Shown here: piece by piece, positions 1-64,000 of the stretch
Position numbering within the stretch: the stretch's first letter is position 1
How the letters are laid out: every line of letters begins with the position of its first letter
From: a virus
IMG/VR virus record: IMGVR_UViG_3300027965_000212
Span: 1 to 64,000 of that record
Strand: one strand, 5' to 3'
Length of the DNA stretch: 64,000 nucleotides
The notes under the pieces: model-generated
Databases searched by the model: none
The model's input: the letters and a program-made list of their open reading frames with translations, nothing else
Told to the model about the DNA's origin: nothing
Position numbers and translations under genes: made by a program

Positions 1-249
1 ATGACGCTCGGCAACATGCGCGAGAATGGCGTGCGCTCGCTTGCGGTCTCCTGCCCGCAATGCCGCCGCCAGGCGGTCGTCAACGTCGATCGTTATGATG
101 ACAGGATCGCGGTGCCGACTTTCGGCCCGCGCATGGTCTGCACCGGCTGCGGCGCGATCGGCGCCGACGTACGCCCGAACTGGGTAGAGCGCCCGCAGCG
201 GGAGAGCATCACCGGCGAGCAGTGGCGGAGACGCGCCGGCGACGCCTAA
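1..249 (+). CDS. Conserved hypothetical CxxC protein
   Basis: An 82-residue protein beginning with ATG at the first base of the window, so an upstream extension cannot be excluded. It has two CxxC pairs (CPQC near residue 18 and CTGC near residue 47), suggesting a small zinc-binding fold, followed by a basic C-terminus. I recall very similar small proteins being frequent in Bradyrhizobium-type genomes, which is part of the basis for the host assignment; this is memory, not a search. Its function is unknown. It is convergent with the ligase gene downstream. Confidence 0.6.
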   Translation: MTLGNMRENGVRSLAVSCPQCRRQAVVNVDRYDDRIAVPTFGPRMVCTGCGAIGADVRPNWVERPQRESITGEQWRRRAGDA

Positions 250-326
250 CCGACGGCGCCGGCGGCCGCTTGGGGATCCTGCGCACCAGGCGCGCCAGGA
301 TCGCGCGCAGTTGCTCGACCGTGCGC

Positions 327-959
327 TCACGCATCGGCCGGACCCTTGAAGCGCAAGGTACCTGGCGCCTGCGGATTTTTAATCTTGAGCCAGTGCCTCG
401 CCCGGCCGGACCGATATCCGCGGGTGCGATCCTTGCTGACGATGCCCTCGAGGCCCATCCGGCATGCATGCGTAAAGACGGTCGCACCATCACCCGCGAG
501 GTGCTCGTTGTATCGGATCGCCACTGGCACGCGGCTCAGAAGCTTGGCCAGGCGCGCCTTGCGCTCCTCCAATGGCCGCGGCCGCAGGTCGTCGCCGGCG
601 AGCTCGAGCAGATCGAAGGCGTAGAGGATGGCGGCAGCATCATGCTGGCGACCATGCAGGCGAGCGAAGTCGCTGACGCCATCGTCGCCGCAGACCACCG
701 CCTCGCCGTCGATCGTTACGTCGGCGCCGATCGCCAAGGCGGCCGCGACGATCTGCGGATAACGGTCGGCCCAATCATAGCCGCGGCGCGTGAACAGGCG
801 CACACGGCCGGAGCGCACACAGGCAACCAGCCTGTAGCCGTCGTGCTTGATTTCGTGAATCCACTGCGGCCCGGCCGGAGGCCGCCTCGCCGAGGTCGGG
901 ATGCAGGGCGGAATGAAGCCATGCGGGCGCCGCATGGGCGCCGGGGTACGCCAGAACAT
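327..959 (-). CDS. ATP-dependent DNA ligase, adenylation domain only
   Basis: A 210-residue protein with the nucleotidyltransferase core of ATP-dependent DNA ligases. The motif I lysine lies in EIKHDGYRL (near residue 37), motif III is IDGEAVVC, motif IV is EGIVSKDR and motif V is WLKIKNP. It seals nicks by adenylating Lys and transferring AMP to the 5-prime phosphate. It stops after motif V, with no OB-fold domain, so it is shorter than LigD-type or replicative ligases. Such minimal ligases are, as far as I know, common in Bradyrhizobiaceae, so this may be a host gene flanking the phage rather than a phage gene. Confidence 0.85.
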   Translation of the reverse strand: MFWRTPAPMRRPHGFIPPCIPTSARRPPAGPQWIHEIKHDGYRLVACVRSGRVRLFTRRGYDWADRYPQIVAAALAIGADVTIDGEAVVCGDDGVSDFARLHGRQHDAAAILYAFDLLELAGDDLRPRPLEERKARLAKLLSRVPVAIRYNEHLAGDGATVFTHACRMGLEGIVSKDRTRGYRSGRARHWLKIKNPQAPGTLRFKGPADA

Positions 960-985
960 GCCCGGGAATTTATGTCAGCCGTTGG

Positions 986-1022
986 AAATAAAAAGGGCCG
1001 CGCAGCGGGACGCCACGCGGCC
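986..1022 (-). terminator. Rho-independent terminator, minus strand
   Basis: GGCCGCG at 996-1002 pairs with CGCGGCC at 1016-1022. On the minus strand the stem is followed by CTTTTTATTT. It lies just upstream of the ligase gene and would insulate it from leftward transcription. Confidence 0.6.
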
Positions 1023-1245
1023 GAGTTTATGAGGAAAGAGACCAAGGAGGGTCTCCAGGCACCTTCGAATGAAGGCGCCTCGCATCCTTTGTCGTATGAA
1101 TCAAAAGCCACCGGCCGGGGAGACCGATGGCTCGCTAGACGCAGCCGACGACTTTGGGTCGAAGACTGTAGGGCGGCAATGCCGATTAGCTTTACATGGC
1201 CGTCACTCCTGCCGGGGCTTTGGTGAGCTACACCCTATGCTGAAT

Positions 1246-1276
1246 CAAAAAGGCCGCCCGGGCGCTCCGGACGGCC
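1246..1276 (-). terminator. Rho-independent terminator, minus strand
   Basis: GGCCG-c-CCGG at 1252-1261 pairs with CCGG-a-CGGCC at 1267-1276 with a five-base loop. On the minus strand it is followed by TTTTTGATT. It would end transcripts coming leftward from the two minus-strand genes at 1662-2458. Confidence 0.6.
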
Positions 1277-1346
1277 AAAAATAATTCACTTCCGCTTTTC
1301 CGGTTCTGCCCTCGCTTTCCGATTAGGGGATAGGGAGGACCGAACA

Positions 1347-1661
1347 ATGACCAATGACGATGACCTTGAATGGGAGCTCTGGCTCGAGCTCACCGACGAT
1401 CAGCAGCAGGCGATCCTCGATCGAGAGATGGCCGCTTATCAGCGGAAGCTGGACGCGATGACAGTGCCGCAGCAGATCGCCCATCATCGCCGGCGGGACC
1501 TCGAGGGCATCCTGGAGAACCGGCGACGCCTACGCGATCCCAAGCTTTGCCGGATCGAGGTGATCGATCAGATATTTCGCGATCACATCCGAAGCGCACA
1601 GCTGCGCCTGCTCAAGCTTCGCGCCTGGCGCTCGACCGGCATCTATCCAGGGAGCGCCTGA
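1347..1661 (+). CDS. Hypothetical charged protein
   Basis: A 104-residue protein with a clear ribosome-binding site (GGGAGGA about 7 bases before ATG). It is rich in Glu, Arg and Gln and predicted largely helical (an LTDDQQQAILDREMAAYQRKL-type helix followed by basic stretches). I recognise no domain. It is convergent with the C39-like gene: its stop codon directly abuts the other gene's stop at 1662. Confidence 0.65.
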   Translation: MTNDDDLEWELWLELTDDQQQAILDREMAAYQRKLDAMTVPQQIAHHRRRDLEGILENRRRLRDPKLCRIEVIDQIFRDHIRSAQLRLLKLRAWRSTGIYPGSA

Positions 1662-2087
1662 TCACCACCGCTCCTGAAACAGCACCATTTCGCTCGGCAG
1701 GAGCTCATCCCACCTGCTGTATGTCTTGAGCGTTGACGGATCGAGCACCCGGCGCCCGTCCCAATAGATCATGTGGTGACCGTCCGGAAAGTTGAGGCTC
1801 GGCACGGTCATCAGCGCGCGGCGGCCCCACGCCATCGACCGATAGAACTCGGCTGAAATCCAGAAGCCGCGATGCGTACATGAGATGTCGCCGACCGGGT
1901 GACCCTTCTCGAAGTCGTGGCGATAGCCGAGGCGCTTCAGCGCCTCCTGATCTTGACGCATACCTTTATCAGGCTCGAAGGCGTCGCCCACGATCTCGAG
2001 CACAAGTTCATATGCCTTGCCCGATACCATTGCCATGCAGCAAATGGCGCAGTCGTGCAGCGTGCGCTGGCGGACCAACAAGGTCAT
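1662..2087 (-). CDS. C39-like/papain-fold peptidase
   Basis: A 141-residue protein that looks like a compact C39-type cysteine peptidase. The candidate catalytic Cys lies in HDCAICCMAM (near residue 13) and the candidate His and Asp in GHHMIYWDGRRVLDPS near residue 104. Family members cleave peptide bonds, and the phage relatives have no known target. Its ATG overlaps the stop of the upstream DUF6527-like gene (ATGA), so the two are translationally coupled. Assignment rests on motif spacing only. Confidence 0.55.
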   Translation of the reverse strand: MTLLVRQRTLHDCAICCMAMVSGKAYELVLEIVGDAFEPDKGMRQDQEALKRLGYRHDFEKGHPVGDISCTHRGFWISAEFYRSMAWGRRALMTVPSLNFPDGHHMIYWDGRRVLDPSTLKTYSRWDELLPSEMVLFQERW

Positions 2088-2458
2088 AGGTCGCGAAACT
2101 CCCTTGGCAGATCAGGCATCGCGATGGTCCTGCCGGCCATCGCGTGCGTGCAGTCGCCGCAATAGGCGACCCGGCCGGCGGCGACGATGTAGTGGCAGCA
2201 ATAGCGTTTCGGCTTGTCCGTCGATGCGAACACCGTCTTCGCTTCGCCTGTTTCCGTCAGCCATCGACCGGTCCAGTTCCCGCTCGCGTCTTTTTCGATT
2301 TGCGCACCTTCGTGCTTGAAGCTCGGCGAGAACGTCGGCGCGTTCACGTCGCCATTGAAGGTCCAGCCATCCGGCAGCGGATGCATTTCGTTGCAGGCCG
2401 GGCACCACCACATGAAGGCGCCTTCGGCGCGACGAAGCTTGGCACTGACTTGGCCCAT
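2084..2458 (-). CDS. DUF6527-like zinc-binding phage protein
   Basis: A 124-residue protein starting at the internal ATG (MGQVSAKL) rather than the GTG or TTG just upstream. It has CPAC (near residue 20) and a later YCCHY...CGDC cluster, consistent with bound zinc, and the signature NAPTFSPS typical of DUF6527 proteins found across phages. The function of this family is unknown. It forms a two-gene unit with the C39-like gene. Confidence 0.65.
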   Translation of the reverse strand: MGQVSAKLRRAEGAFMWWCPACNEMHPLPDGWTFNGDVNAPTFSPSFKHEGAQIEKDASGNWTGRWLTETGEAKTVFASTDKPKRYCCHYIVAAGRVAYCGDCTHAMAGRTIAMPDLPREFRDL

Positions 2459-2509
2459 CAACACCCGCGCTCTCGCGATTCCAAAAATGCATAGCGGCCA
2501 TTCTGCCGC

Positions 2510-2562
2510 TGGTCAGTATTTTGTTACAGAACCATTGACGGGATGGTCAGTGTTTTGTTACA
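2510..2562 (+). promoter_or_regulatory. 19-bp direct repeat around a candidate promoter
   Basis: TGGTCAGTRTTTTGTTACA occurs at 2510-2528 and 2544-2562 with one mismatch (34-bp period). Between and within them, TTGACG (2535-2540) has a good -35 match; the -10 (TTACAA or GTTACA, near 2558) is weak. The position upstream of higBA makes it a candidate autoregulatory promoter. It could equally be an end of a lost insertion element. Confidence 0.35.
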
Positions 2563-2723
2563 ACGCTTTCGACAGTTCAGAGCGGCGGGAGGAAGGAACA
2601 GCGCGGGGCGGTAAATCGGGGTTCACCCCGTCCGGAAATCGAACCCGAACGGTCATTCGGGGGAAAGCCGGGGACCCGACCGCGAGACCACCTTCCTCCC
2701 GCTGCCGCAAACAGGGGAACGCC

Positions 2724-3002
2724 ATGATCAAGACCTTCAAACACAAAGGCCTTCGGGAGGCTTTCGAGCGCGGGACCTCGCGCCACGTGGATCCCAAGCA
2801 GATCAAGCGCGTGGTCGTCATTCTTGACGTCATCAACCGCGCCAGGACGACCCAGGACATCGACCAGCCCGGCTATCGGCTGCACACGCTCGCGCCAAGC
2901 CGGCCGAACACATGGACGATCCGCCTACAAGGCCCGTTCCGGATCACATTTGCCTTCACAAACGGAGATGCCTACGATGTCGACCTTGAGCAATATCACT
3001 GA
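2724..3002 (+). CDS. higB: HigB-type toxin (RelE superfamily)
   Basis: A 92-residue protein starting MIKTFKHKGL with the HigB pattern: KGL.EAFERG near the N-terminus, GYRLHTL in the middle and a C-terminal W.IRLQGPFRITFAF strand pair with Arg residues expected to contact mRNA and the ribosome. HigB toxins cleave mRNA in the ribosomal A site. The toxin precedes the antitoxin, the hallmark of higBA loci, and its 3-prime end overlaps the proposed higA start. Confidence 0.88.
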   Translation: MIKTFKHKGLREAFERGTSRHVDPKQIKRVVVILDVINRARTTQDIDQPGYRLHTLAPSRPNTWTIRLQGPFRITFAFTNGDAYDVDLEQYH

Positions 3003-3348
3003 TTCAGCGGACATCCTGCCCATGGCCAAGTCGCAACCCGCGCCTGAGCGGAAGCGGGCTCCATCGCATCCGGGCGAGGTGATCGCCGATATCCTGGAGG
3101 ACATCGGGGTTTCGGCGCGATCGGCCGCCGCCGCCATGGGCGTGTCGCATAATGCGCTCGCCAATGTCATCCGCGGCGACACCGGCGTCAGCGCCGAGAT
3201 GGCGGTTCGCCTCGGCGCCTATATGGCGAATGGTCCGCGGTTGTGGCTCGATCTTCAGTCGGATTTCGATCTCTGGCACGCCGAGGCGAAGCTCAAGAAC
3301 GAAGTTGCCAAGATCAAGCCGGCACCGCGCGAACCTAAGGTGGCTTAG
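2977..3348 (+). CDS. higA: HigA-type antitoxin (XRE HTH)
   Basis: A 123-residue protein with the HigA signature: HPGEVI.DILED, then an XRE helix-turn-helix (SARSAAAAMGVSHNALANVI) and the C-terminal WLDLQ..FDLWHAE. It neutralises HigB and normally represses its own promoter. I chose ATG at 2977 because GGAG lies about 9 bases upstream and it overlaps higB. ATG at 3022 is an alternative that would remove 15 residues. Confidence 0.88.
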   Translation: MSTLSNITDSADILPMAKSQPAPERKRAPSHPGEVIADILEDIGVSARSAAAAMGVSHNALANVIRGDTGVSAEMAVRLGAYMANGPRLWLDLQSDFDLWHAEAKLKNEVAKIKPAPREPKVA

Positions 3349-3350
3349 TC

Positions 3351-3560
3351 ATGATCTCATCCGAGATGATCAATCACCCGCTCGGCCCGGAATTCCAGGT
3401 TACGGCGGCGGCAGACATCAATCCGGATGCAAAAGGCTGGATTATCACCCATCGCAAAAGCGGACGTTTTATTGAAACGGGTATCGGCATGACGATACAA
3501 GGCGCCGCCGGACGCCTGCTGACGGAGCTTGCGCGCGAAGAGATACCGGTCAACAGGTAA
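3351..3560 (+). CDS. Hypothetical protein
   Basis: A 69-residue protein whose ATG lies 2 bases after the higA stop, so it is probably co-transcribed with higBA. No domain recognised. The central WIITHRKSGRFIETGIGMTI looks like a small beta-rich fold. It could be an accessory to the toxin-antitoxin operon or an unrelated passenger. Confidence 0.45.
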   Translation: MISSEMINHPLGPEFQVTAAADINPDAKGWIITHRKSGRFIETGIGMTIQGAAGRLLTELAREEIPVNR

Positions 3561-3596
3561 AGCGCCGTTGCAGGCAGAGCGCTGTTGTTTGGAATG

Positions 3597-3617
3597 GTCC
3601 CGGGTCAAGCCCGGGAC
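3597..3617. repeat. REP-like palindrome, type A
   Basis: GTCCCGGG-tcaag-CCCGGGAC: perfect 8-bp arms around a 5-base centre, immediately past the 3-prime end of the last minus-strand gene of the phage block. Near-identical elements occur at 11368, 12104 and 32589. Confidence 0.75.
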
Positions 3618-3621
3618 ACGG

Positions 3622-3924
3622 CTACTTCAGAAATTCAGCGCTGTGGTCGGTCCAATATTGCAGCGCCTCGTAGTCATCCTTCCCACATGGGACAATATTC
3701 GCGTTTGGAGCCTCTTTCTCGAAATCCGACCAGCAGGCGTATGGAACATGAAACACGAACATGTTGCCGCCAATTACTCCGCCGCACACTCTGGGGATGG
3801 CCGTCGAGTTTGGGACGACAGCGCATATCTCTCCGGCATCGACCGGGCGGCCCGAGTGCGACACTTGCTGTCCGCTCGCCGGAATGGCGATAAGGACGAT
3901 CAAACAGGAGATAGCGTACTTCAT
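3622..3924 (-). CDS. Small exported protein
   Basis: A 100-residue protein with a clean Sec signal peptide (MKYAISCLIVLIAIPASGQ, residues 1-19). The mature part has four cysteines (ICAVV, RVCGG, ACWSD, VPCGKD), consistent with two periplasmic disulfides. I do not recognise the family. It is the last minus-strand gene of the phage block, downstream of the lysis-type genes. Envelope location is inferred. Confidence 0.55.
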   Translation of the reverse strand: MKYAISCLIVLIAIPASGQQVSHSGRPVDAGEICAVVPNSTAIPRVCGGVIGGNMFVFHVPYACWSDFEKEAPNANIVPCGKDDYEALQYWTDHSAEFLK

Positions 3925-3979
3925 TGTTACCGTCCTACCTGATGATGCGCTGGAGCGGTGATCAGCAAATGGACACCTT

Positions 3980-4321
3980 TCATGCTGGCCTCCGCAACGC
4001 AATCGCACCGCCAATCGAGCGAGGCCGCTCGCGCAGTGCGTGACCATCGTTCCCACTCCGGATGATCCAGCGGCCATCTTTTGCCCGGCCGATGATCATC
4101 CCGACGTGATGTGGCCAGACGACGATCACGCCCGGCGCCGGGCCCGCAGCCGCAGATCCCCAGTGCGCCCAGTTGCGCGCGAGATTGTAGGATGGGCCAG
4201 GATCCCGGCCGACCAGGTGACGCATTTCCCAGCCGCACCAGGCGGATGGCCGTGGGCCATAGCTGGCTTGCGCCGGCGCGATGGCGAGCGCGAGCGCGAG
4301 CAGCGCGACGATGCGCTTCAT
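3980..4321 (-). CDS. Exported CHAP/NlpC-like cysteine peptidase
   Basis: A 113-residue protein with a signal peptide (MKRIVALLALALAIAPAQA) followed by a compact cysteine-peptidase-like core: Cys in SAWCGWEMR, His in WPHHVGMIIG and Asn/Asp in RSGNDGHA, in the order expected for the TIGR02594/CHAP-type fold. Such enzymes cut cell-wall peptides, and export would place it in the periplasm. It sits in the lysis block. The fold is inferred from motif order only. Confidence 0.6.
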   Translation of the reverse strand: MKRIVALLALALAIAPAQASYGPRPSAWCGWEMRHLVGRDPGPSYNLARNWAHWGSAAAGPAPGVIVVWPHHVGMIIGRAKDGRWIIRSGNDGHALRERPRSIGGAIALRRPA

Positions 4322-4344
4322 GAGAATCCCCCCAACTATTGTCC

Positions 4345-4728
4345 TTATTGCGGCTGCTTCGCCTTCGGCGCCGGCCGGCGCCGCATCCGGCGGCGCAGCG
4401 TATCGACGTCTTCCTTGAGTGCGACGACATGGCGCTCGAGCTCGCCGATCTTCCGCTCGAGCGGATCGCGCAGGGCCCTGATAACTTTCTGCAGGTTCTC
4501 CTCGAGGTCGCGCCGCATATCAGCGAGATCGCGGTCGATCTCCTCGCGCTCCTTGCGATGGTTTAGATCGCGCTCCAAGGCATCGAGGCGGCGTTCCCGC
4601 TCATCACCGCCGCCTGTCTTCTCGGGCGACGTCCGCGTGAACAGCCAGATCGTGATGTGGGCGATCGCGGCGCCGACCACAACAAGCCCGGCAAGGCCCG
4701 GCGGGAAATTCGGGACTTCATTTTCCAT
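4345..4728 (-). CDS. Single-TM coiled-coil protein, possible inner-membrane spanin
   Basis: A 127-residue protein with one N-terminal membrane segment (PGLAGLVVVGAAIAHITIWLF, residues 8-28) followed by a long, highly charged heptad region rich in Glu, Arg and Leu, and a Pro/Lys-rich tail. An N-terminal anchor plus periplasmic coiled coil is the architecture of i-spanins, which fuse inner and outer membranes in lysis. No obvious o-spanin partner (lipobox gene) is nested in it, so the role is tentative. Its start overlaps the membrane-protein gene upstream. Confidence 0.45.
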   Translation of the reverse strand: MENEVPNFPPGLAGLVVVGAAIAHITIWLFTRTSPEKTGGGDERERRLDALERDLNHRKEREEIDRDLADMRRDLEENLQKVIRALRDPLERKIGELERHVVALKEDVDTLRRRMRRRPAPKAKQPQ

Positions 4729-5128
4729 GTAAGTCGTGCTTCGCCCGCTGAACCGAACGCAGTTCACCGCCAGCAAGCGCAATCAGAAGTCCGGATAATA
4801 CGGACGGCTGCCCGAGCTGCAGCCACAAGGCAATCACCATCAGCACCCAGATGATCAGGCTCAGGCTCGCCATCAGCGCGCGGATCGGCGGCCCATGGCG
4901 CGCCAGGCTGCCATTGAGCATCAGCGTCACGATCCGCACTAGGCCGATACAGAAATAGACCGCCATCATCTCGCTCAGCGGCAGCACGTGCAGCAGCGGC
5001 CGCAAATTGCCTTCCGCAAGCGTGTGCGGCCAGATCATCAGGACGAGCGAGGTATTGAGCAAGCCGACGGCGGAAACCCATTCGAACAGACGATTGGAGG
5101 AGAAGCGACCTGCAGGATCGTTCGCCAT
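4718..5128 (-). CDS. Polytopic membrane protein
   Basis: A 136-residue protein with three strong hydrophobic segments (VGLLNTSLVLMIW; MAVYFCIGLVRIVTLML; LSLIIWVLMVIALWL) and a fourth weaker one. I took ATG at 5128 (MANDPAGRF) because the upstream extension lacks hydrophobic or conserved character. In a lysis block a multi-TM protein may be a second holin or antiholin, but no family is recognised. Confidence 0.5.
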   Translation of the reverse strand: MANDPAGRFSSNRLFEWVSAVGLLNTSLVLMIWPHTLAEGNLRPLLHVLPLSEMMAVYFCIGLVRIVTLMLNGSLARHGPPIRALMASLSLIIWVLMVIALWLQLGQPSVLSGLLIALAGGELRSVQRAKHDLHGK

Positions 5129-5207
5129 CGGCACGCGTGCTCCAATTTGTTTGGAAAAATCCGGGGCGGCAGCGTTGCCGCGCCGCCCCGGGTCCGCCCC
5201 CATCAAA

Positions 5208-5933
5208 TCACCACTTCAGCGCAAGACCGGCCTTGTAGACCGTCGACAGCGATCCGCAGGCCTGCCCAGGGATCGTACCGGGACCGACGCAGAGGCCCTT
5301 TTGCGGAAACTGAGTCATGGCAAAGACATCGACCACGGATCCCGAAGAGAGCTGGCCGAGCGCGCCGACAGACAGACCCGGCGAGACGCGCCAATCGCGA
5401 TTGGAGCCGACCCCGAGAACGTCGATCGTGATGTCGTCCTCGCTGATCGAGGCCGCGAGGTAGGGCTTGACGTTCGTCGCCGTTTGGCCGCCCGGCAACG
5501 TCGGGAACGGCGGCACCGTAATGCCGAGGTTGGGGAAAAGCGCCATGATCTCGGAGAGCGGCGCGCCGACCATCACCCTTTGGGTGAAGGAGGCGGGCCC
5601 CGAGATCGAGAAGCCCGGCGTCGAGCCGTTGACATTGTTCCAGCCGAACCAGCCCTCGACGGCCGTGAACATGGCACTGTTGGGCACGTTCCAGGCAAAC
5701 CCAACGATGCCGCCGACGCCGATCTGATTGGTCACCAGGCTGTTGGAGTTCACGCCGGGGGCGGAGATGTTGGCATTGCCGCCGCCGCCCATCGTGCCGA
5801 GACCAAAGTAGAAACCGCTTGTGGCCGGATATGACGTTGAAATCAGCGGCGCTTTGAAAGGACCAGCGAGATTGGCCGCACAGGCCGGAATAGCCGCGAG
5901 CGAGATAGCCGCGGCAAGCAAGAGCTTTCGCAT
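5208..5933 (-). CDS. Outer-membrane beta-barrel protein (Omp25/31-like)
   Basis: A 241-residue protein with a signal peptide (MRKLLLAAAISLAAIPACA), an amphipathic beta-strand pattern (FYFGLGTMGG; GIVGFAWNVP; TAVEGWFGWNN) and a C-terminal strand ending in Trp (KAGLALKW), the typical BAM-recognition signature. ATG at 5933 has GGAG about 7 bases upstream, so it is preferred over TTG at 5939. Phage-encoded barrels such as lambda Lom or other lysogenic-conversion proteins alter the host surface; that role here is inferred. Confidence 0.6.
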   Translation of the reverse strand: MRKLLLAAAISLAAIPACAANLAGPFKAPLISTSYPATSGFYFGLGTMGGGGNANISAPGVNSNSLVTNQIGVGGIVGFAWNVPNSAMFTAVEGWFGWNNVNGSTPGFSISGPASFTQRVMVGAPLSEIMALFPNLGITVPPFPTLPGGQTATNVKPYLAASISEDDITIDVLGVGSNRDWRVSPGLSVGALGQLSSGSVVDVFAMTQFPQKGLCVGPGTIPGQACGSLSTVYKAGLALKW

Positions 5934-6003
5934 ATTCAACTCCGATTTGATGAAAGCCCGCGATATCGCCCGCGGGATCAGCGCTTCGTGACGACTTGTT
6001 GAT

Positions 6004-6261
6004 TTAAGCCGGGAAACAGTAGGAGGTGATTTTCCCTTCGGCGCGCAGCCGGGCGACCTTGCGGTCCCAGGACTCTTTTTTTCTGGCCCTGGTCACCCCT
6101 TCGGTTCGCCGCGCTCCTCTTTGATTGGCGATCTGATAGACGCGGTCCCGCGGCACGCCGAACTCGCGGCCGAGCGCAGTCGCAGTCTCGCCATTCGCAT
6201 AGCGCCGCGCGATGGTGCGGCGGCTCGCCTCGGAGAGTTTCCGGTACCGCTTCACGGCCAT
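6004..6261 (-). CDS. Small HTH protein (Hin-like recognition helix)
   Basis: An 85-residue basic protein. Residues 9-48 (SEASRRTIARRYANGETATALGREFGVPRDRVYQIANQ) match the resolvase/Hin-type helix-turn-helix with the ANGET-x5-EFGV turn. No catalytic serine domain is present, so it is a stand-alone DNA-binding protein. Lying in the late lysis block, it could be a local regulator. Its target is unknown. Confidence 0.55.
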   Translation of the reverse strand: MAVKRYRKLSEASRRTIARRYANGETATALGREFGVPRDRVYQIANQRGARRTEGVTRARKKESWDRKVARLRAEGKITSYCFPA

Positions 6262-6264
6262 CGC

Positions 6265-6570
6265 TTATTTTGCAGTCGTCGCGGCCACGTGCGCATCGAG
6301 CTGCGCCAGCGCGGATTGCGGGGCGATCTGATTGGCGCGGGCCTTGGCGGCCGCGTCGAGCACCTTGGCGCGCAGAATCTCCAGCGACGCGATCGCCATC
6401 ACGCGCCCGTAGTCATTCCAGGCCGACCACATGCCGGCCGCGGCGACCATGCCGCCCCCGACCAACATTTCGGCGTCGCTGTCGTTGATCCAGCCGTGCG
6501 CGACGGCAGCGCCGGCCGCGGCCTTGAGCGCGGTGCGCGCAACCGTGCCGAGCAGAGTTTTGGTATCCAT
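6265..6570 (-). CDS. Holin-like membrane protein
   Basis: A 101-residue protein starting MDTKTLLGTVARTALKAAAG. It shows the pattern of small phage holins related to the Pam3-gp28 group: a first hydrophobic segment, GWINDSDAEMLVGGGMVAAAGMWSAW as the second, and a short charged helix. Holins time the opening of the inner membrane so that the endolysin (7526-8368) can reach the wall. The assignment is by topology and context, with no direct motif proof. Confidence 0.55.
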   Translation of the reverse strand: MDTKTLLGTVARTALKAAAGAAVAHGWINDSDAEMLVGGGMVAAAGMWSAWNDYGRVMAIASLEILRAKVLDAAAKARANQIAPQSALAQLDAHVAATTAK

Positions 6571-6622
6571 TGGATAGCTCCGTTTTTTGCGAAAAATGAA
6601 ATCCCGCGGTTGGGACCGGCCG

Positions 6623-7099
6623 CTAAGCGTCCAACACCGGCACGCATGCACTCAGGATCAAGAGCAGATCGCGCGGCGTGATCTTGGCGACGCTGCTGGC
6701 GAGCCTGGTCGCAAACCAGCCGCACGCCTCGAGCGCAGCCGCCTGGAGCTCGCTGCAAAACCATGAATCAGGCGAGCGCCAGTCGCGGCCGGCGACCAGG
6801 GCGGCAATGGCCTCGATGTCGTAAGGCTTGCCGATCTGCGCCTGGAGAAAGCGGTTGAAGCTTTCGCTCTGAGCTGCATTGCAAGGCAGCCTGATGAATT
6901 GCTCGCGCGTGAATGAGCTCTTGTCGTAATCGGGCGAGCGCGCCTGCACACCGCCGTCGAAGTGAGCACCAAGGTAGGTGCCGTCGGGCATGACAGCCTC
7001 GACGTGCGTCGCCCAATAGCCGTATTCGCCGACACGGATGCCGGCAGAGACGACGTCCGCGCCAGTGACGAAGCGCAGCGTGATCTTGGGATCACCCAT
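6623..7099 (-). CDS. Permuted NlpC/P60-like (YiiX-type) protein
   Basis: A 158-residue protein from ATG at 7099 (TTG at 7102 also possible). A His in YWATHVEAV near residue 32 precedes a Cys in WFCSELQAAA near residue 115. This His-before-Cys order with a CSE motif is the mark of circularly permuted papain-like YiiX/NlpC proteins, which hydrolyse amide or thioester bonds. In phages of this type it often lies next to holin and lysin genes. Substrate unknown. Confidence 0.6.
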   Translation of the reverse strand: MGDPKITLRFVTGADVVSAGIRVGEYGYWATHVEAVMPDGTYLGAHFDGGVQARSPDYDKSSFTREQFIRLPCNAAQSESFNRFLQAQIGKPYDIEAIAALVAGRDWRSPDSWFCSELQAAALEACGWFATRLASSVAKITPRDLLLILSACVPVLDA

Positions 7100-7119
7100 C
7101 AACGGATCTCCGGGGCGGG

Positions 7120-7135
7120 TGCGCCAATTGGCGCA
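7120..7135. repeat. Dispersed 16-bp palindrome, copy 1
   Basis: Perfect palindrome TGCGCCAATTGGCGCA in the gap 3 bases past the HNH gene stop. The left flank GCGGG is shared with copies 4, 5 and 6. Confidence 0.95.
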
Positions 7136-7138
7136 TTC

Positions 7139-7525
7139 TCAGAACGGAAGCGCGTTGTCCGCAGCGGTCGCCTCGGCAGCGACCTTTGCCCATTGACGGC
7201 TCAGCCTGATGCGGTTCGCCATCTGCTGCTTCGGGGTCAGCCAGCGAAGATTGGACCGCTGGTTGTTGAGGCTGTCGCCATCCCGGTGGTCGCCAGTGTG
7301 CCGTGGCGTCGGCGGCTCGAGCCCCATGCGCTCACGCAAGATCACGCGATGCATGAGGATGGTGACATTGGCATCGCCAACCCGGATCGACCGGCGTGCG
7401 TAGATCAGATCGCCGCCGCGATGCGAGACCGCGAACGTCCAGAGCCACTGCATCAGAAAATCGTAATCGATGTCGGACACGGCAACTTCGAATTGCCGCG
7501 ACCGTCCGATCGTGATGATCCGCAT
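7139..7525 (-). CDS. HNH endonuclease
   Basis: A 128-residue phage-type HNH protein: HRVILRERMG near residue 59, then HTGDHRDGDSLNNQRSNLRWLTPKQQMANR, the classical H-N-N core. These metal-dependent nucleases nick or cut DNA, either as homing enzymes or as helpers of packaging. This one is free-standing between the endolysin and the permuted NlpC-like gene, far from the terminase, which fits a homing-type insertion. Its ATG overlaps nothing and follows the endolysin stop directly. Confidence 0.85.
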   Translation of the reverse strand: MRIITIGRSRQFEVAVSDIDYDFLMQWLWTFAVSHRGGDLIYARRSIRVGDANVTILMHRVILRERMGLEPPTPRHTGDHRDGDSLNNQRSNLRWLTPKQQMANRIRLSRQWAKVAAEATAADNALPF

Positions 7526-8368
7526 TCAGTGCAAAATCTGCTCGATAACCGCCCAGGTCTTATTGCCGGCAACGCCATCTGCCTCGATGTCGTACGCCTC
7601 TTGGAAATGGCGGACGGCCGCGCGCGTCTTGTCGCCCTCGACGCCGTCGACAGCGAGCGGCGGATCGAGCTGCAGGATCTGGTTGAGATCGGTCTGCAGC
7701 GCCCGCACCGAGCGGTCGGTTGTGCGTCGGACCGGCTCCGGCCGGGGCGGTGCAAGCGGCGCCAGGCCGAGGCCTTTGCGGAAGAGATCAGCCTCATGGC
7801 CGCGCCGGCGCCAGAGATCGCTTCCTTCCAGCCAGAGCCGGCGCATCGACAGGAATTCGTCTGGGATGAGATCGAAGCGCCCAGCCAGCATATGCGCCTT
7901 GATGGACCGCATTTCGGCATAGCGAGGCCCTGGTTCGTCGAACGAGCAGCCCCGGTTATAGGCGAGGCTCACCAGCGCGCCGTAGCTGTCGCCTGTCAGC
8001 TTGGCCGTAGGCAGCGCCGCATCGAGCCGCGCTTCCCACTTGGGCATCTCGCGCGTCGAGAATTCGGCGAGTGCCTGGTCCCAGGTGACGGTGACGCTGG
8101 TGCCATGCTGGGCGACGAATTGGTGTGCCGCCTCGCCCTTGAGGCCGCACGCCAACAGTACATGCGGGAGCATGTCATCGCTCAGGATCCCGCGGCAGTC
8201 GGCGGTCGCCTCATCGCGCGTGACATAGCCGCAGTCGTAGCCGATCATGATGGTCGGGCCGGAGGCGCCCTGCGGCCATTCGAAGTGCGCGCAGTGGCGC
8301 AGATAATAAATCTTTCCGTCGACCTCCTCGGAGACGATCAAATTGAAGGCGTCCTGCGAGGATCTCAC
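7526..8368 (-). CDS. Endolysin: lysozyme-like domain plus peptidoglycan-binding domain
   Basis: A 280-residue protein. The N-terminal region (about residues 10-180) resembles phage muramidases, with a Glu early (IVSEEVDGK) and the GIGYDCGYVT-like turn (here TIMIGYDCGYVT). The C-terminal 75 residues form a PG_binding_1-type repeat (LQTDLNQIL...GVEGDKTRAAVRHFQ...ADGVAGNKTW). It degrades the cell wall at lysis. No signal peptide is seen, so it should depend on the holin-like protein. GTG start, forming a GTGA overlap with the ParA-like stop. Confidence 0.8.
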   Translation of the reverse strand: MRSSQDAFNLIVSEEVDGKIYYLRHCAHFEWPQGASGPTIMIGYDCGYVTRDEATADCRGILSDDMLPHVLLACGLKGEAAHQFVAQHGTSVTVTWDQALAEFSTREMPKWEARLDAALPTAKLTGDSYGALVSLAYNRGCSFDEPGPRYAEMRSIKAHMLAGRFDLIPDEFLSMRRLWLEGSDLWRRRGHEADLFRKGLGLAPLAPPRPEPVRRTTDRSVRALQTDLNQILQLDPPLAVDGVEGDKTRAAVRHFQEAYDIEADGVAGNKTWAVIEQILH

Positions 8369-9075
8369 GGAGATACCTCCGGCAGCGCCGCGCGCACCAT
8401 CTTGCCGAGACCGACGCGGTCGAGCTCCTCCCAGACCTTGTTGAGCCAGGAGCGAACGTAGCCGCGCAGGATGCGCGATTGCCGATCATCGACCGTGAAG
8501 GCGGAGAATGAGCCGCCGAGCTTCTGGATCATCTCGCAGGCCTGCGCCGGGATATGCGGCACGCTCACCGTCATTCCGGACATCTGGGCGAAGATCGTGG
8601 CGAAGCGGTTGTCGCTGTCCCAATCGAAGAACCCAGTTTCGTTGATGTAGTTCTTGACGATGAAATGTTTGGTGCCTCCGCCGACCAGGCGCGCGGCCTG
8701 GTCGATCTCGTTGAACGAGGCGATCGAGGGGCCGAGCACATGCAGGAGCGCCAGGTTGATCTTGCCGCCGCGGATGTCGGTCAACAGCTGCGCCTCATCG
8801 AGCGCGCGCAGCGTGGGCGACAAGAGCCCGGCGCGGATGTCAAGGACGGTGACACCCTCGAGCGCGTCGAAGACCTTCATCTGGTCGCCGACCCTCTCGA
8901 TGTCGATGACGGTTGCGCTGGGGCTAAAGCGCTTGAGATCGCCGGCCGGCCATTCGGAATCGAACAGCTTGGCGACAGCGCCGCGCGCGATCAGATAATC
9001 ATCGAGCGCGCGCGCGACCGTAGTCTTGCCGACGCCGCCCTTGTCGGCGCCGACCATGATGATGAGCGGGGTCAT
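8365..9075 (-). CDS. ParA/MinD-like ATPase
   Basis: A 236-residue protein with the deviant Walker A of ParA proteins (ADKGGVGKTTVARAL, residues 10-24, including the signature Lys12) and a DIRAGLL segment (from about residue 99) in place of the usual Walker B DxPP. ParA ATPases move DNA or protein cargo over the nucleoid. No ParB gene is adjacent; the only ParB-domain protein in the window is 48 kb away. The gene sits between tail-fibre-like genes and the endolysin. I chose ATG at 9075; the upstream TTG at 9150 adds an unconserved extension. Confidence 0.75.
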   Translation of the reverse strand: MTPLIIMVGADKGGVGKTTVARALDDYLIARGAVAKLFDSEWPAGDLKRFSPSATVIDIERVGDQMKVFDALEGVTVLDIRAGLLSPTLRALDEAQLLTDIRGGKINLALLHVLGPSIASFNEIDQAARLVGGGTKHFIVKNYINETGFFDWDSDNRFATIFAQMSGMTVSVPHIPAQACEMIQKLGGSFSAFTVDDRQSRILRGYVRSWLNKVWEELDRVGLGKMVRAALPEVSP

Positions 9076-9153
9076 GTTTCGGCCTTTGATTTGCGCCGGA
9101 GCTGGCCGGCCATAGCGCGCCGCGCGATGCGGCTCGTCGAGGAAGGTCAAGCT

Positions 9154-10185
9154 TCAGCCGACTGCGCGCAGGAGCGCGTTATCGTTGGCAGGGATCAACA
9201 ATGCGGTCGGAGTGACGGTGATGCACCCCTGCTTGCCGCCCCCGGACGTCTGCGCGTTACCGGATGAGTTCGCGACGCCGCCGCTTCCGCCGCCATACTG
9301 ACCGCCGTTGCCGGACTGCGAGGTGCCGGTGTTACCGTTGCCGCCGCCGCCGCCGCCGGAGCCACAGCCCCACTCTGTGCCCGTGTTGCCGGGATTGTTG
9401 GGGCCGGTACCGCCCGTTCCGCCCGTGCCGTTGTCGCCAGTGCCGCCCGTGCTCGAGACGTTGGCGCTGCAGGTCTGATTCGGACCGTTACCGCCGTTTC
9501 CGTTCGGGCCCGCCGCGCCGCCGGCCCCGCTCCCGCACGCAAGCGTCGTGCCGGTGGTCCCGGTCAGGTTGCCGCCCGCGCCGCCCGTCGCCGTGGTCGA
9601 GTTTCCCTTGCCGGCCCCGCCCGCGCCGCCGCTGCAATTGCCGCCGATGACCCCGATGCCGCCACCTGATCCGCCGGCACCGCCGACGCTCGCCGCCGCG
9701 TAGCTCGCTGCGTTGAAATACGTTGCGCCCCCTGGGTTCCCGGCACTCTGCGTCGAGATACCGGTGCCACCTAGGCCGATCGTATAGCTGACACCGGCGC
9801 CAGGAGAGATGCCGAGCCCGGTGTACTTCCCGTAACCGCCTCCGCCGCCGCCGCAGCCGACCTGGGAAGAGCCCGTCGCGTTCTGGGTACCGTTTCCGCC
9901 GCTACCCCCACCGCCGAGCGTCTCGATCGTGAAGATCGTGCACCCGTATATGTTGGTGAACGTGTTTGTGCCCGTCGCCGTCAGGACGATCGGCGTATGT
10001 TTGCACGCCGGCATGATCGGCAACGGGCCGACCATCAGCGGCCCGATCTGCGCCAGCGCGTATCGCTGCGAGATGACGCGCCCGAGAATGTTGTCCCGCG
10101 CCGGGGCCGATGCGAGCGAAGCGTGAGCCGCAATAGCCAGCGCGATCGCGCACAGCCCGGTGAACAATTTCGACCAGCGTGTCAT
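9154..10185 (-). CDS. Glycine-rich exported protein, putative adhesin
   Basis: A 343-residue protein with a signal peptide (MTRWSKLFTGLCAIALAIAAHASLA) and a domain of about 230 residues dominated by Gly, Ser, Asn and Thr (GGAGGSGG-type runs, residues about 90-320), recalling glycine-rich tips of phage adhesins that bind host receptors. It follows two tail-fibre-like genes, so it may form the distal receptor-binding part, but a Sec signal on a virion protein is odd. Cysteines spaced through the Gly-rich region may be oxidised outside the cytoplasm. Confidence 0.55.
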   Translation of the reverse strand: MTRWSKLFTGLCAIALAIAAHASLASAPARDNILGRVISQRYALAQIGPLMVGPLPIMPACKHTPIVLTATGTNTFTNIYGCTIFTIETLGGGGSGGNGTQNATGSSQVGCGGGGGGYGKYTGLGISPGAGVSYTIGLGGTGISTQSAGNPGGATYFNAASYAAASVGGAGGSGGGIGVIGGNCSGGAGGAGKGNSTTATGGAGGNLTGTTGTTLACGSGAGGAAGPNGNGGNGPNQTCSANVSSTGGTGDNGTGGTGGTGPNNPGNTGTEWGCGSGGGGGGNGNTGTSQSGNGGQYGGGSGGVANSSGNAQTSGGGKQGCITVTPTALLIPANDNALLRAVG

Positions 10186-10193
10186 GCCCCGCC

Positions 10194-10829
10194 TCACTGA
10201 TGAGCGTAGACCGAGTACCCGGCGACGCCATTGACGCGCCAAATCGAGATCGTGAACTTGTGGCCATTTGTGGTGTCGAGAGAAGCGCCGGTATTCGACC
10301 CGACTGTGAAGCCGGAGAAGCCGATCGCGCCGGCGCTGGCGGCATTGATCACCAACAGAAGACAGGACCCGTCGTTGGCTGGTGCTGCGATCGTGAATGC
10401 GCCATTGTTGGTAACGTACTGAAGCGGCCGCGCGCCGCAATCGATCGTCAGCGTTCCGCTCGATTGCGTGCCGAGATTGTCAGCATTAACGTTGGCGCCC
10501 CCCGTGACCGTTTGATCTGCGGCCGTGAGGATGGCATCCGGCGCCATCTTCAGAATAAATTGCGTGCCGTCCCACTCGACCTCAGTCGCCTCTCCGCTCT
10601 GGATTTCTCCACCCACTAATGCGGTAAGGGCAGAGTTGGCCAACTTTTTGATAGCTTGAGCGCCGAGCCCGTTAACGTTGAGCGTCGCCGCGCCCGTATT
10701 GCTAAAGTTGGGAATGAATCGCAGCGGCACGCCGGGGAGATTCGAGGTCCAATTGTCGATGCTGATCGCGTAAGCGTTAGGCGACCCCGTCGACGCCACG
10801 TCCCACGTTTGTTGCTCTGGAAATGTCAT
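10194..10829 (-). CDS. Tail fibre-like protein
   Basis: A 211-residue protein starting MTFPEQQTWDV, whose ATG overlaps the stop of the preceding fibre gene (ATGA). It is rich in Asn, Gly and Thr with short beta repeats (GAATLNVNGLGAQAIKK, GTLTIDCGARPLQYV), typical of fibre shafts and C-terminal beta domains. The position after gp48 is where Mu-type phages encode fibres. Receptor specificity cannot be read from the sequence. Confidence 0.6.
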   Translation of the reverse strand: MTFPEQQTWDVASTGSPNAYAISIDNWTSNLPGVPLRFIPNFSNTGAATLNVNGLGAQAIKKLANSALTALVGGEIQSGEATEVEWDGTQFILKMAPDAILTAADQTVTGGANVNADNLGTQSSGTLTIDCGARPLQYVTNNGAFTIAAPANDGSCLLLVINAASAGAIGFSGFTVGSNTGASLDTTNGHKFTISIWRVNGVAGYSVYAHQ

Positions 10830-11356
10830 GACGATTGCACATCCCATGTTGACGATCCGCCATAGACGAAGCTCGCGGATTGTTGTTGCTTGTCCATGAT
10901 GAAATTCGTGTTGCCGGCGATGTTGTGCGTGGCCGGCGGAACGATGGTCACCTTCGCGGTGTCGAAGTTCTTGGCGACGTCGGAGATGCGGTAGGTCTTT
11001 CCGACGACGAGCGATCCGCTTGCTGCCAGGTTGACCGTCATCGCGGTGACGGCGGCGGTCCGGTTGAGCAGGATGTTCGCATCCGTCACGCAGTCGAGAT
11101 TGAGCGTTGCGCTCGAGGTGACGATCCGGGTCGGCGGCAGGAAATTCCCGCCGAGAGCCTGGATTGCAGCGAGCAGCTGCGCGAGATTGCCGTTGCTCGG
11201 CGCCAGGCCGGCCGCCTGGATGACGGCGATAATTTCCCGCTGCGTGTACTCGATCGCTGCCGCCGGGATGATCGAGCCGGCCGTTCCTGTTGCCGGATTC
11301 CCGTTTACGTAGCTCGCGTTCGGATCGGCATTGCCGTAAGGCTGATTGTATTGCAT
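10826..11356 (-). CDS. Tail fibre-like protein, proximal
   Basis: A 176-residue protein. An N-terminal Asn/Gly/Ala segment leads into IPAAAIEYTQREIIAVIQAAGLAPSNGNLAQLLAAIQAL, the helical fibre motif found at the baseplate end of many phage fibres, and then a beta-rich part. It lies directly downstream of gp48, the fibre-attachment baseplate protein. ATGA overlap with the next fibre gene. Confidence 0.65.
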   Translation of the reverse strand: MQYNQPYGNADPNASYVNGNPATGTAGSIIPAAAIEYTQREIIAVIQAAGLAPSNGNLAQLLAAIQALGGNFLPPTRIVTSSATLNLDCVTDANILLNRTAAVTAMTVNLAASGSLVVGKTYRISDVAKNFDTAKVTIVPPATHNIAGNTNFIMDKQQQSASFVYGGSSTWDVQSS

Positions 11357-11367
11357 GCGGCTTCCTT

Positions 11368-11388
11368 GTCCCGCGATTGATCCGGGAC
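11368..11388. repeat. REP-like palindrome, type A
   Basis: GTCCCG-CGATTGATC-CGGGAC, between the first fibre gene and gp48. Same family as 3597-3617, with diverged arms. Confidence 0.6.
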
Positions 11389-11416
11389 GGTTGCGGGCGA
11401 TAGAGCTGCAGAATTG

Positions 11417-12091
11417 TTACGGCGTGCCGGCCATGGCGCCTTGCGGGCCCGGCGCGTAATCGAAGATCGGTTGCGTGTGTGCCGGCGCCCAGCGGCTGAT
11501 GCGGCACTGTAGATCGGTCGCCTGCGCGATGGTCAGCGAAGGGTCGACCCCGCATTGCCCTGAGCCGCAGCGAATCCAGGAGAGCCGCGTCAGCCCGATG
11601 TTGACGTTCCAGTAGTAGCGGATGGTCGCGGGGCCGAGCTCCCAGCGATAGGTTCCGGCCGGGTTGCGGGTATCGCCGCATTGCGAGAGCCCGCACATAT
11701 AGGGCGAGTGTTCGCTGATCGTGATCGCGTAGCCCATCTCCGCCGCGGTCGCGATGAAGAATGCAATTGATTGACCGCCTTGCGTGGTGAGCTTGGCGAC
11801 CAGCGCTGCTTGGCGCGCCTGGATCGTGCTGGGCTCCGCCATGCACGGATCCGGCAGCCCGAAATTCCTCTCCCAGTCAGGCAGCAGGTTGACGGTCGAC
11901 CGCGGATCGCTCTCGACGGTCAGCAGCAGCGCAGCGGCGGCATCGACATCGCCCCAGATCGCCCCGATGCCGGCGCACCACTTCTGCAGATAGCTGGAGG
12001 GATCGCGCGGCCAGGCCGGACCGTCGGGAAGAAGGTCGCGGTACGCCTGGGCATAGTCGGAGCCCGAATGCGGCACCCACTTGTCGGGCAT
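11417..12091 (-). CDS. Mu gp48-like baseplate protein (DUF2313)
   Basis: A 224-residue protein with the DUF2313/YmfQ pattern: SDYAQAYRDLLPDGPAWPRD near the N-terminus, a long helix with DWERNFGLPDPC, and Cys-containing loops (MCGLSQCGD, RCGSGQCGVDPSL). In Mu, gp48 closes the baseplate wedge and attaches fibres. Its place between gp47 and the fibre genes fits exactly. Confidence 0.85.
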   Translation of the reverse strand: MPDKWVPHSGSDYAQAYRDLLPDGPAWPRDPSSYLQKWCAGIGAIWGDVDAAAALLLTVESDPRSTVNLLPDWERNFGLPDPCMAEPSTIQARQAALVAKLTTQGGQSIAFFIATAAEMGYAITISEHSPYMCGLSQCGDTRNPAGTYRWELGPATIRYYWNVNIGLTRLSWIRCGSGQCGVDPSLTIAQATDLQCRISRWAPAHTQPIFDYAPGPQGAMAGTP

Positions 12092-12103
12092 TTTCGCTCT
12101 CTT

Positions 12104-12172
12104 GTCCCGGCCTTGAGCCGGGACCGTTTCAGACTGGAATGGTCCCGGCTCGCGCTATTGCGCGTCCGGGAC
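12104..12172. repeat. REP-like doublet (type A plus type B)
   Basis: Type A palindrome at 12104-12124 (GTCCCGGC-cttga-GCCGGGAC) and, 17 bases later, type B at 12142-12172 (GTCCCGG...CCGGGAC with inner CGCGC/GCGCG arms). The pair fills the gap between gp47 and gp48. A comparable doublet lies at 32528-32609. Confidence 0.75.
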
Positions 12173-12177
12173 AGGGA

Positions 12178-13263
12178 TCAGGCCCACGTGATCACGCCCA
12201 GCGTCGCCATGTGCCCGTTATCAGGCTGCACGAAGTCCGACATCGTCAGGTCGAACGACGCCACGCCTTGCGTATAGCGGATTGCGGCGGACACCCATTC
12301 GCTGAAAATCGTCTGCCCGGGTATTGCGACCTCGAACAGCATCGCGCTCACGGACGTCGCTATGGCGGCCTTGACGGCCGTGAGCGTGGTGTTCGCGGCA
12401 ACCGCCAGGTTCGCGACCGTGAAGTTCATCGGGTTGGCGACCGGCGCCACGACGAAGAGATCCTGCACCGTGACCGGCCTGACCGTATTGAGATAGGCCG
12501 TCACGGCCGCAATGTCCGCGGCTTGCGGGAAGCCATTGAATGCCGCCTCGAGCTCGTCGCACATGAAGCGAACCGTCACGGTGCCGATGCCCATCTCCTG
12601 CGGATAGCACCAGGCGCGCGTGACGCCGGCGACGCTCTCGGTCCAGGTCACATAGTCGGCCTGGTCGCCGCCCATAGGCGGCTCCTGGATGCGCTGCAGG
12701 AGGCGCGCGAGCAGCTGCGGATCCGTCTCCGCATCGGTGCCTCCGGTCAGCGTGACGACCGTCGCGCCGGCATCGACGCCCGGAATGGCGATCGCAAGCG
12801 TCAGCGTTTCGCCGGCATCGAGATTGCCTGCTGCGCCTGCGATCGTCGCCCTTATCGTGCAAGCGGTCGCACCTGAAATCACGATGGCTTCGGTCGTTTC
12901 ATAGCCAATCGCCGGGGAGCCATAGCCGACGAGCTGCGAGCCGACCGGAACCGGTGTCGTGGCAAGGCCCGTGAATGTCACCGAGCCGCTGGCGTAGGTC
13001 GCGGCCTTGCGGCCTTTGCTGCCGTCCGCATTGGTGAGGAAGATCGTCGCCCAGCGATCGAGGAACTCCGATTCCGCGGTGTCGGGCAGCAGCTGTTTCG
13101 CCAGCCAATCCAGATATCGCAGATTGAGATATGCGAGACCCGCGTTGCCATCCGCCAGCACGCGCGAATTTGAATTCGGCGGCAGCGGCGCGCCGATCTG
13201 CGCGGTCACATAGTCGCGGTTTTGCTGACGGACCTGCGTCAGCGTCTGCGTGTTCCAGGGCAT
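12178..13263 (-). CDS. Baseplate J-like protein (Mu gp47)
   Basis: A 361-residue protein with the baseplate J signature: NSNSRVLADGNAGLAYLNLRYLDWLAKQLLPDTAESEFLDRWA near the N-terminus and GGTDAETDPQLLARLLQRIQEPPMGGDQADYVTWTESVAGVTRAW in the middle. It forms the baseplate wedge that couples tail contraction to fibre signals. Separated from gp46 by an inserted secreted-protein gene. Confidence 0.92.
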   Translation of the reverse strand: MPWNTQTLTQVRQQNRDYVTAQIGAPLPPNSNSRVLADGNAGLAYLNLRYLDWLAKQLLPDTAESEFLDRWATIFLTNADGSKGRKAATYASGSVTFTGLATTPVPVGSQLVGYGSPAIGYETTEAIVISGATACTIRATIAGAAGNLDAGETLTLAIAIPGVDAGATVVTLTGGTDAETDPQLLARLLQRIQEPPMGGDQADYVTWTESVAGVTRAWCYPQEMGIGTVTVRFMCDELEAAFNGFPQAADIAAVTAYLNTVRPVTVQDLFVVAPVANPMNFTVANLAVAANTTLTAVKAAIATSVSAMLFEVAIPGQTIFSEWVSAAIRYTQGVASFDLTMSDFVQPDNGHMATLGVITWA

Positions 13264-13270
13264 CGGAGAC

Positions 13271-14266
13271 CTAGTTCAGGATCGCCGCGAAAGCGTGCCC
13301 GGTCGTCGCGCCCATCACGGTGATGGAGTCCTGCAGGACCACATCGCCGGATTTGCAGTTGAAGGTGCCGCCGGCGTTAAGAGTGAACGGCTGCGTCATG
13401 CTGCCAAACTTCACATTGAGAATTTCGGTTGCCGTGGCGGGATTATGGATCATGCAGCCCTTGCGGGTCATCGAAGCGGCGGCAAGCGTCTGATAGCTCC
13501 CGCCTGTTGCGATGGTCCCGCTTGCGTCCGTCGAGGTGACGCCCTGCGCCGAGGTCATCGCCGTATTGGTGACCTTCACGGATCCGGCAAATCGCGTGAA
13601 GGCCATGGTCACGACAGCGCTTCCTGAGCCGAATGCAGTCGCCCGTAGCCGGACATTGGTCGCGCCGGCGACCTCGCATTCCAGCATTCCGTTTGCCGTG
13701 ATGGAGCTCACCAGGTTAACGATCGCGGGGGCGCCGTTGACGTGGCAGCCCATCGCCCCATAGGTCGTCCCGCCGTCGATCGACTGCTCGAGCGCGAGCG
13801 TCGCGCCGGACCATGTTCCGGACACCTGTATGCGCGCGGTCGAGGTTCCGTTCACCGCTTGAGTAACGGACGAATTCGCTGACGGCGTGCCGGTGACGAT
13901 GTTGGAGCCGCCCTGCCCTGTCGTCGTGACAGAAGCGGAATCGACCGCCGAGATGTTGCCGGTCGATGGACGCACGTCCGGATCGCTCGGCCCCACGATA
14001 GGCAGCGAGGCGCTCTTGGTCTGCTGCCCCGCCGAGAGCGTCGCGTTGTTGAGCTCGAGATTGAAGAACTGCGGATTGGCTTGATTGAACGGATTTCCGC
14101 TCGCATCCGATGGCGAGACTTGCTGCTCCTGATTGCCTCCGATATTGAGGCTCAGGAACGAAATCGGGTTGCGGTTGCCGTCGAGCGCGGCCCAGTTCGC
14201 CAGCGCCGGGATGCCAGCGCCGAGAACAAGGCAGATCGATGGGACGATGAGGCTGCGCAGCTTCAT
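13271..14266 (-). CDS. Exported beta-rich protein inserted in baseplate operon
   Basis: A 331-residue protein with a signal peptide (MKLRSLIVPSICLVLGAGIPALA). Residues about 95-240 (PDVRPSTGNISA...VNGTSTARIQVSGTWSGATL...QSIDGGTTYGAMGCHVNG...GATNVRLRATAFGSG) are clearly paralogous to a segment of the protein at 23936-25579. The rest is beta-rich with no known family. Its ATG overlaps the gp46 stop (ATGA), so it is translationally coupled to a baseplate gene. Virion component or exported factor: undecided. Confidence 0.65.
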   Translation of the reverse strand: MKLRSLIVPSICLVLGAGIPALANWAALDGNRNPISFLSLNIGGNQEQQVSPSDASGNPFNQANPQFFNLELNNATLSAGQQTKSASLPIVGPSDPDVRPSTGNISAVDSASVTTTGQGGSNIVTGTPSANSSVTQAVNGTSTARIQVSGTWSGATLALEQSIDGGTTYGAMGCHVNGAPAIVNLVSSITANGMLECEVAGATNVRLRATAFGSGSAVVTMAFTRFAGSVKVTNTAMTSAQGVTSTDASGTIATGGSYQTLAAASMTRKGCMIHNPATATEILNVKFGSMTQPFTLNAGGTFNCKSGDVVLQDSITVMGATTGHAFAAILN

Positions 14267-14868
14267 CCGAGCGCTCCATACATGGAATTGTCAGGATCGG
14301 AGTAGTCGAGCGCCGGCGGTACCGGCGGGAACGCAAGCACAACAGGAGAAGCAGAGAGCTCGCTCCAGAGCATCTGATACTGGAGCGAGATTTCAGGCAG
14401 CGGTCCGCGGTAGAGCGTCACTTGCACATCGACACGCGAAGCATTGACCTGCATCAGCGATACGGAAAACTGCGAGATGATCTTGTTGTCGACGAACGGC
14501 TGCAGGCACTCGTTGACGTAGGCTTGTGCTTTGGCGAGGGTCGAACCTGCGGCAGCGGTTGAATCCGTGATCTTGTCGCGGCTCATCAACCAGAGGCGGA
14601 CGCCGATCGGCCAGCCGCCCCACAGATCCGCCGCGCTGTCGTCACCCCACCAGCCGCGGCGATCGCTCGACCCGGGGATCGGCAGATTGTCCGAAGCATC
14701 GGCCAGGCGATCGGTGCCGAGGGCGATCGTAACAGCTGTTACCAACGCCTGGGTTTCGTCGAGGCCATTCTGCGATGGAACAAGGGCCGTCGTGCTCTTG
14801 ATCCAATCGAGCGTGACGGCCTCTTGCCCGCCGAGCTGGCCGACCTGGACGATGCGAATGTCAGGCAT
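14263..14868 (-). CDS. Mu gp46-like baseplate protein (GpW/gp25-like role)
   Basis: A 201-residue protein with the GP46 family pattern: DIRIVQ...DWIKSTTALVPSQNGLDETQALVTAVTIALGTDR, then RRGWWGDD....WGGWPIGVRLWLMSRDK. This small baseplate protein begins sheath assembly, like T4 gp25. Gene order gp45-gp46-gp47-gp48 follows Mu apart from the insertions. Confidence 0.88.
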   Translation of the reverse strand: MPDIRIVQVGQLGGQEAVTLDWIKSTTALVPSQNGLDETQALVTAVTIALGTDRLADASDNLPIPGSSDRRGWWGDDSAADLWGGWPIGVRLWLMSRDKITDSTAAAGSTLAKAQAYVNECLQPFVDNKIISQFSVSLMQVNASRVDVQVTLYRGPLPEISLQYQMLWSELSASPVVLAFPPVPPALDYSDPDNSMYGALG

Positions 14869-14886
14869 TTTTACTTCATTTTCCGC

Positions 14887-14915
14887 TTGACGGCTTTGAA
14901 TAACGGTCTGCTAGG
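14887..14915 (+). promoter_or_regulatory. Candidate plus-strand promoter
   Basis: TTGACG (14887-14892), a 17-bp spacer and a weak -10 (GCTAGG, 14910-14915), placed 31 bases before the ATG of the plus-strand gene at 14947. The -35 is strong and the -10 poor. Confidence 0.4.
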
Positions 14916-14946
14916 CTCCGCGCCTTTTTCGAACCAGGAGCTATTA

Positions 14947-15108
14947 ATGATCGAATTGTTGAAGCAGAAGCTTTCTATGCAGTGGCTACTTTTCGCACTC
15001 TTCCGACGCGGGAAGGGACCCGATCCCAAGGAAGTCGCGCAATTGACAATGCGTGAACGGCTTGACCGCCTTTATAAGAGCCTCGGCTGGGGCGAGGATC
15101 GCAAGTAA
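14947..15108 (+). CDS. Small plus-strand moron protein
   Basis: A 53-residue protein with a good ribosome-binding site (AGGAG 7 bases before ATG). Sequence starts MIELLKQKLSMQWLLFALF with a short hydrophobic stretch and ends basic (RLDRLYKSLGWGEDRK). It is transcribed against the late operon between gp45 and gp46 and has its own promoter-like sequence, the pattern of a moron. No family recognised. Confidence 0.55.
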   Translation: MIELLKQKLSMQWLLFALFRRGKGPDPKEVAQLTMRERLDRLYKSLGWGEDRK

Positions 15109-15126
15109 CACACGGTTCTCTGAGCT

Positions 15127-15142
15127 TGCGCCAATTGGCGCA
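15127..15142. repeat. Dispersed 16-bp palindrome, copy 2
   Basis: TGCGCCAATTGGCGCA between two converging genes, 3 bases past the gp45 stop. Flanks extend it to a near-palindrome with TGAGC/GCTCA arms (15121-15148, one mismatched pair), so it could also act as a bidirectional stem-loop. Confidence 0.95.
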
Positions 15143-15145
15143 GGC

Positions 15146-15793
15146 TCAGGTCCCTGGAGTGGGCGCCGCGGTCGAACCGGCGCCGGCCGCTACGCCGCCA
15201 TGCATGTGCGTCTGGACGCCAACTTGGCTACCGGTGCCCTTACCGGCGATCACATCGCCGCTGGTCTCGAAGTTTCCGGCATAGATGCCGCCGCCAATGG
15301 CCGTGATCGCACCGCTGATCTGTACGCCGCCATTGACGATCAGGTTTCCGGTTACGGTGACGCCTGTCGACGACACCTCGAGCGAAACAGATCCAACTTG
15401 CACCGTGACCGGCAGATCACTTCCGCCGCCGAGGATCTTGATGCCGGCGCGGCTGATGTAGATCTGCTGCCCTTGGTCGTCGTAAAGCGAACTCTCGCCA
15501 GGCTGCAGGTTCTTGACTCGATAGCGGCGATCATCGGCCCGAATGATGATCGGATGCGAGCGGTTGCCGTTGACGAAGACCGCGACGATCTCCGCCGTCC
15601 CGTTCGAATCCGCAGGCTTCGGAACGCTGGTGAAGCCGTAATCCTGGAAGCGTTCGGCGCCGGCGAGGACCTCGTCATGCAGCAGGCGCACATCCGCCGT
15701 CTGCATCTTGAGCGCATCGTTGACGCGGGTAAGAGTGCCGCGCGCGATGGCGAGAAAGGAACGACCAGCAGTCGTAACGGCAGACAACCGCAT
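15146..15793 (-). CDS. Baseplate spike protein V (Mu gp45-like)
   Basis: A 215-residue protein with the Mu gp45/P2 V pattern: RFQDYGFTSVPKPADSNGTAEIVAVFVNGNRSHPIIIRADDRRYRVKNLQPGE, an OB-like domain, followed by SSLYDDQGQQIYISRAGIKI and a beta-helix of short repeats leading to THMHGG near the C-terminus (the iron-binding HxH tip motif of spike proteins). It pierces the outer membrane. Divergent from the plus-strand gene at 15839. Confidence 0.9.
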   Translation of the reverse strand: MRLSAVTTAGRSFLAIARGTLTRVNDALKMQTADVRLLHDEVLAGAERFQDYGFTSVPKPADSNGTAEIVAVFVNGNRSHPIIIRADDRRYRVKNLQPGESSLYDDQGQQIYISRAGIKILGGGSDLPVTVQVGSVSLEVSSTGVTVTGNLIVNGGVQISGAITAIGGGIYAGNFETSGDVIAGKGTGSQVGVQTHMHGGVAAGAGSTAAPTPGT

Positions 15794-15838
15794 TTTTCAG
15801 GGTCGCCCTTGAGAGGACATTCTGATACTGAGCTCACC

Positions 15839-16621
15839 ATGACTGACTTGTTCGATAGCCCAATGCAGATGCTTGGCTGGGCGCAGCGCCGCATCGATGA
15901 CCTGGAAAAGGAAATCGATCGCTTTTCGAATGCGCGCCCGTGGACCTTCGTTCGAGAGAGAGATGACGATGGCGTCATAGATGCATTAAAGGTGAAATTC
16001 TCCAGCCGCCTTTCGAATGACATTCCCCACATCATCTTCGATGCGGTCAACCATCTACGGTCGGCATTGGATCAAACTGCGCACGCCATCGCTGTTCGTC
16101 ACACCGGCAAGGCCCGACCGAAGCATGCGAAGTTTCCTTTCGGCCAGACCGAGCAGGAGATGGTCAATGACGCCAACGGTCGATGCAAGGATCTACCGAC
16201 AGAGGTCACCTCGATTTTCAGATCTTTCAAGCCCTACAAGTCAGGGAATGTCGTCCTTTGGGCACTAAACGAGCTTGCAAATACACCAAAGCACAAGACC
16301 ATCTATCCAGTAAGCCTCAGTGGGCTTTCTACACTCATCCGCCCTAATGGGCTTAAGATCGAGATGAGGCCCAACGAGAGATTTGAATTATTTCCTCCGC
16401 GATGGGATGCGGACAAATACGAGCTGATACTCGGCTACGTCCCCTCGCGCATCTCGTTCCCGGAAGACTTGGAAGTCACATTTACCGTAGCGCTCGACGA
16501 GGTCGACGAGGTTATTCGAGGACCGAACCCCGCCGCCGTCCTCAGGCGCATGGCTGAAGAGGTCAAAGCCGTGCTAGATGCCGCCGAGCAAACATGTCGA
16601 TGCATCGGCCTGATGAAATAG
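15839..16621 (+). CDS. Plus-strand hypothetical protein in late operon
   Basis: A 260-residue protein starting MTDLFDSPMQMLGWAQRR. An N-terminal helical region is followed by HIIFDAVNHLRSALDQTAHAIAVRHTGK, then a beta-rich C-terminal half. The AVNHLRSALDxxA motif recurs in host and phage proteins of unknown function. It runs opposite to the flanking baseplate genes and its base composition is lower in GC than theirs, which suggests separate acquisition. Convergent with gpP, 7 bases from its stop. Confidence 0.65.
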   Translation: MTDLFDSPMQMLGWAQRRIDDLEKEIDRFSNARPWTFVRERDDDGVIDALKVKFSSRLSNDIPHIIFDAVNHLRSALDQTAHAIAVRHTGKARPKHAKFPFGQTEQEMVNDANGRCKDLPTEVTSIFRSFKPYKSGNVVLWALNELANTPKHKTIYPVSLSGLSTLIRPNGLKIEMRPNERFELFPPRWDADKYELILGYVPSRISFPEDLEVTFTVALDEVDEVIRGPNPAAVLRRMAEEVKAVLDAAEQTCRCIGLMK

Positions 16622-16628
16622 ACGCCAG

Positions 16629-17759
16629 CTAGCTATCCGGCTGATCCGGCCGCGCGGGCGCCGACGGCGTATCCTGCCCATAGGAAGGCTCACCCTGCAG
16701 GACATTTGCCGAAATCGGCGTTGTCGAGAAAGCCAGCGCATTCTCGGTGCAGAGGTCGATGGTCGTTCGGGATCCTGCGTTCGACTGCGAATAGATCACC
16801 TCTCGCGAGGCCAGAACGCGGTCGAGATCGAGCATCGGGCTCTTGACCGTGTAGCGCTTACCCACATCCCAGAGCGTTCCGGGCGCCGATTGCCAGCCTT
16901 GCATGACGCATCGGCAATCGACGATGTCGGTCGCGTTGTAGGCCATCTCGTGGTTCGCCCGGGCAGCCGCGTCCTGCGGACTGCCCGGCTCTTCCATGAC
17001 GATGATCGAGCGCCGGCCGGCGCGCACATTCGGATTGGTGACGGTCGCAGAGACATCGCGTGCTGCGTCGCCATTGGTGTGATCATCACCGGGCCGCTGC
17101 CCGACGATATTCACGATGTTGAATGACCGCGAGCCGTCGATGCTCGCGCGCGCCGACACGATATTCTTCCCCTCGACTAGCTCGCCGGCGAGCGCCTGGG
17201 TCGGATCATACGGCTCGGCGATCAGGTTTCCGTTGCCATCGTCCGTGATGTGCAGGCCGCGCAGCCGCGCCAGGCGCTCGATCGCCCGAAAGACCGTCTC
17301 CCCGTACGCGACCGAGAACTGCGGGAACGGCGTCGCCAGATTTGGCGACGATCCCCTGACCACCAGGTTGACGCCGGCGCTTTGCGCCAAGGCTGAGGCG
17401 ATCGCCTGGAACGTATAGCCCTTGTATTGACCGCCGTTGATCACCGCCGATGAATCGACGGCATCCGCCGTGAGGCTCCGGCCAGCCACCATGAGCCCAT
17501 GCCGATCGGCATCGAAGGATCCCTGGCGCACAAACACATAACCGGTGAACGCCAGGATCCCGGCAAGCGTGATCGTGCACTGATCGCCAGGTTTGATGCG
17601 CCAGGCCTGGAAGTTGGCGTCGCCGTCGAGCGGCTCCGCCGCAGTGAACTCGAAATCCGAACATGCCCCACCATAGAGGCGACGAAGCGTGACCGAGGTC
17701 CAGCCCGAATAGGCCCGGCCGTTGACGGAAAGGACGGCGGTTTCGGAGGGGGACGGCAT
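16629..17759 (-). CDS. Baseplate hub protein P (Mu gp44-like)
   Basis: A 376-residue protein with the gpP family pattern: LSVNGRAYSGWTSVTLRR near the N-terminus, FEFTAAEP, and YGETVFRAIERLARLRGLHITDDGNGNL in the middle, as in Mu gp44 and T4 gp27-type hubs. It forms the central hub that holds the spike and tape measure. I used ATG at 17759; TTG at 17780 is an alternative. Confidence 0.88.
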   Translation of the reverse strand: MPSPSETAVLSVNGRAYSGWTSVTLRRLYGGACSDFEFTAAEPLDGDANFQAWRIKPGDQCTITLAGILAFTGYVFVRQGSFDADRHGLMVAGRSLTADAVDSSAVINGGQYKGYTFQAIASALAQSAGVNLVVRGSSPNLATPFPQFSVAYGETVFRAIERLARLRGLHITDDGNGNLIAEPYDPTQALAGELVEGKNIVSARASIDGSRSFNIVNIVGQRPGDDHTNGDAARDVSATVTNPNVRAGRRSIIVMEEPGSPQDAAARANHEMAYNATDIVDCRCVMQGWQSAPGTLWDVGKRYTVKSPMLDLDRVLASREVIYSQSNAGSRTTIDLCTENALAFSTTPISANVLQGEPSYGQDTPSAPARPDQPDS

Positions 17760-17839
17760 CGCGGATACGGAGTCTTGCAACCGCAGGCGGCGAGGGTGCA
17801 GAATAAAATCTTAACTTTTCGGGGGGAGCTTCGAACGCT

Positions 17840-18691
17840 GTGCGATCGATGTCCTATTTAGCGCTGCCTTACATCCGGCGCGAGTTGCCCGGATGGGGCG
17901 CCATTTTCCGCCACTGTGTCGGTGACTACCGTTGTGACGAACAATGGTACGGAAGAAAGAGAACTGTTGTCGATAAGATCACCGGCTATGAGCTCGATCT
18001 GAACCTCGGATCGTGGTCGGACCGGATGACCTATTTCCTTGGCCGCTGGTATGACCTCGGTGCACAGCTGGTCATCAGGGAGCACATCCGTCCCGGCGAT
18101 GTCGTTGTGGATGTCGGCGCCAATCGCGGCATGTTCGCCTTAAATGCTGCGCATCAGGTTGGGCCGGGTGGCCGTGTCATCTGCTTCGAACCAAATCCAG
18201 CCTGCGCTTCGATGTTCCGACACGCCGTCGCGCGAAATTGCATTTCGCAGATCGAAATTCATCAGAACGGTCTTTCCGATAGCGAGGAGAACCGCGATCT
18301 GTTCTTGCCTCCGGGCGGTGACGTGCTGGGCACTTTCGCGGCCTATCGAGAGGAAGGGGAGCGGGCAGTTCCATGTCGCCTGCTTGTCGGCGACAAGGCC
18401 CTGTCAGGAATTGCCCCCAACTTCATCAAGATCGACGTCGAGGGCTTCGAGGAGCATGTGATCCGCGGGCTCCAGTCGACAATTAGAGAGCACCATCCGA
18501 CGATCTACATGGAGTGTGTAGAGCGTCACCTCCTTCGGGCCGGATCATCGATTGCCGCGATGATGGCGCTAATGGAGAGCCTCGGCTATTCCGGAAAGCG
18601 GGTGGCGTATAGCGGGAGGCATCCGACGCATTGCGAATACCTGCCGATCGATGGACGCAATTGCGATACGCTTTGGCTCTATGCGGCCTGA
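17840..18691 (+). CDS. FkbM family methyltransferase
   Basis: A 283-residue SAM-dependent methyltransferase. The SAM-binding loop is VVVDVGANRGMFAL (near residue 93), then FEPNPAC, and the FkbM signature NFIKIDVEGFEEHVIRG in the last third. FkbM enzymes O-methylate sugars or small molecules. On a phage this suggests modification of a surface polysaccharide. It is a plus-strand gene between minus-strand gpP and a 1360-residue exported protein, whose 3-prime end it overlaps by 13 bases. GTG at 17840 has GGGGGGAG 11 bases upstream; ATG at 17849 is an alternative. Confidence 0.9.
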   Translation: MRSMSYLALPYIRRELPGWGAIFRHCVGDYRCDEQWYGRKRTVVDKITGYELDLNLGSWSDRMTYFLGRWYDLGAQLVIREHIRPGDVVVDVGANRGMFALNAAHQVGPGGRVICFEPNPACASMFRHAVARNCISQIEIHQNGLSDSEENRDLFLPPGGDVLGTFAAYREEGERAVPCRLLVGDKALSGIAPNFIKIDVEGFEEHVIRGLQSTIREHHPTIYMECVERHLLRAGSSIAAMMALMESLGYSGKRVAYSGRHPTHCEYLPIDGRNCDTLWLYAA

Positions 18692-21600
18692 TATAGGCCT
18701 ACGGGCGCGTTGTCGTTCGCGGCCGGATCAAGATCGCGCTCGAGCAAGTATGACCCCGGGCCAATGCAGGGCCTAGAGCCCATGAACGGACCATTCGGCG
18801 TGCCGATGTATATTGGGCCGCAAATGTAAGGATCGCCGGAGATATCCGTGACGTTCTGCATCCATTTCGGCCCGTTCGGCAGAGCTGGAAGCCAATCAGT
18901 CATGAGCTGGAATGTCCCGCCGGCGGTCATGGATTGCGGAGTCGAGACGGTCTGCTCGGTATCGATCGTGTAGTTCCCGCCGCCGAGCGAGGCGATCACC
19001 CGCGGCGTGCCAGTGAGTCCGGCGGCGATGACGTGGTCGCCGACCGCTATGGCGCCGCTGAGCCCCGAAGTCGACATGACACTGGTGCCCTGGCCGGTGT
19101 TGGGCGCGACTGTCGCGGTGAACGTCCCGTCGAAATCATTGCAACTCGCCGATGGTCCGCTTTTCCCGTGATTAGGATCATCGACCGATCGCCAGATCCC
19201 AAACTGCGAATTGTTGATATTGCCCTGCGGATTGTACCAGCCGGCGATGATGATCGATGGATAGCGCCCAGGCGCGGCCGGGGCGCCGACGCCGATCGCC
19301 AGCGTGCCGAACCAATTCGGAACCTTGTGCATGATGACACTTGCGCCGGTCGGCGGCGTCGCCGGCGTATTGTTGTCGCCGTTGCATGCCCGCCAGAGCT
19401 GCCCCTGCGAGGTCGATTGGAACGGAACGAAATTGCCAGGAATCCACCAAAGATGACCTGACTCACCTTTCGGCTGCTTCAAGACAGAATTCGTCGCCGC
19501 ATTCTGCAACCATGATCCCGACGTTCCGCAGCATTGTTGATAGTTGACCACGGTGAGAGGGCCGCACCCCACGCTCTTGAGCAGGCCGGCGTTGAAATTG
19601 ACATAGAAAAAGGTGTTCGGCTTGACCGTATCCGGGATGACGATCTGATCGCCGTCGTAATCGGCATTGATCCATCCCTGGTAGCTGAAGAGCATCGGCG
19701 CCCCAGTGAGTATCTGGCGGCCGGCCGGCACTCCTGTGTTCTCGCCGGACGAGCTCGTCTGCAGCGTGATTTGCGAGCTGCCCGTATTAACGGAACCGAT
19801 GACCGCATACATCATGCGGCCATCGTCCATCTGGATGTTGATGTTTTGGCTCGGGAGAAGGCCAGAAGTGCTCGCCACGCCGAACGTGGCGGTTCCTGCG
19901 CCGTACGGACCGCCGGTGATCGTCGTCTGCACCTGCGGGCCGCCCGGCTGCCCGATGGCGCCGGGCAGCGCCACATCACTCCAACCGGCGACGGACGTGC
20001 CCCTGTCGATCGAGCAGCGCGGTGTGCCGTTGTCGCCGGGCATGACCACGAGATAGCTTCCGGAGGCCGCATAGGTGCCGCCCGGCGCGGCATAAGTCCG
20101 GGCCGTGCCTCCGCCCGCGTAGGGAATTCCGCTATAGGTCGAGTTCAGCAGCGTCGTGCAATTCGAGCTGATGTTGTTGGCCGTACCGACGAGATGACGC
20201 CCGTTCGCTTCGGTCGGCCCCTGCACGCCCGAGATGTCCACGAAGAAGTTCTTGTTCGCGCCCCACCCGCCGCCGCGCGAGTCCATCACGCAGATCATGA
20301 TGTGACCGCTGCCGTCGTTTCCCACCGTGGTGATGTTGCGCGAATTGCTCCAATGGTCGGTCGGCGGCGTCGGATCATAGAACAGATATTGCGCGCCGGT
20401 GACGCCGGAGAGTTGCAGGCTCGCAGTAAACGTGACGCCGGCGAGATCGAACGTGGTCGGACTAGTCACGATGACTGGGTGGCAGGAGGAGCTATTTTGG
20501 CCACCCGATTGGCTCAATGCATTGCCGCCGACGATCCTGACGGACGCGATCGAGCACATGATCGTGCCCTGCCCGTTGTTCCACGTCGTCAGCTGGGCCG
20601 TCGAGTCGACCGTGATCTGCACCAGCCCGTTGTTCGGCCCGATGCTGGTGTCCTGCCCCACGTTCGCGGCCAGGATGGTCCTGTTCCAGCGGTTGAAGGG
20701 CTTGAAATTCGCGAATGTGGCGAAACCGTCGCTCGAATAGCCCGAGAAGTCCGAGCCCCCGGCGAGATTCGGCGAGGTCTTTGCGGCCAGGAAATTCGTG
20801 TATGGATCAAGGCCGAATCCGCTCGAATAAGCCAAACTGAATATCTGACTCAGCGGCGCGCAATTCCCCGGCGGAAAATTGACGATGCTGTAAGCGCAAG
20901 CCGAGACGTCCTGCATGCCCGCCGTGGCGCCGAGCGGATTCTGCACCACGATGCCTCCGCTCGCGACCGGATGCAGAATCCCACGCGATAGCGAAGTATA
21001 GGTGAAATTCCCGCTCTTGATCGCGTTGAATGTCGTGGTCCAGCCACCCTGACCGCCATCCTGAAAGAGATTGCCTTCGTTGATCGGATCAAACTCGATG
21101 TTATACCCTTGGAACGCCAGCCAGATCAGCCAGGGCGCGTCACCGCCAGCGTTCGGCGTGGTGTATGACGCCGGCCCGCTCCAAGCTCCCGTCGTCAAGC
21201 CACCCGTGGTCGACCAGTAGAGCGACCCGGCGTTGTTCATCGCCACCATGTTGTTCTGGTTCTTGGGATCGATGGCGACCCATTTGATGCTCGCGTTGTT
21301 GATGACGATCGACCAAGTACCGTGGCAGGAGCCCGCTCCGGGCGTGAAGGTCCACAACAGCCCGGTGCCATTGGTGCCGTTCGTTCCGCCGTCGACCACA
21401 AACAGCGTCCCGCCGGTGAGCGAGACCACCATGTGTTGGACCCAGGGCGGGCCGCCGCAGGCCTCAAAGAAAGTCGTGCCGCCGTCGTTGGTGCCGTAGA
21501 TCGTCCCGACCTGAATGCTCGCAGAACTGAAGGTGCCGGGGTTAGTCGTCTTGTTGACGATGATCGTGGTGCCGCCGGTGCCAGCCTGCGTCTGATAGAG

Positions 21601-22761
21601 GCCGTTGTAGGCGGAAGGGCTCGCGCTCGTGACCTCGACGTAATCGCCGACCTTGATGCGCGATGACGCCGAAGTCGTGAACGTGATCTGCTGCGTGCCG
21701 CTGTTCCACGAAGCAGAGCTTACGCCCACCTGTTGAGCCGAAGCGGCATACCAGGTGTTCGTGACACCCGCGCCGTTGGTCCCAGAGCCAGGATCGTAAG
21801 CCAGGACGTAGGAGTCCGGCGATACGTTGGTGAACGGGATCGAACTCGGCGGAACCTGCTGAAAAGAGTTTCCCTTGTCCTGCGTGCGCCAGATGCCGAA
21901 CGTCTGCGTGGCGACGATCACGCCATTGACACTGTTCGGGTCGCACTCGACGTAATTGCCGTTTACCCGATAGGTCCCGTTGCCGTTGTCTATCGGGAAG
22001 TTGATGTAGCCGCCGCTCGAATATGTCCCCGGGCTCGTGGCCTTGTTGACTACGACAGTGGTCCCAGACGTGCCTGGCTGGGTAACCAGGCCGCTGCTGG
22101 TGGAATTGAAACCGCTGGGGCTGACACCGGCGATAACGACAGTCTCGCCGGGGTAGTAGTTTCCGCCCGTGACCGTAAACGTAATCTGCTGCGTGCCGCT
22201 GTTCCAGACAGCGCCGGTGATCGTCTCGGGCGGATCGAAACCACCGCCGCCGAGCTCGTTGGTGTTCTGCCAGAGGAGTGTGGCGTCGGGATTCGCGGGA
22301 TTGAATGGACTCGCCGGGTTCGTCCTGAAGACGAATCCCTGGCCATACATGAAGGCCGTGCCCTGATCCTGCGGCGATCCGCAGGCGCCTATCGCGACCA
22401 AGCCTGAGCCTTGGAACGTCTGGGTCGGCCCCGTTGTCGGCGACACGCCGAAGCAGGAGCCCGGCGTGACAAAGTTCGGGACGTCGCACTTGGCGCTCGC
22501 CAGCGCTACATTCGAGAATATCTGGTGCCACGAATTGTCGTTGGTCCCGAACACATATGCGCCGGAGCCATCGGGCGAGACGAAGTGCACCCCCGTGTTG
22601 AGCGCCCAATGCTGATGCGCGTTGAGCCCTCCGCCCCAAAGCCCGGCCGCCTGGAACGGCACCGTCCCGACGTTGCCGTGCGAGGCCGAAAGAGCTTGGC
22701 CGCCGAGGGCCTGAACCCAGACGGTGACCGCAATAAATACGAACGCGATTCTCCGGATCAT
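18679..22761 (-). CDS. Giant exported beta-propeller-like protein
   Basis: A 1360-residue protein with a signal peptide (MIRRIAFVFIAVTVWVQALGGQALSA). The sequence carries sialidase/BNR-like blade patterns (VFGTNDNSWHQIFS; GIWRTQDKGNSFQQVP; YGTNDGGTTFFEA; LYWSTTGG) of the kind seen in secreted glycosidase and photosystem-assembly propellers. Two internal repeats of about 70 residues start WNSGTQQITF (near residues 207 and 347) and end VNK.T.PGTFSS/YSS. No catalytic residues can be assigned. It is flanked by other signal-peptide proteins between hub gene P and circularisation gene N. Confidence 0.65.
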   Translation of the reverse strand: MIRRIAFVFIAVTVWVQALGGQALSASHGNVGTVPFQAAGLWGGGLNAHQHWALNTGVHFVSPDGSGAYVFGTNDNSWHQIFSNVALASAKCDVPNFVTPGSCFGVSPTTGPTQTFQGSGLVAIGACGSPQDQGTAFMYGQGFVFRTNPASPFNPANPDATLLWQNTNELGGGGFDPPETITGAVWNSGTQQITFTVTGGNYYPGETVVIAGVSPSGFNSTSSGLVTQPGTSGTTVVVNKATSPGTYSSGGYINFPIDNGNGTYRVNGNYVECDPNSVNGVIVATQTFGIWRTQDKGNSFQQVPPSSIPFTNVSPDSYVLAYDPGSGTNGAGVTNTWYAASAQQVGVSSASWNSGTQQITFTTSASSRIKVGDYVEVTSASPSAYNGLYQTQAGTGGTTIIVNKTTNPGTFSSASIQVGTIYGTNDGGTTFFEACGGPPWVQHMVVSLTGGTLFVVDGGTNGTNGTGLLWTFTPGAGSCHGTWSIVINNASIKWVAIDPKNQNNMVAMNNAGSLYWSTTGGLTTGAWSGPASYTTPNAGGDAPWLIWLAFQGYNIEFDPINEGNLFQDGGQGGWTTTFNAIKSGNFTYTSLSRGILHPVASGGIVVQNPLGATAGMQDVSACAYSIVNFPPGNCAPLSQIFSLAYSSGFGLDPYTNFLAAKTSPNLAGGSDFSGYSSDGFATFANFKPFNRWNRTILAANVGQDTSIGPNNGLVQITVDSTAQLTTWNNGQGTIMCSIASVRIVGGNALSQSGGQNSSSCHPVIVTSPTTFDLAGVTFTASLQLSGVTGAQYLFYDPTPPTDHWSNSRNITTVGNDGSGHIMICVMDSRGGGWGANKNFFVDISGVQGPTEANGRHLVGTANNISSNCTTLLNSTYSGIPYAGGGTARTYAAPGGTYAASGSYLVVMPGDNGTPRCSIDRGTSVAGWSDVALPGAIGQPGGPQVQTTITGGPYGAGTATFGVASTSGLLPSQNINIQMDDGRMMYAVIGSVNTGSSQITLQTSSSGENTGVPAGRQILTGAPMLFSYQGWINADYDGDQIVIPDTVKPNTFFYVNFNAGLLKSVGCGPLTVVNYQQCCGTSGSWLQNAATNSVLKQPKGESGHLWWIPGNFVPFQSTSQGQLWRACNGDNNTPATPPTGASVIMHKVPNWFGTLAIGVGAPAAPGRYPSIIIAGWYNPQGNINNSQFGIWRSVDDPNHGKSGPSASCNDFDGTFTATVAPNTGQGTSVMSTSGLSGAIAVGDHVIAAGLTGTPRVIASLGGGNYTIDTEQTVSTPQSMTAGGTFQLMTDWLPALPNGPKWMQNVTDISGDPYICGPIYIGTPNGPFMGSRPCIGPGSYLLERDLDPAANDNAPVGLYQAA

Positions 22762-22764
22762 AGA

Positions 22765-23925
22765 TCAATCACCAAAGACGCGATTTCCGGCGCCGCCGGG
22801 CGCGTTGAAGGTGACGTTTGTGTTGCCACCGAGATTGAGCGAATTGTTCGCCGTCAACGACCCTGCGCCCGTCACGGTGATGTTGCCGACAGCGGCCCAA
22901 TTCATCGTGTCGGCGCTACCCAGAGACAGCGTGGCGACCGCCGGAGTGGCCGCGTTTGTTTGCAGGAGCAGAGCGGCGCCCGAGGTCCCGCTCCAGGTGA
23001 ACGGATTGGTGATCGTGGTAGTGAGGCCGGAGGAGAACTGCAACCAGCTCGCATTTGTGAGCGTCAGCGTGCCGATGGTTGGGCCGCCCGAGATGACTAC
23101 CGCCTCATGGGCGCTCCAATTGCTGTTGATCACGAGCGTCCCATACGACGCCGTGGTCATCGTCAAATTCAGCGACCCACTCGGGTTCGCCCCGGGCACG
23201 ATTGCCAAGGTCGCCGAGGATCCGGTGATGGTCGAGCCGGTGATGTTCCAGATGATGCCGGTGGACCCCGTGAGCGTCCACGTCCCGGCTCCCATATTGA
23301 TCGCGCCACCGCTGCCGGTGACAGACGGCGCCGTGACGCTAAAGCCGAGGGAATCGTCAAGCGTTCCATTGGAAACGGTCGGCGCCGATTGGTAGGTGAA
23401 GTTGTCCTGCTGCTGGAAGTCCCCACCCGCCCCGTTGTAGGTGACCGTTGGCAACAATTTTCCGGCGCTGGTGATCAGCGTCGTGCCGGAGGTCGACGTG
23501 AACGAAATAGTACGCACGGCCGCCGGCGCATAGGTCATCCCGGGCACCAGCTTGAACAGGTTGCCCGTGATGCCGAGCGTAAAGCCGGCATTGTGGGTGA
23601 GCGTGCCGGTGTAGGGGCTTCCACTGCCGCCTGTGCCGCTCGCGTCCAGAGATCCGATCGTCAGGGCCGCCGCAATTGTCAGGTTACCAGCGGCGCTGTC
23701 GAGAATAACGGCATCGCCGCTCGCGGGCAGACAAGTACACGAGCCGCCGCCTGAATTTTGCGACCATACGGTGTTGACGTTGCTGCTACCACCGCCCGGC
23801 GTGACGAAGCACGTCCCAGTGCCGGTCCCGCAGCCGGTTGCCTCCGCGGGCGCCGCGCCAAAAACCTGCATTGCGACCAGCGCGGCCGCGAGCAGGCATC
23901 TCAACGCCTTGTCGAAAAAGCTCAT
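22765..23925 (-). CDS. Exported beta-helix-like protein
   Basis: A 386-residue protein with a signal peptide (FDKALRCLLAAALVAMQVFGAAPAEA) and a long run of short Asn/Gly/Thr/Ser repeats (LTIGSLDASGTGGSG, GTLVINSNW, GTLTLTNASW, LSLGSADTMNW), consistent with a right-handed beta-helix or autotransporter passenger-like fold. No autotransporter barrel is present. The start ATG at 23925 precedes the signal peptide directly. Probably co-transcribed with its two neighbours (gaps 3 and 10 bases). Confidence 0.6.
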   Translation of the reverse strand: MSFFDKALRCLLAAALVAMQVFGAAPAEATGCGTGTGTCFVTPGGGSSNVNTVWSQNSGGGSCTCLPASGDAVILDSAAGNLTIAAALTIGSLDASGTGGSGSPYTGTLTHNAGFTLGITGNLFKLVPGMTYAPAAVRTISFTSTSGTTLITSAGKLLPTVTYNGAGGDFQQQDNFTYQSAPTVSNGTLDDSLGFSVTAPSVTGSGGAINMGAGTWTLTGSTGIIWNITGSTITGSSATLAIVPGANPSGSLNLTMTTASYGTLVINSNWSAHEAVVISGGPTIGTLTLTNASWLQFSSGLTTTITNPFTWSGTSGAALLLQTNAATPAVATLSLGSADTMNWAAVGNITVTGAGSLTANNSLNLGGNTNVTFNAPGGAGNRVFGD

Positions 23926-23935
23926 CGCGGATCTC

Positions 23936-25579
23936 TTATTTGTAGCTGATATCGGCAATTATAGTGGAGGCAGGTACCGAGCTCGCATCGTTGTCGGCGA
24001 TCGCCGCGGTGATGCAGAAGCCCAACCCATTCAGGAACTGCTTGCCAATTGGAAATATCTGATTGTTCGCGCTGTTCGCGGGCGGGATCAGCACGGTCTT
24101 AAACACCAATGCCGAGTCGGTCGACGGCACTGGCGTCGACGCCTTGTCGTAGAACCGCAGGAAATAAGCGGTCGAGGCGTTGATATTCCCGGTCTGCGTA
24201 TCCTCGAGCTTGCCCGCTGTCTGCTTCAAGTTCGTACAGTTGTTCGTATTGGCGGCGATCAGATGATAATTCGTTGATGGGGTCTCGCTGGTGAGCACGC
24301 GAACCGGACCAGGTGTGCGAGTAAAGGTCGCCTGCACGGTCGCAGTGCCTGTCCATGCCGCTGTCGCGCGCATGCGCACATTCGTCGCTCCCGCAGCAAG
24401 ACAATTCAGGACGGCGTTGGCCGTGACCGTGTTGGCAACGAACGTCGTGCCGTCCACGTGGCAAGGCATGACAACCCAGGTCGTGCCACCATCGACCGAT
24501 TGATCCGCCTCAAGCGTGCCGGTCCAAGTGCCCGTGATCTGCACCTTGACCGTCGAAAGACCGTTCACAGCCTGCGAGTAGGTGGAGTTAGCTGTGGGGG
24601 CTCCGGTAATGATCGATGCGCCATATTGGCCGGCGGTAGATGTGGAGGCCACATCTTGCGCCGTGATCGTCCCGCTCGCGGGTCGAATGTCTTGCGCCTC
24701 CACGATGGGCAACGAGGATCCAGCGGCGGCCTGGCCCAACGAGATGTTAGCGCCGCCGACGCGATTCAGGCCCGTGTTCGTGTATCGACCGCCATTGAGA
24801 TCGCAAGTGGCCGGATTCGTCTGCCCAGTGGTATAGCTGTTCGTGTTGTAGTTCGTTGCATTGAGGCACGGCTCCGCAGCCGTGAGGCTTGCATTCATTG
24901 TGGCGAGCAGATTAGCGAGGTTTGAACCCGAGACTGCATCGACCTCGAAAGCTCGCGCCGCGGTGAGCGCGACAGTTCCTTGCTGCCCGCTGGTGAGCAA
25001 CGTCGCCGCCGGATTGTACTCGCCGCCCGATGGCGTGAACTGAGAGCTGGCATAGGTCCATGGCGCCGCATCTGTCACCGATAGACCGCCGCCACCTCCG
25101 CCTCCGCCACCTCCGCTCGATACACCACCTCCGCCGCCAGCAAACAACCCCGTGCCGCCGGCGAGCGCGATCAGATTGGAAGTGGAATCCGAGCCGCCCT
25201 GGTCGATACAGGCGACATGATCGTAATTGCCAACCTCGAAGGCCGCCTGCCCGCCATTCGGCGGGACCGGAATGTTGTTCCGCTGCGCAACAGCCGTTCC
25301 GGTCGCCGGCGTGCAGCTGACGAGCGTTGTGCCGTAGTTGGTTAGCACCACGGCAGAACCGCTGCCTGAGATCGGCAGCGCCGTCGAGGCCGACGACGAG
25401 CCGGTCGCGGTGAGCGTACCAAAGTTCAGATAGAGGAAGGTATGAACCGGGAGGAGGGAATCCGGTTGTCCCGCGCTGCTCACCTGCGCCAGCGCAGGCG
25501 CCGCGAAAGCGAGCCAGGAGAACGCAGCTGCATGCGCAGCGGTGCGCGGAAATCGTGGAATGCGCATAGTGGACCTCAT
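23936..25579 (-). CDS. Exported tail-associated-type protein with paralogous domain
   Basis: A 547-residue protein. Start ATG at 25579 is fixed by an ATGA overlap with the upstream gene. A signal peptide (AAHAAAFSWLAFAAPALAQ) is followed by a Gly-rich linker (GLFAGGGGGVSSGGGGGGGGG) and then a domain whose DIRPASGTITAQDVAS...VNGLSTVKVQITGTWTGTL..DQSVDGGTTW..MPCHVDG...GATNVRMRATA matches the protein at 13271-14266. The C-terminal 120 residues are beta-rich and unrecognised. Adhesin-like in composition. Confidence 0.65.
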   Translation of the reverse strand: MRSTMRIPRFPRTAAHAAAFSWLAFAAPALAQVSSAGQPDSLLPVHTFLYLNFGTLTATGSSSASTALPISGSGSAVVLTNYGTTLVSCTPATGTAVAQRNNIPVPPNGGQAAFEVGNYDHVACIDQGGSDSTSNLIALAGGTGLFAGGGGGVSSGGGGGGGGGGLSVTDAAPWTYASSQFTPSGGEYNPAATLLTSGQQGTVALTAARAFEVDAVSGSNLANLLATMNASLTAAEPCLNATNYNTNSYTTGQTNPATCDLNGGRYTNTGLNRVGGANISLGQAAAGSSLPIVEAQDIRPASGTITAQDVASTSTAGQYGASIITGAPTANSTYSQAVNGLSTVKVQITGTWTGTLEADQSVDGGTTWVVMPCHVDGTTFVANTVTANAVLNCLAAGATNVRMRATAAWTGTATVQATFTRTPGPVRVLTSETPSTNYHLIAANTNNCTNLKQTAGKLEDTQTGNINASTAYFLRFYDKASTPVPSTDSALVFKTVLIPPANSANNQIFPIGKQFLNGLGFCITAAIADNDASSVPASTIIADISYK

Positions 25580-25896
25580 TGGGGATCCTGAGCGGTTGCG
25601 GGCGTACCGCCCGAAGCGGGCGCTTGGGGCGCAGGTGAGGGCGGCGGAGGCGCTGCGGGAGCCGCAGGCTTGGCCTCTTTCACCTTGGCGGAGAACTCGG
25701 CCAGGAAGGCGGAGACGTCGGCGCATGCAGCGAATTCCCGCCGCAGAAGCATTGCGCCCATGCAGCGATCCATCACCGGGCCGATATTCGACCATGCCAT
25801 GAACTCGCCGTCACTGATGGCGACCTGGCGATCGGCAGCTTGAGCGGGGAGCGCTAAAACCAGCGCAGCCGCGGCAATGACAGCGCGCGAGACCAT
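25576..25896 (-). CDS. Small exported Pro/Ala-rich protein
   Basis: A 106-residue protein with a signal peptide (MVSRAVIAAAALVLALPAQA), a short helical core with two cysteines (DRCMGAMLLRREFAACADV) and a Pro/Ala tail (PAAPAAPPPPSPAPQAPAS). ATGA-coupled to the large exported protein downstream, so the two may work together. It follows gpN after a 24-base gap. No family recognised. Confidence 0.55.
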   Translation of the reverse strand: MVSRAVIAAAALVLALPAQAADRQVAISDGEFMAWSNIGPVMDRCMGAMLLRREFAACADVSAFLAEFSAKVKEAKPAAPAAPPPPSPAPQAPASGGTPATAQDPQ

Positions 25897-25920
25897 GCAG
25901 AGACCTTTTTTGAGGATGAG

Positions 25921-27084
25921 CTACGCAGACAGTGCGATGCCGCTCGCCGGCATGAAGGCCGGGTGGATGACCTTGTTTTCCGCGGCGAGCTCGTCAGCGC
26001 GAGTTGAATCCGCGTAGAGCTTCCAGGCCATCACGATCGAGGGCAGCGAGCGCGGGAAGTTGTAGGTCACAAGGCTCGGCAGCTGCAGCGCCCGCTGAAC
26101 GAGATCGCGGGTGACGGAGCCATGCAAAGCAACGAGCGCCTGGTAGGTCCCGACGTCGCCGGAGTCCCCGACCGTCTCTTCCGCGCTCGAAAAATTCGCA
26201 TTATTGGTCGCGATCGCGGCGCTGACGTCGTTCGATGACGTGAACGTCGTCGCCGACAGGATGCGCGCGATCTCGACCAGCGCCATGTTGATGCCGGCAT
26301 TAGCGACCGCAATGCCGAGCGCGCCGCTCGGAGCCTCCGCCTGCATCGCTGAAAGCACATTGGTCATGCCCGCCAATGTCGCCCCGGCCGTCGTCGCCTG
26401 CTCGAATACCGCAAGCAGCGGCGTCCCAAGCGCGCCGGCACGGATATCGGCTTCCCCGTTCGACAAGAGGTCGCCGATCGCCAGGAAGAGGCTGCTGCCC
26501 GGAATGCCGATCTGCCCCGACACTACGCCGCGCAAAGTCGTCAGCATCTGGCCGAGCACGCCGACGGCTTCCGTGATGTTGGCAACCGTCGCGCCCGCCT
26601 GGAGCGCCGCGGAGATCGCGGTATCGAGCGCGGCGCCGACGGCCGTCCCGGTCGTCCCCGCAAGCATCCCGACCAGCGACTGCGTATCATCGACGACGTT
26701 CGCGCCAGGCTGCTGACCAGCCTCGACGAAGTCCATCTCGATGATGCAGATGCCGCCGCGCTCGCGCGTCTCGCTGGTCTTGAAAGTTCCGTAGACTGTG
26801 AACGTGCCGAGCGTCGGATGTATCAGGATCCCGGGGCCCTCGGCCTCGAGCTCCGCGATCAGCGCATCGCGCTCGAAGGTGTAGAGATCGCCCAGCACAT
26901 AGCCGGTCACGGAAAAGCGCCGGGCCCGCCGCCCCATATCCTCGCTATACGGGATATCGAACTTCGGGAACTCGAAGGTCGCCGTACGCCGTCCGCCCGC
27001 GCGGGCGCCGGCGTCGACCTTGAACGGCACGCCGTTGAAGCTCGCCGGAACGAGATTGAGCCGCCAGAGCGGAGGGAACGTCAT
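25921..27084 (-). CDS. DNA circularisation protein N (Mu gp43-like)
   Basis: A 387-residue protein with the conserved N-terminus of the DNA-circularisation/gpN family: NLVPASFNGVPFKVD, HEFPKFD-like EFPKFDIPYSEDMGRRARRFSVTGYVLGDLY, and GTFTVYGTFKTSETRERGGICIIEMDFVEAG. It is a baseplate component acting near the hub and reported to bind injected DNA ends in Mu. The C-terminal two thirds are Ala-rich and helical. ATGA overlap with the tape measure gene. Confidence 0.9.
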   Translation of the reverse strand: MTFPPLWRLNLVPASFNGVPFKVDAGARAGGRRTATFEFPKFDIPYSEDMGRRARRFSVTGYVLGDLYTFERDALIAELEAEGPGILIHPTLGTFTVYGTFKTSETRERGGICIIEMDFVEAGQQPGANVVDDTQSLVGMLAGTTGTAVGAALDTAISAALQAGATVANITEAVGVLGQMLTTLRGVVSGQIGIPGSSLFLAIGDLLSNGEADIRAGALGTPLLAVFEQATTAGATLAGMTNVLSAMQAEAPSGALGIAVANAGINMALVEIARILSATTFTSSNDVSAAIATNNANFSSAEETVGDSGDVGTYQALVALHGSVTRDLVQRALQLPSLVTYNFPRSLPSIVMAWKLYADSTRADELAAENKVIHPAFMPASGIALSA

Positions 27085-28799
27085 TCGAAATTGTCCGCGC
27101 TTTGCATCGCGACGCCGCGATTGACCTTCACGGTATCGAACAGCCCGCTGGCGTCGGCTTTGACTTTCGTCCCGGGCGGCGCCTTGACATCGACCGTGAT
27201 GGAAGCATTGCCGGTGACAGTCGCGGGATTGCTACCGATGCCGGCTTGACCAGCCGCGGCAAGCAGGGAGCCGGCGCTTTCGGCGTTCGGCAGCAACGCT
27301 CGCCCATAGGCCAGGCGCGTCGCTTCCGATTTATCGCCGTATCGGATGAACCGGTGCAGCGCCGCATTCATGTTCTCCATACCGCTCGCGGACCGGAATT
27401 CCGAGCCAGCCGAAGAATTGATCTCGCTCATCAGGAAATCGAGCTGCGTCGCAAGATCGGTCTCACTCTTGCCGCGCGCCGCCGCGAACTCCTGCAGCCG
27501 CCGGCGCCGATCAAGCCGCCATTGAATGAGCCCGATGCCGCCCTCGAGCAGGTTCGGCTGCTCGGGATTGAAGTTCGATTCCCATTGGATATTGCCGGCG
27601 AGGATCGCGGCATGCTCGGCATCAAGGCCGCGCGCGCGAAGCCCCGCGATGACCTGTTTGGCGCGGTCGGCAGCCGAACCTGTCGGCGCCAATGGATTAG
27701 GGGGAGGCTCCCCGCCACCGGCCTGCAGACGTATCTCGCTGTCCGGAACGGTCCCGCCGGTGAGCTCGGTCCAGAGCTGCCCCGGCGTCATTTTGAGATA
27801 GCGCCAGACCTTCGCTATCCCCTGCATTGCGGCCTCGACATCGCGGAAGCCATGCTCGATCGACGGCAGGTCATCCTTGATGTCCCGGAGAAACCCGCCG
27901 ATGCCACGGACTGCCGCGACGATATCGTGGCCGATCTTGACCTTGTTCTCGGAAAAGAACTCCTGCGCCTGCTGCACCAGGGCCGTCATATCGGGAAGCA
28001 GCTCGTTTCCGACTGCGTTGCGCAAGCCTTCGACCGCATCCGTAAACCGCGCCCAGCCTGCCGCAAACTTCTCGCCGGCGCCCGTATCCTGCGCACCGCG
28101 CAGCTTGAGCGTCAGGTCGATCGCCTCCTGCAGTCCTGCATTGCCCTTGCGCAGAAGATCAACAAACGCATCAGTGCCGAAGACCTCATTCGAGAACGCC
28201 CGCGCAGTCGGCTCGCCATGAACGCGGCGCACATCCTCGATCAGCTTGAGGAACGTGCGCAGCGCCTGCTCGTTGCCGGCGACGGTTTCCGGGGTGGCGG
28301 CGAGCTCCTGCGCGAAATCACTCCGCTGCGCCAACAGATGCGCATAGAGATCGCCTCGACGCCGGCGGATGAGGAACATCGCCTGAGCAAAGCTCTGCTC
28401 GCCCTGGCGCACCGCCTCCGGATCGACGTTGAACTGCCCGGCCGCTCCCTCGAGGCCACGGATGGTATCCGTCGTCAGCTGTACCTTGCGCCCGAAGGCC
28501 GCGACACTCGCGCCCTGGTCGGCGAACTTGCGCAAGTTTTCGACCAAGGCGGCGACCGCACCGACCGCCGTCAGGCTCGAGATGCCGATGACGCCGAGCG
28601 CCGGAGCAACACCTTCGCGCGCGACCTCCGCGACGCGATCGAGCTGCTCGTGGACCTTGCGAAAGCCTTCGTGCAGCTCCTTTGTTTCTTCGCGGCCGCG
28701 CTTGCTCAGAGCCTTGAGCGCGTTCTCGACCTTGCGCAGCGGCCCGCTTGCATCATCGCGAGCCTTCGCGACCATGCGGAGAGTTTCTTCCTGCGACAT
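27081..28799 (-). CDS. Tail tape measure protein with lysozyme domain
   Basis: A 572-residue protein (ATG at 28799, or GTG at 28802). The first 340 residues are helical and include a hydrophobic stretch near LGVIGISSLTAVGAVAALV. Residues about 385-460 form a phage tail lysozyme domain (GLDAEHAAILAGNIQWESNFNP...GGIGLIQWRLDRRRRLQEFA) that would open peptidoglycan during infection. It sets tail length. It is rather short for a myovirus, implying a tail of modest length. Confidence 0.88.
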   Translation of the reverse strand: MSQEETLRMVAKARDDASGPLRKVENALKALSKRGREETKELHEGFRKVHEQLDRVAEVAREGVAPALGVIGISSLTAVGAVAALVENLRKFADQGASVAAFGRKVQLTTDTIRGLEGAAGQFNVDPEAVRQGEQSFAQAMFLIRRRRGDLYAHLLAQRSDFAQELAATPETVAGNEQALRTFLKLIEDVRRVHGEPTARAFSNEVFGTDAFVDLLRKGNAGLQEAIDLTLKLRGAQDTGAGEKFAAGWARFTDAVEGLRNAVGNELLPDMTALVQQAQEFFSENKVKIGHDIVAAVRGIGGFLRDIKDDLPSIEHGFRDVEAAMQGIAKVWRYLKMTPGQLWTELTGGTVPDSEIRLQAGGGEPPPNPLAPTGSAADRAKQVIAGLRARGLDAEHAAILAGNIQWESNFNPEQPNLLEGGIGLIQWRLDRRRRLQEFAAARGKSETDLATQLDFLMSEINSSAGSEFRSASGMENMNAALHRFIRYGDKSEATRLAYGRALLPNAESAGSLLAAAGQAGIGSNPATVTGNASITVDVKAPPGTKVKADASGLFDTVKVNRGVAMQSADNFE

Positions 28800-29271
28800 C
28801 ACTCTCTCGCGTCTTTGATCCGCTTGATCAGCAGCGCTGTCTGCCGCACGGTCCGCTCGACCCGGGACAGCGGCTTGTCGAGGAAGGCGTCAGGATCGCA
28901 GCCGTAGAACTTCGCAAGCTCGTAGCAGCGAAGCGTCAGGTCTTCCCGCCCGGCACAAAAAAGGGGGCGATGGCCCAGGCGCAATTCGTCCAATCGGACG
29001 CGCGCATCTCCTGGATGTACGGGAGCGGGACGCCGGCGAGGCGCGCGAGCATGCGGTTCATCTTCGGGCCATCGAAGGTCGGCAGCGCGTCACCGATGGC
29101 ATTGACATCGAGCACAACCGGAGACCCGCCGCATTCCTCGATATCGCGCGCCGTAGGCTCGCGAAAGGCGAGCGCCTTGGTTTCTTCGATGCCCTTCTTG
29201 CCGGCGACCTTGAGCGGCCGCGATAACGCGACGCGAACGGAGCCTTCCGGGACTTCAGAATGCTCGCTCAC
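28799..29271 (-). CDS. Tail assembly chaperone, -1 frameshift fusion (gp41-gp42 type)
   Basis: The ORF at 28799-28993 has no credible start of its own (TTG only) but overlaps the gp41-like gene in the -1 frame. A run CCCCCTTTTTTG on the coding strand (28956-28967) allows a -1 slip at TTT-TTT. The result is a 157-residue fusion whose first 105 residues are gp41-like and whose last 52 are CAGREDLTLRCYELAKFYG...IKRIKDARE. Position between tube and tape measure matches the universal tail-chaperone frameshift (lambda G/GT, Mu gp41/42). Confidence 0.75.
28936..29271 (-). CDS. Tail assembly chaperone, unshifted form (gp41-like)
   Basis: A 111-residue protein with the gp41/gpE-like pattern: RPLKVAGKKGIEETKALAFREPTARDIEECGG and a C-terminal NCAWAIAPFFVPGGKT. 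It coats the tape measure protein before the tail tube polymerises. The ATG overlaps the tail tube stop (ATGA). The slippery run lies seven codons before its own stop. Confidence 0.85.
   Translation of the reverse strand: MSEHSEVPEGSVRVALSRPLKVAGKKGIEETKALAFREPTARDIEECGGSPVVLDVNAIGDALPTFDGPKMNRMLARLAGVPLPYIQEMRASDWTNCAWAIAPFFVPGGKT
28957..28967 (-). promoter_or_regulatory. Programmed -1 frameshift site
   Basis: Coding-strand CCCCC-TTTTTT, read CCC TTT TTT GTG in the zero frame. After slipping, CTT TTT TGT continues into the downstream frame. Codons for two Phe in tandem permit P- and A-site re-pairing. Confidence 0.65.
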
Positions 29272-29639
29272 GACGTCGCCACCAGCTCATCGCAAAGCAG
29301 GCCCTGGAATTCGACCGTCACCTTGCCCTCGACCGTGTCCGCCTCGAATGGCGGGACAGACCAGGCGCCGGAGAGCACATAGGTCGTGCCGTTCGCCAGC
29401 GCGGCCGTGATGACGCTATCGGTCATCGCTTCCAGGGTCAGCAGCGACAGCCCGGGCACCATCTGCAGGTCACCCTTGATCGATGGCACCACCGGCATTT
29501 CGGTATAGCCGTCGACCTGCGCCTGACCCGCGATGCCCTCACGCTTCACCCGGTTCGGGGTCACCGTGAAGTTGCCACGCGGCGCATACTGCACGCCGTC
29601 GATCGTAAAATAGAGGATGCCGCCAATTCTGTTAGCCAT
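29268..29639 (-). CDS. Tail tube protein (Mu gpM-like)
   Basis: A 123-residue protein with the gpM pattern: GGILYFTIDGVQYAPRGNFTVTPNRVKREGIAGQAQVDGYTEMPVVPSIKGDLQ, then LTLEAMTDSVITAALANGTTYVLSGAW. It polymerises into the inner tube around the tape measure. Located between sheath and chaperone as in Mu. Confidence 0.92.
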   Translation of the reverse strand: MANRIGGILYFTIDGVQYAPRGNFTVTPNRVKREGIAGQAQVDGYTEMPVVPSIKGDLQMVPGLSLLTLEAMTDSVITAALANGTTYVLSGAWSVPPFEADTVEGKVTVEFQGLLCDELVATS

Positions 29640-29678
29640 GGGCGCTTCCTTGGATGGGAAAGAACGAAGCTTGGAACG

Positions 29679-29710
29679 ATCCCGGCTCTCCGCTTCGCTG
29701 CGGCCGGGAT
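29679..29710. repeat. REP-like palindrome, type B
   Basis: ATCCCGGC...GGCCGGGAT with inner AGCG-type arms, filling the gap between sheath and tube genes. Related to type B at 12142-12172 and 32528-32554. Confidence 0.6.
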
Positions 29711-29722
29711 GACGCTAGCGCG

Positions 29723-31237
29723 TCAATTCAGGACCGTCGGGTACATCAGTCGGAACTGCGCCAGCAGCGTGAACTGGCGCAACTGACCCATCAGCTGCGG
29801 CGGCCACAGCACTTGCAGGCGGCTCGAATTCGACGGGTCGATCTGCACCACCAGGTTGGCGATGAATTCCGTCACATTCGACATCAGCCCGTTGTACTCG
29901 GCATTGCGCGCCTCGGCGACGAGCTCGGCCTTGGCGATCGTCGGCGTGATGATCGCCTGCCCGGGCCCGAAGCGCGTGCCATCCGGCGCGAGCTTGTGGC
30001 GCGGATACTTGGACGAGATCGCCGCCGACATGGTGGTCAGCAGCGCGGCGAGGTTCGACAGGACCGTGAGGAGCGAGAAAGCGGTGTCGCTCTGCCCTTG
30101 CGCGTTCTTCTGGTACTGCGTGCTCTCCCGCACAATCGCCGGCACGCCGCTCGGATTGACCGCCTGGACGGCGAGGCCAGAGCCCGCGAGCGTATTGATT
30201 TGGGTTTGCGAGAAGCGGCCTGACAGCGGCGCCGGCAGGATCCCGGTGAGCGGCAGCGTCTGCAGCGGCCGCGCCGGATCGTCGAGCAGCGCCTGAGCGC
30301 CTTGCGCACAATAGGCCGCCGTCGCCTCCCACATGCTGGTCGGCGTCAACGGTTCCCATACCATGGTGGAGATGACCGGCGCGTTCTGGGCCAGGCCGAA
30401 GGTGAGCGCGTCCGCGTAGTCGTTGCGGTAGCCCTGGTAAATCCAGCCGTATTGCTGGCGCTGATAGCCCCAGCGGCCCGTGGTTCCGAAGCCGTATTCG
30501 GTCGCCCAGGCGGCCATGCTGGCGGTGTCCGTATAAGGCAGACCGACATGCAGGAATTGCTGCGCCTGGATGGCAGAGATCGCGCCCGTGAAGCTCGGCA
30601 CGCCGGCGCCGCCCGCCATCGCCGTATAGGTGACCGCCATGCCGGCCGGCAAAGCCTGGCCGCCGGCAACACCGAGATAGCTGTCGGACAGCTGGATATC
30701 GTTGCCGGTCGCACCAAGCCAGCGACAGGTGAGATCGACCTGATAGTTGTGCACGCCGTCGACCGTCGCGGTGACGGGCAGCGTCGTCAGTGCGTTGATC
30801 GCGGCCACGACGTTGGTGGCGATGGTCGAGGCCGTATCGGTCGCACCGACCGCGACGGAAACGAGCTGGCCGGCGATATAGAGCGAGTATGTCCCGGCCG
30901 CGGTCGGGTTGGCGGTGATCTGCAGCGAACCGGTCGCCGCGACGCCGCCGCCCGGATCCGCAACCGGAAGCGCCCAGAGCTGCTGTCCCGGATTGATGTT
31001 GAAGAACGCGTTGCACATGCGCTCGAGCATAGAGCCGATGCCGAACTGCTGCTGCGCAATGGCAAGGGAGCCGATGGGGATCGGGACATTGTTGGCGGCG
31101 ATCCCGGCCGCGAGCTTCTGCCCAACGAGCAAGGCCGGCTGGCTCTGCACCGAGCCGCCGGCGAGCGAGCCGTCGACCGTCGCCCAGAACAGTGGCAACA
31201 GCCAGTTTTCCGGGACCCCTGTATTGATGCCGCCCAT
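29723..31237 (-). CDS. Contractile tail sheath protein (Mu gpL-like)
   Basis: A 504-residue protein with gpL features: PENWLLPLFWATVDGSLAGG near the start, ALLVGQKL, the inserted beta domain (GTYSLYIAGQLVSVAVG) and a conserved C-terminal third (TYYRQPYGWIYQGYR-like RQQYGWIYQGYRNDYADALTFGLAQNAPVISTMVWEPLTPTSMWEAT; RLQVLWPPQLMGQLRQFTLLAQFRLMYP). Start ATG at 31237 has GAGG 8 bases upstream. It contracts to drive the tube through the envelope, which defines this as a myovirus. Confidence 0.95.
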   Translation of the reverse strand: MGGINTGVPENWLLPLFWATVDGSLAGGSVQSQPALLVGQKLAAGIAANNVPIPIGSLAIAQQQFGIGSMLERMCNAFFNINPGQQLWALPVADPGGGVAATGSLQITANPTAAGTYSLYIAGQLVSVAVGATDTASTIATNVVAAINALTTLPVTATVDGVHNYQVDLTCRWLGATGNDIQLSDSYLGVAGGQALPAGMAVTYTAMAGGAGVPSFTGAISAIQAQQFLHVGLPYTDTASMAAWATEYGFGTTGRWGYQRQQYGWIYQGYRNDYADALTFGLAQNAPVISTMVWEPLTPTSMWEATAAYCAQGAQALLDDPARPLQTLPLTGILPAPLSGRFSQTQINTLAGSGLAVQAVNPSGVPAIVRESTQYQKNAQGQSDTAFSLLTVLSNLAALLTTMSAAISSKYPRHKLAPDGTRFGPGQAIITPTIAKAELVAEARNAEYNGLMSNVTEFIANLVVQIDPSNSSRLQVLWPPQLMGQLRQFTLLAQFRLMYPTVLN

Positions 31238-31267
31238 GAGCAAGCCTCGCGATGTTGGAAGGGAGGA

Positions 31268-31283
31268 TGCGCCAATTGGCGCA
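31268..31283. repeat. Dispersed 16-bp palindrome, copy 3
   Basis: TGCGCCAATTGGCGCA between the gp38-like gene (stop 7 bases away) and the sheath gene start. Confidence 0.95.
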
Positions 31284-31290
31284 GGCTGAT

Positions 31291-31557
31291 TTATGCCGCC
31301 GGCGTGCGCGACTGCGCGGAGTCGCCGATCGCCTTCTCAGGCGCCGCGGGCTGCGCAGCGGCAGGCGCGGTGGCCGCAGGCGGCGGCGAAGCCGGAGGCA
31401 CGTAAGCCTTCGCCTCCTCCTCCGTAACCGCATTGTCGGTCAGGCAGCGGCATGTGAAGCCGTCATAGGTCCAGAACGATCCGCCGACCTTGAGCCGGCC
31501 GTCGATCGGATGGACGAGGTTGAGGGATGCGGCCTTGGTCGGATAGACCTTGATCAT
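31291..31557 (-). CDS. Mu gp38-like small tail protein (DUF2635)
   Basis: An 88-residue protein whose first half matches DUF2635: IKVYPTKAASLNLVHPIDGRLKVGGSFWTYDGFTCRCLTDNAV. The second half is a Pro/Ala-rich tail. In Mu-type phages this gene precedes the sheath. Its exact role is unknown. ATGA overlap with the tail terminator-like gene. Confidence 0.8.
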   Translation of the reverse strand: MIKVYPTKAASLNLVHPIDGRLKVGGSFWTYDGFTCRCLTDNAVTEEEAKAYVPPASPPPAATAPAAAQPAAPEKAIGDSAQSRTPAA

Positions 31558-32108
31558 GTCGGGATCTCCGTGACGATCGTGATCGGATCGGCGGTTGGCG
31601 TCAGCTGATAGGTCGTATCGACCTCTTCGAGCGGATTGAGCGCGACCGGCGGCCAGTTGCTGCGGTACGTCACCGTGAGCTCGATGCGCGCCTCGCAGAG
31701 CACGAGATCGGCTTCGCGCGGAAAGTGGTAAGTGACCGCGAAGCTCTCCAGCGCCTCGAGCAGGTTGAGCCAGGTCGAATCCGTGAACAGTGTCTGCTTG
31801 ATCTCCTCGACCTTGCGGGAAATCCCCGCGTCGAGGACGAGGTCGCTGGTCGCGCTGTCGACGACGGTGATCAAGAGATGCAGGCGATTGAGGAACTTCG
31901 GCGCGCCCGCATTGGCATCGCCATCAGGCTCCCCATTCTCGCCCGCGTGCGCCACGCAGATGACCGGGAGCTGATCATCCTTGGTCGGCAGCGTCCGCGT
32001 CTTGAGAACGCTCTTTATCCCTGGAATGTCCGCAAGCCGCGCGTGCGTCGCGTCGCGGATCGCCAGCGGGCCGCCATCCGGAAAGTAGAGGCCGGGTGCA
32101 AGCGACAC
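31554..32108 (-). CDS. Tail terminator/minor tail-like protein (gp37-like position)
   Basis: A 184-residue protein with a GTG start 1 base after the preceding stop. The sequence IRDATHARLADIPGIKSV.........LPVICVAHAGE....LNRLHLLITVVDS is typical of small proteins that cap the tail tube at the head-tail junction. Predicted alpha/beta fold. Assignment rests on position between head-joining and sheath genes. Confidence 0.6.
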   Translation of the reverse strand: MSLAPGLYFPDGGPLAIRDATHARLADIPGIKSVLKTRTLPTKDDQLPVICVAHAGENGEPDGDANAGAPKFLNRLHLLITVVDSATSDLVLDAGISRKVEEIKQTLFTDSTWLNLLEALESFAVTYHFPREADLVLCEARIELTVTYRSNWPPVALNPLEEVDTTYQLTPTADPITIVTEIPT

Positions 32109-32111
32109 TGT

Positions 32112-32513
32112 TCAGCTCTGCGGCTGCGCCGGCACGGGATCGGAGGAGGCCTGCGGCAGCGATCCGCGCACCATGCGCAGCTCCATATCAGCGCCGCCCT
32201 GCCCGTCCGGTTTCACGTCCATCACTTCCCAGGAGATGTTCGCAGGATCGCTCGCGACCGCGATGAAGTCGCCCTGCACCGGATAGGCTTGACCGACCGC
32301 GTCCCAATCTGCGAGGCGAATGCCAAGCGTCGGCTGATTGGTGGAATGAAAGCCTGTCCCAGTCTCGATCACGACGGGCTTGGAAGCCCACACACCGCGC
32401 ACGCCGCTATAGAATGGCGCGCCGGGATTGGATTTCGCGGGCGCTACCGTGACCGCGACCGCGAACGCATCCATGCAGGGGCCAAGCACCAGGTCGGTGA
32501 AGTCGACGGACAT
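32112..32513 (-). CDS. Head-tail joining protein (lambda FII/gpH-type position)
   Basis: A 133-residue protein starting MSVDFTDLVLGPCMDAFAV. The second half is a small beta-barrel (LGIRLADWDAVGQAYPVQGDFIAVA...ISWEVMDVKPDGQGGADMELRMVRG) as in FII-like or gp10-type adaptors. It would connect portal and tail. I chose ATG at 32513 because the upstream extension runs through a REP-like element. Confidence 0.6.
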   Translation of the reverse strand: MSVDFTDLVLGPCMDAFAVAVTVAPAKSNPGAPFYSGVRGVWASKPVVIETGTGFHSTNQPTLGIRLADWDAVGQAYPVQGDFIAVASDPANISWEVMDVKPDGQGGADMELRMVRGSLPQASSDPVPAQPQS

Positions 32514-32527
32514 TCGCTGAACCTTTT

Positions 32528-32609
32528 CCCGGACGCGCGAAGCGCGAGCGGGACCGTTACAAGCCATAAGGGGCCAACGCTTGAAACGGTCCCAGGTCAA
32601 GCCCGGGAC
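32528..32609. repeat. REP-like doublet (type B plus type A)
   Basis: Type B at 32528-32554 (CCCGGACGCGC...GCGCGAGCGGGAC) and type A at 32589-32609 (GTCCCAGG...CCCGGGAC) separated by 34 bases, between the DUF2190-like and joining genes. Confidence 0.7.
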
Positions 32610-32612
32610 ACA

Positions 32613-32942
32613 TCAAAATGACCCGTTGAGCCGCACATTGCCGACGCTGCTGGGATTGGCCGCCGCCTCGATCGCAACGCCGATCTTGGTATTGCCGGCG
32701 GACGTCGAGGTCGCGAGCAGCGCGGTGTTATCCCAGTAGATCAGCTGACCGAGCGTCCACACATCAGACGAGTTCTTGGCGAGCTGATAGACGCCCTTGA
32801 TCCAGAGGAGGACCGGCTGTCCTATTGCCGCGGCGTTAAGGCAGATACCAAACAAGGAACCGACCAGGATCGGCTGGCCGCTGGCGACGGCAGCAGGCGC
32901 CGTGATGGTGACCTGGTCGCCGTCGCCGAGGTAGTTCTGCAT
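32613..32942 (-). CDS. DUF2190-like capsid protein
   Basis: A 109-residue protein with the DUF2190 fold pattern: NYLGDGDQVTITAPAAVASGQPILVGSLFGICLNAA, then KGVYQLAKNSSDVWTLGQLIYWDN and IGVAIEAAANPSSVGNVRLNGSF. These proteins are capsid-associated (decoration or cement) and lie after the major capsid gene in many phages. The real function here is inferred. Confidence 0.75.
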   Translation of the reverse strand: MQNYLGDGDQVTITAPAAVASGQPILVGSLFGICLNAAAIGQPVLLWIKGVYQLAKNSSDVWTLGQLIYWDNTALLATSTSAGNTKIGVAIEAAANPSSVGNVRLNGSF

Positions 32943-32981
32943 GGCCTCACCCCGACCCTCTCCGGAAGGAGAAGGAGCTCG

Positions 32982-33275
32982 TTACGCAGCGGCGCGGGCG
33001 GGACCGTCGGTCGCGAGCGGGACCGCTGCCGCATGCGGATCAACCAGGTGCCCGGAGACGCGCAGGCGCGCCACCTCGTCGGCCGGGAGCTCAACTTCCT
33101 GGCCGGGGCCATAGGAGAGGAGCTCGGCAACCTCGATCGGCTTGCCGTCTGCGGGTGCATAGCCGACGACGCGCTTCTTGGCTCCCGGGACGAGAATGCT
33201 GCGGCCGCGGGCGACGGTCGCGCGCACAAGGCGGGCGCCTTGCTGCTGATTGGCGGGACGCTGTTCGTTGCTCAT
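32982..33275 (-). CDS. Hypothetical head-region protein
   Basis: A 97-residue protein with RSILVPGAKKRVVGYAPADGKPIEVAELLSYGPGQEVELPADEVARLRVSGHLVDP. The EVELPADEVARLRxxGHLVDP tail recalls the short C-terminal segment of lambda FI-like or phage adaptor-associated proteins. It lies downstream of the capsid gene after a strong hairpin. Function unknown. Confidence 0.6.
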   Translation of the reverse strand: MSNEQRPANQQQGARLVRATVARGRSILVPGAKKRVVGYAPADGKPIEVAELLSYGPGQEVELPADEVARLRVSGHLVDPHAAAVPLATDGPARAAA

Positions 33276-33342
33276 GATGATACCTCAACTTGTTTGCGGA
33301 GATACGTCTCAGGCGAGATCGCGCGGCTACTCAACGGGAGAT

Positions 33343-33380
33343 TTTGCGAGCGGCAGGCTTTGCCTGACAACGCTCGCAAA
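33343..33380 (-). terminator. Strong stem-loop after major capsid gene
   Basis: TTTGCGAGCG (33343-33352) pairs with CGCTCGCAAA (33371-33380), with an inner CAGGC/GCCTG stem. There is no long T-run, so it is more likely an mRNA stabiliser or partial attenuator than a full terminator. Such elements after the capsid gene can uncouple its level from downstream genes. Confidence 0.55.
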
Positions 33381-33432
33381 GCATTCAACGTGCGCCGCAC
33401 ATGGTGCTCGCCAGGTTGTCGATAGGCGCCAG

Positions 33433-34548
33433 CTAGGTGTAGACCGGCGAGCAGACCGTCGCGGCGAGCGCGGCGTTGACGCGACCCGGGATCGTGATCG
33501 GCGCCGACTGCATCATGATGAATCGCTGCGCGGGATCCTCGATGGTCCAGGTCTTCGGCGCGTATGGGAGCGCCTGATAGTTGAAGTTCGGGTCCATGAT
33601 GGATGCGAAAGCGCGCGTCCCCATCATGTCCGGACCGGAGAGGAGCACCGTGCCATCGGTCAACATCGGGTATTCCTGATCGGTGTTTCCACCCTCAGTT
33701 CCCATGTCGACGTACCATTCATTGTAGATCCAGAGGTCGTACTGACCCCAGCGCCCCTTATACACCGCGCCGCGCTCGATCTTCGCGCCGGGATCGATGG
33801 CATTGCCGAACTCCGAGAGCTTCGGATAGTAGATCGCTCCCTTCAGCACCGGATCGGCAATGAAGCCCTCCCAGGACGAGGTCGTGAAGATGATGTCGGT
33901 CACCTTTGCGCCGCTCTCTTTCAGAATCTGGCGCTGCCAAGCCTCGATGTTGGTGGTCGGCGATGCGTTCCCGGCGATGACATTCGCATTCGTCCATTGC
34001 GCAGTGCCGGTGAGCGCGACAGTGAGCGAGGGGGCGCGGCCGAAGTCGACCAAAGAAGTCGGGAAGCCCTCACCTTTGATCAGCACGGTTCCGGTCGAGA
34101 GCACCTGCGCGGCCATCCACTCAAGGCGCCGATCGATCAGATCGATCTGATCGGTCATCTCGGCCTCGAGGTTCGCCATTTCGCGCTCAGCGCCGGTCAG
34201 CTCCCCGCCGATGCGCTCGCCGATCATGCGCCGGACAGGCTTGCGCAGATCCGGCGCACGCTTGTCCTTGATGTAGGCGGGCTTGAAAATGTTGGTCTGC
34301 ATGCGACGCTGCTCGACCAGCTTGCCTTCGACCAGCGGCGACACGAACGGCGCGATGCGGCGCTTGCCGACATCGACGTCGATCGCGACGAATTCCGTCT
34401 CGCTGTTGATGATGTTGGGAAAGAACCTGTCGAGCAGGAACTTGGTCGGACGCTTCAGGTTCGGCACGACCGCCACGAGACGCGCCGTGTCGTAGACAAG
34501 GTTGGTGCCGGCGGCGCCGGGGCCAGGAGTAGGAGCAGGACCAGACAT
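33433..34548 (-). CDS. Major capsid protein (lambda gpE family)
   Basis: A 371-residue protein of the phage capsid E family: NLKRPTKFLLDRFFPNIINSETEFVAIDVDVGKRRIAPFVSPLVEGKLVEQRRMQTNIFKPAYIKDKRAPD near the N-terminus and RRLEWMAAQVLSTGTVLIKGEGFP in the middle. It builds the icosahedral shell and adopts the HK97 fold. Upstream neighbours D, protease and portal match the lambda head order. Confidence 0.93.
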   Translation of the reverse strand: MSGPAPTPGPGAAGTNLVYDTARLVAVVPNLKRPTKFLLDRFFPNIINSETEFVAIDVDVGKRRIAPFVSPLVEGKLVEQRRMQTNIFKPAYIKDKRAPDLRKPVRRMIGERIGGELTGAEREMANLEAEMTDQIDLIDRRLEWMAAQVLSTGTVLIKGEGFPTSLVDFGRAPSLTVALTGTAQWTNANVIAGNASPTTNIEAWQRQILKESGAKVTDIIFTTSSWEGFIADPVLKGAIYYPKLSEFGNAIDPGAKIERGAVYKGRWGQYDLWIYNEWYVDMGTEGGNTDQEYPMLTDGTVLLSGPDMMGTRAFASIMDPNFNYQALPYAPKTWTIEDPAQRFIMMQSAPITIPGRVNAALAATVCSPVYT

Positions 34549-34611
34549 GGATAGTCTCCGGAGGTTGACGGCGCCGAGGCGGCCGCGAGTTTTCGTGTGA
34601 GTGGATCGAGC

Positions 34612-34636
34612 CGCCGCGCAAAACGATCGCGCGGCG
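34612..34636. other. Stem-loop between decoration and capsid genes
   Basis: GCCGCGC at 34613-34619 pairs with GCGCGGC at 34629-34635 around a nine-base loop. No T-run; possible mRNA processing or stability element separating D and E. Confidence 0.4.
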
Positions 34637-34653
34637 CTCGCATGAGGACTGGA

Positions 34654-35691
34654 TTACTCGCCCGCCGGATCGTCGGCGGAGACAGCGCCCTTGAGGAAGA
34701 TGCCGAGCGGGATCAGAGCTGCCTTCGCCTGCGCGATCGAGATGCTCGGATCGAGCGTGATCGCATTGACGTTGAACTCGCCCATCAGATAGATGCCGCA
34801 GACGCAATCGCCGGCCGCTGCCGGCGCATAGTCGGCGAGGATCGCCACCGGGTTTGCACTGCCGTCGACCGCGGTCGCGACCGCCTGCTTGTACGAGAGG
34901 CTTCCGGTCGCCGGCGTGATCACGAAGGTGTCACCCGCCGCACAAGCCGTGCCGCCCGCCGTGATCGTGAAGTTGATCTGCGGGGACGCGAATGCGGCGC
35001 CGAAGGTTGCTACGCCGAGCTCAGCTCCATTCGGCGCATAGACCTGCGCATGGGTCGCATCCGTGCAGACCGCCGTGTAATTTCCGGCCCTGACGGCAAC
35101 GCCATTGCTGATCGAGCCGACGGTCGCGTTGCCGGTGTTCGCGGTGCCGCCGGTCAGGGTCGCGCCCGACAGCGTGACCGCACCAGCGTCGGACGTAGCG
35201 AGCGTCAGTGCATTTCCCGCCGTGCCGATTTGCACCGCAGTCAGCGTGATGACGGCACCGGCGAGCGCATAAGTGAACTTGCTCAGATTGACGTCCGTCG
35301 AGCCAACCAGGAACGCCATGAGGTTCTGCGCAGTCGCCGCGGCGCTCGCCCCGATATAGACGTTGTTTCCGGCCGGAGGCCGATCCTCCCAGGCACCAGG
35401 CTGCGCGATAAAGGTCACAACCGTGCCGCCGATCGTCACGGTATCGCCGGCGTTCGGCACCGCCGCGACCGTGATGGTGCCAGTCGCATAGGTCTTGCCG
35501 GTCGTCGCGGTCGCGGCGCCGTCAAGCACCTGTCCGAGCACGGTGCCGCGCTGCAGGTTGACGCCACCGGTGATGGTTGCATTGTCGCTCACAAGCTTGA
35601 GGTTCCCGGCAATGAGCTGATCCGGGATGAACGTCTCGGCGACCGCGCTGGGCACCTGCGGATTGTCGCCAATAAGGCTGGGATTGAGCAT
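34654..35691 (-). CDS. Head decoration protein (lambda gpD-like, extended)
   Basis: A 345-residue protein. The N-terminus ([33 protein letters not shown]) and C-terminus ([33 protein letters not shown]...[17 protein letters not shown]) are gpD-like and would sit on capsid trimers. Lambda D is about 110 residues. Here a large beta-rich insert (about residues 45-255) with [15 protein letters not shown] and [13 protein letters not shown] splits the domain and would project from the capsid surface. ATG at 35691 was chosen over an upstream start. Confidence 0.8.
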
Positions 35692-35777
35692 TGAGGTGCT
35701 CCTTTCGAGGTTGCACGGGATTGGCCGGCGGCTCGTCAAGCCGCCGGAGATTGAAACAAACTAAGCGTGGGTCAGGA

Positions 35778-36452
35778 TCAGGCTTCGCCGCGAGCCTTCT
35801 TTCCGGCCGCCGCCACCGCAGCCGCGAAGGCCTCCGGAGAATCCGCAGATGGTGCTGAGCCACCATTAGAGCCGACATTCGGCGGCGCTTCGCGGGACAT
35901 GCGATCACGGAGAGGATCAGCGGGACGCGCTGCAGCGGGCGCCGCAATGCTGAGAGCGGCGATCGCCTGCGATCGCGGCATGCGGGTCGTGAGCGCAAGG
36001 CGCATGGCGGCGTCCGGGTTGGCTTTGCCGGCAGATGAATAGACGATTGCCGAGATACGCCGACGCTCCCGGGCACGGATTGCGCGGATCTGAGCACGCG
36101 CCTCGGGTTCCTCTTCGTCATCACGCTCGTCTTCGTCGTCGCCGTCGCCATCCTCCTCGTCGGCCTTTTTGGCTTTCTTGGCCTTTTTGGCCTTTTTGCC
36201 CTTCTCTTCGCCGTCGTCTTTCTCCTCCTCCTCCTCGCACTCCTCGCTGGCCCGCTCGGAATCATCCTCCTCTTCGGCGCGCTTGGACTTTTTGCCGTCC
36301 TTTTTGTCGCCCCCCTCCTCTTCCTCCTTGTCTTCCGCGCGCTTGGACTCCTTTTTGTCCTTCTCGTCCTTATCGTCTTCGGCGCGAGCGGCTGTCGGCC
36401 GGGCCAAAGCGGGCTTGGAAGTGCTGGCGGCGAGCTGCGAGAAAACGCGCAT
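35778..36452 (-). CDS. Highly charged scaffold-like protein
   Basis: A 224-residue protein. Residues about 25-120 are almost entirely Lys, Glu, Asp and Arg (KDEKDKKESKRAEDKEEEEGG-type repeats, four Lys-rich KAKK units), followed by a helical C-terminal domain (RAQIRAIRARERRRISAIV...AAMRLALTTRMPRSQAIAAL). Position between protease and decoration genes is that of lambda Nu3 scaffold, which is cleaved away after assembly. The mixed-charge region is extreme and may be disordered. Confidence 0.65.
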   Translation of the reverse strand: MRVFSQLAASTSKPALARPTAARAEDDKDEKDKKESKRAEDKEEEEGGDKKDGKKSKRAEEEDDSERASEECEEEEEKDDGEEKGKKAKKAKKAKKADEEDGDGDDEDERDDEEEPEARAQIRAIRARERRRISAIVYSSAGKANPDAAMRLALTTRMPRSQAIAALSIAAPAAARPADPLRDRMSREAPPNVGSNGGSAPSADSPEAFAAAVAAAGKKARGEA

Positions 36453-36478
36453 GGATCGGATCTCCGTCGTGTTTGAAA

Positions 36479-37342
36479 TCAGCTGATGGACTTGAGGAGG
36501 CTCGAGAACGCCTCGTCTGGAGGCAGGACCTCGTCCGCGAGGCCCTGGGTGACACCGGCAGACCCGAGGAAACATCCAGCTTCCGTCGATCTCACTTTGC
36601 CGGCGCCGAGCTCACGATTACGCGCGACCAAATCAACAAACATCTCGCCCATGGCGTCGATGTCGGCCTGGAAGCGGGCACGCGCAGCATCCGACAGCGG
36701 CGTGGTCGGATAGCTGTCAGACTTGCGCTCGCCATATTGAATGGTGGTGACCTTGATGCCGAACCTCTCAAGCGCCGCGGTGATATCGACATGCAGCGCG
36801 ATCACGCCGATCGAGCCGGACCCGCCAGTGCGCGGCACCGTGATGTGATCCGCAGCGCTCGCGAGCGCATAGGCCGCCGAATAGGCGTATTCGTCGAGGA
36901 TCGCCCAGATCGGCTTCCGACCGCGCATCGCATAGATTTGATCGGCGAGGTCGAAACATCCAGCCACCTCGCCGCCGGGCGAATTGATGTGCATCGCGAT
37001 CGCGCGTACTTCGGCATCATCGAGCGCCGCAGTCATCTGGTCGCTGATGTCGGAGTAGACGGTCTCCGCATCCCAAGCCCACCAGCAGCGCTCGTGCACC
37101 AATACGCCGCGCACTGGAATGATCGCGACCCCGTCAACAAGATCGTAGGGGCGAAGCCGCTCGCTGCGCAGATCAGCTGCGCGGCCCAGATCGGCGGATG
37201 CGGGTATCTCCGCAACAGGCATGACGACAGGGGCTTGGAGCATCTCCAGCAGCACCGCAGCGTGACCAGGCCAAAGCGCGAGCGGCGCATTGAGGAAGCG
37301 CCGCAGGCGTCCCGGATTAAGCTCGGGAGCGAGATGATTCAT
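36479..37342 (-). CDS. S49 family prohead protease (lambda gpC-like)
   Basis: A 287-residue serine protease of the ClpP/SppA type: INSPGGEVAGCFDLADQIYAMRG, the catalytic Ser in EYAYSAAYALASAADHI and TGGSGSIGVIALHVD. It cuts scaffold and portal during prohead maturation. ATGA-coupled to the portal gene. The C-terminal half has the helical GRIRSTEAG-like EMFVDLVARNRELGAGKVRSTEAGCFLGSAGVTQGLADEV characteristic of phage S49 enzymes. Confidence 0.92.
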   Translation of the reverse strand: MNHLAPELNPGRLRRFLNAPLALWPGHAAVLLEMLQAPVVMPVAEIPASADLGRAADLRSERLRPYDLVDGVAIIPVRGVLVHERCWWAWDAETVYSDISDQMTAALDDAEVRAIAMHINSPGGEVAGCFDLADQIYAMRGRKPIWAILDEYAYSAAYALASAADHITVPRTGGSGSIGVIALHVDITAALERFGIKVTTIQYGERKSDSYPTTPLSDAARARFQADIDAMGEMFVDLVARNRELGAGKVRSTEAGCFLGSAGVTQGLADEVLPPDEAFSSLLKSIS

Positions 37343-38988
37343 TGTGCCTCCGGTTGCCGCGCGCTTCGCTGCGCGAGCACCGCACCCGCCCATTCGGGCC
37401 GCGGAATACCGTATTTGTCGAACAGAGAGAGCTCGTAGCGGCGCTGCTCAAGCACCTCCTCGAATTCGAGGCCCTGTTCCGCGCATTCGTCCTCGAGCGT
37501 CGAGAGGGCGCCATCCATACGCATGATGGCGGCACCAGCTTCATCGACCGGGGAAATCCACCCCCTGCCCGGGCCCATCCAGCGGCAGCGCGAATAGGCG
37601 CCGCGAGCCGAGGGAAAGTCGGGCGCGCCGGCAGGCAACGGCAGATCGTCGACCTCGTGCGCCTCTTCGAGCCAGGCGGCACGGATCGGCGCGGCAAAGC
37701 CCTCGGCGAATTCATGCCGTCGGCGCGCCAATGTCTTCCATGCCTCGAGCAGCGCGCCGCGCGCGGATGAATAGTTCACATCCGACCAGTTGTTGCTGAT
37801 CTGCTGCGCCGAGAGCCCGGCGCCGGCCGCAACGTTGCGCAGCACCGCGCCTTCAAATTCCTTGAAGTTGCTGCTCGGACGGGTCGGTGCAACCGTGTTG
37901 ATCTTCTCGCCCGGGAAGAGCATCGGGATCCTGGCGTTGCCGATCATCATCCCGCGGCCGTCGTGGAACTCCTTGCGCAGGCCCTGATAGCGAGGAATCT
38001 TCTCGCCGTCCTCGAGCGCCTCCATCATCATTTCATGATCGAAGGGTGACTCAACGTAGGCCGCGAAGACCGAATTCAAGATCGCTGCGTCGACCTCGAG
38101 CGTGTCGTACTTGATCAGCATCTTGAGACGCTGAATGACCGGCGTCAGGATCCCGGCGCCGCCGCGATGCTGCGCAGCCCGGTCGGCCTCATAGTCGTGA
38201 ACGACAATCGGGCGGCCCCAAGAGGTTTCGCGCAGCACGCGTTCCCAGGTGACGGATTCCGCGGCAGTGAACCAGTCGCCCGCATGCGCCTTACGGATAT
38301 GATAGGCGACCGCTGCGCCGTAGCGATCGATCTCGACGCCGCCGCGCATGGTCATCTGATCGAAGCGCAGCTGCGGATTGGAGAGCCGATCCGGATCGAC
38401 GATCTGCACCGCCGTGCAATAGCGCGCGGCACCCCGCCCAACGCGCTCCGGAATCCACTGCATCACTGCGAGCGCATCGCCGTCGATCAGCTTATGGCGG
38501 AAGCCGATGCGCATCATCTGGCCGAAGGTCCAGTTGCGCGCGGCATCGCAATAGCGACCAAGATCCGTCACCGCCCAGGCACGCCAATGCGCGTCGACGG
38601 CCGCGGCGTATTCCTTGGCCCACACATGATCGAACGCGGCGCCGGAGACGCTGGCGAGGAACCGATAATCCGGCTTCGGCACCGGGCGAAGGTTCGCGCC
38701 GACCGCGTTATCGAGCACACGCGTGACCGCGCCAGATGCCCATCCGTCATTGCGGACCAGGTCGCGAACGCGGCTAACGATCCGGTCGCGATAGATGTTG
38801 AGCTCGCCGTCAGGGCTCCAGAGATAGGGCTGCCACGCGGCGAGATGCTGGCCGTAGATGTCGGCCGCGTCATAGGGCGGTCCGCCGAAGCGGCCGTTGC
38901 CGCCGTTGAGCGCGCGCGCGCGACGGCTCGGCGGCACAGGTTCGCCGCCGGGACCATAGATCACCACTTCGCGTTTTTCTGACTGCAT
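37339..38988 (-). CDS. Portal protein (lambda gpB family)
   Basis: A 549-residue protein with lambda-type portal features: NIYRDRIVSRVRDLVRNDGWASGAVTRVLDNAVGANLRPVPKPDYRFL, IQIVDPDRLSNPQLR, SWGRPIVVHDYEADRAAQHRGG and GAGLSAQQISNNWSDVNYSSARGALLEAWKTLARRRHEF. It forms the dodecameric DNA gate. I chose ATG at 38988; the longer reading from TTG at 39012 would pass through the palindrome at 38996-39011. Confidence 0.93.
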   Translation of the reverse strand: MQSEKREVVIYGPGGEPVPPSRRARALNGGNGRFGGPPYDAADIYGQHLAAWQPYLWSPDGELNIYRDRIVSRVRDLVRNDGWASGAVTRVLDNAVGANLRPVPKPDYRFLASVSGAAFDHVWAKEYAAAVDAHWRAWAVTDLGRYCDAARNWTFGQMMRIGFRHKLIDGDALAVMQWIPERVGRGAARYCTAVQIVDPDRLSNPQLRFDQMTMRGGVEIDRYGAAVAYHIRKAHAGDWFTAAESVTWERVLRETSWGRPIVVHDYEADRAAQHRGGAGILTPVIQRLKMLIKYDTLEVDAAILNSVFAAYVESPFDHEMMMEALEDGEKIPRYQGLRKEFHDGRGMMIGNARIPMLFPGEKINTVAPTRPSSNFKEFEGAVLRNVAAGAGLSAQQISNNWSDVNYSSARGALLEAWKTLARRRHEFAEGFAAPIRAAWLEEAHEVDDLPLPAGAPDFPSARGAYSRCRWMGPGRGWISPVDEAGAAIMRMDGALSTLEDECAEQGLEFEEVLEQRRYELSLFDKYGIPRPEWAGAVLAQRSARQPEAQ

Positions 38989-38995
38989 GTGCGGG

Positions 38996-39011
38996 TGCGC
39001 CAATTGGCGCA
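38996..39011. repeat. Dispersed 16-bp palindrome, copy 4
   Basis: TGCGCCAATTGGCGCA in the 28-base gap between the 51-residue gene (stop 5 bases away) and the portal ATG, where it would overlap or displace the portal ribosome-binding site. Confidence 0.95.
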
Positions 39012-39016
39012 AGCTC

Positions 39017-39172
39017 TCAACGTCTCGGTTCTACGCGCGGGAGATCGCGCCGGTATCGGGCATTCCAGTTGGCGACCGCTTCATCGAAGCGGCGCCAGGC
39101 ATCGCCCGGGATTTGCTGATAGCTGTCGTGCTCGGCTATCAGCTTCTGCAGATCGGGATAGCCGGAGATCAT
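39017..39172 (-). CDS. Small head-region protein
   Basis: A 51-residue protein starting MISGYPDLQKLIAEHDSY and ending RYRRDLPRVEPRR, with the middle DAWRRFDEAVANWN helix. Its ATG overlaps the W gene stop (ATGA), which supports translation. Too short for family recognition; sits where lambda-type phages place W and B. Confidence 0.55.
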   Translation of the reverse strand: MISGYPDLQKLIAEHDSYQQIPGDAWRRFDEAVANWNARYRRDLPRVEPRR

Positions 39173-39420
39173 CGATAGTAGGGCCGGATGGCGCGCCGAC
39201 CACGATTGATTCCGAGCTGCCGCTGCAGCAAGCCGATCCACTGCACCAATCCGGCCTTTTCGGCCGGCGTGTAGGTGACGCTCTTGCCTTCGTAGGACAC
39301 TGTCACCGGTTTGCCGCCGGTGACGAGCTGCTGATACGCCATCTGCGCCTCGCTCAGCCATTGCTGCAGCGTCGCGATGGCGACGCCGGAGAGGATCGTT
39401 CTGTTCGGGTCGAAGGTCAT
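39169..39420 (-). CDS. Head-tail joining protein gpW-like
   Basis: An 83-residue protein of the gpW family: LQQWLSEAQMAYQQLVTGGKPVTVSYEGKSVTYTPAEKAGLVQWIGLLQRQLG. gpW stabilises DNA-filled heads and makes the platform for the tail adaptor. Coupled by ATGA to the terminase gene. Confidence 0.9.
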   Translation of the reverse strand: MTFDPNRTILSGVAIATLQQWLSEAQMAYQQLVTGGKPVTVSYEGKSVTYTPAEKAGLVQWIGLLQRQLGINRGRRAIRPYYR

Positions 39421-41345
39421 GCGAGCAGACTTGCGATCGATTTGCGTGTCGGCGGCTTAGGTGGCGGAGCCTTGGGCGCCACGGAAGGCGCGGCGATCAG
39501 ATCCTCGAGATCGAGCTGTCCAGTTTGCAGCGGGGTCTCACGCTCGGCCTCGAGCTTGCCCCAGCCGACGTCGGATAACCCGTAAACGCCAAACTTGAGC
39601 GCGGCGCCGGTTGCCTGGATCAGCGTATCGAGCGCCTCGTTGTCCTGCCGATCGTCCTTCACCCAGCGATAGACTGTGAAGCCACGGTCGCCTTTGCGCT
39701 TGATGGGCACGCGCCGTTCGGCCGTGAGCTCCTGGAAGTATTCATCGTCGAGACCGGAGGGAAACGCGACAAAGCCATTCGCAAGCGGGTCGTCCTTGGC
39801 GAGATCCCGGTAGAGCGCCATCTTCAGGACTGACACGCCCAAATGATAGAACCGGCTGGAATAGCGCAGAACCTTGCCGGTCTTTTCGTTACGCTCCCGC
39901 TTCACCCGAGCGATGCGCGGCGCGCCATCATCGCCGCGGCCGCGCACCATAATCAGCTTCGAGGATGGATGCTTGCGGGCGAAGCTCCAAACATCCTCCG
40001 TCCAGGCGTTACCGTCGATCGCGGCGAGGTCGATGCCGAGGTTGCGGCCGGCGGAGTTGCGCCACTGCTTGCCGAGCAGAGCGCCGAGATTGGCCTGGCA
40101 GTCGGGATCAGAGATGTGGCGATCAATGATCCCATAGTCGACCACGTAGCGGCGATAATCGCGACCGAAGCCGACCAGCTGCCACTCCACGCGATTGACC
40201 TGGCAGTCGATGCCGAGCATCAACAACAATGCGCCGGCCGGAACATTACCGCGAACGTAGTGAGATTCAGCTGCCCGATCGCGCAGCTCTTCCCAAGGCC
40301 GCGCCTCGCCTTGTGCCCGATAGGCCTTGCCGACCGTATCGTTGAGGAACGTCTTTTCGGCGGCCGGGTCGCCGCGCGCGCGCAACCATTCGGCCGCGAT
40401 GCGCGAGAACGATTGCAGATAGGAATACGCGGACCAAATCCAAAACGAGCGATGCTCGCGCCGCGCATTCGGGTTTTTCGCTCGCCACTCGAAGCCGGCG
40501 AGCATCTGCGGCCGATGATGCTCCTCGATCGTCGCGCCGCACGCCACGCAGGTGAAATGCGCGTCCTCCGGCTTCGCCGGATCGAGACTGGCGAGCATGT
40601 TGTCCCATTCCAGCACCTGCATCTCGCCGCAGTGCGGGCATGGGACGTAAGGCATCTCCTGGCTGCCGGCCTCGAAGTTCCGCGTGATGCGGCAGCCCGG
40701 CATGACGAGCGGCGTCGAGATTTTCGCGATCTTGGCGAATTCGATCGCGCGCGAGCGGTTGTCGGCCTGCACCTCCGGATCGCCGGCCGCGTTCATCTCC
40801 CATTTCGCCAGGTCATCCTGCACCTGGCACTGGATCGTGACCTGCGAGAGCGAGGCCGGCGAGTTGGCGCCGCTGATCAGCAGCGTCGCCAGACCATCGC
40901 GCCGTTCCTTGTACATCACGCTGTCGGCGACATCGCGGCTCTTCTGCGGGAAGAGCTCCCGCACCACCGCGGTCGACCGCATCAGCGGAGCGAGCTTCAT
41001 CTTCGACCAGCGCCGCGCGTTATCCTCGGTCGGATGCGCGTAGAGGAAATTCCCCTTCGCCATCGTGATCGACCCGCACGTGAAGATGTTAGCGAGCGTC
41101 GTCTTGCCGATCTGCGCCGAGCCTTGAACGGTCACATAGCGGCACGGATCATCCGGCGACAGCGCCCGCAGGATCTCGTCGAAGTACGGGAAGAGCTTCC
41201 GATTGTACGGGCCCGGGAACGACCCTTCGGTGATGACGACGTTGCGCTCCGCCCAGGCGAGGTAATCGATCGGCGGCGGCGGCTCGAGCGCGACGGCCGC
41301 GGCTTCGGTCGCCAGGCGCTCCACATTGGCGAGCATGATGCCCAT
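39417..41345 (-). CDS. Terminase large subunit (lambda gpA family)
   Basis: A 642-residue protein. ATPase: Walker A GSAQIGKT at residues 75-82, preceded by the conserved YVTVQGS; Walker B-like QVQDDLAKW. A CxxC pair (CPHCGEMQ and CVACGAT) inserted mid-protein and the nuclease aspartate in LLMLGIDCQVNRVEW. It packages concatemers and cuts at cos-type sites. Start ATG overlaps the small-subunit stop (TAATG). Confidence 0.95.
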   Translation of the reverse strand: MGIMLANVERLATEAAAVALEPPPPIDYLAWAERNVVITEGSFPGPYNRKLFPYFDEILRALSPDDPCRYVTVQGSAQIGKTTLANIFTCGSITMAKGNFLYAHPTEDNARRWSKMKLAPLMRSTAVVRELFPQKSRDVADSVMYKERRDGLATLLISGANSPASLSQVTIQCQVQDDLAKWEMNAAGDPEVQADNRSRAIEFAKIAKISTPLVMPGCRITRNFEAGSQEMPYVPCPHCGEMQVLEWDNMLASLDPAKPEDAHFTCVACGATIEEHHRPQMLAGFEWRAKNPNARREHRSFWIWSAYSYLQSFSRIAAEWLRARGDPAAEKTFLNDTVGKAYRAQGEARPWEELRDRAAESHYVRGNVPAGALLLMLGIDCQVNRVEWQLVGFGRDYRRYVVDYGIIDRHISDPDCQANLGALLGKQWRNSAGRNLGIDLAAIDGNAWTEDVWSFARKHPSSKLIMVRGRGDDGAPRIARVKRERNEKTGKVLRYSSRFYHLGVSVLKMALYRDLAKDDPLANGFVAFPSGLDDEYFQELTAERRVPIKRKGDRGFTVYRWVKDDRQDNEALDTLIQATGAALKFGVYGLSDVGWGKLEAERETPLQTGQLDLEDLIAAPSVAPKAPPPKPPTRKSIASLLA

Positions 41346-42022
41346 TACGCTGGCTCGCTTTCTTCCTCCCCTTTCCCCTCGGTCTCGGAGACCTCATCCT
41401 CGATAAGCGCCGGCAGCTCGTCAGCCTCATCGCGCAGCGCGGCAGCCGCATTTGCGCGAAAGAGCCGAAACTCGGAACGGAGAAAGTGCAGCATGTCGCG
41501 CTGCGGAATTGAGAACCTGGCGGAGGCCTTCGCCGATATCTCGGCGAGCCAGCCGTCCAGCATGTTGATGATCCGCGCGAGCGCGCGGCCGATCTGCTTC
41601 TTGACCGCCTCGGTCAACGTGTAGCGGCCGGCGCGAGCCGCCTCCTCTTCCGCCTTCTTGCGGTTGTCGCGCGAGAGGCCCTCGAGGCGGGCAGCCTTGA
41701 TCTGCTCTTCGACCGGATCGGTCCGCGGCTGCGGAGGCGGCAGCGGCAGCGCCGGCGCGGCTGCTTCAGTCGGCTGAGCGGGCGGTCCATCGAGCTTGGT
41801 CGACAGTCCATTGCCGAGACGTTGACCGATATCGAGGTGGCGCCGCAGCTGCGCGCGCGCCACGGCAACCCGTATCTGCGCCGTCCGCCCCTCGCCTACA
41901 ATCGCCTCGCCGTAGACCTTACCTTCCGTGATCCACTGCGTGACGCGGCCAGGCGACACGTTGCAGAGCCGAGCGAACTCCGACTTGGAGGCGATCTCCG
42001 GCTCCGCCGGCTGCTCACTCAT
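41345..42022 (-). CDS. Terminase small subunit, HTH-type
   Basis: A 225-residue protein. The N-terminal winged HTH (KSEFARLCNVSPGRVTQWITEGKV) is of the Nu1-like kind that binds packaging sites. A Pro-rich linker and a helical C-terminus (AGRYTLTEAVKKQIGRALARIINMLDGWLAEI) likely bind the large subunit. Tandem GCCTAAA-type repeats lie immediately upstream of its start. Confidence 0.85.
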   Translation of the reverse strand: MSEQPAEPEIASKSEFARLCNVSPGRVTQWITEGKVYGEAIVGEGRTAQIRVAVARAQLRRHLDIGQRLGNGLSTKLDGPPAQPTEAAAPALPLPPPQPRTDPVEEQIKAARLEGLSRDNRKKAEEEAARAGRYTLTEAVKKQIGRALARIINMLDGWLAEISAKASARFSIPQRDMLHFLRSEFRLFRANAAAALRDEADELPALIEDEVSETEGKGEEESEPA

Positions 42023-42036
42023 CCCGCCCCGCGCAT

Positions 42037-42079
42037 TTTTAGCGAGCCTTTTAGCCGCCTTTAGGCAAGCTCTTTAGGC
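42037..42079. repeat. Tandem GCYTAAA repeats upstream of terminase
   Basis: Four 7-base units, read on the plus strand as TTTTAGC (42037), TTTTAGC (42049), TTTAGGC (42060) and TTTAGGC (42073), spaced 11-13 bases, close to one helical turn. They lie 15-57 bases in front of the small terminase gene. Candidate binding site for the small terminase or a late activator. Confidence 0.45.
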
Positions 42080-42193
42080 TACGAAAATGCGCTCTGACTG
42101 CGAGTTACCCTCGCTCGCGCGTAGCCCGTGGATGGAGGGTCCATAGGAAGGACCCAAAGAGGTGGAGGAGGTGCCGAGGGGGCGCCCTCGACG

Positions 42194-42799
42194 TCAGGCC
42201 TTGAGCCGTCGGGTCGCAAGCGCCTTGGACAAGGCAGCGGGAAACGAGGTGCGAAGCTCAACCAGCATGTCGTGACGGAAGTCGGCTTCGAAGGGAACGT
42301 CAGCCGGCTGATTGGCACGCGGTGCGAACGCATACATCAGGTGCAGGCGACCGCCCTTGCCTACATAGATGCCCTTCGGTGTGATCCGGAGGGCGCGCTT
42401 GGGCGTGTTGACCACGATCGCATGCGGCTTCTGGTTCTTGCGCACCGCGCCTGATGCCATACGACTGACCGCACCTGGTGGCGGAATGGCGAGGCGCCCG
42501 CGCGCCTGCTTGGTGCCGCCTGCATCATGAAGCTTGAGATGCGCCCGGCCGAGGCTATCGTAGATCTCGATCCGGAGGTTGCGCTTGTTGGCGAAATTGG
42601 TGCGCAAAGCACGCGAGATGAAGCCCTGGTTACGCTGCGTCACATGGCTTGGCCATGTGCCTTGCACCAAGGCTTGCCGTGTGTTCTTGGCCGCCTGGTT
42701 CATGGCGAGCGCAAGCGCGTACGGCACCTGGTCGATCTGGGCGTGTAATTCCTTTGCGCGAAGCTCGAAATCCCGGGTATCGATCACAAGGTCGATCAT
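42194..42799 (-). CDS. Prophage minor tail protein Z-like
   Basis: A 201-residue protein starting MIDLVIDTRDFELRAKEL. The pattern ALALAMNQAAKNTRQALVQGTWPSHVTQRNQGFISRALR and PPGAVSRMASGAVRK matches the phage tail Z or minor tail group. I chose ATG at 42799 with AGGGG upstream. It sits apart from the other tail genes, in front of the terminase genes and just after a terminator. Confidence 0.65.
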   Translation of the reverse strand: MIDLVIDTRDFELRAKELHAQIDQVPYALALAMNQAAKNTRQALVQGTWPSHVTQRNQGFISRALRTNFANKRNLRIEIYDSLGRAHLKLHDAGGTKQARGRLAIPPPGAVSRMASGAVRKNQKPHAIVVNTPKRALRITPKGIYVGKGGRLHLMYAFAPRANQPADVPFEADFRHDMLVELRTSFPAALSKALATRRLKA

Positions 42800-42815
42800 C
42801 AGGTTCCAGCCCCTA

Positions 42816-42850
42816 TAAAACACAAAACCCCGCGCACGTGAGTGGCGGGG
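42816..42850 (-). terminator. Rho-independent terminator after NusG-like gene
   Basis: CCCCGC at 42828-42833 pairs with GCGGGG at 42845-42850. On the minus strand the stem is followed by TTTTGTGTTTTA. It separates the replication/early block from the head genes. Confidence 0.7.
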
Positions 42851-42865
42851 CCTGTAAGCGGCAGC

Positions 42866-42883
42866 ACGGGGATATTTCCCCGT
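42866..42883. promoter_or_regulatory. Perfect stem-loop next to NusG-like gene
   Basis: ACGGGGA-TATT-TCCCCGT, a seven-base-pair stem with a tetraloop, 34 bases past the NusG-like stop and 16 bases before the terminator on the minus strand. No T-run follows. Candidate RNA recognition element for antitermination. Confidence 0.45.
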
Positions 42884-42916
42884 TGTTGTGGCGTTTCCGC
42901 CGTCGCGCGCTTTGAC

Positions 42917-43627
42917 CTAAGAGGCCGGATCGCCGGCTATCCGTCGGCTACATCGCGTGAGCTCGGACGCTGGTACCCAAACTCTGATAACGCGCCCGAA
43001 CAACTTCGTTACCTCAACACCGATTCTCGATTCATTTGCAACCTTGAAAACCTTCCCGCTCCCCAGAAACTCGGCATTACCGCGATCCCTGAATTCGACT
43101 TCGTCACCGATCTCGAGCGGTCCCACGTCCGGATCGGGCGGAGGGGGCAGATTGAGCTGCGCCTCGATCTTGCGGATGCGCTCGATGTCATCTTGCCGAA
43201 GCACCGCTGGCAAACCCTTGGAGCTACGAATGAAGTCACGAACACCGGCCCATTTCATCACTGGATCACGGTGCTGAATATTCATGATCCGAGTGGGGGC
43301 GAACATCAGGCCGGGCATGATGGGCCAAAGCCGATGAGATGTCTTCGTGGTATTGAGACCGGAAATGGCCTGCTTCGAAAAGACGGGAAGATAGATCAGC
43401 ACATTTAGATTGATCAGTCGCTCGGCTGCCTTGATTTCACGGTTTGGCGACACGATCAAGGCGTGCCACTCCCGAAATGCCTCCCAGGGCGTGACCTCTT
43501 CGGGCTGGATCAGATCGGCGAAGTGCGTATCGAGCTTTTTCGATCGCCAGTCGTCGCCCCACTCAGCCCGCGCGCGCTCTTCGGCGAGACGAACCGCGTC
43601 CGGATTGAGCTTGTCGTTTGCGAGCAT
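42917..43627 (-). CDS. NusG-like transcription factor, putative late antiterminator
   Basis: A 236-residue protein. The N-terminal part (EWHALIVSPNREIKAAERLINLNVLIYLPVFSKQ...HRLWPIMPGLMFAPT) has the NGN domain pattern of NusG/RfaH. The C-terminal part (LEIGDEVEFRD...LGSGKVFKVANESRIGVEVTKLFGRVIRVWVPASEL) is a KOW domain. Both contact RNA polymerase in relatives and suppress pausing or termination. Its place directly before a terminator and ahead of the head genes suggests control of late transcription. Confidence 0.75.
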   Translation of the reverse strand: MLANDKLNPDAVRLAEERARAEWGDDWRSKKLDTHFADLIQPEEVTPWEAFREWHALIVSPNREIKAAERLINLNVLIYLPVFSKQAISGLNTTKTSHRLWPIMPGLMFAPTRIMNIQHRDPVMKWAGVRDFIRSSKGLPAVLRQDDIERIRKIEAQLNLPPPPDPDVGPLEIGDEVEFRDRGNAEFLGSGKVFKVANESRIGVEVTKLFGRVIRVWVPASELTRCSRRIAGDPAS

Positions 43628-43634
43628 CGGTCAC

Positions 43635-44816
43635 CTATTTGAATTCGGCCAAATCTTCAGCGGTGCAGAGCGTTTTTGCGTCGGCTGGCGGCCCGGTCGA
43701 CACGCCGCCGTCCTTGCGCGGCGGCCATGGCCAAGGCGCCTCGATCGCATCGAACTGCCGCAAGTTTGTGAGATGCGCGCGCAGGAAATCCCGCCATGCT
43801 GCGAAGTTCGGCGAGCCGATGCGATAGATCGCGCCCTCGGCCGGCGCGGATGCGAGCGCGAGCAGCTGCGGCGTGATCGGCCGCGTATAGATCAACCGCC
43901 CGTCGCCCATCCGCGGCAAGCTCGTTTGGCCGATCCGCGCCAGCGCCTGCAGCGCTCGGCCGGCCTCGCTCGCAAGACCGTACGGGCCACCGATGCCGGC
44001 TTCCGGCGCGGGCGAAGCCATCAGCCCTTCCCAGACGCGCTTGCGGATGAAAAGGTGCGCTTTCATCGGCTTTTCGCGCCGACGCAGGCAGCGCGCTGCG
44101 AATACCGGCACACCGGCGACGCAAGCCTTCTGATCGGCAGCCGACAGCGCAGCAAAACTCTCTTGCGCCGCGATCAGGTCGACAATCCCGTCCGGATAGC
44201 CCGCCTTGAATTCCCTGAAACGCTCCTCGGTTCCATCAACACCCCCCGGAGGGGGGTTTGGGGGGAGAATCTTAGGTTCAGGTTCAGAGATTAGGCCCTG
44301 CACGCAGGTGAAGGGCAAATGCACCCCTAATGCAGGGTCAGCTGAATTTGACCCCTCACCGCGTGCAGGGTCAGATGCATCGCGCCCCGCAGGCGCTAAC
44401 CCCTCACCGCGTGCAGGGCTAAATTCCCCCCTATCCCCCTCGCCGGCGCCGCTCGCGCGCGCCTCGATTTCATCCGGATCGGCATTGATCATCAGCCGGA
44501 TTTCGTCGGTCGTGCGGCGCCCGCGGCCATCGCCATTGCGGCGGCCGACCTCATCGATCCACTGCGGCGCGCGCGCGATCGCACCGATCTCCTCGAGGAA
44601 GGAAAGTCGCCTGCGTACCGTGTTCTCGACGAGCTCGCAGTCTTCAGCGAGGTGCGAGATCGAGACAAAGCACGCGCCCTCGCCATTGACGTAGCCGGTG
44701 AGCATGCACAGGACGAACTTGGCGTGCGGATTGCCGATCCGCAGGTTGCGCGCCCAGGCGTGCGCCTCGTCGGCGGCAATGCGGCGCGGCCGGCGCCGTC
44801 TGTCAATCTCAGCCAT
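43635..44816 (-). CDS. Replication initiator-like HTH protein
   Basis: A 393-residue protein. Residues about 15-75 form a winged HTH (HAKFVLCMLTGYVNGEGACFVSISHLAEDCELVENTVRRRLSFLEEIGAI) as in phage replication-initiation proteins (O-like N-termini). A Gly/Pro-rich linker (residues about 150-215) with repeated SPARGEG units is encoded by the iteron-like DNA repeats. The C-terminal half is helical without a known family. Function by architecture and position at the end of the replication block. Confidence 0.65.
   Translation of the reverse strand: MAEIDRRRRPRRIAADEAHAWARNLRIGNPHAKFVLCMLTGYVNGEGACFVSISHLAEDCELVENTVRRRLSFLEEIGAIARAPQWIDEVGRRNGDGRGRRTTDEIRLMINADPDEIEARASGAGEGDRGEFSPARGEGLAPAGRDASDPARGEGSNSADPALGVHLPFTCVQGLISEPEPKILPPNPPPGGVDGTEERFREFKAGYPDGIVDLIAAQESFAALSAADQKACVAGVPVFAARCLRRREKPMKAHLFIRKRVWEGLMASPAPEAGIGGPYGLASEAGRALQALARIGQTSLPRMGDGRLIYTRPITPQLLALASAPAEGAIYRIGSPNFAAWRDFLRAHLTNLRQFDAIEAPWPWPPRKDGGVSTGPPADAKTLCTAEDLAEFK
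44295..44421. other. Iteron-like repeats, candidate replication origin
   Basis: Direct copies at 44351-44373 and 44399-44421 (ACCCCTCACCGCGTGCAGGG plus 3 bases; 48-bp period), a shortened copy at 44323-44340 and an inverted copy at 44295-44315. All lie inside the linker of the initiator-like gene, as lambda ori lies in gene O. The interspersed AATT-containing stretches could be unwinding elements. Confidence 0.5.
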
Positions 44817-44818
44817 GG

Positions 44819-45052
44819 TCACGGAACGGTCTCCTCGGCCGCGGCCAGACAGGGCGGCGTGTTTGTCAGCGGAATGCTCGCGCCGTTGCGGTGCCGCCAT
44901 TCGCGCCACGGCAGGCCGTGCGGCGGATGCATGGTGATCTTGACCAGCCCGCAGTGCGCGCAGGTGCGCTCGGTCCGATCGGGAAGCCGCACCGGCTCGC
45001 CCCAGCGATGGCGCGGCTCGACGGCAGGCGAAGCTGTCTTTTCCACGGTCAT
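44819..45052 (-). CDS. Small zinc-finger-like protein
   Basis: A 77-residue protein with CAHCGLVKITMHPPHG (residues 31-46), a single CxxC plus His pattern, and a following REWRH motif. It recurs as a short unknown protein near replication genes of rhizobial phages, in my recollection. Its start overlaps the upstream stop (ATGA). Confidence 0.6.
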   Translation of the reverse strand: MTVEKTASPAVEPRHRWGEPVRLPDRTERTCAHCGLVKITMHPPHGLPWREWRHRNGASIPLTNTPPCLAAAEETVP

Positions 45053-45405
45053 CGCACTCGCTCCCCTGTGGATATCGGGGACTTGACGGACCGATTCGTC
45101 ACCCGCGAATCGCCTTCCGGACGCCGCCCGGGCATGCTTTCAAGCTCAGGCTCCTCGTCCTGAAGGATCGCAGCGAACAAACTTTCGTCGGCGATCATCT
45201 CCAGAACGACGCGGATGAGGCCCGATAAGCGCAGCTTGCGATCCTGCGCCTGCTTGATCCATGCCGCGGCAACATCCTGCGGCAGACTGATCGAGGGGAT
45301 CACAAAGTTGATCCGTTCTTTCTGGCGGTATTGAACGAAGCGCGGCAGGCCGGAACGCGCGCGAGCGGCGGCCATGCGCACCGAAATCGGAATGCGCTCG
45401 CTCAT
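45049..45405 (-). CDS. Hypothetical protein
   Basis: A 118-residue protein: basic N-terminus (RMAAARARSGLPRFVQYRQKERINFV), then SLPQDVAAAWIKQAQDRKLRLSGLIRVVLEMI, which resembles a ribbon-helix-helix-like helical pair. DNA binding is possible but unproven. ATGA overlaps on both sides place it in the helicase operon. Confidence 0.55.
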   Translation of the reverse strand: MSERIPISVRMAAARARSGLPRFVQYRQKERINFVIPSISLPQDVAAAWIKQAQDRKLRLSGLIRVVLEMIADESLFAAILQDEEPELESMPGRRPEGDSRVTNRSVKSPISTGERVR

Positions 45406-47123
45406 GCCGCCCTCGACAAATAGGCTTCCGCGAGCTGGCGGATGCGGCTTTCGTCGGAATAGACCGTGGCGACACCGCGCAGCGGATCAACAATGCCGGC
45501 CGATTGGCTCGCCTTGAGGCCGAGCAGCGAGACCATCAGCGGATCGCTGCCGCCATCGGCGTGGAGATAGATCGCGGTGCATTCCTCCGCCGTCTGGCCC
45601 GGCCGATCGACGCGGCCGATCAACTGCGCATGCACCTGCGGCGACCAATCAAGCTCGCCGATGACCACGGTCGAACAGCGCTGCTGCAGGCCATCGAGGC
45701 CGGAGCCTGAGCGCAGCGAGATGATGAACAAATCAGTCTCGCCGGCGCAGAAGGCGCGCTTGGCCTCATCCTTGTGTTTGGTCGTCTCGCTGCCGGTGTA
45801 CATGACCGGCTTGAACTCCGCGAGCTCCTCGAGCCAGATGTCGTAGACCTCGCGATGCCACCCGGCGAGCACGACCGGCGTGCCGGCTTCGAGCAACAAT
45901 CGCACGAACGCGGCAACGTGCTTGGCCTTGGCGACGCCGGTGATCTGCCGCAGCAATAGATCAAGCTCGCGCGCCGCCTGCCCGCGTTCGACGAACGTGC
46001 CGCGCATGACGGTGAGCGCCAGCTGGCGCGCGAGCGCCGCCGACTGCGCCTCGACCTTTTCGTCGTAAGGCACTTCGCGCACGATCGTGTTGACCGGGCG
46101 CCCTGAGCGCACCTCGCGTAGCACTAGATGCTGCTCGCGTAGATAGGTTCCGAGCGCCTCCGGCTCAGTCACCACGCCCTTGACGCCGCACCATTCGCGC
46201 AGGAATTCGTTATAGCTGCCAAGCGCGCCGGGCTCGATGAACTGCATCACGTCCCAGATTTCGGCGCCTTGATTGTAGATCGGTGTCGCCGAGAGGCCGA
46301 GGCGCAGCTCTGCGTGCTCGCTGAAGACCGCACAGGCCTTGCCCTTCTCGGTCAGGCCGCCGTGGCGCAGCTCCTGGATCTCGTCATAGACTACGCTGCG
46401 GAACTTGCCCGTCGCCGCGACATCGACCCAGCCGTGCACGTTGGAATAGCGGAAGATATACACGTCCGCTTCCGGCAGCGGATAAGGCCTGGTCACCTCG
46501 ATCACGTGCGGCCGCAGATGCGTGCGCAGCTTGCAGCGCTGCGCCCATTGGGTCGCGAGATGCGGCTGCACCACGATCGCGGCCGGGAGGCTGTCTGCCG
46601 CCGCGATCGTCCCAAGCGCGCTCTCGGTCTTGCCGAGCCCGACATCGTCCATCAGCAGGAGGCGCCGGCGCAGCCGCGCCACCTCGATCGCGCGCGCCTG
46701 GTTAGGATGAGGCACGAAGCCTTCGCGGAAGCCCATCGTGGCGGTCGGCTGCCAGTCGGCGCCGAGCACGCGCTCAACCGCCGCGCGGTCCCGATCGAAC
46801 GCTAGGCACCCGCGCTCGAGCCGCGCCCGGTCGATCGCCGACATCTCCAGCGGATAGCGCTGCATGAACCAGGCGAGATCGGTGCAGGCCTCATCCGTGG
46901 CCGGAAACGTGAAAGCTGCCGTCTCCGTCTTCGGCACGCGCGGGAAGCTGCGCTTGAGGCGGATCGCCACGTGCGGGGCAATACCGGTCATGATCCAGCG
47001 CTTCTGCACCGGATCGAATGCGAGCTTTCCGTAGGTCGGCGCGGGCGCATCGCGCCAGGCGCGCGCCACGGCCGCGGCGAGCAGGTCGCCGTCACTGTCG
47101 CGAAGCGCGAGGCTATCAACCAT
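45402..47123 (-). CDS. SNF2/DEAD-type helicase
   Basis: A 573-residue superfamily 2 helicase. Walker A DDVGLGKT (residues 159-166), DEIQ box (247-250), SATP motif III (278-281), and motifs V and VI as ISLRSGSGLDGLQQ and QLIGRVDRPGQ. A domain of about 130 residues precedes the motor. Phages of this type use such enzymes in replication and recombination. I chose ATG at 47123, inside the end of the small upstream gene; GTG at 47180 would add 19 residues. Confidence 0.9.
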   Translation of the reverse strand: MVDSLALRDSDGDLLAAAVARAWRDAPAPTYGKLAFDPVQKRWIMTGIAPHVAIRLKRSFPRVPKTETAAFTFPATDEACTDLAWFMQRYPLEMSAIDRARLERGCLAFDRDRAAVERVLGADWQPTATMGFREGFVPHPNQARAIEVARLRRRLLLMDDVGLGKTESALGTIAAADSLPAAIVVQPHLATQWAQRCKLRTHLRPHVIEVTRPYPLPEADVYIFRYSNVHGWVDVAATGKFRSVVYDEIQELRHGGLTEKGKACAVFSEHAELRLGLSATPIYNQGAEIWDVMQFIEPGALGSYNEFLREWCGVKGVVTEPEALGTYLREQHLVLREVRSGRPVNTIVREVPYDEKVEAQSAALARQLALTVMRGTFVERGQAARELDLLLRQITGVAKAKHVAAFVRLLLEAGTPVVLAGWHREVYDIWLEELAEFKPVMYTGSETTKHKDEAKRAFCAGETDLFIISLRSGSGLDGLQQRCSTVVIGELDWSPQVHAQLIGRVDRPGQTAEECTAIYLHADGGSDPLMVSLLGLKASQSAGIVDPLRGVATVYSDESRIRQLAEAYLSRAA

Positions 47124-47286
47124 GGCGAGATCTATTGCTGTTGCTGTGCTGGCATCGCAGCTGCCGAGGTGATGCGACACCGATGAGCGCCACGCGCTGG
47201 CCGAAGATCAGGATCGGTTGGCGCCATCCTCGCCCGCGCATGTAGCGGCAGAAGTCAGTAAGCCGGACGAGCCAAGGGCGCCCCAT
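47116..47286 (-). CDS. Small basic protein
   Basis: A 56-residue basic protein (MGRPWLVRLTDFCRYMRGRGW...). Its ATG overlaps the nuclease stop (TGATG) and its end overlaps the helicase start by 8 bases, so the tiling supports a real gene. No family recognised. Confidence 0.45.
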   Translation of the reverse strand: MGRPWLVRLTDFCRYMRGRGWRQPILIFGQRVALIGVASPRQLRCQHSNSNRSRHG

Positions 47287-47648
47287 CACAGCCACCCCCG
47301 CCCCAGATCCGCGACATAGCAGGGCTTGGCCCCCATCTCCGGCGGCATGCCGACCTTGAAATTTGTGGCGAGCACCAGCGCCCGTACCCGCTCATGGCTG
47401 CAATAGCGGGCGCACTGGCGATAGATGTTGCGCTTGCTGCCCTTGATCTTGATTTCGACTGCGACGCCTTCGACCATGAAATCGACGACGTCGGTCGCCG
47501 ACAGACGAACCTCGCGCTCCGCGGCAAAGCACGCCTCAGCCAGCTCGGCAGCAATCGCCGCCTGCAGCGCCTTTTCGTCGCTGAGCGGCCAGCGGCGCGC
47601 CTGCAGAAACGCGACGAGGTTGCGGGCGATCTGATCCGGCGAGATCAT
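47286..47648 (-). CDS. PD-(D/E)XK-type nuclease-like protein
   Basis: A 120-residue protein. The core TDVVDFMVEGVAVEIKIKGSKRNIYRQCARYCSHERVRALVLATN shows the D-x(n)-ExK arrangement followed by a Gln/Arg helix, as in VRR-NUC or Holliday-resolvase-like nucleases. Association with the adjacent helicase suggests branched-DNA processing. Substrate not determinable. Confidence 0.65.
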   Translation of the reverse strand: MISPDQIARNLVAFLQARRWPLSDEKALQAAIAAELAEACFAAEREVRLSATDVVDFMVEGVAVEIKIKGSKRNIYRQCARYCSHERVRALVLATNFKVGMPPEMGAKPCYVADLGRGWL

Positions 47649-47980
47649 GCGTGCGCGCGCTCCTCGCGCCGCTCCTGCTTCTTCGACATCGCGTCGAGGT
47701 GCGCCTGCCCCGCGGCGGACATATTCCCACTGCCGTCGACCATTCCGAGCGCGTGCATGTAGAGGCCGAGGATCGCCTCATGCTCGGCGAGCTTGTCGGC
47801 ATCCTGCGCGCGGCGGCGGACGATTGCGCGCAAAGCCTTGGTGTCGAAGCCGTTCGCCTTCGCCTCGGCGTAGATGTCGCGAATGTCATCCGCGATCGAC
47901 TTCTTCTCCTCCTCCATCCGCTCGATGCGCTCGATATAGGCGCGCAGGTGATCGCGCGCGATGCCCATGACGTTGCTCAC
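47645..47980 (-). CDS. gapR: GapR/DUF2312-family chromatin protein
   Basis: A 111-residue protein closely following the DUF2312 pattern: LRAYIERIERMEEEKKSIADDIRDIYAEAKANGFDTKALRAIVRRRAQD, then EAILGLYMHALGM. In Caulobacter GapR binds overtwisted DNA ahead of forks and polymerases and stimulates type II topoisomerases. A phage copy next to helicases and an origin-like region may aid phage replication. GTG start, GTGA overlap. Confidence 0.9.
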   Translation of the reverse strand: MSNVMGIARDHLRAYIERIERMEEEKKSIADDIRDIYAEAKANGFDTKALRAIVRRRAQDADKLAEHEAILGLYMHALGMVDGSGNMSAAGQAHLDAMSKKQERREERAHA

Positions 47981-48321
47981 TGTGATGCCGCCTCCTCTTT
48001 GACGATAGGCTCGTCAGTTTTCCACTTGCCTTTGCCCATATTCCGACCGAACCATTTGGCGAAGTCAGTGCAGTTGATTTGCACCGTGTAGGTCACACCG
48101 CCAGAAGCATTGAACGGGTTGCGAGTGAGGGCGCCGGACTTCACCAATTCGTCCAGTGCCTGCTGCATACGAACGGTCGGGCGAGACCGGACCATCTGGT
48201 AGGTCAACTGGCTTTGACCAGGGATGCCGAGACGACCGAACAAAGCCCCAAGAACGACCTTGGCGTCGTCGCTTAACGACTTCATCAGCAGGTCGCTAGA
48301 AATACCGGCAGCGTTGCTCAT
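47977..48321 (-). CDS. Winged-helix-like hypothetical protein
   Basis: A 114-residue protein with DLLMKSLSDDAKVVLGALFGRLGIPGQSQLTYQMVRSRPTVRMQQALDELVKSGALTRN, the helix-turn-helix plus wing layout of a small transcription factor. C-terminal part: TYTVQINCTDFAKWFGRNMGKG. Start at 48321, 10 bases past the helicase-methylase stop. Confidence 0.55.
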   Translation of the reverse strand: MSNAAGISSDLLMKSLSDDAKVVLGALFGRLGIPGQSQLTYQMVRSRPTVRMQQALDELVKSGALTRNPFNASGGVTYTVQINCTDFAKWFGRNMGKGKWKTDEPIVKEEAASQ

Positions 48322-48331
48322 ATTACCTCTC

Positions 48332-51007
48332 TCAGCTCATCGAGGGGGGGGGTGCGGCGGCGTCTTCGACCACGGGACCGCATTGCTCGAGGTCGAACAG
48401 CGCCGGCACGGCGAGCTTTTCCTCCGCCGCGCGGCAGTAGTGGACCGCGTCGAGGAATGTGCCGCCGTTGAGCTCTGAGCCGGCGCCGCGGCGGCCTTTG
48501 AGGATTGCCCGATACGGCACGGTGCCGAGGCCTGCGAACGGGTCGTAGATCAGATCGCCGGGGTTGCTGTAGCAATCAATCAAACGGTCGACGATGTCCC
48601 ACTGGAGAGGACAGAGGTGTTTCTCGACCTTGCGTGCGGCCTGGTTGGAATTGAGCGTGCGCATGCGCAGCACGTCATGCCAGACGTCCGGATGCCAGCT
48701 CCCCGGCGCGATGCACATGAACTTGGTCGGCAGGCGGTCCATCCGCTCGAGCGTCTCGCCGACCTTGACGTGCAGTTCGTAGTCGTAGATGCGCTTGAGC
48801 GAATCCTCGGTGAACACCTTGGCGAGCTGCTGCGGCCCGTAGGCGGCGAGCTCTTCCGCTGTCAGCAGGCGGTTGCCGCTCGATCGCCAATAGCCATGCG
48901 CGTCGACCTGCCAGCGCGCCCGCGTGTAGATTTCCTTGTCCTTGGTGACCGGCTCATCCGCGTAGCCGCGACTGCGATCCGACTGCGGCTTGCGGAGCAG
49001 AAGGATATATTCCGGCATGCCGCAGCCCATCTTGGTCGAATCCTTGGCGTTCTCCGACCAGCCGAGCCGATAGGTCTGCGCGTTCTCGCGCACCACATCG
49101 GTGATGACCGTCACCATCCCCATGTAGTCGAAGCCGTGCGCGCGGTAGTGCATGATGGCTTCGGCGTGAAAGGGCAGCACGGTCGGCGCGCCCTTGCCGG
49201 TGACGGCGCCGAACAGGATCCGGTCCTTGACGTGGATCGACATGCGCCGGCCAGGCTTGAGCATCCGGAAGAGCTTCGGCGTCAGAAAATCCATCTGCGC
49301 CCAGAAACCGGAGGTATCGGCCGGCGCATCGCCGTTGTGCCCAAAATCGTTGAAGGACTCCGCGTACTCGTACTGCGTTCCGAACGGGATCGACGACACG
49401 ATCGCATCGACCGAGTTTTCGGCCCAACGCGAGGCCTCATCGACCGCATCGTTGTTGGCGATGACAAAGCGCTCGCCGCGCACCTCGACGCGCTTGAGGC
49501 CAATCGATCGGCGCAGAACCTCCGCAGTCGGCAGCTTGTCGAGGCCGAAGCGCTTGATGATCGCGCTCATGCGCTCGCGCAACTCGGTGTCGCGCTGCCA
49601 CTTCTCGAGCAGGATCGCCCGCACTTCGCGCTCGGCTTCGGAATAAATGATATGCACATCGACCGGGTGCTGCTGGCCGAAGCGCTGGAGGCGATAGGTC
49701 GCTTGGATGAAATCGTTGAACTTGAAGCCGACCCCGACAAAGATCGCGGTGTGGCAGTGATATTGAAAGTTCGACCCGGAGCCGGACAGGATCGGCTTGG
49801 TAGCAAAGTTCTTCACCTCGCCGCGCTCGAAGGCAACGAGGCTCTTTTCGCGCTCATCCGGATGCTCGCTGCCAGAGATCGCGACGACGTTGGGCACCGC
49901 GGCCTCGATCGCCTCGCGCTCAGCCTCGAGGTCATGCCAGAGCAGGTGATGCCGTCCGGGATCCTCCGCCATGATGGCGCACATCTTGGCGACCCGCGCC
50001 GGGATGCTCTCTCGCTTGGCGGCCGCGGCCTGGCTCACGCCGAGCGCGGCTGAGCGGAACAGCACAGTCTGACCGTCCCGTTCGACGTCGGCCTTACTGT
50101 GATCCGCCGGCACCTCGTGCCAGTGCACGCGGATCGGCGGCAGGTCATAGCCCTCATCTGAATAACCGAGATCGCTCGGCTTCTGCACGAACGCGGCCCA
50201 GGAGTGCACCCAGAGCCAGAACTCCTCCTCTTTGTGCGGATAGAGCGTGAGATCGCCTGCCTGCTCGCTGTTGCGTTGGAACCAGCGGGTCAAGGCCTGC
50301 CCGGTATCCATGATGCCGAGGAAGCCGGCGTAGTGGATCAGCTCCTTGTAGCGATTGGGCGAAGGCGTTGCGGTGCAGACCAGCTTGAACGGAATATGCT
50401 CGAAGAGCGGCAGGAACTCCTGGAAGGTCTTGCTGCCGTAGCTGCGCAGCACACTCGCCTCATCGAGCGATGACGCCGCGAACGAGCGCAGGTTGAGCTT
50501 CCCGTCGCGCACGGGCTCATAGTTGGTGCAATAGTGCTCGCAGCCAGCCACCATCTCGCTTTCGTGCTGGATGAAGCGGAGATCGATGCCTAGCGCCGCT
50601 GCGTCGCTCATGAAACCGTGCCGCACGCCGTACGGCATGACGATCAGGGTCGGGCCGCCGTCGCTATGGCGCGCGATCTGTCGCGTCCATTCGAGCTGCA
50701 TTGAGGTCTTGTGCAGTCCGAAGGCCGCGAAGATCGCGCGGTTGCCGCCACGCAAGGCCCAGGTGACAAGGTCGCGGCAGTGCGGCTTGAGCCAGGGATG
50801 CAGCTCGCGCGGGTCGACATCAAAGCCGGACGCCTCAGCGACCCGCATCTTGGATTCAAGGAATTCGGTATAGTCGGGCCATTCAACGGTGATTTCCTCA
50901 TCCTCGAAATTGGCAGCTAAGCCATTGATGGGATTGGCCGGAGGGTTGATTTCCTCCGGAGCGGGTGCGCCAATTGGCGCAGGCTCAAGCTGCGCAAGCG
51001 CGGTCAT
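48332..51007 (-). CDS. Helicase and DNA methylase fusion protein
   Basis: An 891-residue protein. The first half is a SNF2-like helicase with a modified Walker A (GLHKT, residues 97-101), DEAS at 182-185 and TATPSPN; helicase C-terminal motifs include TYRLQRFGQQ. The second half is a permuted N4/N6-methyltransferase, with SSIPF (around residue 545) in the DPPY position and the SAM motif DPFAGLG (around 835). Known in phages as anti-restriction enzymes. A run of nine C close to the stop could slip. The dispersed palindrome forms codons 9-14 (PAPIGAP). Confidence 0.9.
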   Translation of the reverse strand: MTALAQLEPAPIGAPAPEEINPPANPINGLAANFEDEEITVEWPDYTEFLESKMRVAEASGFDVDPRELHPWLKPHCRDLVTWALRGGNRAIFAAFGLHKTSMQLEWTRQIARHSDGGPTLIVMPYGVRHGFMSDAAALGIDLRFIQHESEMVAGCEHYCTNYEPVRDGKLNLRSFAASSLDEASVLRSYGSKTFQEFLPLFEHIPFKLVCTATPSPNRYKELIHYAGFLGIMDTGQALTRWFQRNSEQAGDLTLYPHKEEEFWLWVHSWAAFVQKPSDLGYSDEGYDLPPIRVHWHEVPADHSKADVERDGQTVLFRSAALGVSQAAAAKRESIPARVAKMCAIMAEDPGRHHLLWHDLEAEREAIEAAVPNVVAISGSEHPDEREKSLVAFERGEVKNFATKPILSGSGSNFQYHCHTAIFVGVGFKFNDFIQATYRLQRFGQQHPVDVHIIYSEAEREVRAILLEKWQRDTELRERMSAIIKRFGLDKLPTAEVLRRSIGLKRVEVRGERFVIANNDAVDEASRWAENSVDAIVSSIPFGTQYEYAESFNDFGHNGDAPADTSGFWAQMDFLTPKLFRMLKPGRRMSIHVKDRILFGAVTGKGAPTVLPFHAEAIMHYRAHGFDYMGMVTVITDVVRENAQTYRLGWSENAKDSTKMGCGMPEYILLLRKPQSDRSRGYADEPVTKDKEIYTRARWQVDAHGYWRSSGNRLLTAEELAAYGPQQLAKVFTEDSLKRIYDYELHVKVGETLERMDRLPTKFMCIAPGSWHPDVWHDVLRMRTLNSNQAARKVEKHLCPLQWDIVDRLIDCYSNPGDLIYDPFAGLGTVPYRAILKGRRGAGSELNGGTFLDAVHYCRAAEEKLAVPALFDLEQCGPVVEDAAAPPPSMS
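50966..50981. repeat. Dispersed 16-bp palindrome, copy 5
   Basis: TGCGCCAATTGGCGCA at codons 9-14 of the helicase-methylase gene, read EPAPIGAPAP on the minus strand. Flank GCGGG on the left and GGCTC on the right. Confidence 0.95.
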
Positions 51008-51309
51008 TCGAGGATGCCTTTCTCCGCCGCGATCGGCCGCGGCAAAGTCACCCGCACGAGCCGGCTGCCGTTCACGCCAATCCCGGTTTTCTCGTACTCA
51101 ATCAGCGATCGAGGGAGCCATACCCACTCTTTGAATGGAGTGTCGCCGCGAAGCGAGACAGCAATCGCTTTCTTGCTCGGATTGTCGTTGTGCAAGATCA
51201 GGTCGAGGTCGACGAGATTGGAGCGCGCCTCTTGCGTCGGCGACGCCATCTCGTTGTCGCCGAACCGGCCGCGATCGGGAGCTTGGAATTTTTCGAAGGC
51301 ATCCTTCAT
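51004..51309 (-). CDS. Hypothetical protein
   Basis: A 101-residue protein starting MKDAFEKFQAPDRGR, with SKKAIAVSLRGDTPFKEWVWLPRSLIEYEKTG as a beta-rich core. Overlaps on both sides (ATGA). The pattern of a short basic beta protein occurs near methylase-helicase genes in related phages as far as I recall; function unknown. Confidence 0.55.
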   Translation of the reverse strand: MKDAFEKFQAPDRGRFGDNEMASPTQEARSNLVDLDLILHNDNPSKKAIAVSLRGDTPFKEWVWLPRSLIEYEKTGIGVNGSRLVRVTLPRPIAAEKGILE

Positions 51310-51695
51310 TTCGCTGCACCTCCGCACAAAACCAGCTCGGTGCCGGCGAGCCTGACGCGAGGCAGCCTCTTCCAGACTTCCGGGAATGCCGTCATCGAAT
51401 TGCGAAACAGGCGCTCCGGATCGCAAGCTCCAGGCGAGAAAAATGTGCTGTTAGACCCCGGTCGATCGTCGACCGTGCGATCCCAAAACGAGATCGCCGA
51501 GTAACCCAACCCATCGAGCCGCGCGAAGCAGGCCTGGAGCTCGTTCGGGGTGTATTGCTCAGGATGCGGAGCCAGCAGCCCATCGAAATGAGCCATCTGG
51601 CGGGTGAGTTCGTAGGCCGCGTGACGCATTCCGCGCTCAAACAGGAAGTGCCCGCTTTCGCCGTGGCAACCGAAGTACAGCCAGGTCCGGCTCAT
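51306..51695 (-). CDS. Hypothetical protein with GCHGESGH motif
   Basis: A 129-residue protein: WLYFGCHGESGHFLFERG near the N-terminus, then ARLDGLGYSAISFWDRTVDDRPGSNSTFFSPG. The SAISFWDRTVDxRxGSNSTF segment is a sequence I associate with small phage proteins of unknown function adjacent to DNA-modification genes. ATGA-coupled to the cytosine methyltransferase. Confidence 0.6.
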   Translation of the reverse strand: MSRTWLYFGCHGESGHFLFERGMRHAAYELTRQMAHFDGLLAPHPEQYTPNELQACFARLDGLGYSAISFWDRTVDDRPGSNSTFFSPGACDPERLFRNSMTAFPEVWKRLPRVRLAGTELVLCGGAAK

Positions 51696-53425
51696 CTGCT
51701 CCCCCACGCATAAGCTTTGGCCGCATGGAGCATCGGCGCCGGCTCGCGGGCGAGCTCCGGCACGTTGGCGCGCACAAGTGCAGTCGCAAACGGCGGCGGC
51801 ACCGAGTTGCCGACCATCCTGACCTGCACTGTTTTCGAGAAGCGGCGACCGTCGTGACCGCGATCGATGATGTAGTCATCGCGGAAGGAATGCGCGCGGT
51901 AGAGCTCCCGCGGCGTCAGCATCCGCATGCCGATGTCGACGATCTGATAGAGCGCACCCCTGACCAGCACCAGACCGAAGCGGTCGCGCGTCGTCACCGT
52001 ATCGATCGGCTCGCGCAGGTCGGGATCCTGGTCGGTTCCGTAATATTTCAACAAAAAGGCGCGGACCTCGGCGAGATGCCATCCCGCGGCGGTGACGGTC
52101 GGCAGCGGGGCACTAACCGGCGCGTCGCGCCGATCCGATCCCTTGAGGTTCACCAGGTGCGTGGCGCAGAGCGCCTGCGTGCAGCCTTTGGTGACGATCG
52201 TCGAGACCGGCTCGAGTGGCGAATGCCCGGGCTCCTGATAATTGTGCTGCGCCAAGAAGGCGGCAACCATCGCATGACGCGGTGCGCCGGCCATCACGGT
52301 ATGCAGCGGATCGTCAGCCGGCGCCCCGCAACCATTCTCTTGGAATTTTGCCAGATGAACGGCCGCCAGGCTGCCCTGATTCGCGGTCGTGACGATCGTC
52401 GGCATCGGCTCATCAGCCGCATGCGTGCGCGGATCCTGCCCGGGCCGTTCGCCGTAGCGCGGGACCAGAAACGGTGTCACCAGCGCATGCTCGCCGCGGT
52501 GCGCGGTCGTCACCGTACGCAGCGGCTCACTGACGGCCTGGCCGCGCTCAGGATCGGTTCCGTGCGTGATCGGTACTATGAACGGCTCAGCCGCATTGAT
52601 CACATAGCGCCACACGCCCTTGGCGATGCGGGCCATCGTGGCGTCGGCGAGCGGTCGACGGACGCCGAGTGCGCGGGCCTCTTCTGGCGACAGGAAGATC
52701 GACGGGCACGGCAGCGACCAGTCGATGCAATCCGCGGCCGTGCCCCAGGGCTTCAATCCGCCGCTGATGACCGCGGGAGACTTCGGATCGTCATGGGTCG
52801 GCTCTGGCCAGACGATCGACTTTCCATCACGCCGGCCGATCACGAAAAGGCGCTTGCGGGTCGTGCGCGCGCCGAATTTGCAGGCGCGCAGCTCGCGCCA
52901 TTCGATCCGGTAGCCGTCACGCCGGCCGGCTTCGATCCAGCGCCCGAAATCCTCGCCCTCGCGTTTCTTGCAGGGGACGAGCAGCGGCGAGCCGTGGACG
53001 TCGAGGATCGGCTTTCGGTCCGGGCCGAGCTTGCGGACCAACGGGCCCCACTTCGCGAGCTCCTCGACATTCTCGACGACGAAGACGCGCGGGCGCTTTT
53101 TCTTGATCCAGCGCATGACGACCCAAGGCAGGTCCCGGCGATGGCGCTTGACCGGCTTGCCGCCCTTGGCTTTGCTGTGATGCGTGCAATCCGGACTGGC
53201 CCAGAGCAGTCCGATCGGCGCGTCGCCGATCACCCGCATCGGGCTGACCTGCATCAGGTTCGCGCGCAGGTGTCGCGTTTCCGGATGGTTGGCCTGGTGC
53301 ATCGACAGCGCGTCTTCATCGTGGTTGATCGCGATGTCGGGCGAACGGTTGAGCGCAATGCGAATGCCTTCGCTCGCGCCGCCCCCGCCGGCGAACAGGT
53401 CGACGATGAGCTCTTCCGCGCTCAT
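51692..53425 (-). CDS. C5-cytosine DNA methyltransferase
   Basis: A 577-residue enzyme. SAM motif I DLFAGGGGASEG (residues 9-20), catalytic Cys80 in the motif IV sequence SPDCTHHSKAKGG (PDC rather than PPC, as in many phage versions), ENV motif VI, and motifs IX-X as TPRELYRAHSF and QVRMVGNSVPPPFATAL. A target-recognition region of about 250 residues fills the middle. It methylates phage DNA against restriction. Start overlaps the upstream stop (ATGA). Confidence 0.93.
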   Translation of the reverse strand: MSAEELIVDLFAGGGGASEGIRIALNRSPDIAINHDEDALSMHQANHPETRHLRANLMQVSPMRVIGDAPIGLLWASPDCTHHSKAKGGKPVKRHRRDLPWVVMRWIKKKRPRVFVVENVEELAKWGPLVRKLGPDRKPILDVHGSPLLVPCKKREGEDFGRWIEAGRRDGYRIEWRELRACKFGARTTRKRLFVIGRRDGKSIVWPEPTHDDPKSPAVISGGLKPWGTAADCIDWSLPCPSIFLSPEEARALGVRRPLADATMARIAKGVWRYVINAAEPFIVPITHGTDPERGQAVSEPLRTVTTAHRGEHALVTPFLVPRYGERPGQDPRTHAADEPMPTIVTTANQGSLAAVHLAKFQENGCGAPADDPLHTVMAGAPRHAMVAAFLAQHNYQEPGHSPLEPVSTIVTKGCTQALCATHLVNLKGSDRRDAPVSAPLPTVTAAGWHLAEVRAFLLKYYGTDQDPDLREPIDTVTTRDRFGLVLVRGALYQIVDIGMRMLTPRELYRAHSFRDDYIIDRGHDGRRFSKTVQVRMVGNSVPPPFATALVRANVPELAREPAPMLHAAKAYAWGSR

Positions 53426-53661
53426 GCGGCTCTCCGCGGCTGCAGGTCCGCAGCTTCTATCCATTGATCGACTTTGCCGGCGATCTGGCGGCGCGCTTCG
53501 TCGACCGAGCATGCGCGCGCCATCGACCCGCAAAACGGCAGGCGAAGCGACCAATAGAACTTTCCACCGACCGGATAAGGAATGATGTCAGCGACGATGA
53601 TGGCGCCGAGCAGCGCAACCTCGCGCCCCTCCCCTCGAGACTCGAAGCGGACCACGCTCAT
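53422..53661 (-). CDS. Hypothetical protein
   Basis: A 79-residue protein with a basic start and a central hydrophobic ALLGAIIVADIIPYPVGGKFYWSLRLPF that looks like beta strands, then DEARRQIAGKVDQWIEAA. Coupled by ATGA to its neighbours. No family recognised. Confidence 0.5.
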   Translation of the reverse strand: MSVVRFESRGEGREVALLGAIIVADIIPYPVGGKFYWSLRLPFCGSMARACSVDEARRQIAGKVDQWIEAADLQPRRAA

Positions 53662-53888
53662 AGCGGCGGCCCCTTTTCGACAGCCGCGGCGCCGGCGCGA
53701 TTGAAGTCATAGAGCGCGCAGCGCTGCGCCTTGGTCGAGGTTATGATCAGATGATGATCGCTTTCCTTGAGCTCGATCTGCATGCCGAAGGATCGGCAGA
53801 TGCGGCCGAGCGCGACCAGCAATTCAGTCTTGCTGGCGCCTGCGTCCCCGCGCGCCTTCAACTTGAATATCTTGACGTCCTTGGCCAT
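53658..53888 (-). CDS. Hypothetical protein
   Basis: A 76-residue protein (MAKDVKIFKLKARGDAGASKTELL...). The LVALGRICRSFGMQIELKESDHHLIITSTKAQRCALYDFNR part suggests an alpha/beta mini-fold. Translationally coupled to the gene below. Function unknown. Confidence 0.5.
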   Translation of the reverse strand: MAKDVKIFKLKARGDAGASKTELLVALGRICRSFGMQIELKESDHHLIITSTKAQRCALYDFNRAGAAAVEKGPPL

Positions 53889-53900
53889 GGCCCAATGTTC

Positions 53901-54266
53901 TCAGAGGCGCTCCGGAAATCCGTATCGCTCGGAGGTCGCGTTGAACTTGGCGATGACGGCCTCGGGCAGATCGATTCCCAGCCTGCAGGCCAACAGGTTC
54001 AAATAAAGGAATGTATCGGCGATCTCTTCGGCGATCTTTGAGATCGCCTCCTCGCGGGTCGACAATTGCAGGTCGGCATCGCTAATATTTGCGATATCGT
54101 CTTCGATCCGAAACAGCTTCTTGAGGGCATTGCAGACCTCGCCGGCTTCGCCCTGCATTGCGCAAGCCCATCGCTCAGGCGTCCAATCATTAATGCCGTT
54201 CTTATGCCAGCGATTACAACGGGAGAGGTTCTGCTCGGTTACCTTCGCCAAGGAGAGATCGGTCAT
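53901..54266 (-). CDS. MazG-like nucleotide pyrophosphohydrolase
   Basis: A 121-residue protein with the all-helical MazG layout: WACAMQGEAGEVCNALKKLF (ExxE) and KIAEEIADTFLYLNLLACRLG (ExxD). It hydrolyses NTPs or alarmone-related nucleotides in relatives. In phages it may lower host ppGpp or sanitise nucleotide pools. Starts at 54266 in overlap with the preceding small gene. Confidence 0.85.
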   Translation of the reverse strand: MTDLSLAKVTEQNLSRCNRWHKNGINDWTPERWACAMQGEAGEVCNALKKLFRIEDDIANISDADLQLSTREEAISKIAEEIADTFLYLNLLACRLGIDLPEAVIAKFNATSERYGFPERL

Positions 54267-54439
54267 GGACGCCCCTCTTCATCTTTTGAATTTGTCGCAG
54301 CCGTGTTGCGCGCGGCCTCAGCCAGCATGGCCCGCAGCTCGGCCTTGGATGGCTCGCCGGAAAGCCGGTTCCAGATGGTCGCGCCGAGGGCCCGATCGCG
54401 CGATTGCCGCGAAATCTTCGATATGCGATGGTCGATCAT
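54263..54439 (-). CDS. Small protein between membrane and MazG-like genes
   Basis: A 58-residue protein starting MIDHRISKISRQSRDRAL and ending NSKDEEGRP. ATGA overlaps at both ends make it a credible link of the operon. Predicted helical (SKAELRAMLAEAARNTAAT). No family recognised. Confidence 0.55.
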   Translation of the reverse strand: MIDHRISKISRQSRDRALGATIWNRLSGEPSKAELRAMLAEAARNTAATNSKDEEGRP

Positions 54440-54948
54440 GGCGCGCTCCGCTTATTGCGGGCGCGGTCGAAGCGCTCGATTTCGGCGAGGATCAGGGCCG
54501 CACCGCGGACGAGATCGCGGCGGATATTGTGCGGCTTCCACCAATCAGGAGCCCAAGGCCAGACCAGCTCCGCCGTCTTGGCGCGGACGCCGTTCCCGTA
54601 GATCGCGTAAGCCGCGCCAGCGCGGGCGAGATCGCCAGGCGCATGAGCGTCGTCGTGTTCCGCGGTCCAGCCCTCGGCATCGATCTGACGGCGCCGCTCG
54701 GCCAATACAGCGAGCGCGGCGGCCGACATCGGCACGCGAATGTGCAGGGCTTCGAAGACGCGGCGCAGGATGAATTGCCGCGCGATTGACACGAAGGTCA
54801 TTACAACTGCGAACGCAACATTCTGTGAAAACGAAACCGCGACGCCGAGCATCGGCAGCACGGTCGCCTGGGCGAGCAGAGAAATGCCGAAGCCGGCCGC
54901 GGTCGATAGGCTCGTTTCAAGCAGTGACATCGCGCGCGGCTGTTTCAT
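54436..54948 (-). CDS. Membrane-anchored phage protein (DUF7220-like N-terminus)
   Basis: A 170-residue protein. The N-terminal 65 residues carry two hydrophobic segments (GFGISLLAQATVLPMLGV and QNVAFAVVMTFVSIARQFILRRVFEAL) typical of a small phage membrane family. The C-terminal part (LAERRRQIDAEGWTAEHDDAHAPGDLARAGAAYA) is a common cytoplasmic phage domain normally encoded on its own. A natural fusion of the two is likely. ATG at 54948 overlaps the ASCH gene stop. Confidence 0.7.
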   Translation of the reverse strand: MKQPRAMSLLETSLSTAAGFGISLLAQATVLPMLGVAVSFSQNVAFAVVMTFVSIARQFILRRVFEALHIRVPMSAAALAVLAERRRQIDAEGWTAEHDDAHAPGDLARAGAAYAIYGNGVRAKTAELVWPWAPDWWKPHNIRRDLVRGAALILAEIERFDRARNKRSAP

Positions 54949-55388
54949 GGCGCATCCCACACCAATTGATCGGGAACTTCGAAGAGGCCCTGGCGTCCGC
55001 GATACGGAATCGGCGTCGCGAACCTGCGGAAGGCGCCGCGCTGGAAGGCAAAGCGGCCGGGCGTGAAGTCTCCGCAAATGAAGTCGTCGCTCGGATCCTG
55101 CTCGCCGACCATCTGCGTGCCGGGCGGGAAAACCTGCTCGGTTGGCTTGCAGTCGATGATCTCGACAATGCCGATCAGCGCGCCGGTCGGCAGCTCAAGG
55201 CCCCAGTGCGATCCGAAGTCGCTATCGAGGATTGTCTCGAGCGCAGGATCGACATCGCGCACGAACTTCTTTGCTGCATGCACAACAAGCTTGCCGCGAT
55301 GGCGCAATGGCCAATGTCGCGTTTCGTGAATCTTTGCCGGCGAGCACCAGAGGCTTGCCCACGGCTGCCAGAGCGAGAGCGCTTTCAT
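54945..55388 (-). CDS. ASCH domain protein
   Basis: A 147-residue protein: MKALSLWQPWASLWCSPAKIHETRHWPLRHRGKLVVHAAKK, the ASCH N-terminus with its S..QPWA and E.R.W motifs, and later GIVEIIDCKPT. ASCH domains bind RNA or modified nucleosides. Phage copies are widespread with unknown targets. Coupled to its neighbours by short overlaps. Confidence 0.88.
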   Translation of the reverse strand: MKALSLWQPWASLWCSPAKIHETRHWPLRHRGKLVVHAAKKFVRDVDPALETILDSDFGSHWGLELPTGALIGIVEIIDCKPTEQVFPPGTQMVGEQDPSDDFICGDFTPGRFAFQRGAFRRFATPIPYRGRQGLFEVPDQLVWDAP

Positions 55389-55576
55389 CGCTTGCGCTCC
55401 TTCGGTCGCAGCACTTCGGAAATGATCGCCTCAGCCGCCTCTTCCCGGGTGAGGTTCCAATCCTTGGCGCGCTGATTGAGCCGTTGCAGCGTTTTCGGTG
55501 TCAGGCGAACAAACACAGTCCCGCGCGAGACTTCCGGGCGCCGCACGACGGGGAGGATGATGACGGTTGCGCTCAT
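55385..55576 (-). CDS. Small RHH-like protein
   Basis: A 63-residue protein: TVFVRLTPKTLQRLNQRAKDWNLTREEAAEAIISEVLR has the strand-helix-helix order of ribbon-helix-helix repressors (beta strand TVFVRLTP then two helices). It may regulate the early operon. Overlaps on both sides. Confidence 0.6.
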   Translation of the reverse strand: MSATVIILPVVRRPEVSRGTVFVRLTPKTLQRLNQRAKDWNLTREEAAEAIISEVLRPKERKR

Positions 55577-56349
55577 GCCGCGGGTGCCTCCGCAGCTGCG
55601 CGAGCCTCATCGTTTCGGCGCTTGATCTCGGTGCTGACCGCGAACATCACATCCTCATCGAAATCGCGGGCGAGCACCCAATGGAGGAAGCCGTCATCGA
55701 CCTCGCTCCAGCGCTTGCCGCGGTGTTGGCCGAATGGCACGCGCGGCAACAGCGCCGGCTCGCTTGTCCATTGGATCAACTGCTCGAGCGGAACGGTTTC
55801 CAGCATCGCGGCGAGCAGATGCGCGGTGACATAGGCGTCCGGTAGCGCGCGATGGGCAAGCTCCGCATATTCGCGGATGAGCCCGGGAGGCTTCAGCCAG
55901 TAGCGTAGCGCTTGATTGGAATGAGCCGGCGCATCCGGCCAGAGGCGAAGGGCGCACTTCCAGGTGCAGACCCAGGGCGCCCCCCCCGTCATTTCATCGG
56001 AGATGAAGGCGCGCTCGAATTTGGCCGAGTGCGCGCACCAAGCCGCGACCGGAATGGTATAGCGGTCGAGCGCGAGAGACGTGAAGATCGGCCACGCATC
56101 CGCGAAGGACGGTGCGCCGATCAGATCCTCATCAACGATATGGTGGACGGCGCTCGCGACCGGCGGGATCACCCTACTCGGCCGACAGAGCCTGTTGCGA
56201 TGGGCATGATATTCGACCGTCGACCGCCCGCTGTTACGCAGCACATCGACCGTGGCGACTTCGATCACCTCGGCGTCAGGGGGAAATCCGGTCGTTTCAA
56301 GGTCAACGACGCGGATCAGGCTCACGGTTTCGTCAATCGTATCGCTCAC
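55573..56349 (-). CDS. DnaQ-like 3-5 prime exonuclease with DUF3820-type tail
   Basis: A 258-residue protein from GTG at 56349 (GTGA overlap with the ParB/MT-A70 stop). Exo motifs: VVDLETTGF (Exo I), AWCAHSAKFERAFI (Exo II) and HRALPDAYVTAHLL (Exo III, H-x4-D), the DEDDh type. The C-terminal PFGQHRGKRWSEVDDGFLHWVLARDF matches the DUF3820/ExoX-like C-domain. It degrades or proofreads DNA. A run of eight G codes for Gly-Gly near residue 125. Confidence 0.88.
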   Translation of the reverse strand: MSDTIDETVSLIRVVDLETTGFPPDAEVIEVATVDVLRNSGRSTVEYHAHRNRLCRPSRVIPPVASAVHHIVDEDLIGAPSFADAWPIFTSLALDRYTIPVAAWCAHSAKFERAFISDEMTGGAPWVCTWKCALRLWPDAPAHSNQALRYWLKPPGLIREYAELAHRALPDAYVTAHLLAAMLETVPLEQLIQWTSEPALLPRVPFGQHRGKRWSEVDDGFLHWVLARDFDEDVMFAVSTEIKRRNDEARAAAEAPAA

Positions 56350-58238
56350 TCTGCAGCCTCCATCGCCGGACCAGCGGCGTAAATCACCGTCTCGATCGGC
56401 GCCCACTTGTTGCAGGTCATGCCGGCGCCGATCGCGCCGCTGACGCGACGACATTCGTGCTCGCTGATGCGGTTCTTGCAGGCGCCGCAGTGCCGATATC
56501 CGCCTGGGGTCCCCGGGTTAAACCCGGGGATCGCGCGGTAATGCGCTTCGTCCTGGCTGATCTGATCTTGCGGTTCTGGCGGGACCGCCTGGTTGCCCCA
56601 GAAGCGCCAGTCCGGCCACCTGCTTTCATCGAGCAGGCGATTGCCGGCGTCATCAAAGACACGGGCGAACAACTCGATCTTGGGAACGCCCGGAAAATAG
56701 CGGTCGATCATCGCGCGGACCGCATCCGGCTTGGCCGAATGCTCGCCCACGACCGTATCTAGGATCGACAGGTCCTGTTGCCCCTCGAGCGGGCAAGGCA
56801 CGTCGCCCTTGACGCCGAGCAGCAACAATTCGTGCGCGTTGATCCACCAGAAGCCGGTGCCGCGGTGCCAGTTTCCGGAGGTCGAGCGCTTGGCCCAGAC
56901 CATGTGTGAGCGATAATCGCCCTCCCCGACCGGCGCCAAGGCTTTGCCGTTCTCACGAACGAGGCGACCTTGCGCATCGCGCGGGCGCAGCCTGCAGAAT
57001 CCCCACTCGGCCATCAACTCGATCTGGTCGATCAGCGAAGGCTGCCAGGCGTACATCAGGAGCGCGCAGTTATCGGCGGCGAGCTCTCGCACCGGCAGGT
57101 CGATAAGCGCATCGAGCGGTGCCGTCGCGTAGTGATTTTCCGGCGACTTCTCCATGCCAGTCTGTGCCGACCAGGCCTTCCAGTCGCGCGGAATATCGAC
57201 ATAGATCACGCCAAACTTATTGCCGGTGAGCAAGGGAGCCGCTTGCGGCGCGCGCATCTGCTCGAGCTTGCGCTCGCGGCTTTGCTCGCGTTTCGCTGTG
57301 CGGTTTGCCTTCGCCACATCCTTGACGGCCTTCGGATCGGCGCTGGCGATGATGCGCTTCTGCTCCTCGATCGGGAGCTGAGCGATCTCGGCGGCAGCTT
57401 CCGTCGCGACCTTGCCGGCCGTGACCGCCTCGACGAGCTCCGGCGCGCCCTTCTGCGCCACAACGGCCGCGCGTTGGACGCTGCGGCGCGAGACGTTCAT
57501 CAGCTCCGCCGCCTCGGTCTGAGACATCAGCGGCTTTGGCGGCTCGATCGGCGAAGGCGCCTGCACCCGCTCAACAAACTCGCGCACGTCAGTTGGAGGA
57601 AGGTCGCTCTTGATGGGCTTGCCGTCGAATTCGCACCAATGCGCCTCGCAGGCAGCGTCCATCTGGACGCCCTTGTCTGACACCGGAAAGCGGAAGACGG
57701 CGCCGCACTCGCAGGTGCCGACGCTCATCGGCTCATTGCCGTCGCCCGGATATTCGCGCGTCATGGTGATGACGTGCCCGGCCGGCCAGCTTGTGCGGGT
57801 CGGTTTCGCGGGGCGCGTAGGCTGCGCGAGCGGCAGAGCGGGTGCGCCAATTGGCGCAGGCTTGGCCGTGTGCTGGTTGCCGCCAAGCCTGATCTCCGCC
57901 ATTTTCGCGGCGATCATCGCGCGCTGTTGCGTATTCAAGTGGCGGCGATGGATGTTCTCCGAGGCGACCAGGTCGAGGGCTTCGCGGTCAGAACCGGCAA
58001 AGACCTGCGTCGCGATCCCGATGCCGAGCTCGGTTGCGGCCTTATAGCGATTGCGGCCGTCGAGGAGCATTCCCCGATGAAGGATGATCGGATGATTGAT
58101 GCCGTTCTGCTTGATGTCGGCGAGGTGGGCGGCATATTCCGCATCGCTCATCATCGGGAACAGATCGGCGAACGGGTGCGGCTTGAGCGCCGGCGCGCCG
58201 GGCGGCAGATGTTGGACGGAGCCGAGCTTGATGGTCAT
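56346..58238 (-). CDS. ParB-domain/MT-A70 methyltransferase fusion
   Basis: A 630-residue protein. Residues 15-115 form a ParB/sulfiredoxin-like domain (HLADIKQNGINHPIILHRGMLLDGRNRYKAA, with DGRNR at 60-64). An HTH lies at about 238-262. An MT-A70 N6-adenine methyltransferase domain starts near residue 340. Its catalytic motif, normally DPPW, here reads DIPRDW (348-353), which may reduce or abolish methylation. Residues 128-133 (APIGAP) are encoded by the dispersed palindrome. C-terminal Cys cluster (CGACKNRISEHECRR) may bind zinc. Confidence 0.85.
   Translation of the reverse strand: MTIKLGSVQHLPPGAPALKPHPFADLFPMMSDAEYAAHLADIKQNGINHPIILHRGMLLDGRNRYKAATELGIGIATQVFAGSDREALDLVASENIHRRHLNTQQRAMIAAKMAEIRLGGNQHTAKPAPIGAPALPLAQPTRPAKPTRTSWPAGHVITMTREYPGDGNEPMSVGTCECGAVFRFPVSDKGVQMDAACEAHWCEFDGKPIKSDLPPTDVREFVERVQAPSPIEPPKPLMSQTEAAELMNVSRRSVQRAAVVAQKGAPELVEAVTAGKVATEAAAEIAQLPIEEQKRIIASADPKAVKDVAKANRTAKREQSRERKLEQMRAPQAAPLLTGNKFGVIYVDIPRDWKAWSAQTGMEKSPENHYATAPLDALIDLPVRELAADNCALLMYAWQPSLIDQIELMAEWGFCRLRPRDAQGRLVRENGKALAPVGEGDYRSHMVWAKRSTSGNWHRGTGFWWINAHELLLLGVKGDVPCPLEGQQDLSILDTVVGEHSAKPDAVRAMIDRYFPGVPKIELFARVFDDAGNRLLDESRWPDWRFWGNQAVPPEPQDQISQDEAHYRAIPGFNPGTPGGYRHCGACKNRISEHECRRVSGAIGAGMTCNKWAPIETVIYAAGPAMEAAE
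56509..56530. repeat. REP-like palindrome inside coding sequence
   Basis: GTCCCCGGG-TTAAA-CCCGGGGAT within the C-terminal part of the ParB/MT-A70 gene, translated GFNPGTPGG. A stronger-armed relative of the intergenic type A elements. Confidence 0.55.
57843..57858. repeat. Dispersed 16-bp palindrome, copy 6
   Basis: TGCGCCAATTGGCGCA inside the linker of the ParB/MT-A70 gene, in the same reading frame as copy 5 (KPAPIGAPAL). Flanks GCGGG and GGCT as at other copies. Confidence 0.95.
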
Positions 58239-58241
58239 TGT

Positions 58242-58457
58242 TCAGTAGGGCCTGATCCCAAAGCTCGACACGATCCAACCGGCGACGGCGAGCACCAGCG
58301 CGGCGATGAAATAATCGAAGAATAGTGAGGCAGCCACGGTGGATATCCCCAACCCAAAGAGAAGCGCGCGCAAGGCCGCGAAGGGATCGCAATCATAGGG
58401 GTAACCATGAATGGGGACCCGCAGATCGCGACCTTGCGCAACTGAATGCAACAACAA
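58242..58457 (-). CDS. Possible small membrane protein
   Basis: A frame of up to 71 residues containing LFGLGISTVAASLFFDYFIAALVLAVAGWIVSSFGI, two plausible membrane segments. No ATG or good ribosome-binding site is visible (TTG only), so the start is unsettled. It immediately precedes the ParB/MT-A70 gene. Confidence 0.3.
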   Translation of the reverse strand: MLLHSVAQGRDLRVPIHGYPYDCDPFAALRALLFGLGISTVAASLFFDYFIAALVLAVAGWIVSSFGIRPY

Positions 58458-58474
58458 ACAAACGCGAGGAGGAA

Positions 58475-58681
58475 CTAGCCGCAGCCACCCCTTCGGCGCG
58501 GATAGAGAGAACGAGCAGCCCCAAGAAGAATGCCAGCGATGATGATGCGGGCGCGCCTTGTAACGAGGCGCTCGATCTCTGTGGCCTGCGCCTCGGTGAA
58601 GAGCGCAGCGGCGCGCGGCGATCTTCCGCGCGCGAGCATGCGCTGCTTGCGGAGAGCGGGAGAGTTCGGGTGCCGCTTCAT
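58475..58681 (-). CDS. Small basic protein with hydrophobic helix
   Basis: A 68-residue protein with AGGAG about 8 bases before ATG. Basic N-terminus (MKRHPNSPALRKQRMLARGRS), then ERLVTRRARIIIAGILLGAARSLY, a short hydrophobic helix. May be a membrane-associated early protein. No family recognised. Confidence 0.5.
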   Translation of the reverse strand: MKRHPNSPALRKQRMLARGRSPRAAALFTEAQATEIERLVTRRARIIIAGILLGAARSLYPRRRGGCG

Positions 58682-58834
58682 GCGGCGCTCCTGAATTCGG
58701 CTGCCGTCTCTCCGGCTGTCGCGCCTAGCGTTCGCGGCGGCGTTCCCGCGCGGTTGCTACTCGCACCGCCTTGAGTCCGGTTCTCTCCGCATTTGATTCC
58801 GCTGCAGGCACCGGCAACCCCGCCCAGAATTCCG

Positions 58835-59218
58835 TCAAATGCCGATCCTATCGACGGCCGCCCGCACGGCGTCCGCCAGTGCGAGCTTGCGCGCGATGCG
58901 ATGATGCGAGCCGAGGATGATCGAGATCGCCCGCTCGCCATGTTTGTCCGAGGCGATGATTGCAGCGAGCACCCAGGAATCCGGCTCTGATTTCCCCTGG
59001 CACCATGCGCGGCAGGTGCGGTCGGAGCAGCCGGTGAGGCATTCGAACTCTTTTGCCGGGATAAGCGGGGGCGGCCAAAGGCGCTCGACCAAATAAGTGA
59101 ACGACCAGTTTCGCGGCAGAATCCTGCCGCCACCGTCAAGCGGGCGACCGTCCCGGCAAAATCCTGCCGATTGTTCGATTGCACGAACTGCAGTCGTGGA
59201 TACTGATTCGCCCGCCAT
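58835..59218 (-). CDS. Hypothetical DNA-binding-like protein
   Basis: A 127-residue protein: LIPAKEFECLTGCSDRTCRAWCQGKSEPDSWVLAAIIASDKHGERAISIILG resembles a helix-turn-helix protein of the phage regulatory type (a helix, a turn at GCSDR, and a W-containing helix). First gene of the leftward block downstream of a 13-bp inverted repeat. The start may be shorter than given. Confidence 0.5.
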   Translation of the reverse strand: MAGESVSTTAVRAIEQSAGFCRDGRPLDGGGRILPRNWSFTYLVERLWPPPLIPAKEFECLTGCSDRTCRAWCQGKSEPDSWVLAAIIASDKHGERAISIILGSHHRIARKLALADAVRAAVDRIGI

Positions 59219-59282
59219 GACGCCACCCCTACTCGACCAACAACAAATTCATTCGGAATTAGCCGGCTCTGCGCGCGGAAGT

Positions 59283-59326
59283 GCCGGCCGATCGGAGAAC
59301 AGGTTCCAGCGTCCCGATCGGCCGGC
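59283..59326. promoter_or_regulatory. 13-bp inverted repeat in divergent region
   Basis: GCCGGCCGATCGG (59283-59295) and its exact complement CCGATCGGCCGGC (59314-59326) around an 18-base spacer, between divergent genes at 59218 and 59369. Candidate operator or stem-loop. Confidence 0.5.
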
Positions 59327-59368
59327 CTCGCTGCATCCCCCGACATCGCCAGAAGTGGAGGCTGAGCT

Positions 59369-59551
59369 TTGGAATTGATTTTTTCTTCCTGCATCGTCAC
59401 GCGCGACGACCACATGATCGTGATCGCGCTATTCGACGGCGATCCGGCAACCTCTGTCGGACTGCTGAGAGGCAGCGAACAGGCGGCGACGGCCTTGCTC
59501 GAGGCGCTCGCCGAAGTGCTGGGTTCCCCGCCGAATTCGGTTTCGGAATAA
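59369..59551 (+). CDS. Small hypothetical protein
   Basis: A 60-residue protein with a TTG start and GGAGG about 8 bases upstream. Sequence MELIFSSCIVTRDDHMIVIALFDGDPATSVGLLRGSEQAATALLEALAEVLG is an alpha/beta mini-fold. Plus-strand gene between minus-strand genes of the early region. Function unknown. Confidence 0.5.
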   Translation: MELIFSSCIVTRDDHMIVIALFDGDPATSVGLLRGSEQAATALLEALAEVLGSPPNSVSE

Positions 59552-59742
59552 GCCCTTAGCGATCGGCAAAAATTCCAGGAGATCGTCTTTACTTTTCCGC
59601 CATCTGACGCGGTTCCCGGAATTTCTGAGTTCTCCCCGCTCTCAACACGAAATGCAGTGGATTCCCGTTGTGTATTGCATCCGACACTACCGCGACACCA
59701 CACTTGCGCGTCCATGTCGGACAAAGTTGTGGGGAGGTAACG

Positions 59743-60027
59743 ATGCTTGGAGAAGCGCAGCGCGAAGAACAGCTCACAATATCGGAGCCTGCAGGCGTGC
59801 CGGAAATCTGGTTCGACGCCGTCGCCTGGATATACGACAAGGGGGATTCCTGCCGGATCGTACTCTACAGCGAAGATCGCCCGCTCGGGCCGGATGGGCC
59901 GCTCGAGCGGCGGATCGTCGCGAAGCTGGTCGGCCCCAGCGGCAGCCTCTTCGCGATCGTCGAGGCGATCACGAACCATCTCGCGCGAAGGGAGAGAGGC
60001 GCCAACGCGGGACGACTGTTGAGCTGA
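59743..60027 (+). CDS. Hypothetical protein
   Basis: A 94-residue protein with a strong ribosome-binding site (GGGGAGG, 59731-59737). Core: IWFDAVAWIYDKGDSCRIVLYSEDRPLGPDGPLERRIVAKLVGPSGSLFAIVEAITNHLARRERG. Converges with the Cro-like gene, 23 bases away. No family recognised. Confidence 0.6.
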   Translation: MLGEAQREEQLTISEPAGVPEIWFDAVAWIYDKGDSCRIVLYSEDRPLGPDGPLERRIVAKLVGPSGSLFAIVEAITNHLARRERGANAGRLLS

Positions 60028-60050
60028 GATCATATCCGGTGCGGAGGCGC

Positions 60051-60266
60051 TCATGATTGGGCCGCCTCCGCGGAAGGAGCGGGATAAAGATCGGGGCGCA
60101 GCTCATGCCGTGGCACACCGGTCAAGCGCTCAACCTCGAGCACCCGGCCCGAGGGCACGCGCCTCCATTGCGAAATCGCTTGGGGCGAGATGGCGCCCCC
60201 AAAGAGCCGGCTGAGGCCGGAATTACCGCCCGCCGCCTCTTTCGCGCGAATCAATCCATCGCTCAT
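60051..60266 (-). CDS. Cro-like HTH protein (YdaS type)
   Basis: A 71-residue protein starting MSDGLIRAKEAAGGNSGLSRLFGGAISPQAISQWRRVPSGRVLEVERLTGVPRHELRPDLYP, the YdaS/Cro pattern (GNSGLSRLFG... then ISQWR.VP..RV..VE..TGV). Divergent from the S24 repressor across an operator region. It would repress the repressor promoter and favour lytic growth. Confidence 0.85.
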   Translation of the reverse strand: MSDGLIRAKEAAGGNSGLSRLFGGAISPQAISQWRRVPSGRVLEVERLTGVPRHELRPDLYPAPSAEAAQS

Positions 60267-60274
60267 GCGCAATT

Positions 60275-60344
60275 GAAAGCATTGCTTTCCCGATGTTGCA
60301 AGCACCTCTTTCAGTGATTGAAAGCGAGCGAAAGGTTACCTTTC
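60275..60344. promoter_or_regulatory. Immunity operators
   Basis: GAAAG-CATTG-CTTTC at 60275-60289 and GAAAG-GTTAC-CTTTC at 60330-60344, each a 15-bp dyad. Between them lies CTTTC...GAAAG (60308-60324), a reversed, wider dyad. The 83-bp gap between Cro-like and repressor starts is almost filled by these sites. Confidence 0.75.
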
Positions 60345-60349
60345 AATGC

Positions 60350-61069
60350 ATGGACAGCCAAAAAACACTCGGTGAGCGAATACGTTACATACGAAAAGGG
60401 CATGGCCTCTCGCAGCAGCAGTTCGGAAAAATTCTGGGGGTAGAGCGCGGCGCCGTTGGCAATTGGGAACTCGGGAAGGGAATCAAGTCCGAGAATCAAC
60501 GGCAGATCAGCCAAAAATTCCATGTAACGCTGGATTGGCTGATGAACGGCGACGCAGAGCTCCCTCAAATGCCGAGCAATCGCGAACTATTTCCAAGTTT
60601 TCGCGTGAGCCATCATGGCCTTGAAGAGCCAGTTCCGATCCAGCCTGCGCCGCCGGCCGGAGCCGTCGAGCTCGGTTCAACAGTGCCGCTAATGCGACAG
60701 GGCCGGGCCGGAAAAGACGGTCAATTCGGCTTTACCCGGGAGCAGGCGGCCGATGTCCCGGCTCCCCCGGCCATCGCCCGGGTCCGCGACGCCTATGCGG
60801 TGTATGTGGTCGGAGAATCCATGCAACCTCGATACGATCCGGGCGAAATCGTGTTTGTGGACCCTAACAGGCCGGTAAATCCCGGCCATTACGTTGTGGC
60901 CCAAATCGCGGGTGAGGGCGGCGAAGGCCCGGTCGGATACATCAAGCGCTTTCTTGGTCGCGACAGCCGGCAGCTGCGCCTGGAGCAATTCAACCCAAAG
61001 AAAATACTTACGTTTCCATTGAAGAGCGTGATTTCGGTCGATCGGATACTCATGAGCGGGGACGGATGA
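60350..61069 (+). CDS. LexA/CI-type repressor (XRE HTH plus S24 peptidase)
   Basis: A 239-residue protein from ATG at 60350, directly after an operator. XRE HTH at residues about 7-60 (LGERIRYIRKGHGLSQQQFGKILGVERGAVGNWELGKGI). S24 peptidase C-domain with catalytic Ser157 in VVGESMQPRYDPGE and Lys199 in VGYIKRFL. A candidate Ala-Gly cleavage site lies in PPPAGAVEL (about 103-104). It should maintain lysogeny and be inactivated by RecA-driven self-cleavage. Overlaps the next gene by 4 bases. Confidence 0.93.
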   Translation: MDSQKTLGERIRYIRKGHGLSQQQFGKILGVERGAVGNWELGKGIKSENQRQISQKFHVTLDWLMNGDAELPQMPSNRELFPSFRVSHHGLEEPVPIQPAPPAGAVELGSTVPLMRQGRAGKDGQFGFTREQAADVPAPPAIARVRDAYAVYVVGESMQPRYDPGEIVFVDPNRPVNPGHYVVAQIAGEGGEGPVGYIKRFLGRDSRQLRLEQFNPKKILTFPLKSVISVDRILMSGDG

Positions 61070-61410
61070 TGAGGTTTATTATCGCCTTGAGCCTAGCTGT
61101 TGCCGCCGCCTCTGGGGCGGAGGCGAGGGCCCCAAACATCTCCGATACGACAGGATGGCTTTCGCGCGTCGCCGAAGCCTCCGTCGCGGCGAAGGCGTGC
61201 GGCTACGAGATCAACGCCAACAAGGTCATGGGCGAAATGCTCGCCACATACGATTCGATGGACAGCTTCACGGGAGAGTTTTTCGGCGATCAGCTCGATA
61301 AGCAGGAAGCCGCGCTCAGGCGCGATCGAACTGGATTTTGCCGCCGCGCCTGGGACAAATTCGGAGCAACCGGCAGCGACATCAAGAGCTTGCTTCTGCC
61401 CGGAAGATAA
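61066..61410 (+). CDS. Small exported protein
   Basis: A 114-residue protein coupled to the repressor (ATGATGA overlap). Signal peptide MMRFIIALSLAVAAASGAEA, then a helical mature part with two Cys (AKACGYE and GFCRRA). It would be made in the lysogen, so it could alter the lysogen surface or act in superinfection exclusion. Role is inferred from co-expression. Confidence 0.6.
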   Translation: MMRFIIALSLAVAAASGAEARAPNISDTTGWLSRVAEASVAAKACGYEINANKVMGEMLATYDSMDSFTGEFFGDQLDKQEAALRRDRTGFCRRAWDKFGATGSDIKSLLLPGR

Positions 61411-61416
61411 ACGCCG

Positions 61417-61465
61417 GAAAGCGCTGCTTTCTTTTTGCTTGCGCTGAAATGAAAGAAATGCTTTC
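61417..61465. promoter_or_regulatory. Second operator pair
   Basis: GAAAG-CGCTG-CTTTC at 61417-61431 and GAAAG-AAATG-CTTTC at 61451-61465 have the same dyad as the immunity operators, 34 bases apart, in front of the gene at 61495. Confidence 0.7.
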
Positions 61466-61494
61466 ATCCCTCTCGTTCGTCGGGAGGGGCATCC

Positions 61495-61683
61495 ATGCGC
61501 GTCAAAATCTGGGAAGAGGTTTGCGGCACCGACAACTTCGCGCCCGGTCCCGAATGCGATCTCCCCGAATGCTTCCCGGATGATGCGGACAGCCGGCGTG
61601 AGGCTGAGGCTGACCTCCTCAAATCTGGATTTCACTTTGGCGGCGGCGCGGCTCCCTGCTTCATGCTGGAGCGCGTGTCTTGA
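61495..61683 (+). CDS. Small hypothetical protein
   Basis: A 62-residue acidic protein (MRVKIWEEVCGTDNFAPGPECDLPECFPDDADSR...) with three Cys in the first 27 residues. GGGAGGGGCA upstream gives a ribosome-binding site. First gene of the rightward operon behind the second operator pair. Confidence 0.55.
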   Translation: MRVKIWEEVCGTDNFAPGPECDLPECFPDDADSRREAEADLLKSGFHFGGGAAPCFMLERVS

Positions 61684-62159
61684 CTCCGGCCCCCGCGCAC
61701 CTTCCCGCCGCCCAGCAGATCGGGCTGCTGATCCTGCGCAAGAGCGAGCTCGCCGATGCTTGCGCCTCGCGGCTCCGGGCCGAGGGCGCCCCGCATCCAT
61801 CGGAGGCGGATTACCTCGCGCTCAGCCGTACAGGCTTTGCCATGCGCTCCCCGGCCGGGACGCGCATGCTCACCCCCCTCGGCAAATCCCGCACTGACGC
61901 CTTCGCCATCGCGATCGCGCGGCAGTTCCGCCTGCATGTGATCACGCACGGGTCGACACCCGGGGTCTGGTTCGTCCGCTGTTCGTGCGGGGAGTTCTTC
62001 ACCTCCAAGCCGCACGCGATCCCGGGCGCGCTCGCCAAGGCGGCGGCGGCCGGCGCGCGGCATCTGCGCCTGGTCTGTGATCGCACTGAGCATGCGCCAA
62101 TTGGCGCAGCCTCTACCCCCGCGATCCTGATCGCTGAAGAGACGCGGACAGCGCCATGA
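61680..62159 (+). CDS. Hypothetical early protein
   Basis: A 159-residue protein with a TTG start overlapping the preceding stop. An N-terminal helical half is followed by RLHVITHGSTPGVWFVRCSCGEFFTSKPHAIPGALAKAAAAG with a Cys-x-Cys, suggesting a small metal site. The palindrome codes for APIGA near the C-terminus. Confidence 0.5.
   Translation: MTPAPAHLPAAQQIGLLILRKSELADACASRLRAEGAPHPSEADYLALSRTGFAMRSPAGTRMLTPLGKSRTDAFAIAIARQFRLHVITHGSTPGVWFVRCSCGEFFTSKPHAIPGALAKAAAAGARHLRLVCDRTEHAPIGAASTPAILIAEETRTAP
62093..62108. repeat. Dispersed 16-bp palindrome, copy 7
   Basis: TGCGCCAATTGGCGCA in the 3-prime part of the gene at 61680-62159, read HAPIGAAS on the plus strand. Flanks GAGCA and GCCTC are diverged. 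Confidence 0.95.
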
Positions 62160-62662
62160 CCAGCAATTTCTGGCGCAAGTCGCATCGCTTCGATCGCGCC
62201 GCCGTGGCGCTCGCCGATCGTCACTACAGCCGTGTCAAACCGGGCTCGCCGCAGTTCATGCCGCCCGGCTCCTGCCGAGTGTTGATGGCGAAGAACAGCA
62301 AGGCGGTCTTCGGCCTCTCATTTCCCAAGGCCGAGTTCGTCAAGCACGCCTGGGCGGGCGCTTGGGTTGTTTCGATATTCCGCAACGAGGAGGCCGGTCC
62401 GCTCGCCTCCGACATGCTGCGCGAGGCAATGGGCCTGATGCAGACCGAGTACGACGTGCCGGAGCTCGGCTGCGTCAGCTTCGTCGACCCCAGGAAGGTC
62501 CGCGGCGTCATGGAACGCGGCGAGCGCGTGAAAGGCTTCTGTTTCAAAAGGGCCGGTTTCCGCGCCGTCGGAGAGACCAAGGGCGGCTTGATCGCCTGGC
62601 AGATGCTGCCGCGCGAGATGCCGGCGCCGATCTCGCTTGAAGGGGAAAGGACCGCGCCATGA
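62156..62662 (+). CDS. Possible GNAT-fold, Mom-like DNA-modification protein
   Basis: A 168-residue protein. The pattern ALADRHYSRVKPGSPQFMPPGSCRVLM, then VVSIFRNEEAGPLASDMLREAMGL and FVDPRKVRG...GFCFKRAGFRAVGETKGGL resembles conserved phage proteins with a GNAT acetyltransferase-like layout that I connect loosely to Mu Mom, which adds a carbamoylmethyl-type group to adenine. This link is uncertain. Coupled to its neighbours by ATGA overlaps. Confidence 0.4.
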   Translation: MTSNFWRKSHRFDRAAVALADRHYSRVKPGSPQFMPPGSCRVLMAKNSKAVFGLSFPKAEFVKHAWAGAWVVSIFRNEEAGPLASDMLREAMGLMQTEYDVPELGCVSFVDPRKVRGVMERGERVKGFCFKRAGFRAVGETKGGLIAWQMLPREMPAPISLEGERTAP

Positions 62663-62814
62663 TGGTGCCCACCACCTATTCCGACCTTCCCTATTTCGAT
62701 CTGCCTCCCAGACCGCCGATCAGCGGAACGCTGGTGATCTCATGGGTAGTCGCGCTGGGCATCAACGTCGCCCTGCTGATCGCGTTGGCCGCAACGGCTT
62801 GGAGGCTGATCTAA
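62659..62814 (+). CDS. Small membrane protein
   Basis: A 51-residue protein (MMVPTTYSDLPYFDLPPRPP...) ending with one membrane segment, GTLVISWVVALGINVALLIALAATAW. ATGA overlap upstream and TAATG overlap downstream support translation. Function unknown. Confidence 0.55.
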   Translation: MMVPTTYSDLPYFDLPPRPPISGTLVISWVVALGINVALLIALAATAWRLI

Positions 62815-63149
62815 TGAGTGCCATCGGCCGCGAGCTCCGCGCCATGGCAGACGATCTCTGGCGTTCCGGAGACCACGCCCTTGCTTCATTCGCTCATTCG
62901 CATGCGCTCAAGTTGGAAGCGACATTGCGAGAGGCGCAAAAGCGCGAGCCCCGCCTCATCGACATCGAAGACTGCATCGCGGTCTATGGCGATGACCTGG
63001 TCGACGAAGTGATCCTCATCGATCTCGACATTAATAACAGCTGCGCCGATCCGGGCGGCCATGTGTTCCTTACCGAGAATGGCGAGGTGAAGTGCATGAG
63101 GTGCGGAAGGCCCGGGATGCCGGTCTATGCAATGCGGGAGTCGGAGTGA
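62814..63149 (+). CDS. Hypothetical protein
   Basis: A 111-residue protein: helical N-terminus (MSAIGRELRAMADDLWRSGDHALASFAHSHALKLEATLREAQ) followed by IEDCIAVYGDDLVDEVILIDLDINNSC and a CMRCGR motif. A single CxxC plus a distal Cys suggests a small zinc site. TAATG start. Confidence 0.55.
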   Translation: MSAIGRELRAMADDLWRSGDHALASFAHSHALKLEATLREAQKREPRLIDIEDCIAVYGDDLVDEVILIDLDINNSCADPGGHVFLTENGEVKCMRCGRPGMPVYAMRESE

Positions 63150-63445
63150 TGGCCGATCCAAAAGAACAGCTGATGGCGGCAAGCTCGGTGATCAATACCG
63201 CTGTGGCGCTATTGCGCAGCGAGCAGCCGACCTTCGAGGCATTCCTTGAGGAATGCCGGAACGTGGACAGCTTCGGTCACATAGTCGACCCGACGCTGTT
63301 CCGCGATCCCGAGCGCCGCGCCGTCAGCGCGTTGATGAATCCGCTTTATGAGGCCGCGCTCGATTTCATCCGCGCGTACGACGAACAGACGAAGCGCGCC
63401 AAAGCCGCACTTGAAAAAGTCAAGGCGCCTCAGGGGGCAACATGA
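63149..63445 (+). CDS. Hypothetical helical protein
   Basis: A 98-residue protein, mostly helical (AASSVINTAVALLRSEQPTFEAFLEECRNVDSFGHIVDPTLFRDPERRAVSALMNPLYEAALDFIRAYDEQTKRAKAALEKVK). Start overlaps the preceding stop (TGATG). Function unknown. Confidence 0.55.
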   Translation: MADPKEQLMAASSVINTAVALLRSEQPTFEAFLEECRNVDSFGHIVDPTLFRDPERRAVSALMNPLYEAALDFIRAYDEQTKRAKAALEKVKAPQGAT

Positions 63446-63648
63446 GCGCTCGAGCGTTTACTCATCCGGATTTCGGCAAGGAAGCCCGCGTCGAAGTCTG
63501 GGGCCGAGAGGTGCGGCTGATTTTCGTCGCCGGCACCGAAGCCAAGGCCGAGAGCCTGGCGGAGGGAATTGTCGAGCAACTAAAGGCCGGCGTGCTCCAT
63601 CTCACGATGATGGGCAAGCCGACGGGCGTCGTTGAAACGAGAGGCTAA
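63442..63648 (+). CDS. Hypothetical protein
   Basis: A 68-residue protein: VEVWGREVRLIFVAGTEAKAESLAEGIVEQLKAGVLHLTMMG, an alpha/beta mini-fold. ATGA-coupled. No family recognised. Confidence 0.5.
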   Translation: MSARAFTHPDFGKEARVEVWGREVRLIFVAGTEAKAESLAEGIVEQLKAGVLHLTMMGKPTGVVETRG

Positions 63649-63834
63649 ATGACCGGATTTGAGACAACCATCGGCACAACGCTTTCGCAGCGAGCGCTTG
63701 CCTGCCACCTGGATCGCTCCGTTAGCTGGGTGCGCAATCAGGGAGAGACGGTTTACCGGTTTGGCGAGAAATGGGAGCGCATGGAGTGGCGCGGCCATCC
63801 GGGTCGATGCGCCGGCTATAGGCGCGTTGTGTGA
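63649..63834 (+). CDS. Hypothetical protein
   Basis: A 61-residue protein starting directly after the preceding stop. TIGTTLSQRALACHLDRSVSWVRNQGETVYRFGEKWERMEWRGHPG could be a reduced HTH (ALACHLDRSVSWVRNQ) followed by a basic tail. Tentative. Confidence 0.45.
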   Translation: MTGFETTIGTTLSQRALACHLDRSVSWVRNQGETVYRFGEKWERMEWRGHPGRCAGYRRVV

Positions 63835-63863
63835 GACTGCCGCGGATATCTGAGGGCAAATAG

Positions 63864-64000
63864 ATGGACCAAAAAACAAGGTTCAAAATCGGGCTTTATT
63901 TGCGGGCTCTCATATGCGCCGCTGCAGTCGTCGTCTCGTGGTTCATCATGGATCACACATTCGGCTGGCTGTTGGGCGACAAGCCGCACGACTACTTGCT
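63864..64000 (+). CDS. Membrane protein, cut by window end
   Basis: A partial protein (MDQKTRFKIGLYLRALICAAAVVVSWFIMD...) with a membrane segment in residues 14-29 that runs off the right edge after 45 complete codons. Length and function unknown. Confidence 0.45.
   Translation, partial: MDQKTRFKIGLYLRALICAAAVVVSWFIMDHTFGWLLGDKPHDYL

Follow-up and report, generated by a model that had tools for sequence, protein, structure and literature searches.

A phage NusG paralogue and conserved RNA hairpins ahead of the late genes suggest an antitermination switch in temperate phages of Alphaproteobacteria

To our knowledge, the way in which late genes are switched on in most phages outside the well-studied models is largely unknown. 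The window analysed here, 64 kb out of a 66.3-kb viral record, raises this question in a particular form, as a gene for a NusG-like protein stands directly ahead of the late region and is followed by a stem-loop and a terminator. The first-pass annotation of this DNA had suggested that the phage uses its own NusG paralogue to read through into the late genes with the stem-loop as recognition site, and had called such a layout uncommon. Here, we asked whether protein, gene order and RNA are consistent with this suggestion, and what else might account for them.

Between about 61 kb and about 1.7 kb, nearly all genes of the window are located on the minus strand (Table 1). Portal and capsid genes lie downstream of terL on the same strand, and a contractile-tail sheath gene is also present, so that the head and tail genes do follow just beyond the NusG gene in its own direction, as first described. 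The NusG gene is the last early-type gene, since replication-type genes precede it and the neck/tail, terS, terL, portal and capsid genes come after it. No sigma-70-like promoter was found on the minus strand between 41 and 46 kb by a scan that is blind to alphaproteobacterial and activator-dependent promoters; because it covers the sigma-70-like type only, it leaves room for a late promoter.

Table 1. Features of the window and of related phage loci (L numbers denote related loci).
Feature	Position	Strand	Remarks
DNA methyltransferases and helicases		-	upstream part of the minus-strand series, before the replication-initiator-like gene
Replication-initiator-like HTH protein	43635..44909	-	adjoins the NusG gene on its upstream side; Pfam/PHROG-type profiles
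Phage NusG paralogue (NGN + KOW)	42917..43627	-	236 aa; final gene ahead of the late region
Whole HP1-HP2 element	42863..42911	-	hold-out covariance model R1, 28.3 bits, E 7.8e-6
HP1	42890..42901	-	hairpin GGCG-GAAA-CGCC; conserved and covarying in 11 relatives
HP2	42866..42883	-	stem-loop ACGGGGA-AATA-TCCCCGT; perfect 7-bp stem, tetraloop, -11.1 kcal/mol; covaries
GTGCTGCCGCT box after HP2	42857..42867	-	lies in a 14-mer that L095, the closest relative, shares without change
Intrinsic terminator T1	42824..42850 (core 42828-42850)	-	9-bp stem, one bulge, -15.3 kcal/mol, then TTTT / TTTTGTGTTTT
TATAGGGG	42810..42817	-	YATAGGGTATG motif as it occurs in the window; ATAGGG lies 11 nt from the T-run start
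Alternative start of the first late gene	42799-42823	-	in-frame GTG within the terminator tail; ATG at 42799 likelier
First late gene, neck/minor-tail-like	42194..42799	-	phrog_1924
Candidate cos site	42023-42193	-	ahead of terS; GGGTCCTTCC, then repeated GCCTAAA/GCTAAA as candidate terminase-binding repeats; common to several relatives
Terminase small subunit (terS)	41345..42022	-	phrog_57
Terminase large subunit (terL), GpA type	39417..41345	-	profile matches
Weak mmgR-like RNA	981-1059	-	22.3 bits, below cut-off
mmgR/suhB-family RNA loci	L034:495-571, L030:4575-4653, L007:8474-8553, L002:53-136, L044:9006-9107
GCCAC-repeat loci	L032, L033, L144, L138, L124, L140		one NusG clade

The 236-aa protein matched the Pfam NusG family PF02357, which represents the NGN domain, above the cut-off (E = 1.3e-9), and its residues 53-223 aligned with positions 14-176 of the 179 positions of phrog_6386, annotated as 'transcription antiterminator' (E = 4.7e-11). 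The AlphaFold model (pLDDT 80) contains an NGN domain and a KOW barrel with the KOW strands at residues 176-225; at the sequence level, the window protein has a degenerate KOW signature. In a PDB profile search, the A6 profile spans the NusG CTD, and the best match was E. coli NusG (1e-35), with RfaH at 1e-13 and the 'NusG-RNA complex' 8f5g, which we take to be LoaP, at 1e-11. Foldseek returned structural matches to NusG and RfaH. With both the NGN domain and a KOW beta-barrel as C-terminal domain present in the predicted structure, the window protein belongs to the NusG/Spt5 family.

When the exact window NusG sequence was used as query, no relatives were found in the viral, genome or phage collections; the relatives described here were reached via NusG alignments and the terminase and are mostly metagenomic fragments. 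The terminase search yielded 80 phage loci, and 12 records, including phi2LM21, carried a NusG gene as recognised by Pfam, just upstream of the late genes. Further searches with NusG alignments brought the set to 67 distinct phage NusG loci in which the downstream DNA was of sufficient length. A NusG-alignment search in 385 alphaproteobacterial genomes returned mainly probable housekeeping NusG genes and was set aside. For about 29 of the 40 loci found independently by NusG alone, a large terminase was located within about 4 kb downstream; these terminases belong to several Pfam families (TerL_ATPase, 13; GpA, 8; Terminase_3, 5; Terminase_6, 3-4), and the NusG position has therefore been kept across terminase families. 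The order of replication protein, NusG, a gap with a terminator and late genes was found in phi2LM21 and in many IMG/VR phages. With dozens of phages sharing it, including the published Sinorhizobium phage phi2LM21, the layout is not uncommon, contrary to the first description.

The gap that separates the NusG stop at 42917 from the start of the first late gene at 42799 contains, from 5' to 3', the hairpins HP1 and HP2, the terminator T1 and TATAGGGG. An NGN-KOW gene followed by a 7-bp stem with tetraloop had been claimed before, and Pfam, PHROG and AlphaFold results for the protein and the HP2 sequence itself agree with it. The terminator with its T-run was likewise found where expected, as a 9-bp stem with one bulge, at a distance of 15 bases from the stem-loop instead of the 16 given. 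HP1 is absent from the earlier description.

Considered in the window alone, HP2 is borderline, as 113 of 2000 shuffles of the 116-nt gap that preserved dinucleotides also contained a perfect stem of 7 bp or longer, and GC-rich DNA readily forms hairpins. This speaks for the reading that the stem-loop is due to chance, or a structural part of a tandem terminator or a stabiliser of the 3' end, and takes no part in NusG recruitment. Comparison with other phages gave a different picture. In 11 relatives, the NusG proteins of which fall into one clade with that of the window, two hairpins occur at the same place with differing stem sequences and the pairing kept. The HP2 stems comprise ACGGGGA/TCCCCGT, CGGATGCT/AGCATCCG, ACGAGC/GCTCGT, GGCGAT/ATCGCC and others, and their inner pairs were paired in 45 of 45 cases, against a mean of 20.9 with the arms shuffled. 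HP1, the conservation of which is at least equal to that of HP2, lies in the conserved frame RACGGCG...CGYYWCA within this clade, with HP2 beginning 4-7 nt later. The loops vary among the relatives and are GAAA (HP1) and AAUA (HP2) in the window.

Since the HP2 arms had been picked by eye before the model test, two controls were performed. First, the frequency with which shuffled sequence at the HP2 position gives stems equally long corresponded to a Fisher combined p of 3e-6 over nine loci. Second, a covariance model was built from nine relatives with the window left out, and the window was searched with filters off; the best match in the 64 kb was the gap with 28.3 bits, the runner-up reaching 15.8. 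The same model also recovered L100 and L102, both outside the training set, and nothing else with E <0.03 in 478 kb. On the model-fitted alignment, where pair counts are biased toward structure, the covariation score was 0.487 compared to 0.208 for shuffled alignments (0/500 as high) and at most 0.150 with the partners slid. Thus, HP2 is a conserved RNA hairpin as judged by comparison among phages rather than from the window alone. The covariation with its hold-out confirmation, the conserved flanks of HP1 and the match of RNA type to NusG clade described below make the chance or purely structural reading most improbable. No match above the Rfam gathering score was obtained in the window gap, nor in the phi2LM21-type and L095/L097 loci. 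Three loci (L007:7722-8081, L100:5518-5883, L105:466-870) carry a small GcrA-like gene between NusG and the terminator; it was seen by eye (LW..SA..IA..GTTRNAVIGR) and resembles the cell-cycle regulator family of Caulobacter.

Other NusG clades are accompanied by other sequences. The phi2LM21 clade carries a different RNA of approximately 190 nt with 35 pairs, 15 of which show compensatory changes on both sides, and a covariation of 0.368 compared to 0.153. In a third clade, the NusG stop is immediately followed by GCCACCC/GCCACGC units that are repeated in tandem about every 14 nt. In the NusG tree, in which the window protein groups with that of L095 (support 99/95), each of the three RNA types corresponds to one clade, requiring two changes in total, which is the minimum, compared to 12.4 with shuffled labels. 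The claim of a NusG gene at the early/late border with a stem-loop element is therefore retained, as the element is conserved and follows the NusG clade, but in the form of HP1 and HP2 together instead of a single stem-loop. As adjacent DNA is co-inherited, the match of RNA type and NusG clade could partly reflect kinship, and the tree by itself would not prove recognition of the RNA by the protein. The GTGCTGCCGCT box resembles the invariant GTGC-N4-GCTATG of the phi2LM21-type RNA; a general GTGC..GC box before T1 was rejected, as it occurs at chance level outside the phi2LM21 clade (8/28 compared to 4.7 +/- 1.8), and a scan with the CAAAGCGC pattern gave, beyond the known loci, only chance matches in coding sequence. 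At L154:5740-5830, an insertion that resembles a tRNA 3' end (GTTCGAATCCTGTCGCCGCAACCA) separates the conserved RNA from the terminator.

In 27 of the 67 loci, a terminator was found no more than 300 nt from the NusG stop, compared to 12 of 361 control stops, by a scan that detects T1 in only part of the loci; in the window a simple terminator scan missed T1 because of the bulged base. Of 45 gap terminators, 22 were followed by a YATAGGGTATG-like motif at 10-13 nt from where the T-run begins, compared to 4 of 329 elsewhere, the pattern having been written after seeing examples; in NusG-less loci the count was 3 of 283. An exact terminator-plus-motif scan of 2.9 million viral contigs yielded nine matches, eight of them with a hairpin, and a NusG gene is present upstream in all six hairpin-bearing matches for which sufficient upstream DNA is available. 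When about 85,000 bacterial and archaeal genomes were scanned with the same pattern, eight matches appeared, none of them with the hairpin. A de novo 12-mer search also returned the terminator tail, with a score no higher than that of a coding control, and for this reason the motif claim rests on the exact-pattern scans and the terminator counts.

As a guess, this motif may be a pause site or a second loading site, or it may be part of a promoter. According to one alternative, the late genes use their own promoter, perhaps with YATAGGGTATG in an activator-dependent promoter, T1 merely ends the early operon, and NusG works elsewhere, for example against Rho on every transcript of the phage. The position of the motif right after terminators, as for an insulated promoter, its occurrence ahead of mmgR-like small RNAs, which would need a promoter, and a second copy near the late-region end of the window are in line with this, whereas the tight spacing of 10-13 nt from the T-run is unneeded by a promoter, and neither a -35-like partner nor a sigma-70 match was found. 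As it also leaves the covariation and the NusG-clade match of the RNA hairpins upstream of T1 unexplained, we consider an own promoter of this kind unlikely. In several relatives, an mmgR/suhB-family small RNA (RF00519, above the gathering score) with anti-Shine-Dalgarno CCUCC motifs follows the NusG-gap terminator and precedes the late genes. Near the late-region end of the window there are three tandem terminators, the first of which is followed by CATAGGGTGTAG at 1239, and the weak mmgR-like RNA of Table 1 lies behind them.

The closest precedent is LoaP of Bacillus velezensis, a NusG paralogue adjoining its target operon, where the dfn leader hairpin and an intrinsic terminator precede a long operon; read-through has been obtained in a reconstituted in vitro system with the leader hairpin and the NusA-dependent intrinsic terminator (PMC12691694). 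Here too, a NusG paralogue, leader hairpins (HP1-HP2), the intrinsic terminator T1 and a long operon occur together. LoaP, however, is a non-phage protein and binds one hairpin with a UNCG loop, whereas two covarying hairpins without UNCG loop are present here, and the profile of the window protein is nearer to E. coli NusG than to 8f5g. RfaH is likewise a specialised NusG paralogue that renders long operons readable, and recognises the DNA element ops, GGCGGTAGnnTG. Inspection of the gap (42810-42920) did not reveal this element, and the modelled CTD of the window protein is a KOW barrel, not an alpha-hairpin. A candidate ops in some relatives, GCGGTAGCG, was rejected because it falls in the 5' hairpin just before the mmgR-family small RNA.

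Lambda Q, phage 21 Q and AlpA resemble the proposed switch in that a factor made early carries polymerase through a terminator and on into the late genes. The loading site of Q-type factors is a promoter-proximal DNA element; in the window, by contrast, an RNA element lies behind the NusG gene, with no recognised promoter. Regarding lambda N and nut, boxA (CGCTCTTTA) was absent from the gap on inspection, and the protein is of the NGN-KOW type and not an N-type arginine-rich peptide. In Alphaproteobacteria, antitermination ahead of phage-like structural genes is represented by GafZ, which opens the structural cluster of the Caulobacter gene transfer agent (PMC11150451) but is unrelated and presumably loads at a promoter element. 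The NusG of phi2LM21 (MF614627, ATE84644), annotated as 'transcription antitermination protein', shares gene order and position with that of the window and differs in NusG clade and RNA type; the phi2LM21 paper (PMC5537653) nowhere mentions antitermination or NusG. Among open-licence PMC papers, we found no published account of the RNAs, the switch or phage NusG paralogues in late control.

Taken by analogy with LoaP and Q, the locus probably represents an early-to-late switch, in which the phage NusG would be loaded via its cognate nascent RNA and read through the terminator. Early transcription would cross the replication genes and the NusG gene and halt at T1 until enough phage NusG has accumulated to be recruited to the elongating host RNA polymerase via HP1-HP2 in the nascent RNA; NusG would then stay bound, and polymerase would continue through T1 into the long late operon. 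The steps we infer are the binding of the RNA, loading, read-through and timing. We favour this switch because of the NGN-KOW fold, the conserved gene order and the enriched terminators, because HP1-HP2 and the phi2LM21-type RNA covary and the RNA types follow the NusG clades, and because the terminator-plus-motif is tied to NusG loci, a sigma-70-like promoter is absent from 41-46 kb and LoaP provides a precedent. On the other side, the HP2 loop AAUA differs from the UNCG type bound by LoaP, and the target of the RNA could be the NusG message itself.

The latter point leads to the reading of the RNA as an autoregulatory or terminator-strengthening device, with NusG acting on its own 3' region to promote stopping at T1 or controlling its own message. 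The RNA is indeed located directly behind the NusG gene and before T1, housekeeping NusG promotes intrinsic termination in some bacteria, e.g. B. subtilis (PMC8060035), and NusG proteins can act in both directions. In L100, though, a separate gene parts NusG from the element, which still adjoins T1, and in most loci late genes follow, so that blocking them as NusG accumulates would halt the lytic cycle; we therefore regard a device of this kind as very unlikely.

Beyond this window, we lean towards the existence, in temperate phages of Alphaproteobacteria, of a further type of control over late genes, in addition to N, Q and put, in which a clade-specific NusG and a co-evolved nascent-RNA element would carry polymerase past a terminator at the early/late border. 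For a large group of soil and rhizobial phages, the analysis offers a defined switch that can be put to the test. It also adds new structured RNAs that are not represented in Rfam, and the at least three NusG/RNA pairs offer material on how a NusG paralogue acquires its target. The roles of NusG paralogues have so far mostly concerned cell-envelope and antibiotic operons (PMC7819879). If the switch holds true, they would extend to phage development, with the phage NusG serving the purpose of lambda Q by another route.
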